From an uncultured Verrucomicrobiota bacterium (lineage in GTDB: Bacteria; Verrucomicrobiota; Verrucomicrobiae; Opitutales; Opitutaceae), in NCBI GenBank assembly GCA_946481225.1, contig CAMLNJ010000020.1, positions 1 through 14,199 on the forward strand: 14,199 nucleotides of DNA, written 5' to 3'. This document shows positions 1 through 14,199 of this stretch, piece after piece. The notes beneath the pieces are model-generated. The model saw only the letters and a program-made list of their open reading frames with translations. It had not been told where the DNA came from and searched no databases. Numbering within the stretch: position 1 is the first letter of the stretch; each line of letters starts with the position of its first letter. Position numbers and translations under genes: made by a program.

Positions 1-32
1 ACTTCCGCTTCCGCGTGCTTCCGCCGGCCTGA
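1..32 (+). CDS. possible 3' end of an upstream gene (partial)
   Basis: The third forward frame reads FRFRVLPPA and then TGA at 30-32. The alternating hydrophobic/charged residues would suit a terminal beta strand of a protein encoded to the left. Only nine codons are visible, so no family can be named and this may be chance. The 55 nt from here to the LacI-type gene hold nothing I recognise. Confidence 0.2.
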   Translation, partial: FRFRVLPPA

Positions 33-87
33 GCGATGACATGATCGAGAAGGTGGCATCGATACCCGGCCCGTCCCGCCCACTCCG

Positions 88-1203
88 ATGCCCGAAACAC
101 TCTCGATTCGCAGCCTGGCCGCCCGCCTGAACCTGTCGCGCGCCACCGTCTCGGAAGCCTTGCGCGGCAGCCCCCGGGTGAAGGAGTCCACCCGCCGCCG
201 CGTGATCGACGAGGCCGGAACCCTCGGCTATCGGCTCGACCCGGTCGCGAGCGAGTTGATGGCGGAGATGCGCCGCTCGCGCTCGAACGCGTTTCGCGGC
301 TCGATCGCGCTCGTGACATCCGACGAGGAGCCGCGCCTCTCGCCGACGGCGCGCCGCCGCCATGCGCTTTTGCGCCAAGGAGCCGAGGAGCGCGCGCGCG
401 AACTCGGATTCAAACTCGATCCCATCTCGGTCAACGGGGAAGGCAGGGCGCGTTTGCCGGGCGTGCTTCGGGCGCGCGGCGTGGTAGGGACGTTCCTTTT
501 GCCCTCCGAGGGTTGCGGCGAAGAACAACGCGCTATGTTTGGCGACGCGGACATTCCCGTCGTGCATGCGGACGCGCCCGAGGAAGGCGCGGAGCACGTC
601 GACGCCGTGGCGCCCGACTATCGGCAGGCGCTGATCCTGGCGTGCCGCCGGCTCGCGGCGCAGGAACGCCTTCGCCCCGGCATCGTGCTGAGCGGCGAAT
701 CCGACGCGGCCGTCAATCTCCGCTGGCTCGCCGCATGGGAATCAATGAGGCATTCCATGCCGAGGGGACGGGAGCTCCCCGCGCCTCTGCATTTGGAAAG
801 CCGGCTCGTCCCGGGAGCGGCCGTGGCGCAGTGGAAACGCGAACACGCGGTCGACGTCCTGCTCGTTCCCGAGACGCTTCCACCCGGGGTCGCCGGGCCG
901 TTCTGCGCGTTGGATCTGCTGGCGAGTCCGGTCGCGTCGACGGGGCTCGACCTACGCTGGACCGAGATCGGCTCCCGCGCGATGGAGCTGCTGGTGCGCG
1001 GCCACTTCGACCGGCAGCGCGGCATTCAGTCCGCGCCCGCGCTCCATTCGATCCCGGCGCGCTGGCGCGCGAGCGAGATGACGGACGAGCCGGAGCGCGT
1101 TCCCCCGGCCCGAAGCGGATGCGCCGCCACCGGCGACGTAGAGTCGCTGCGCGACTCGCAGGCTGCTGGAAAAGGACCTGGGTTTGAACCTAGTTTGAGG
1201 TAG
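88..1203 (+). CDS. LacI-family transcriptional regulator
   Basis: This is a predicted DNA-binding repressor or activator. Residues 4-52 form the LacI helix-turn-helix (IRSLAARLNLSRATVSEALR, then a recognisable VKESTRRRVIDEAGTLGYR segment). The hinge region is around residues 53-66. The remainder resembles the periplasmic-binding-protein-like effector domain, but it is divergent and no sugar-binding residues can be assigned. The start is the ATG at 88, four codons before the HTH, which is usual for LacI proteins; no clear Shine-Dalgarno is visible. The recognisable domain ends near residue 335 (IPARWRASEM). The last ~36 residues look like read-through, and residues 351-371 are encoded by a palindromic repeat that continues downstream. 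The target genes are not identifiable; any regulated operon is probably to the left of the window. The neighbour on the right is convergent. Confidence 0.88.
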   Translation: MPETLSIRSLAARLNLSRATVSEALRGSPRVKESTRRRVIDEAGTLGYRLDPVASELMAEMRRSRSNAFRGSIALVTSDEEPRLSPTARRRHALLRQGAEERARELGFKLDPISVNGEGRARLPGVLRARGVVGTFLLPSEGCGEEQRAMFGDADIPVVHADAPEEGAEHVDAVAPDYRQALILACRRLAAQERLRPGIVLSGESDAAVNLRWLAAWESMRHSMPRGRELPAPLHLESRLVPGAAVAQWKREHAVDVLLVPETLPPGVAGPFCALDLLASPVASTGLDLRWTEIGSRAMELLVRGHFDRQRGIQSAPALHSIPARWRASEMTDEPERVPPARSGCAATGDVESLRDSQAAGKGPGFEPSLR

Positions 1204-1326
1204 CCGGCGTCTCGAAAGGAGATTTTGGCAGCTCAAGATCACGACCTGTAGCCCAGACCGTTGGTCTGGCTGTCTGATTGTAGGCCAGACCGCCGGTCTG
1301 GCAGCCCGACCAGCGGTCGGGCCTAC
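1138..1326. repeat. cluster of four short REP-like palindromes
   Basis: Four palindromes of the same design (7-8 bp stem, 3-nt loop) lie here. They are gagtcgc/tgc/gcgactc at 1141-1157, ccagacc/gtt/ggtctgg at 1253-1269, gccagacc/gcc/ggtctggc at 1284-1302 and gcccgacc/agc/ggtcgggc at 1304-1322. Three are preceded by GTAG, and gtaggc at 1280-1285 pairs with gcctac at 1321-1326, enclosing the last two in one structure. The first lies inside the end of the LacI-type gene; the rest fill the gap to the convergent b562-like gene. No U-tract follows any stem, so they are not classical terminators. They resemble repetitive extragenic palindromes; genome copy number cannot be judged from here. Confidence 0.7.
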
Positions 1327-1348
1327 ATCATTCGAATGCGAAATGGCG

Positions 1349-1804
1349 TCAGCCCTTCTTCTGCACGCGGAACTCCCGGTGCCCGGATTTTTGCAGACTG
1401 CCGAGTCGGGTCACAATCACGGCGGCCTCGTCGAATTTGTCGCCTTCGAGCGCGGACTTCAGGTTGTCGAGCTCGGCGATGAAGTCCTTCATCTTGGCCT
1501 GATAATCGGCGATGAACTTCGCGCGATCGGCCTCGGGGATCTTTTCCGCCTTGGACGGGATCAGCTCCGTCGATTCCTCGGAGACCTTGCGAAGCTTGCC
1601 GACCAGCTCGAGCGAGGAGGCCTTGGCGGAGGCGTCCGAGATCTGGCGGCGCAGCTTTCGGAACGCGTTGTTCATGTCCTCCATCTTGTGGTCCAGTTCG
1701 GTCTCCTCCTTGACGGCGGAAGCCGAAGCGGGCGCGGGCTGGGCGTGAATGGGAAACGAAAGGGACGAGAAGACGAACGTGGCGAGCAGAAGGGAGGTGC
1801 GCAT
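1349..1804 (-). CDS. secreted cytochrome b562-like four-helix protein
   Basis: The 151-residue product has a signal peptide (residues 1 to about 21, cleavage after HA) and is probably periplasmic. The mature part is helical and Lys/Glu-rich, with the spacing of soluble cytochrome b562. It has L-x3-M at 37-41 near the N-terminus (E. coli b562: L3 to M7) and a histidine at 142 near the C-terminus (E. coli H102), in a comparable KSGHREFR context. Met41 and His142 would be the axial haem ligands. The length between them is about six residues longer than in E. coli b562. Cytochrome b562 is a small electron-carrier fold; no specific partner is encoded here. The gene diverges from the hydrolase across 141 bp and converges on the LacI-type gene. 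The ATG at 1804 lacks an obvious Shine-Dalgarno. Family assignment is from memory of the fold; a non-haem relative is the alternative. Confidence 0.7.
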   Translation of the reverse strand: MRTSLLLATFVFSSLSFPIHAQPAPASASAVKEETELDHKMEDMNNAFRKLRRQISDASAKASSLELVGKLRKVSEESTELIPSKAEKIPEADRAKFIADYQAKMKDFIAELDNLKSALEGDKFDEAAVIVTRLGSLQKSGHREFRVQKKG

Positions 1805-1945
1805 GGACAGGCTATCGAAAAGACGCCGAAGCGAAGCTCAAGTTTCGAGCCACGACGGGCGTCGATCCGAGCTCCCGCGCGCGCGCCGGGCCAAAGGAAA
1901 CGCTCCCCCGGTAACGCGAGTCGCGCGGGGGGCGTCTCCAGGCGC

Positions 1946-2797
1946 ATGCACACTTCTTCCTACGCCGCGCCCAAACGCCCCGCCCGTTCGGCGCTCTCCC
2001 TGATTGTCCTTCTCGTGGGTTTGGTCTTCGCGGCCGCGCGCGCCGACGCCTCGCTCGTCACGCGGGATTGGGACGTGGACGGCGCGAAACGGGAGGCGCT
2101 GATCTGGATCCCTCCGCGCGAAGCGGGCGACGCCCCCGCCGCGCTCGTTTTCGCCTTCCATGGACATGGCGGCAACATGCGCCACTCCGCCCGAAGCTTC
2201 GCCCTCCACGAGGCGTGGCCGGAGGCGATCATCGTCTACCCGCAGGGGCTCGCCACCCCCACCCCGCTCGTCGACACCGAAGGCAAACGCAGCGGCTGGC
2301 AAATCTCGCCCGGCGCCCAAGACGACCGCGACGTGAAGTTCGTCGACGCGATGCTCGAATCCCTGCGCACGGAGCATGCGATCGACGCGAAACGCATCTA
2401 CGCCATGGGGCACTCCAACGGCGGCGCCTTCACCTATCTGCTCTGGTCGCAACGCCCGGAGGTCTTCGCCGCCTATGCTCCCGTCGCCGCCACGCCGGGC
2501 CGCGGAGGCCGTCCCGGAAAGCCGGCCCCCGCCATCCACATCGCCGGCCGGAAAGACGACTTGGTGAAGTTCGCCTGGCAGGAGGAAACGATCCGCTTCG
2601 TCCGCCGCCTCAACGTGTGCGAGGAAGGCGCCGCCTGGGAGGCCGACGCGCGTTGCCTCCTTTATCCATCGGCCAAAGCCGCGCCGCTCGTCGCGTGGAT
2701 CCACCCGGGCGGGCACGTTTACCCCGGCGAGGCCTCCGCGCTGATCGTGAAGTTCTTCCAGACCCACGCCCGGCCCCGAGCCAACACCGATACGTGA
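1946..2797 (+). CDS. secreted alpha/beta hydrolase, LpqC / feruloyl-esterase / PHB-depolymerase type
   Basis: The 283-residue protein is predicted to be exported: a basic N-terminus, a hydrophobic core at residues 16-30 and a likely cleavage after ARADA (35). The fold is alpha/beta hydrolase of the polyhydroxybutyrate depolymerase/feruloyl esterase group. The oxyanion strand is FAFHGHGGN at 69-77 and the nucleophile elbow GHSNGG has Ser157. The acid is in GRKDD (Asp204 or Asp205) and the base is His257 in HPGGHVYP. GWQ at 117-119 and DDRDVKFVDAML at 126-137 are typical of LpqC-like members. It probably cleaves an ester in a plant-polymer or polyester substrate, but specificity cannot be read from the sequence. 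An open frame extends upstream to 1343, but the ATG at 1946 places the signal peptide correctly and leaves the divergent b562-like gene intact. It converges on the permease gene, with a 37-nt gap and no terminator. Confidence 0.85.
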   Translation: MHTSSYAAPKRPARSALSLIVLLVGLVFAAARADASLVTRDWDVDGAKREALIWIPPREAGDAPAALVFAFHGHGGNMRHSARSFALHEAWPEAIIVYPQGLATPTPLVDTEGKRSGWQISPGAQDDRDVKFVDAMLESLRTEHAIDAKRIYAMGHSNGGAFTYLLWSQRPEVFAAYAPVAATPGRGGRPGKPAPAIHIAGRKDDLVKFAWQEETIRFVRRLNVCEEGAAWEADARCLLYPSAKAAPLVAWIHPGGHVYPGEASALIVKFFQTHARPRANTDT

Positions 2798-2834
2798 CGC
2801 TTCGGTTCTGTTGCGGCCGCGTCCCGCCTCCCGC

Positions 2835-4082
2835 CTACTCGTAGCGCAACGCCTCGATGGGATCGAGTTTCGCGGCCTGGATCGCGGGGTAGATGCCAGC
2901 CATCACGCCGGCGGTCACGCTGAACGCGAAGCCGACAAAAAACGCCGAGGGGGCGAGCAGCGGCGCGCTCCCCGGCGGCAGGACCATGGCCAGAATCTTG
3001 ATCAGGCCGACCGCCACGCCGACGCCGGCCGCGCCGCCGAGCAGGCTCAGGGTCACGGCCTCGGCCACGAACTGACTGAAGATGTTGAAGGGCGTCGCGC
3101 CGACCGCCTTGCGGATGCCGATCTCGCGCACGCGCTCGTTGATCGAGGCGAGCATGAGATTCATGATGCCGATGCCGCTCACCAGCAGCGACACGCCGGC
3201 GATGGCGCTGCCGCCGACCACGAAGCTCGCCTTGGTGCTGGCGAAGCTCGCGAGCTGCTCCTCGTTGGTCTTCACGTCGAAATCGATGATGCCGCGATGC
3301 CCCTGCGCGAGGACGTTGGAGGCCGAGTCGAGGGTTTCGCGCAGCTTCGAGACGTCGGGCGCCTTAAAGTTTATCCAAGACAGCCGATCCGACCGCTGCA
3401 CCTTCGCCGCCATCGTCGTCACCGGGATGAAGGCGATGTCGTTTTTCCAATCGAGCGTGTTGAAGTCCCCCCACATGCGCTCGTAATGCTTCAGCACGCC
3501 GATGACGCGAAAGGGCTGGCCGTTGATGTCGACGAAGCTGCCCAGCGGATCCTCGCCGGGGCCGAAAAGCGATTTCTTCAGCGCGCCGCCGATGATGATG
3601 ACGTCGGCGTGGTCGTGAAAATCCAGGTCCGAAAACATCCGGCCGGACGCGAGCTCGTAACGATTGATCTCGAAGATGGCGTTGGTGACGCCCTGCACGC
3701 GGGCGCCGCGCCAGCCGCCGTTGTGGCTGCGCCCGCCCCGGGACAGGCGCGGACGGGAGGCGTCGATCTCGGGCGAGATCACCGCGAGATCCGGCACGAG
3801 CGCGCCGAGCGCCCGCGCGTCCGCGAGCGTGAAGCCGCGCGAGACGGAGGCGAGCGGCGCCTGGCGATCGCGCGGCGCGCGCGGCGAACCTCCGATCTTT
3901 TCCACCCCGCCTTGCTCCTGGAGCGACACCTCCCAGCCCTTGAAAAAGCCTTCCATGAACCCGGTCGTCAGCACCATCGAGGCGACGCCGAGCATCACGC
4001 AGCAGATCGTGAGCAGCGACCGAAGCTTGTGGCCCCAGATCTCGACGAGGCCGTTGACCACGCCGGAAAGCAGACGTTTCAC
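2835..4082 (-). CDS. ABC transporter permease, MacB/FtsX type
   Basis: The 415-residue inner-membrane subunit of a mechanotransmission-type ABC exporter has the standard layout. TM1 is at about 20-43, followed by a large periplasmic domain (about 45-280, MacB_PCD-like). Three C-terminal TMs lie at about 285-312, 335-365 and 380-402. The cytoplasmic motif EIGIRKAVGAT (320-330) after TM2 is diagnostic of the FtsX/MacB family, and the end KLDPIEALRYE is typical. The start is GTG at 4082-4080. It is chosen because AAAAAGGAGG sits 7 nt upstream, one of the few strong ribosome-binding sites in the window, and because its GTGA overlaps the stop of the preceding mini-ORF. Unlike E. coli MacB, the ATPase is a separate protein. 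The substrate is unknown (macrolides, peptides, siderophores and lipoproteins are exported by relatives). It is last in the operon. Confidence 0.9.
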   Translation of the reverse strand: MKRLLSGVVNGLVEIWGHKLRSLLTICCVMLGVASMVLTTGFMEGFFKGWEVSLQEQGGVEKIGGSPRAPRDRQAPLASVSRGFTLADARALGALVPDLAVISPEIDASRPRLSRGGRSHNGGWRGARVQGVTNAIFEINRYELASGRMFSDLDFHDHADVIIIGGALKKSLFGPGEDPLGSFVDINGQPFRVIGVLKHYERMWGDFNTLDWKNDIAFIPVTTMAAKVQRSDRLSWINFKAPDVSKLRETLDSASNVLAQGHRGIIDFDVKTNEEQLASFASTKASFVVGGSAIAGVSLLVSGIGIMNLMLASINERVREIGIRKAVGATPFNIFSQFVAEAVTLSLLGGAAGVGVAVGLIKILAMVLPPGSAPLLAPSAFFVGFAFSVTAGVMAGIYPAIQAAKLDPIEALRYE

Positions 4083-4168
4083 GAGGCGCCTCCTTTTTCC
4101 GACACGGGCGGGACGCCCGTGCCACGTGGCATGGGCGTCCCGCCCATGATCCGGAGAATCGCGTTCAC
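4079..4168 (-). pseudogene. 29-codon ORF with a palindromic repeat, between ATPase and permease; likely remnant or insertion product
   Basis: GTG at 4168-4166 overlaps the ATPase stop (TGA 4167-4165), and the ORF's own TGA (4081-4079) overlaps the permease GTG (4082-4080). Both junctions are GTGA. A strong AAGGAGG lies 6 nt before the GTG. The reading begins MNAILRIMGG, like the N-terminus of many MacB-type permeases. It then passes through the palindrome at 4103-4148 (GTPMPRGTGVPPV) and ends EKGGAS, closely matching the ATPase end REGGAS. The two junctions share about 15 of 16 bases (ggaggcgcNtcgtgaa). I read this either as the remains of a second permease gene or as a repeat insertion that duplicated its target. 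A stable peptide product is doubtful, but translation through it could couple ATPase to permease. Confidence 0.55.
4103..4148. repeat. 46-bp BIME-like inverted pair of palindromes
   Basis: Two palindromes face each other: cacgggcg/gga/cgcccgtg at 4103-4121 and catgggcg/tcc/cgcccatg at 4130-4148, joined by ccacgtgg. The right half is the reverse complement of the left except at two positions, so the whole can fold as one cruciform or long hairpin. It lies inside the operon, within the mini-ORF. Its translation (GTPMPR...GTGVPPV) resembles repeat-derived peptides I recall from spurious annotations in Verrucomicrobia genomes; that is memory, not a search. Confidence 0.75.
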
Positions 4169-4869
4169 GACGCGCCTCCTTCCCGCACGCGGCCGTCGAG
4201 CACGTGCAACTGCCGGCGGAAATGCGAGGCGATCTCGGGCGAATGCGTCACGACGATGATCGTCCGGCCAAGGCGATTGAGCTCCTTGAAGAGGTCCAGG
4301 ATCGCGGCGGCGGTCTTGGTGTCGAGGTTGCCGGTCGGTTCGTCGGCGAGAAGGATGCGCGGCTCGTTGACGAGCGCGCGGGCGATGGCGACGCGCTGGC
4401 GCTGGCCGCCGGAAAGCTCGCCGGGGCGGTGGTGCGCGCGGTGCGTCATGTCGACGAGAGCGAGAGCCCGATCGATGCGCGCCTCGGCGTCGGCCGGCGG
4501 CGAGCCGTGATACGAAAGCGGCAGCGCGACGTTCGCGCGCACGGTGAGGCGCGGGAGGAGGTTGAAGGCTTGGAAAACGAACCCGATCTTTTCGGCCCGT
4601 ATGTGCGCCCGCTGGCGCTCCGTGATCGCCGCCACGGGACGGCCCTCGAAGAGGATCTCGCCGGAGGTCGGCGAGTCGAGAAAACCGAGCAGGTGCATGA
4701 GCGTCGACTTGCCCGAGCCGGAGGGCCCGAGGATGGCGACGGCCTCGCCCTCGTGCAGGGTGAAGGAGGCGTCGACGAGCGCGTCGACCACGGTGTCGCC
4801 CATCGGGTAGCGTTTGCCGACGCGATCCAGGCGAAGGACTTCGGAGCCGAGGGCCATGGTGCGGCTCAC
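4165..4869 (-). CDS. ABC transporter ATP-binding protein, MacB/LolD type
   Basis: The 234-residue cytoplasmic ATPase powers the adjacent permease. It has Walker A GPSGSGKST at 48-56, Q-loop Gln100 in FVFQAFNLLP, signature LSGGQRQR at 152-159, Walker B ILLADEPTGNLD at 172-183 (Glu177 catalytic) and switch His209 in VVTHS. The FNLLPRLTVRANVALPL segment and the DEPTGNLD Walker B region are characteristic of the LolD/MacB/FtsE group. The length is usual for a stand-alone LolD-type subunit. The start is GTG at 4869-4867, overlapping the TGA of the membrane-fusion gene as GTGA, which implies translational coupling. An ATG four codons in (4857) is the alternative. It ends REGGAS just before the repeat-bearing mini-ORF. 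Confidence 0.93.
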   Translation of the reverse strand: MSRTMALGSEVLRLDRVGKRYPMGDTVVDALVDASFTLHEGEAVAILGPSGSGKSTLMHLLGFLDSPTSGEILFEGRPVAAITERQRAHIRAEKIGFVFQAFNLLPRLTVRANVALPLSYHGSPPADAEARIDRALALVDMTHRAHHRPGELSGGQRQRVAIARALVNEPRILLADEPTGNLDTKTAAAILDLFKELNRLGRTIIVVTHSPEIASHFRRQLHVLDGRVREGGAS

Positions 4870-6005
4870 TTGTCCTGGCCGAACTTCACGCCGGGCGGGC
4901 GCTGCCGGGAGACCTCGGCGGTCTCGGCTAGGCCGGACTTGATCTCGACGTGCAGGCTGTCGCGCACGCCAAGCTCCACCTCGGTCTTCACCGGCTCGGC
5001 CTTCGCGTCGGCCGCGCGCACGAAGACGAACCAGTCGCCGGTCTCGTGGTCGTTGAAAACCAGGTTGTGCTCGATCGAAAGCGCGTCCTTGACCGTGGCG
5101 GTGGCGATGTGGACGCGCGCCGTCATGCCGGGGCGCACGCGCGAGTGCGATTGCTCGATCTCGATCTGGAGCGGGAAGTCCCGCGAGGAGGAGCCGCCGC
5201 CCTGGCCGGCGCCGGCGGACGAGCCGCCGTTGGCGGACTTGCCGGCGGCGGGGGCGATGAAGGTGATCTTACCGGCGGCCTTGGCCTCGGGCACCGACTC
5301 GAAGGTGATCTCGACCGGCATGCCTGTCTCGAGCACGGCGACGTCGATCTCGTTGATCGCGGCCTCGACACGGAGGCGCGAAAGGTCGGCGAGTTCGAGC
5401 AGGGTCGCGCCCTCGCGTCCGGAATCGGCTCCGGTGACGATCATGCCGGGCCGGGCGGCGAGGCTGAGCACGCGCCCCGCGTAGGGCGCGGAGATGACGC
5501 TCTTGGAGAGCGAGTTTTCCAAGAGGCGAACGCGCGCCTCCTGCGAGGCGGTGTCGTTTTGCGCGAGGCGGAAGGCGATCTCGGCCTCCTTGCGCTCCTT
5601 CTCGGTCACGAGCGCGCGTTGGGCGAGGGTTTGCAGGCGCTTGTATTCCAGCTCGGCTCGCTCCGCCCGGAGGCGGGCGCCGGTGACGCCCAGGCGCGCC
5701 TCGTCGAGCTGCACTTGCAGGCTGCTCTGATCGAGCTCGATGAGAGACTGCCCGGCGCCCACCTCGTCGCCGGCCTGCACGAGCACGCGCGCGATGCGGC
5801 CGCTGACCTCGGAACGGATTTCCGTGGAGAGGATCGGCGTGATCGTGCCGTTGATGACGACCGTCTGCTTGAGATCGCGACGGGCAGGCTTGGCGTAGGT
5901 GTAATCGACAGATTTCGCGTCGGAAGCGGCGCGCGTCCGGACCACCCAGAGGATGCAAAGCGCTAGCAAGCCAAGGGCGGCGAAGATCCAGAGCAGGCGT
6001 TTCAT
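4866..6005 (-). CDS. periplasmic adaptor (membrane-fusion) protein, MacA/HlyD (RND-type) family
   Basis: This 379-residue protein links the inner-membrane ABC pump to an outer-membrane channel. Residues 4-22 form one hydrophobic anchor. The lipoyl half-motifs flank a helical hairpin: SEVSGRIARVLVQAGDEV at about 65-82 and ISAPYAGRVLSLAARPG at 171-187, with a coiled coil at about 92-165. The beta-barrel domain (207-305) is interrupted by a Gly/Ser-rich stretch (about 255-275), and a membrane-proximal domain follows (RVHIATATVKDALSIE onward). The frame is open to 6245, but the extra N-terminal codons are encoded by the palindromic element upstream. MKRLLW at 6005 places the anchor correctly; an ATG at 6092 is a weaker option. 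It is first gene of the operon, with GTGA overlap to the ATPase. The outer-membrane partner (TolC-like) is not in the window. Confidence 0.9.
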   Translation of the reverse strand: MKRLLWIFAALGLLALCILWVVRTRAASDAKSVDYTYAKPARRDLKQTVVINGTITPILSTEIRSEVSGRIARVLVQAGDEVGAGQSLIELDQSSLQVQLDEARLGVTGARLRAERAELEYKRLQTLAQRALVTEKERKEAEIAFRLAQNDTASQEARVRLLENSLSKSVISAPYAGRVLSLAARPGMIVTGADSGREGATLLELADLSRLRVEAAINEIDVAVLETGMPVEITFESVPEAKAAGKITFIAPAAGKSANGGSSAGAGQGGGSSSRDFPLQIEIEQSHSRVRPGMTARVHIATATVKDALSIEHNLVFNDHETGDWFVFVRAADAKAEPVKTEVELGVRDSLHVEIKSGLAETAEVSRQRPPGVKFGQDK

Positions 6006-6101
6006 GGGGACGAAAGGTGCGAGCAATGCACGCGCCTGCGGGCCCCGCAAGGAATCTACCCGGAAAATGCCCGGGAAGAACGTCGGCTTCATGGTCTCGT
6101 T

Positions 6102-6283
6102 AGGCCGTGTCTCGTAAACAACTCGGTCCGGCGGAGGCGGGAAACCTCGACCGGCCAAGACGCGAAAGGCGGAGGTGGGCCGGAGGCCCATGCCGCCTTT
6201 CGCGACGCAGGCCCGGCGCGGTTTCCTGCGCTCCCGGTAGGGCACGGGCGACGGGCTGACTTATTTACAAGACACGATCTAAG
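6102..6283. mobile_element. 182-bp MITE-like imperfect palindrome
   Basis: The terminal inverted repeats are about 22 bp (6100-6121 against 6261-6282); the core cgtgtctYgtaaaYaa matches its partner at 14 of 16 positions. At the centre is a strong hairpin (6161-6204): a 12-bp stem cgcgaaaggcgg/ccgcctttcgcg enclosing tgggcc/gga/ggccca. The flanks between centre and ends also pair imperfectly (gcgggaaacc region against ggtttcctgc region). The six bases CTCGTT occur directly outside both ends (6096-6101 and 6284-6289), a candidate target-site duplication. No transposase is encoded. It reads as a non-autonomous insertion or long hairpin element; a structured RNA is the alternative. The parent transposon family is not identifiable here. 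Confidence 0.65.
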
Positions 6284-6626
6284 CTCGTTCCTTGTCGCGT
6301 TGTCGTTTTCTCCAATCCGCGAATCGCCGCATCTGCTCGGCTGCGTCCAAATGCTTCGCGATCGGATCCGCCTCGAGAAATTCCCTGAAGGAGGGTCCGT
6401 CCGGCTCCTTGGATTGAGCGGCCCGCATGGCTCCGCCACCTCGCGTGCTTTTGCCCGTCAGCCTTCGTTCGGCATCCGTCCGCGTGATGGCGAAATAGAT
6501 CACATACGCCCACGACAGGACGCCATGTAGCACGGCCCACAAAATGGAGCGGTTGCGCTGCCAGGAACAGACGACGGCCAGGCTCGCGCCAAGCGAGACG
6601 CCTGCATTGATGGTGATGTGCGACAT
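6279..6626 (-). CDS. small two-helix membrane protein, conserved hypothetical
   Basis: The 115-residue product has two predicted membrane segments (about 5-22 and 28-48) joined by a short polar turn (SWQRNRS). The segment NRSILWAVLHGVLSWAYVIYFAI resembles a small hypothetical membrane protein family I recall in Verrucomicrobia; function unknown. A charged cytoplasmic tail (50-115) follows, rich in Arg, Glu and Asp. The stop (TAG 6281-6279) lies in the last bases of the palindromic element at 6102-6283, so the tail may have been cut or changed by that insertion. It is 37 nt downstream of cimA on the same strand and could be co-transcribed, though no functional link to isoleucine synthesis is evident. 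Confidence 0.72.
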   Translation of the reverse strand: MSHITINAGVSLGASLAVVCSWQRNRSILWAVLHGVLSWAYVIYFAITRTDAERRLTGKSTRGGGAMRAAQSKEPDGPSFREFLEADPIAKHLDAAEQMRRFADWRKRQRDKERA

Positions 6627-6663
6627 TTGTTAACGCCCCGGCCCCGGCTTGGGTTTCACAAGG

Positions 6664-8226
6664 TCACGCCGCGAGGTGGTGGTTGACCGAGTCGAGGAGC
6701 GCCTCCCAGGAGGCCTCGATGATGTTGTCGCTCACGCCGACCGTGCCCCAGACGCGATTGCCGAAGCCGCTCTCGATGAGCACGCGGGTGCGGGCGTTGG
6801 CGCCGTTGCGGCCGTCGAGGATGCGGACCTTGTAGTCGCGCAGCTCGATGTCGCGAATCTGTGGATACGCCGGCTCGAGGGCGAGGCGCAGGGCCTTGTC
6901 GAGCGCGCCGACGGGACCGGTGCATTCCGCGACGGTGTGGCGGGGCTCGCCGTTGACGGAAAGTTTCACGGTCGCCTCGGCGACGAGCCGGCCGTCCGGG
7001 CCTCGCTCGACGATCACGCGGTAGCTCTCGATCTCGAAGAAGCTCCGCGCCTTGCCGAGCGTGCGGGCGATGAGGAGGGCGAGGGAGGCGTCGGCGGCCT
7101 CGAATTCGTAGCCGCGGAACTCGAGGTCCTTGAGCTGCTCGATGAGCGACTTCATCTCGGGAGCCTTTTCGTCGAGCTCGAAGCCGAGCTCCTTGGCCTT
7201 CATCGCGACGGAGCTGCGGCCGGCCATGTCGGAGACGAGCACCCGGGTGCGGTTGCCGACCAGGCCGGGATCGATGTGCTCGTAGGACGATTTCACCTTT
7301 TGCGCGGCGTTGGCGTGGAGGCCGCCCTTGTGCGCGAAGGCGCTGAGGCCGACGTAAGGCGCCTTGGTGTCGGGCTTGATGTTGGCGAGCTCGTCGAAGG
7401 TGAGGGAGAGCTCGCGCAACCCGGCGAGGTTTTCCGCGCAGCGGGCGGTCTTGCCCATCTTGAGGAACAGGCTGGGCAGGATGGTAAAGAGGTTGGCGTT
7501 GCCGGTGCGCTCGCCGTAGCCGTTGGCCGTGCCCTGCACGAGGGTGGCCCCGGCGGCGACGCCCGCGAGGGAGAGCGCGACGCCCAGGCCCGAATCGTTG
7601 TGCGTGTGGACGCCGACCTTGTCGGAGCCGAACTCGGCCACGACCTTGGCGACGATGGCCTTGAAGTCGTCGACAAGCGTGCCGCCGTTGGTGTCGCAAA
7701 GGGTGAGGTTGCTCGCGCCGCCCTTGATCGCGGCGCGAAGGGTCTGGAGCGCGTAGTCGGGGTCGGACTTGTAGCCGTCGAAAAAGTGCTCGGCGTCGTA
7801 GACGACCTCGCGGCCCTGAGAGGTGACGTAGCGGATGGAATCCTCGATCATGGCGAGGTTTTCCTCGAGCGTGGTGCGCAGGATCTCGGTGACGTGGAGA
7901 GTCCAGGTCTTGCCGACGAGGGTGAGCACGGGCGTCTCGGCCTCGAGCAGGGTCTTCAGTTGCGCGTCCTCCTCGGCGCGGATGCCGGCGCGGCGGGTGG
8001 AGCCGAACGCGGCGAGCCTGGCGTGCTTGAGCTTCAGCTTTTTCGCCTCGGCGAAGAAGGTGATGTCGCGGGGATTGGAACCGGGGAAGCCGCCCTCGAT
8101 ATAGTCGACCCCAAAGGCGTCGAGCTTCTGCGCGATCAGGAGTTTGTCCGTCACGGAGAAGCTGATCCCCTCGCCCTGCGTGCCATCGCGGAGGGTGGTG
8201 TCGTAGATCTTAACGGCGGTGCTCAT
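6664..8226 (-). CDS. cimA: (R)-citramalate synthase
   Basis: It condenses pyruvate with acetyl-CoA to (R)-citramalate, the first step of the threonine-independent route to 2-oxobutyrate and isoleucine. The 520-residue length suits the long CimA type (TIGR00977-like). The HMGL-like barrel carries YDTTLRDGTQGEGISFS (8-24; Arg13 and Asp14 in the catalytic/metal site), HTHND (207-211; metal-ligand histidines) and NGYGERTGNAN (235-245). AFAHKGGLHANAAQK (296-310) is the conserved linker. The C-terminal LeuA-type regulatory domain is at about 390-515, ending in VLIESG...VWGTVGVSDNIIEASWEALLDS. That ending is characteristic of CimA rather than of 2-isopropylmalate or homocitrate synthase. The start is ATG at 8226, two residues ahead of the conserved start; no Shine-Dalgarno is evident. 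It is preceded by a leader peptide and terminator that fit isoleucine attenuation. Confidence 0.93.
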   Translation of the reverse strand: MSTAVKIYDTTLRDGTQGEGISFSVTDKLLIAQKLDAFGVDYIEGGFPGSNPRDITFFAEAKKLKLKHARLAAFGSTRRAGIRAEEDAQLKTLLEAETPVLTLVGKTWTLHVTEILRTTLEENLAMIEDSIRYVTSQGREVVYDAEHFFDGYKSDPDYALQTLRAAIKGGASNLTLCDTNGGTLVDDFKAIVAKVVAEFGSDKVGVHTHNDSGLGVALSLAGVAAGATLVQGTANGYGERTGNANLFTILPSLFLKMGKTARCAENLAGLRELSLTFDELANIKPDTKAPYVGLSAFAHKGGLHANAAQKVKSSYEHIDPGLVGNRTRVLVSDMAGRSSVAMKAKELGFELDEKAPEMKSLIEQLKDLEFRGYEFEAADASLALLIARTLGKARSFFEIESYRVIVERGPDGRLVAEATVKLSVNGEPRHTVAECTGPVGALDKALRLALEPAYPQIRDIELRDYKVRILDGRNGANARTRVLIESGFGNRVWGTVGVSDNIIEASWEALLDSVNHHLAA

Positions 8227-8302
8227 GGTGGTGGAAATTGGAGAAAACGGGCGGACGGACAGTTTGCGGAAAGGTGGACGGTGAGGAGGATACGAACGGG
8301 TT

Positions 8303-8335
8303 AAAACGAAAAACCCCGGGCATTTCGGCCCGGGG
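8303..8335 (-). terminator. intrinsic terminator in the cimA leader (attenuator)
   Basis: On the minus strand a perfect 8-bp stem CCCCGGGC/GCCCGGGG (8335-8328 and 8321-8314), with a six-base loop CGAAAT, is followed at once by TTTTTCGTTTT (8313-8303). The complementary strand has no T-run after the stem, so it acts only leftward. No minus-strand gene other than the short leader ends before it, and it lies 77 nt upstream of cimA. It would therefore stop transcription into cimA rather than end a long gene. Confidence 0.88.
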
Positions 8336-8388
8336 TCTTCGGAAAATCGGAGGCGTGCGGTTCGCGTTTACGCCAAGATCCCCGGCCC
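8327..8388 (-). promoter_or_regulatory. predicted antiterminator pairing of the cimA attenuator
   Basis: In the leader transcript GGGCCGGGGATCTT (8388-8375, within the last leader codons) can pair with AAGACCCCGGGCC (8339-8327), which contains the 5' arm of the terminator. The pairing is AAGA/TCTT, one bulged A, CCCC/GGGG, GG/CC, one mismatch, CC/GG: about 12 pairs. It excludes the terminator hairpin. A ribosome stalled on the Ile codons (8409-8401) would leave this segment free and favour read-through. A ribosome that reaches the stop codon (8370-8368) would cover it and let the terminator form. Pairing was worked out by eye; no folding energies were computed. Confidence 0.65.
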
Positions 8389-8445
8389 GGGGGGGCAGGT
8401 AATAATAATGGCGGCGATAATGAGGACGCGCTTCACGGAGACCAT
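8368..8445 (-). CDS. isoleucine-rich leader peptide of cimA
   Basis: A 25-codon ORF, ATG 8445 to TAA 8368, begins MVSVKRVLIIAAIII and ends with a TCPPGPGILA segment. Six residues are Ile (9, 10, 13, 14, 15, 23), with three Val and two Leu. Positions 13-15 are three consecutive ATT codons, and four of the six Ile codons are ATT, although neighbouring genes such as pyrB use ATC almost exclusively. The composition and the Pro/Gly end recall the E. coli ilvG leader peptide. The stop codon is 33 nt from the terminator stem. There is no strong Shine-Dalgarno, as for most genes here; GTG at V4 is an alternative start. The peptide is presumably not functional itself: translation speed through it would report charged tRNA-Ile. 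Confidence 0.82.
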   Translation of the reverse strand: MVSVKRVLIIAAIIITCPPGPGILA

Positions 8446-8531
8446 GGCTAGCGAGGGTCCCGTCGCGCTGTCGAGGGTGTTTTCAGTCCGGACAGTCCGC
8501 GTCGGCCTTAGGATGTCTTTCCTTCGGGAGG

Positions 8532-8542
8532 TTTACTGTAAA
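8532..8542. promoter_or_regulatory. 11-bp palindrome between divergent cimA and MFS genes
   Basis: TTTACTGTAAA is a perfect odd palindrome in the 171-bp gap between the leader peptide and the MFS gene. It stands out as AT-rich in GC-rich surroundings. It could be an operator or part of a promoter (TTTACA would serve as a -35 for the cimA leader), but I see no convincing -10 at the right spacing. A second palindrome, gtccggac, is at 8486-8493. Nothing else is recognisable in this gap. Confidence 0.3.
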
Positions 8543-8616
8543 TGTGTTCCCTACTTTTGGCGTCTCGTGAAAGGTGCCAGAGAAGCTATCACCCCGGATT
8601 CCCCTTTTCTTCCCCC

Positions 8617-10020
8617 ATGCACGCACCCGCCCCGACCGACACGCCCGACCAAACCCACTCCCACGACGCGCAGGGTCGCAAGATCTGGAAGGTCGGCACC
8701 CTCACCTACACCGCCGCCGGGCTATTCGTCCTTTTCTGCCTGCTGCTTTGGGGCGACTTCGCGTGGAGCATGAAAGAGCGCGCCATCCAGCCGATGTCGC
8801 AGATGCTGTTCAAGCAGTTCAAAGCCAGCGACCTGGTCCTGGGCCTGATGGTCACCTCGCTCCCGGCCGCGCTTGGCATGTTGCTCGGGCCCATCATCAG
8901 CGTCCGCTCCGACAACCACCGCGGGCGCTGGGGCCGCCGCATCCCCTACCTGCTGATACCCACGCCCATCGCCGCCGCCGCCATGGTCGGCATGGGCTAC
9001 ACGCCCGAGCTCGCCAACCTCTTTGCCGGCCTGCTCGGCGACAAGGCGCCCGATGTGTTCATGTGCCGCCTGATCGTGTTCGGCGCCCTCTGGACCTTCT
9101 TCGAGATCTTCACCGTCATTGCCAACGCGGTCTTCGTCGGCCTCATCAACGACGTGGTCCCGCAGGCGATGATCGGCCGCTTCTTCGGCCTGTTCCGCAT
9201 CGTCAGCCTCGGCGCTGGAATGATTTTCAACAAGTTCCTCATCGGACACGCGGAGGAATACTACAAAATCATCTTCCTCGCCCTCGGCGCGCTCTACGGG
9301 GTCGGCTTCACCCTGATGTGCCTCCTGGTCAAGGAGGGCGATTACCCGCCCCCCGCGCCCAAGACGGACGGCGTCTTTGTCGACCGCGTCGCCGCGCCCA
9401 TCAAGGCCTACTTCCGCGAATGCGCGGCGCATCCCTTCTACCTCTGGATCTTCCTCGCCGCCATGGTCGGAAACGCCGCCTTCCTCCCGATCAACTCCTT
9501 CGACGTGCCCTACGTGAAAAGCATCGGCATGAGCATGGAACGCTTCGGCGAGCTCCGCTACTTCACCTATGGGATCTCGATCTGCCTCGCCTTCGGCATC
9601 GGCTGGATGGCAGACAAGTTCCACCCCATCCGGCTCGGCCTCTTCTCGCTCGCGTGCTACTCGGTCATCGCCCTCTGGGCCGGCCTCATCGCCCACGACG
9701 TGCGCAGCTTCGAGATCGCCTACGTCGCCCACGGCGTGATCTCCGGCATCTTCTTCACCGGCACCGCCTCGCTCTTCCCCCGTCTCTTCCCGCGCGCCAA
9801 GTTCGCCCAGTTCGCCTCCGCCGCCGGCATCATCCTCGCCTTCGGCTTCATCGGCGTGCCCCCCGTGGTGGGCCGCATCCTCGACCTCACCCACCACGCC
9901 TACCACTACACCTTCGTCATCGCCGGCATCGTCGCGGGGGCCGGCGCGCTCATCTTCGCCTGCCTCTACCGCCAATTCGCCGCGCTCGGCGGCATGAAGA
10001 GCTACAACCCGCCAAGCTGA
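8617..10020 (+). CDS. MFS transporter, sugar:cation symporter-like
   Basis: The 467-residue inner-membrane protein has about 12 hydrophobic segments, starting at about residues 29-47. The loop between helices 2 and 3 carries SVRSDNHRGRWGRRIP (95-110), a form of the MFS signature seen in glycoside-pentoside-hexuronide (GPH) and sucrose-transporter-like families. GWMADKFHPIRLG (329-341) is the matching motif in the second half, and a long central loop spans about 238-268. The substrate is probably a sugar or glycoside, but it cannot be read from sequence. The start is ATG at 8617. The frame is open 25 codons further upstream, but that part is Cys/Arg/Ser-rich with no membrane character. It is divergent from cimA, with 63 nt to pyrR on the same strand; no functional link to either is evident. 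Confidence 0.85.
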   Translation: MHAPAPTDTPDQTHSHDAQGRKIWKVGTLTYTAAGLFVLFCLLLWGDFAWSMKERAIQPMSQMLFKQFKASDLVLGLMVTSLPAALGMLLGPIISVRSDNHRGRWGRRIPYLLIPTPIAAAAMVGMGYTPELANLFAGLLGDKAPDVFMCRLIVFGALWTFFEIFTVIANAVFVGLINDVVPQAMIGRFFGLFRIVSLGAGMIFNKFLIGHAEEYYKIIFLALGALYGVGFTLMCLLVKEGDYPPPAPKTDGVFVDRVAAPIKAYFRECAAHPFYLWIFLAAMVGNAAFLPINSFDVPYVKSIGMSMERFGELRYFTYGISICLAFGIGWMADKFHPIRLGLFSLACYSVIALWAGLIAHDVRSFEIAYVAHGVISGIFFTGTASLFPRLFPRAKFAQFASAAGIILAFGFIGVPPVVGRILDLTHHAYHYTFVIAGIVAGAGALIFACLYRQFAALGGMKSYNPPS

Positions 10021-10079
10021 CGACCCGCCCGCGGGCCGCGCCGCGCATTCCGCCCCGCTTCTCGCTTTACCGCCCCTCC

Positions 10080-10107
10080 CACGGTGGGCAAAACGCAGCC
10101 CACCGTG
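10080..10107 (+). promoter_or_regulatory. 10-bp hairpin covering both candidate pyrR start codons
   Basis: cacggtgggc (10080-10089) and gcccaccgtg (10098-10107) are perfect reverse complements around an 8-nt loop, aaaacgca. The two plausible pyrR start codons, GTG 10084 and GTG 10105, lie one in each arm, so the structure would hide them in the mRNA. It may be a translational control element or simply another intergenic palindrome that the gene start has grown into. It does not resemble the known PyrR-binding loop of Bacillus. Confidence 0.5.
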
Positions 10108-10671
10108 CCCGCCCAAGCCCAAGCCACCCCCCTCGTTTCCCAGGCCGAGATCGGCCGCGCCCTGGATCGCCTCGCCGCCGAGATCGCCGCGCGTTACCCG
10201 GCCGACCCGGCCCGCCGCCTCGTCGTGCTCGGCATCGCGAACGGCGGCGTCCACGTCGTCACGCGCCTCCAGCTGCTCCTGCGCAAGCACTACCCGGAAA
10301 ACGCGCGCCCACGCACCGGCATCATCGACATCTCCTTCCACCGCGACGACATCGGTCGCAACCCGATCCCGAAGGAGTTCACGCCGACGGTCATTCCCAT
10401 CGACGTCACCGGAGCCACCGTCGTCCTCGTCGACGACGTCCTCCAATCCGGCCGCACCGTGAAGGCCGCCCTCGACGAGCTCTTCGACCACGGCCGCCCC
10501 GCCAAGGTCGAGCTCGCCGTCCTCGTCGACCGCGGCGGCCGCACCCTGCCCGTCGCCGCCGACTACACCGGCCTCGTCGTGGACGCCGCCCCCGAGGAAA
10601 AAGTCACCGTCGTCCTCCACGCCACCGACCCGCGCCACGACGCCGTCACCGTCGCCCGCCCCGCCAAATAA
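10084..10671 (+). CDS. pyrR: bifunctional pyr operon regulator / uracil phosphoribosyltransferase
   Basis: PyrR has the phosphoribosyltransferase fold. In Firmicutes it senses UMP and binds pyr mRNA leaders, and it often has weak uracil phosphoribosyltransferase activity. The PRPP-binding loop VVLVDDVLQSGRT is at 113-125 with the acidic pair Asp117-Asp118. GIANGGVHVV (50-59), the basic segment ISFHRDDIG (83-91) and VDRGGRTLPVAADYTG (148-163) match PyrR rather than other phosphoribosyltransferases. The conserved part begins about residue 16. The start is uncertain: GTG 10084 gives 195 residues, GTG 10105 gives 188 and avoids translating most of the hairpin. It is first of pyrR-pyrB-pyrC, 70 nt before pyrB. 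No attenuator terminator is visible before it, so any regulation may be translational or by another route. Confidence 0.88.
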   Translation: MGKTQPTVPAQAQATPLVSQAEIGRALDRLAAEIAARYPADPARRLVVLGIANGGVHVVTRLQLLLRKHYPENARPRTGIIDISFHRDDIGRNPIPKEFTPTVIPIDVTGATVVLVDDVLQSGRTVKAALDELFDHGRPAKVELAVLVDRGGRTLPVAADYTGLVVDAAPEEKVTVVLHATDPRHDAVTVARPAK

Positions 10672-10703
10672 CAGAACGCGCCCCCTCCGCACCCCGCCCG
10701 CGC

Positions 10704-10731
10704 CATTCGTCATTAGGCATTAGTCATTCGT
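10704..10731 (+). repeat. four tandem heptamers upstream of pyrB
   Basis: Four consecutive 7-bp units, cattcgt, cattagg, cattagt, cattcgt, make a perfect 28-bp phase in the 70-bp pyrR-pyrB gap, ending 10 nt before the pyrB start. They are AT-rich compared with the surroundings. Similar short heptamer strings occur between genes in Verrucomicrobia as I remember them; function unknown. Confidence 0.65.
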
Positions 10732-10741
10732 CCTTTTCCCA

Positions 10742-11686
10742 ATGTCCTGGAACCGCCGCCACCTCCTCACGCTCGAGGAACTCTCCCTCGCCGAGATCGA
10801 GCAGATCCACACCGTCGCCACCGCCTTCAAGAAGGTGCTCAAGCGCTCGGTCAAAAAAATCCCCGCCCTGCGCGGCAAGACCATCGTCAACCTCTTCCTC
10901 GAGCCCAGCACGCGCACCCGCATGGCCTTCGACATGGCCGCCAAGCGCCTCAGCGCCGACGTCATCTCCTTCGACGCCGCCAGCTCCTCCACCACCAAAG
11001 GCGAGACCCTCCGCGACACCGCCGAAAACATCGCCGCCCTCGGCGCCGACATGATCGTCATCCGGCACTCCTGCGCCGGCTCCCCCCTCTACCTCTCCAA
11101 GATCCTCGGCATCCCCGTCATCAACGCCGGCGACGGCTCGCACGAGCACCCCACCCAGGGCCTCCTCGACACCTTCACCATGCGCGAGCGCCTCGGCGAC
11201 CTGAAGGGCCGCCGCGTCGTCATCCTCGGGGACATCCTCTTCAGCCGCGTCGCCCGCTCCAACATCCACGCCTTGGTCAAATTCGGCGCCAAGGTCACCC
11301 TCTGCGGCCCCTCCACCCTCGTCCCGCCCAGCCTCGAAAGCCTCGGCGTCGCCGTCTCGCACGACCTCCGCTCCGCCCTCGCCGACGCCGAGGTTGTCAT
11401 GCTTCTTCGGATACAGCACGAGCGCCAGACGCAGACCATGTTCCCCAGCCTCGGCGAATACACCTCGATGTTCGGCCTCAACCAGACCCGCGCCAGCTGG
11501 CTGCACCCGGAGGCGATCATCATGCACCCCGGCCCGATCAACCGCGGCGTCGAGATCGACAGCTCCCTCGCCGACGGCGAGCGCAGCGTGATCCTCGACC
11601 AGGTCACCAACGGCATCGCCGTCCGCATGGCCTGCCTCTACCTCTGCGCCGGCGGCGCACCCGGCTCCGTCGTCCCCGTCGACTGA
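10742..11686 (+). CDS. pyrB: aspartate carbamoyltransferase catalytic subunit
   Basis: It makes N-carbamoyl-L-aspartate from carbamoyl phosphate and aspartate, the second step of de novo pyrimidine synthesis, in the cytoplasm. The 314 residues fit the usual catalytic-chain length. The carbamoyl-phosphate loop PSTRTR is at 55-60. [10 protein letters not shown] (81-90) supplies Lys86 from the neighbouring subunit, and HPTQ is at 136-139. Aspartate-binding LLRIQHER is at 221-228 and MHPGPINRG at 261-269. No pyrI regulatory subunit is present; regulation would come from PyrR or from pairing with dihydroorotase, as in bacteria with a PyrB-PyrC complex. The start is ATG 10742 directly after the heptamer repeats; no Shine-Dalgarno. 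The Ile codons are nearly all ATC. Confidence 0.95.
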
Positions 11687-11709
11687 TCCTCCCGCCCGCT
11701 CTCATCCAC

Positions 11710-11768
11710 GCGCGCCTCCGGGCGCGCCGCACCCGACCTTGGACTTTCGACCTTCCGACCTTCGACCG
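11710..11768 (+). repeat. hairpin plus degenerate GACCTTC heptamers in the pyrB-pyrC gap
   Basis: The 94-bp gap holds a 7-bp hairpin, gcgcgcc/tccg/ggcgcgc (11710-11727), without a U-tract. A run of related heptamers follows: gaccttg, gactttc, gaccttc, then gaccttc after one extra base, and gaccgat (11735-11770 region). The motif differs from the CATTMGK heptamers before pyrB, so two distinct short tandem repeats occupy consecutive gaps of one operon. In the pyrC frame the run would encode an N-terminal extension, which I regard as untranslated. Confidence 0.6.
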
Positions 11769-11780
11769 ATCTCCCGCCCG

Positions 11781-13076
11781 ATGCCTCTCCTCCACATCCA
11801 AAACGCCCGCGTCATCGACCCCGCCTCCAAGCGCGACGCCTCCGGCGAACTCTTCATCCGCGACGGCGTCTTCGTCGCCCGCCCCTCCGCCGCCGACCTC
11901 AAGAAGGCCCGAAAAGTCGACGCCTCCGGCCTCGTCGCCGCCCCCGGCCTCGTCGACATCCACGTCCACCTCCGCGAGCCCGGCCAGACCCACAAGGAGA
12001 CCATCGAGACCGGCACGCGCGCCGCCGCCGCCGGCGGTTTCACCAGCGTCGTCTGCATGCCCAACACCGCGCCCGTCGCGGACAACGCCGGCACCATCCA
12101 GCTCATCAAAGACTCCGCCGCCCGCTCCGCCTGCGTCCACGTCTACCCCACCGGCTGCATCACCGTGGGCATGAAGGGCCAGAGCCTAGCCCCCATCGGC
12201 TCCCTCAAGCGCGCCGGCGTCATCGCCATCACCGACGACGGCGACTGCGTCCAAAGCAACGAGCTCATGCGCCGCGCCTGCGAATACGCGAAGATGTTCG
12301 ACCTCCCGATCATGGACCACTGCCAGGACCACTCCATGACCGTCGGCGCCGTCATGAACGAAGGGAAGATGTCCGTGAAACTCGGCCTCAAGGGCTGGCC
12401 CAACGCCGCCGAGGACCTCATCGTCGCGCGCAACTGCATCCTCTCCGAATACACCGGCGCGCACATCCACATGCAGCACGTCTCGTCCCGCGCCTCGGTC
12501 GACATCCTCCGTCGCGCCAAGGCCCGCGGCGTCAAGGTCACCGGCGAAGGCACCCCGCACCACATCGCCCTCACCGACGACTGCGTCGCCACTTACGACA
12601 CGCACTTCAAGATGAACCCGCCCCTCCGCACCGAGGAGGACCGCCTCGCCGTCATCGCGGGGCTGAAGGACGGCACGCTCGACATCCTCGCCACCGACCA
12701 CGCCCCGCACACGCCGGACGAAAAGGACCGCGAATTCGACCTCGCGCCCAACGGCATCCTCGGCCTCGAGACCGCCCTCGCCATCACGCTCGAAATCCTC
12801 GTCCGGAAAAACAAATTCAAGCTCGCGACCGTCGTCGACCTCTGGACCCGCAAACCCGCCGAGCTCCTCGGCCTCCCCGCCGGCACCCTCGCCGAAGGCG
12901 CGCCCGCCGACCTCGTGCTTTTCGACCCCGACGCCGAGTGGATCTACGACGCAAAAAAAGGCTTCTCCAAGTCCGCCAACTCCCCTTGGAGCGGCCAAAA
13001 ACTCCGCGGCCAGGTAAAGGCCACCTACGTCTCCGGCCGCCTCGTCTACGACGGCAAAAAAATCGTCGCGAAATAG
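11781..13076 (+). CDS. pyrC: dihydroorotase, class I
   Basis: It cyclises carbamoyl-aspartate to dihydroorotate, the third pyrimidine step. The 431-residue amidohydrolase has metal ligands in [10 protein letters not shown] (His61, His63), Asp153 in TDDG, His180 and His233 in MQHVSS. The catalytic Asp306 is in [15 protein letters not shown] (277-283) binds substrate, and all key residues are present. This makes it an active enzyme rather than the degenerate PyrX-type partner seen with some aspartate carbamoyltransferases. The numbering closely follows the type I enzyme of Aquifex as I recall it, a form that associates with PyrB. The start ATG 11781 precedes the conserved [12 protein letters not shown]; the frame is open 14 codons further, but only through repeats. 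No terminator with a U-tract follows. Confidence 0.95.
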
Positions 13077-13303
13077 ACGCCCGCAACGCCTCCGCCCCCG
13101 CCGCCCCGTAGCGGACACGGCGGAACCGTTTCGACCCCGCTCCCTCGGGACCACCGCTCCCTGATCTTAACTTGGCGCCGCCACTTTCGGCGACGCGCCC
13201 CGCCGCCTCGCTGTCCACCCAGCAGCGCCCCCCCTCGCACGCCTCACCCCCTCCGCCTCCGTTCTTCTTTGCGCCTCCTGCGCTTTTTTGCGGCCATCTC
13301 TCC
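13077..13303 (+). other. intergenic region pyrC-cls, repeat-like, no gene
   Basis: 227 bp, strongly C-rich on the plus strand, without a credible ORF or terminator. The stretch gtagcggacacggcggaacc (13109-13128) begins with the same GTAG seen in the palindrome cluster near 1250. The end, with tttgcg repeated around 13268-13292, resembles a TTTGCGCC-type intergenic string I recall from Verrucomicrobia. Both are weak resemblances. Confidence 0.3.
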
Positions 13304-14199
13304 GTGCCCACGAGCGTGCCGTTTCTCGCCGAGATCGATCCCGACGTCGTGACGACCAGCCTCTGGTCCCACCTGCTCACCGTCGGCGGCGTCTTGCTCG
13401 CTCTCTTCGCCCTCGCCCGCCTCCTCGGCGAGCGCCGCCAACCCGGCAACACCCTCGCGTGGCTCATGGGCATCATCCTCGTGCCCTACGTCGGCGTGCC
13501 GCTCTACCTGCTCTTCGGCGGACGCAAGATCCGCCGCCTCGCCGCGCGCAAACGCCGCATCCGCCTTCCCGTTCCGCCCGAGGCCCGCGCGTCCGACGCC
13601 ACCCTCGCCCACCCGGTCGCCCATGCCATCTCCACCAACGGAGCCGCCGAACCCGTCGGGGGCAACTCGGTGCGACTCCTCCGCGACGGCGAGGACGCCT
13701 ACTCCGAACTCGAGCGCCAGATCCTCGCGGCCCGCCACACGATTCACATCGCCACCTTCATCCTCGGACGCGACGCCGTCGGACGCCGTGTGGTGCAACT
13801 CCTCGCCCGGCGCGCCCGCGAAGGCGTCCGCGTCCGCCTCCAACTCGACGCCCTCGGCTGCTTTTTCTCCCGCGGCCGCTTCGTCGATCCGATCCGCCAA
13901 GCCGGCGGCGAAGTCGCCACTTTTCTGCCCGTCATGCCGCTCTCCGGACGCGGCTCCGCCAATCTGCGAAACCACCGCAAGATCGCCGTCTTCGATCGCC
14001 AGACCGCGATCATCGGCGGCCACAACCTCGCCCGCGAATACCTCGGCCCCCACCCTTGGCGCAAACGATGGACCGATCTCGGTATCGTCCTCGCGGGCCC
14101 CGCCGCCACCCAGCTCGACGAGGTCTTCCTCGCCGACTGGACCTTCGCCATCGGCCGTCCAACCGAGCAAGAAACGCCCGCTCGGCTCCCTATCATCGT
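13304..14199 (+). CDS. cardiolipin synthase-type phospholipase D family protein (partial, 3' end outside)
   Basis: 298 codons are visible from GTG 13304, and the frame is still open at the window edge. Two N-terminal membrane helices (about 20-42 and 50-71) end in LFGGRK, the usual start of bacterial cardiolipin synthases. The first PLD motif is complete: His224, Lys226 and Asp231 in NHRKIAVFD, followed by GGHNLAREYLGP (238-249). The second HKD motif would lie beyond the right edge. Such enzymes join two phosphatidylglycerols (or use related donors) to make cardiolipin in the inner membrane. GTG at 13316 is an alternative start. It is the same strand as the pyr genes but 227 bp away, so probably a separate unit. 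Confidence 0.87.
   Translation, partial: MPTSVPFLAEIDPDVVTTSLWSHLLTVGGVLLALFALARLLGERRQPGNTLAWLMGIILVPYVGVPLYLLFGGRKIRRLAARKRRIRLPVPPEARASDATLAHPVAHAISTNGAAEPVGGNSVRLLRDGEDAYSELERQILAARHTIHIATFILGRDAVGRRVVQLLARRAREGVRVRLQLDALGCFFSRGRFVDPIRQAGGEVATFLPVMPLSGRGSANLRNHRKIAVFDRQTAIIGGHNLAREYLGPHPWRKRWTDLGIVLAGPAATQLDEVFLADWTFAIGRPTEQETPARLPII

Follow-up and report, generated by a model that had tools for sequence, protein, structure and literature searches.

The minus strand of the window (the whole analysed stretch of 14,199 nucleotides) carries a short isoleucine-rich ORF and then an intrinsic terminator between a divergent ORF and the citramalate synthase gene cimA. This element is very probably a ribosome-mediated leader-peptide transcription attenuator that senses charged tRNA-Ile. 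Citramalate synthase belongs to isoleucine synthesis, and the ORF with Ile codons, the intrinsic terminator 5′ of the gene, and the gene from the same pathway are all present. The remaining feature of such attenuators, an antiterminator that is exposed by the ribosome and excludes the terminator, is indicated by complementarity, spacing, and covariation.

In the proposed mechanism, transcription would begin just 5′ of the leader ORF. Under isoleucine shortage, the ribosome would stall on the ATT codons at 8409–8401 with its front edge just short of the CCCGGG at 8391–8386. Segment 2 could then pair with segment 3 (8335–8327), no terminator would form, and cimA would be transcribed. When isoleucine is plentiful, the ribosome would reach the stop codon and cover segment 2, the hairpin at 8335–8314 would form, and transcription would stop at the T-run. 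Promoter, stalling, termination, and isoleucine response are all predicted from the DNA sequence. The coordinates of the features are listed in Table 1.

Table 1 Features of the putative isoleucine attenuator and its downstream gene in the window
Feature	Positions	Strand	Remarks
cimA, citramalate synthase, 520 aa, putatively controlled gene	6664..8226	-	TIGR00977, 703 bits vs. cut-off 450
T-run of the terminator	8309..8313	-	Window sequence
Segment 4, GCCCGGGG, 3′ arm of the terminator	8314..8321	-	
Segment 3, CCCCGGGCC, 5′ arm of the terminator and predicted partner of segment 2	8327..8335	-	
Segment 2, putative antiterminator strand CCCGGGCCGGGG inside the ORF	8380..8391	-	Complementary to the 5′ arm of the terminator
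Leader ORF, GTG start	8368..8436	-	VKRVLIIAAIIITCPPGPGILA and stop, 22 codons plus stop; start and frame kept in close relatives
Leader ORF, ATG start of the earlier note	8368..8445	-	MVSVKRVLIIAAIIITCPPGPGILA and stop, 25 codons plus stop; less likely start
Putative control codons ATT ATT ATT	8401..8409	-	Ile at -13/-12/-11 from the stop in 23/30/25 of 35 cimA leaders
-35-like box TCGACA	8469..8474	-	38 nt 5′ of GTG 8436; putative promoter element

An earlier note on this DNA had described the parts in this order upstream of cimA, and ORF, complementary segment, terminator, and a gene matching TIGR00977 were indeed read as stated. The terminator consists of CCCCGGGC (8335–8328), the loop CGAAAT (8327–8322), GCCCGGGG (8321–8314), and T at 8313–8309 on the minus strand, confirming the reported perfect 8-bp GC stem followed by TTTTT. 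It ends well 5′ of the cimA start (8309 vs. 8226). As the upstream neighbor ORF (with a weak transporter-family match, below cut-off) is divergent, the window contains no other co-directional gene that this terminator could end. The pairing segment had been placed at 8388–8375. The longest stretch that pairs with the 5′ arm of the terminator does lie inside this interval (8388–8380 with 8335–8327, 8 of 9 pairs), but the conserved antiterminator strand is centered on CCCGGG at 8391–8386. The plain minus-strand fold of 8303–8445, which had been suggested as a check, was only modestly stable (z = −1.75; 9 of 200 shuffles folded as well), and folding energy alone would thus have missed the element. 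A fixed filter (ORF of 15–35 codons, at least five Ile codons of which two adjacent, followed by a GC hairpin and T-run) matched a single place on both strands of the window, the leader locus, and no place in 1500 dinucleotide shuffles of 8500–8227. Rfam models of T-boxes, known amino-acid leaders, and riboswitches had no match in the window at gathering score, and an Rfam search of L087, L230, L231, L281, and L220 also gave no match.

The leader ORF ends with TAA at 8370–8368 and contains six Ile codons with first bases at 8421 (ATT), 8418 (ATC), 8409, 8406, and 8403 (each ATT), and 8379 (ATC). The run of three ATT had been described as lying in DNA that otherwise prefers ATC; accordingly, cimA and eight other ORFs of the window use 177 ATC, 9 ATT, and 4 ATA. 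The 25-codon ORF with six Ile codons of the earlier note exists, but the leader probably starts at GTG 8436 and comprises 22 codons: the GTG is conserved among the closest relatives and ATG 8445 is not, and the latter would overlap the predicted −10 region. A T[C/G]GACA box occurs 36–54 nt 5′ of the chosen leader start in all 35 aligned cimA leaders. With the usual spacer after this box, the transcript would begin within a few bases of GTG 8436. The transcript may thus have next to no 5′ untranslated region ahead of the translated leader and may not include ATG 8445. No Shine-Dalgarno-like sequence was seen by eye 5′ of the window leader.

The distribution of the leader was assessed in 141 whole genomes related to the genome of the closest contig, many of which are incomplete. 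A cimA gene was found at E 1e-100 or better in 112 of them, and the upstream DNA was examined for 110 of these, five further genomes (G002–G006), and the window. In 36 of the 76 nearer loci (cimA ~65–95% identical to that of the window, which is included), the alignment of upstream regions proposed by the earlier note revealed an Ile-rich ORF, a GC hairpin, and a T-run together with a segment complementary to the terminator arm; L097 is a weak case. The leader also precedes the truncated cimA genes of G050 and G014; with these two included, it was found at cimA in 35 of the 141 relatives, in G003 and G004, and in the window. Loci that the earlier note had set against its reading do occur in part. 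The leader is absent from 40 of the 76 nearer cimA genes, 11 of which are from genomes with a leader at ilvA instead (see below), and this leader form was found in none of the 40 distant upstream regions (50–65% identity), where the script detected a T-run hairpin once, without an Ile leader. A terminator kept without Ile codons was seen as a partial case in L097 (MNSRRFAIAITLAVLHRGQEITA and stop), which retains three non-adjacent Ile codons. The ORF ends are altered in L119 and L135. L145 and L151 were scored as leaders by the script and removed by eye, and L081 and L097, which fell below the score cut, were added by eye. L097 was kept out of alignment A1 and of all counts of 35 and 50 leaders because its terminator is unlike the script’s pattern; the later-found leaders L227, L228, L300, L302, and L342 are also outside the 50. 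L131 and L132 were rejected as Ile leaders, as their terminators follow an rpmB-like gene (by eye). Among the leaderless loci, those such as L129, L130, and L136 have cimA immediately 3′ of an apparent threonine synthase gene end (by eye), and others have a TTGCCA box near the cimA start.

Isoleucine accounts for 183 of the 770 codons in the 35 leaders, compared to 31 Leu and 24 Val codons. The Ile codons were 130 ATT, 52 ATC, and 1 ATA (71% ATT) in the leaders versus 27 ATT, 373 ATC, and 2 ATA (7% ATT) in cimA at 19 loci with a leader (odds ratio 34, p = 1.6e-58, uncorrected for kinship), and the preference for ATT is clade-wide. Other codons in the same leader part have normal third bases (G or C in 269 of 317, vs. 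7972 of 9276 in cimA). Hence, the bias belongs to the Ile codons and not to the stretch. One tRNA normally reads both ATT and ATC, so that an explanation through separately charged isoacceptors would not apply to them. It is through such isoacceptors that leader codon bias is explained in the accessible text of PMC1183508, and in this respect the leaders differ from the Salmonella typhimurium leu attenuator with its CUA codons, with which they share a strong synonymous bias in the control region. Slow wobble reading could be the cause, but this is a guess. Occurring in genomes that otherwise avoid ATT, the bias offers a natural test of synonymous tuning in which one tRNA probably reads both codons.

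The selected choice of ATT over ATC points to codon reading and thereby disfavors the alternative that the leader senses something else through its nascent peptide, in the manner of the TnaC and ErmC leaders, with the Ile residues serving arrest. Partial conservation after the Ile run (often PG, and a final Ala) would fit an arrest peptide. However, conservation falls on the residues encoded by segment 2 (CCC GGG), and elsewhere the peptide varies widely (PPGPGILA, QPGQDDAA, APGRGEMA, and FSGRRRVAV before ilvA), making this alternative very improbable in our view. We regard it as equally unlikely that the leader answers to branched-chain amino acids in general, like the enterobacterial ilv leaders. 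Although the window leader read from GTG 8436 has two Val and two Leu codons (not counting the start GTG), the totals given above are dominated by Ile, and Leu and Val codons are not concentrated near segment 2.

The distance between the Ile codons and the pairing strand was analyzed in 50 leaders (35 at cimA and 15 at ilvA). The last Ile codon is separated from the GGG codon by four codons in 39 leaders, five in 10, and three in one (counts after correction by eye of the script's assignment for L285), whereas the distance from GGG to the stop codon ranges from 9 to 30 nt. As the latter varies more, the constrained quantity is the distance between Ile codon and pairing strand. The ribosome was assumed to reach 12 nt beyond the first base of the codon in its A site. 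Under this assumption, a ribosome with the last Ile codon in the A site leaves the GGG strand free, and one at the stop codon covers it. When folded from the edge of an Ile-stalled ribosome, at least two of the three GGG bases paired with the terminator arm in all 50 leaders (two of three in the window), and with the ribosome at the stop codon the terminator formed in all 50. Real leaders paired 8.9 bases of the terminator arm on average compared to 3.3 in the shuffled controls, of which 13% reached the value of their own locus.

The ORF strand is exactly CCCGGG in 27 of the 35 cimA leaders. The strands of the cimA leaders vary little because CCCGGG is palindromic and is found again in both arms of the terminator. 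The consensus fold of these 35 leaders alone, in which the hairpin hardly varies, thus contained almost no covariation; it showed only the terminator and no conserved 1:2 protector hairpin. For lack of this hairpin, we did not place the element in the four-segment subtype of the trp and his attenuators. Covariation appeared once the ilvA leaders were added. Three of these have strands of the CCCGGG type. In seven, the ORF strand is CTCAGGGC, CTCAGGGT, or ATCAGGGC and the terminator contains GCCCTGAGC and GCTCAGGGC; in the remaining five, the ORF strand is TTCAGGGC, TCCGGGGC, TTCGGGGC, CTTGGGGC, or CTCGGGGC and the terminator arms fit, mostly if G-U pairs are allowed. Over the 50 rows, five of nine terminator pairs had changes on both sides (8 of 500 shuffles reached five pairs), amounting to 38 cells versus 10.7 in shuffles (none of 500 reached 38). 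The three variable antiterminator pairs, with the register set per locus by the CCC directly before the first non-C, were kept in 145 of 150 cells (2000 shuffles: mean 123, maximum 136; L285 entered with a wrong GGG). A column-wise 2:3 count over the 50 rows was not used, since cimA-type strands pair one base out of register relative to ilvA-type strands. In the 15 ilvA rows, 91.7% of the cells were paired (0 of 500 shuffles) and the covariation was 0.219 versus 0.158 in shuffles (2 of 500), with two pairs changed on both sides, a weak result that 349 of 500 shuffles reached. As related sequences are not independent, these shuffle figures are not probabilities. Terminator and antiterminator covary, and the column-wise test on the ilvA rows is the weaker one.

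The mutually exclusive 2:3 and 3:4 pairings also speak against the idea that control takes another route, such as Rho or the initiation of cimA translation, and that the hairpin merely stabilizes the RNA. Some distant Ile-rich mini-ORFs before cimA have no hairpin with T-run, so that other forms may exist. In the window clade, however, a T-run follows the hairpin in every aligned leader, and the window terminator ends well before the cimA start. We thus see little chance that this route, rather than transcription attenuation, accounts for the element.

The covariance model R1, for which cimA leaders were the sole input, also gave high scores at places other than cimA, just 5′ of a threonine dehydratase-like gene (ilvA). 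The G054 protein had its best matches to threonine ammonia-lyase models, below the curated cut-offs; the other ilvA genes were recognized by eye and by an ilvA search. The ilvA leader was found in 10 of the 141 relatives (G023, G024, G026, G041, G048, G054, G061, G068, G071, and G084) and in G002, and the cimA upstream regions of these eleven genomes contain no such leader. A class-wide scan of 384 genomes yielded seven more ilvA leaders (G190, G275, G314, G378, G468, G248, and G252; 18 in all), and all seven genomes possess cimA without this leader form. The ilvA leaders of G061 and G024 score as high with R1 (97 bits) as many genuine cimA leaders do, suggesting that the module is of common descent. 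In G041, which has other ilvA-like genes, the ilvA match behind the leader (L233) contains TGA and TAG, and this copy is possibly defective or the product of mis-assembly. Elsewhere in these genomes there are terminators that fit the model in its 3′ part only, and several model matches with weak E-values were chance terminators on inspection. That the whole element is an ordinary terminator beside a chance mini-ORF can nevertheless be practically dismissed, because no shuffle of the window locus passed the filter, frame, codon choice, spacing, and complementarity are kept in 50 leaders, and a model of cimA leaders finds a second isoleucine gene.

Matches at E 1e-6 or better occurred exactly once in each of 50 genomes, and among the 141 relatives, none of the 35 genomes with a cimA leader and the 10 with an ilvA leader was found to have both. 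These figures apply to the leader form captured by the two models used; leaders of other forms would escape them, and some such forms were seen. The weak-E-value matches of R1 and of the ilvA search were inspected in part. Of the 35 relatives with a cimA leader, 13 possess a total of 24 ilvA-like genes (E 1e-25 or better), and upstream of these 24 no Ile leader with terminator was present (L354 is an Ile-containing ORF without terminator). On a 38-row cimA tree (L086 and L090 left out, G002 labeled as none, some forks open), the cimA-leader label requires five changes, which none of 500 shuffles matched or undercut, and the ilvA-leader label six, which 16 of 500 did. Several leader switches are therefore likely. 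Among the 12 genomes closest by full-length cimA (87–95% identity), 11 lack an ilvA match at E 1e-25 and G008 has a 46% match. The citramalate route is thus probably the main entry to the pathway there, which fits control at cimA. Tentatively, and as a proposal that we rate somewhat short of probable, the Ile leader could be a movable module whose target has changed repeatedly between the entry enzymes encoded by cimA and ilvA, with at most one of them attenuated per genome; the module would be tuned by a rare synonymous codon and read from an almost leaderless transcript. Placed on cimA or, in close relatives, on ilvA, the device would provide a natural series of a regulator following the flux when the entry step changes.

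The control codons of the enterobacterial ilvGMEDA and ilvBN attenuators are Ile, Val, and Leu. The element described here resembles these systems in combining end-product codons in a leader ORF, a terminator, an alternative pairing, and the ribosome as presumed sensor, and differs from them in that Ile alone is used, the gene is cimA or ilvA, no protector hairpin is conserved, and segment 2 lies inside the ORF. Both enterobacterial systems are named in the accessible text of PMC1183508. According to the accessible text of PMC1262725, actinobacterial trp attenuators share a conserved triple of complementary strands forming antiterminator and terminator, which the CCCGGG triple found here resembles, albeit in another phylum and for another amino acid. 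The same text reports actinobacterial ilvB leaders with mixed Ile/Val/Leu codons that overlap the terminator, describes their mode of action as unclear, and mentions neither ilvA nor citramalate. A literature search, the reach of which excluded most subscription papers including comparative attenuator surveys, and which addressed cimA attenuation, ilvA leader peptides, and attenuators in Verrucomicrobia or Opitutus, found no description of this element or of a cimA attenuator. The mechanism is classical, and the target gene, the bacterial group, and the alternation between cimA and ilvA appear to be new. Leader-peptide attenuation would thereby be extended to citramalate synthase and to this group.

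Several other features were encountered. The window itself contains, at 10084–13076, a pyrR homologue and pyrB (both above curated cut-offs) and then a dihydroorotase-like ORF recognized by eye; this pyrimidine cluster may carry its own RNA-level control. Ile-rich mini-ORFs with ATT runs but without a T-run hairpin precede distant cimA genes in L188, L189, L190, and L178, with ATTATTAGCTGAGGGG at the ORF end common to L188 and L189, and may represent a further type of isoleucine control. A conserved mini-ORF, MA(S/T)QPAIF.IRII.GLLCA and stop, lies ~165–170 nt 5′ of cimA in L318, L319, and L320 without a clear terminator; the respective genomes carry the Ile leader at ilvA. On other contigs, 6 of 80 cimA loci passed an Ile mini-ORF filter compared to 0.9% of shuffles. 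Ile-rich mini-ORFs before cimA were seen there in L064 (a Desulfobacteria MAG), L042 (a BRC1 MAG), L018, and L036, and L064 (MQPQAITSTVGIIAVVVGIIISLLPAGGLVMA and stop, then a hairpin with T-run) looks like an independent attenuator. A leader-like ORF with terminator precedes a protein of ~100 aa, which by eye resembles an ACT-domain regulatory subunit, in L237 (G060), L239 (G092), and L309 (G090); an NCBIfam search of two of these three proteins gave no match. Finally, the model matches L236 (G060) and L238 (G093) were rejected as Ile leaders, as they have five His codons before a hisG-like gene (by eye). Their leader MVLNHHHHHSS and stop, followed by a terminator, is probably a histidine attenuator in the same bacterial group.
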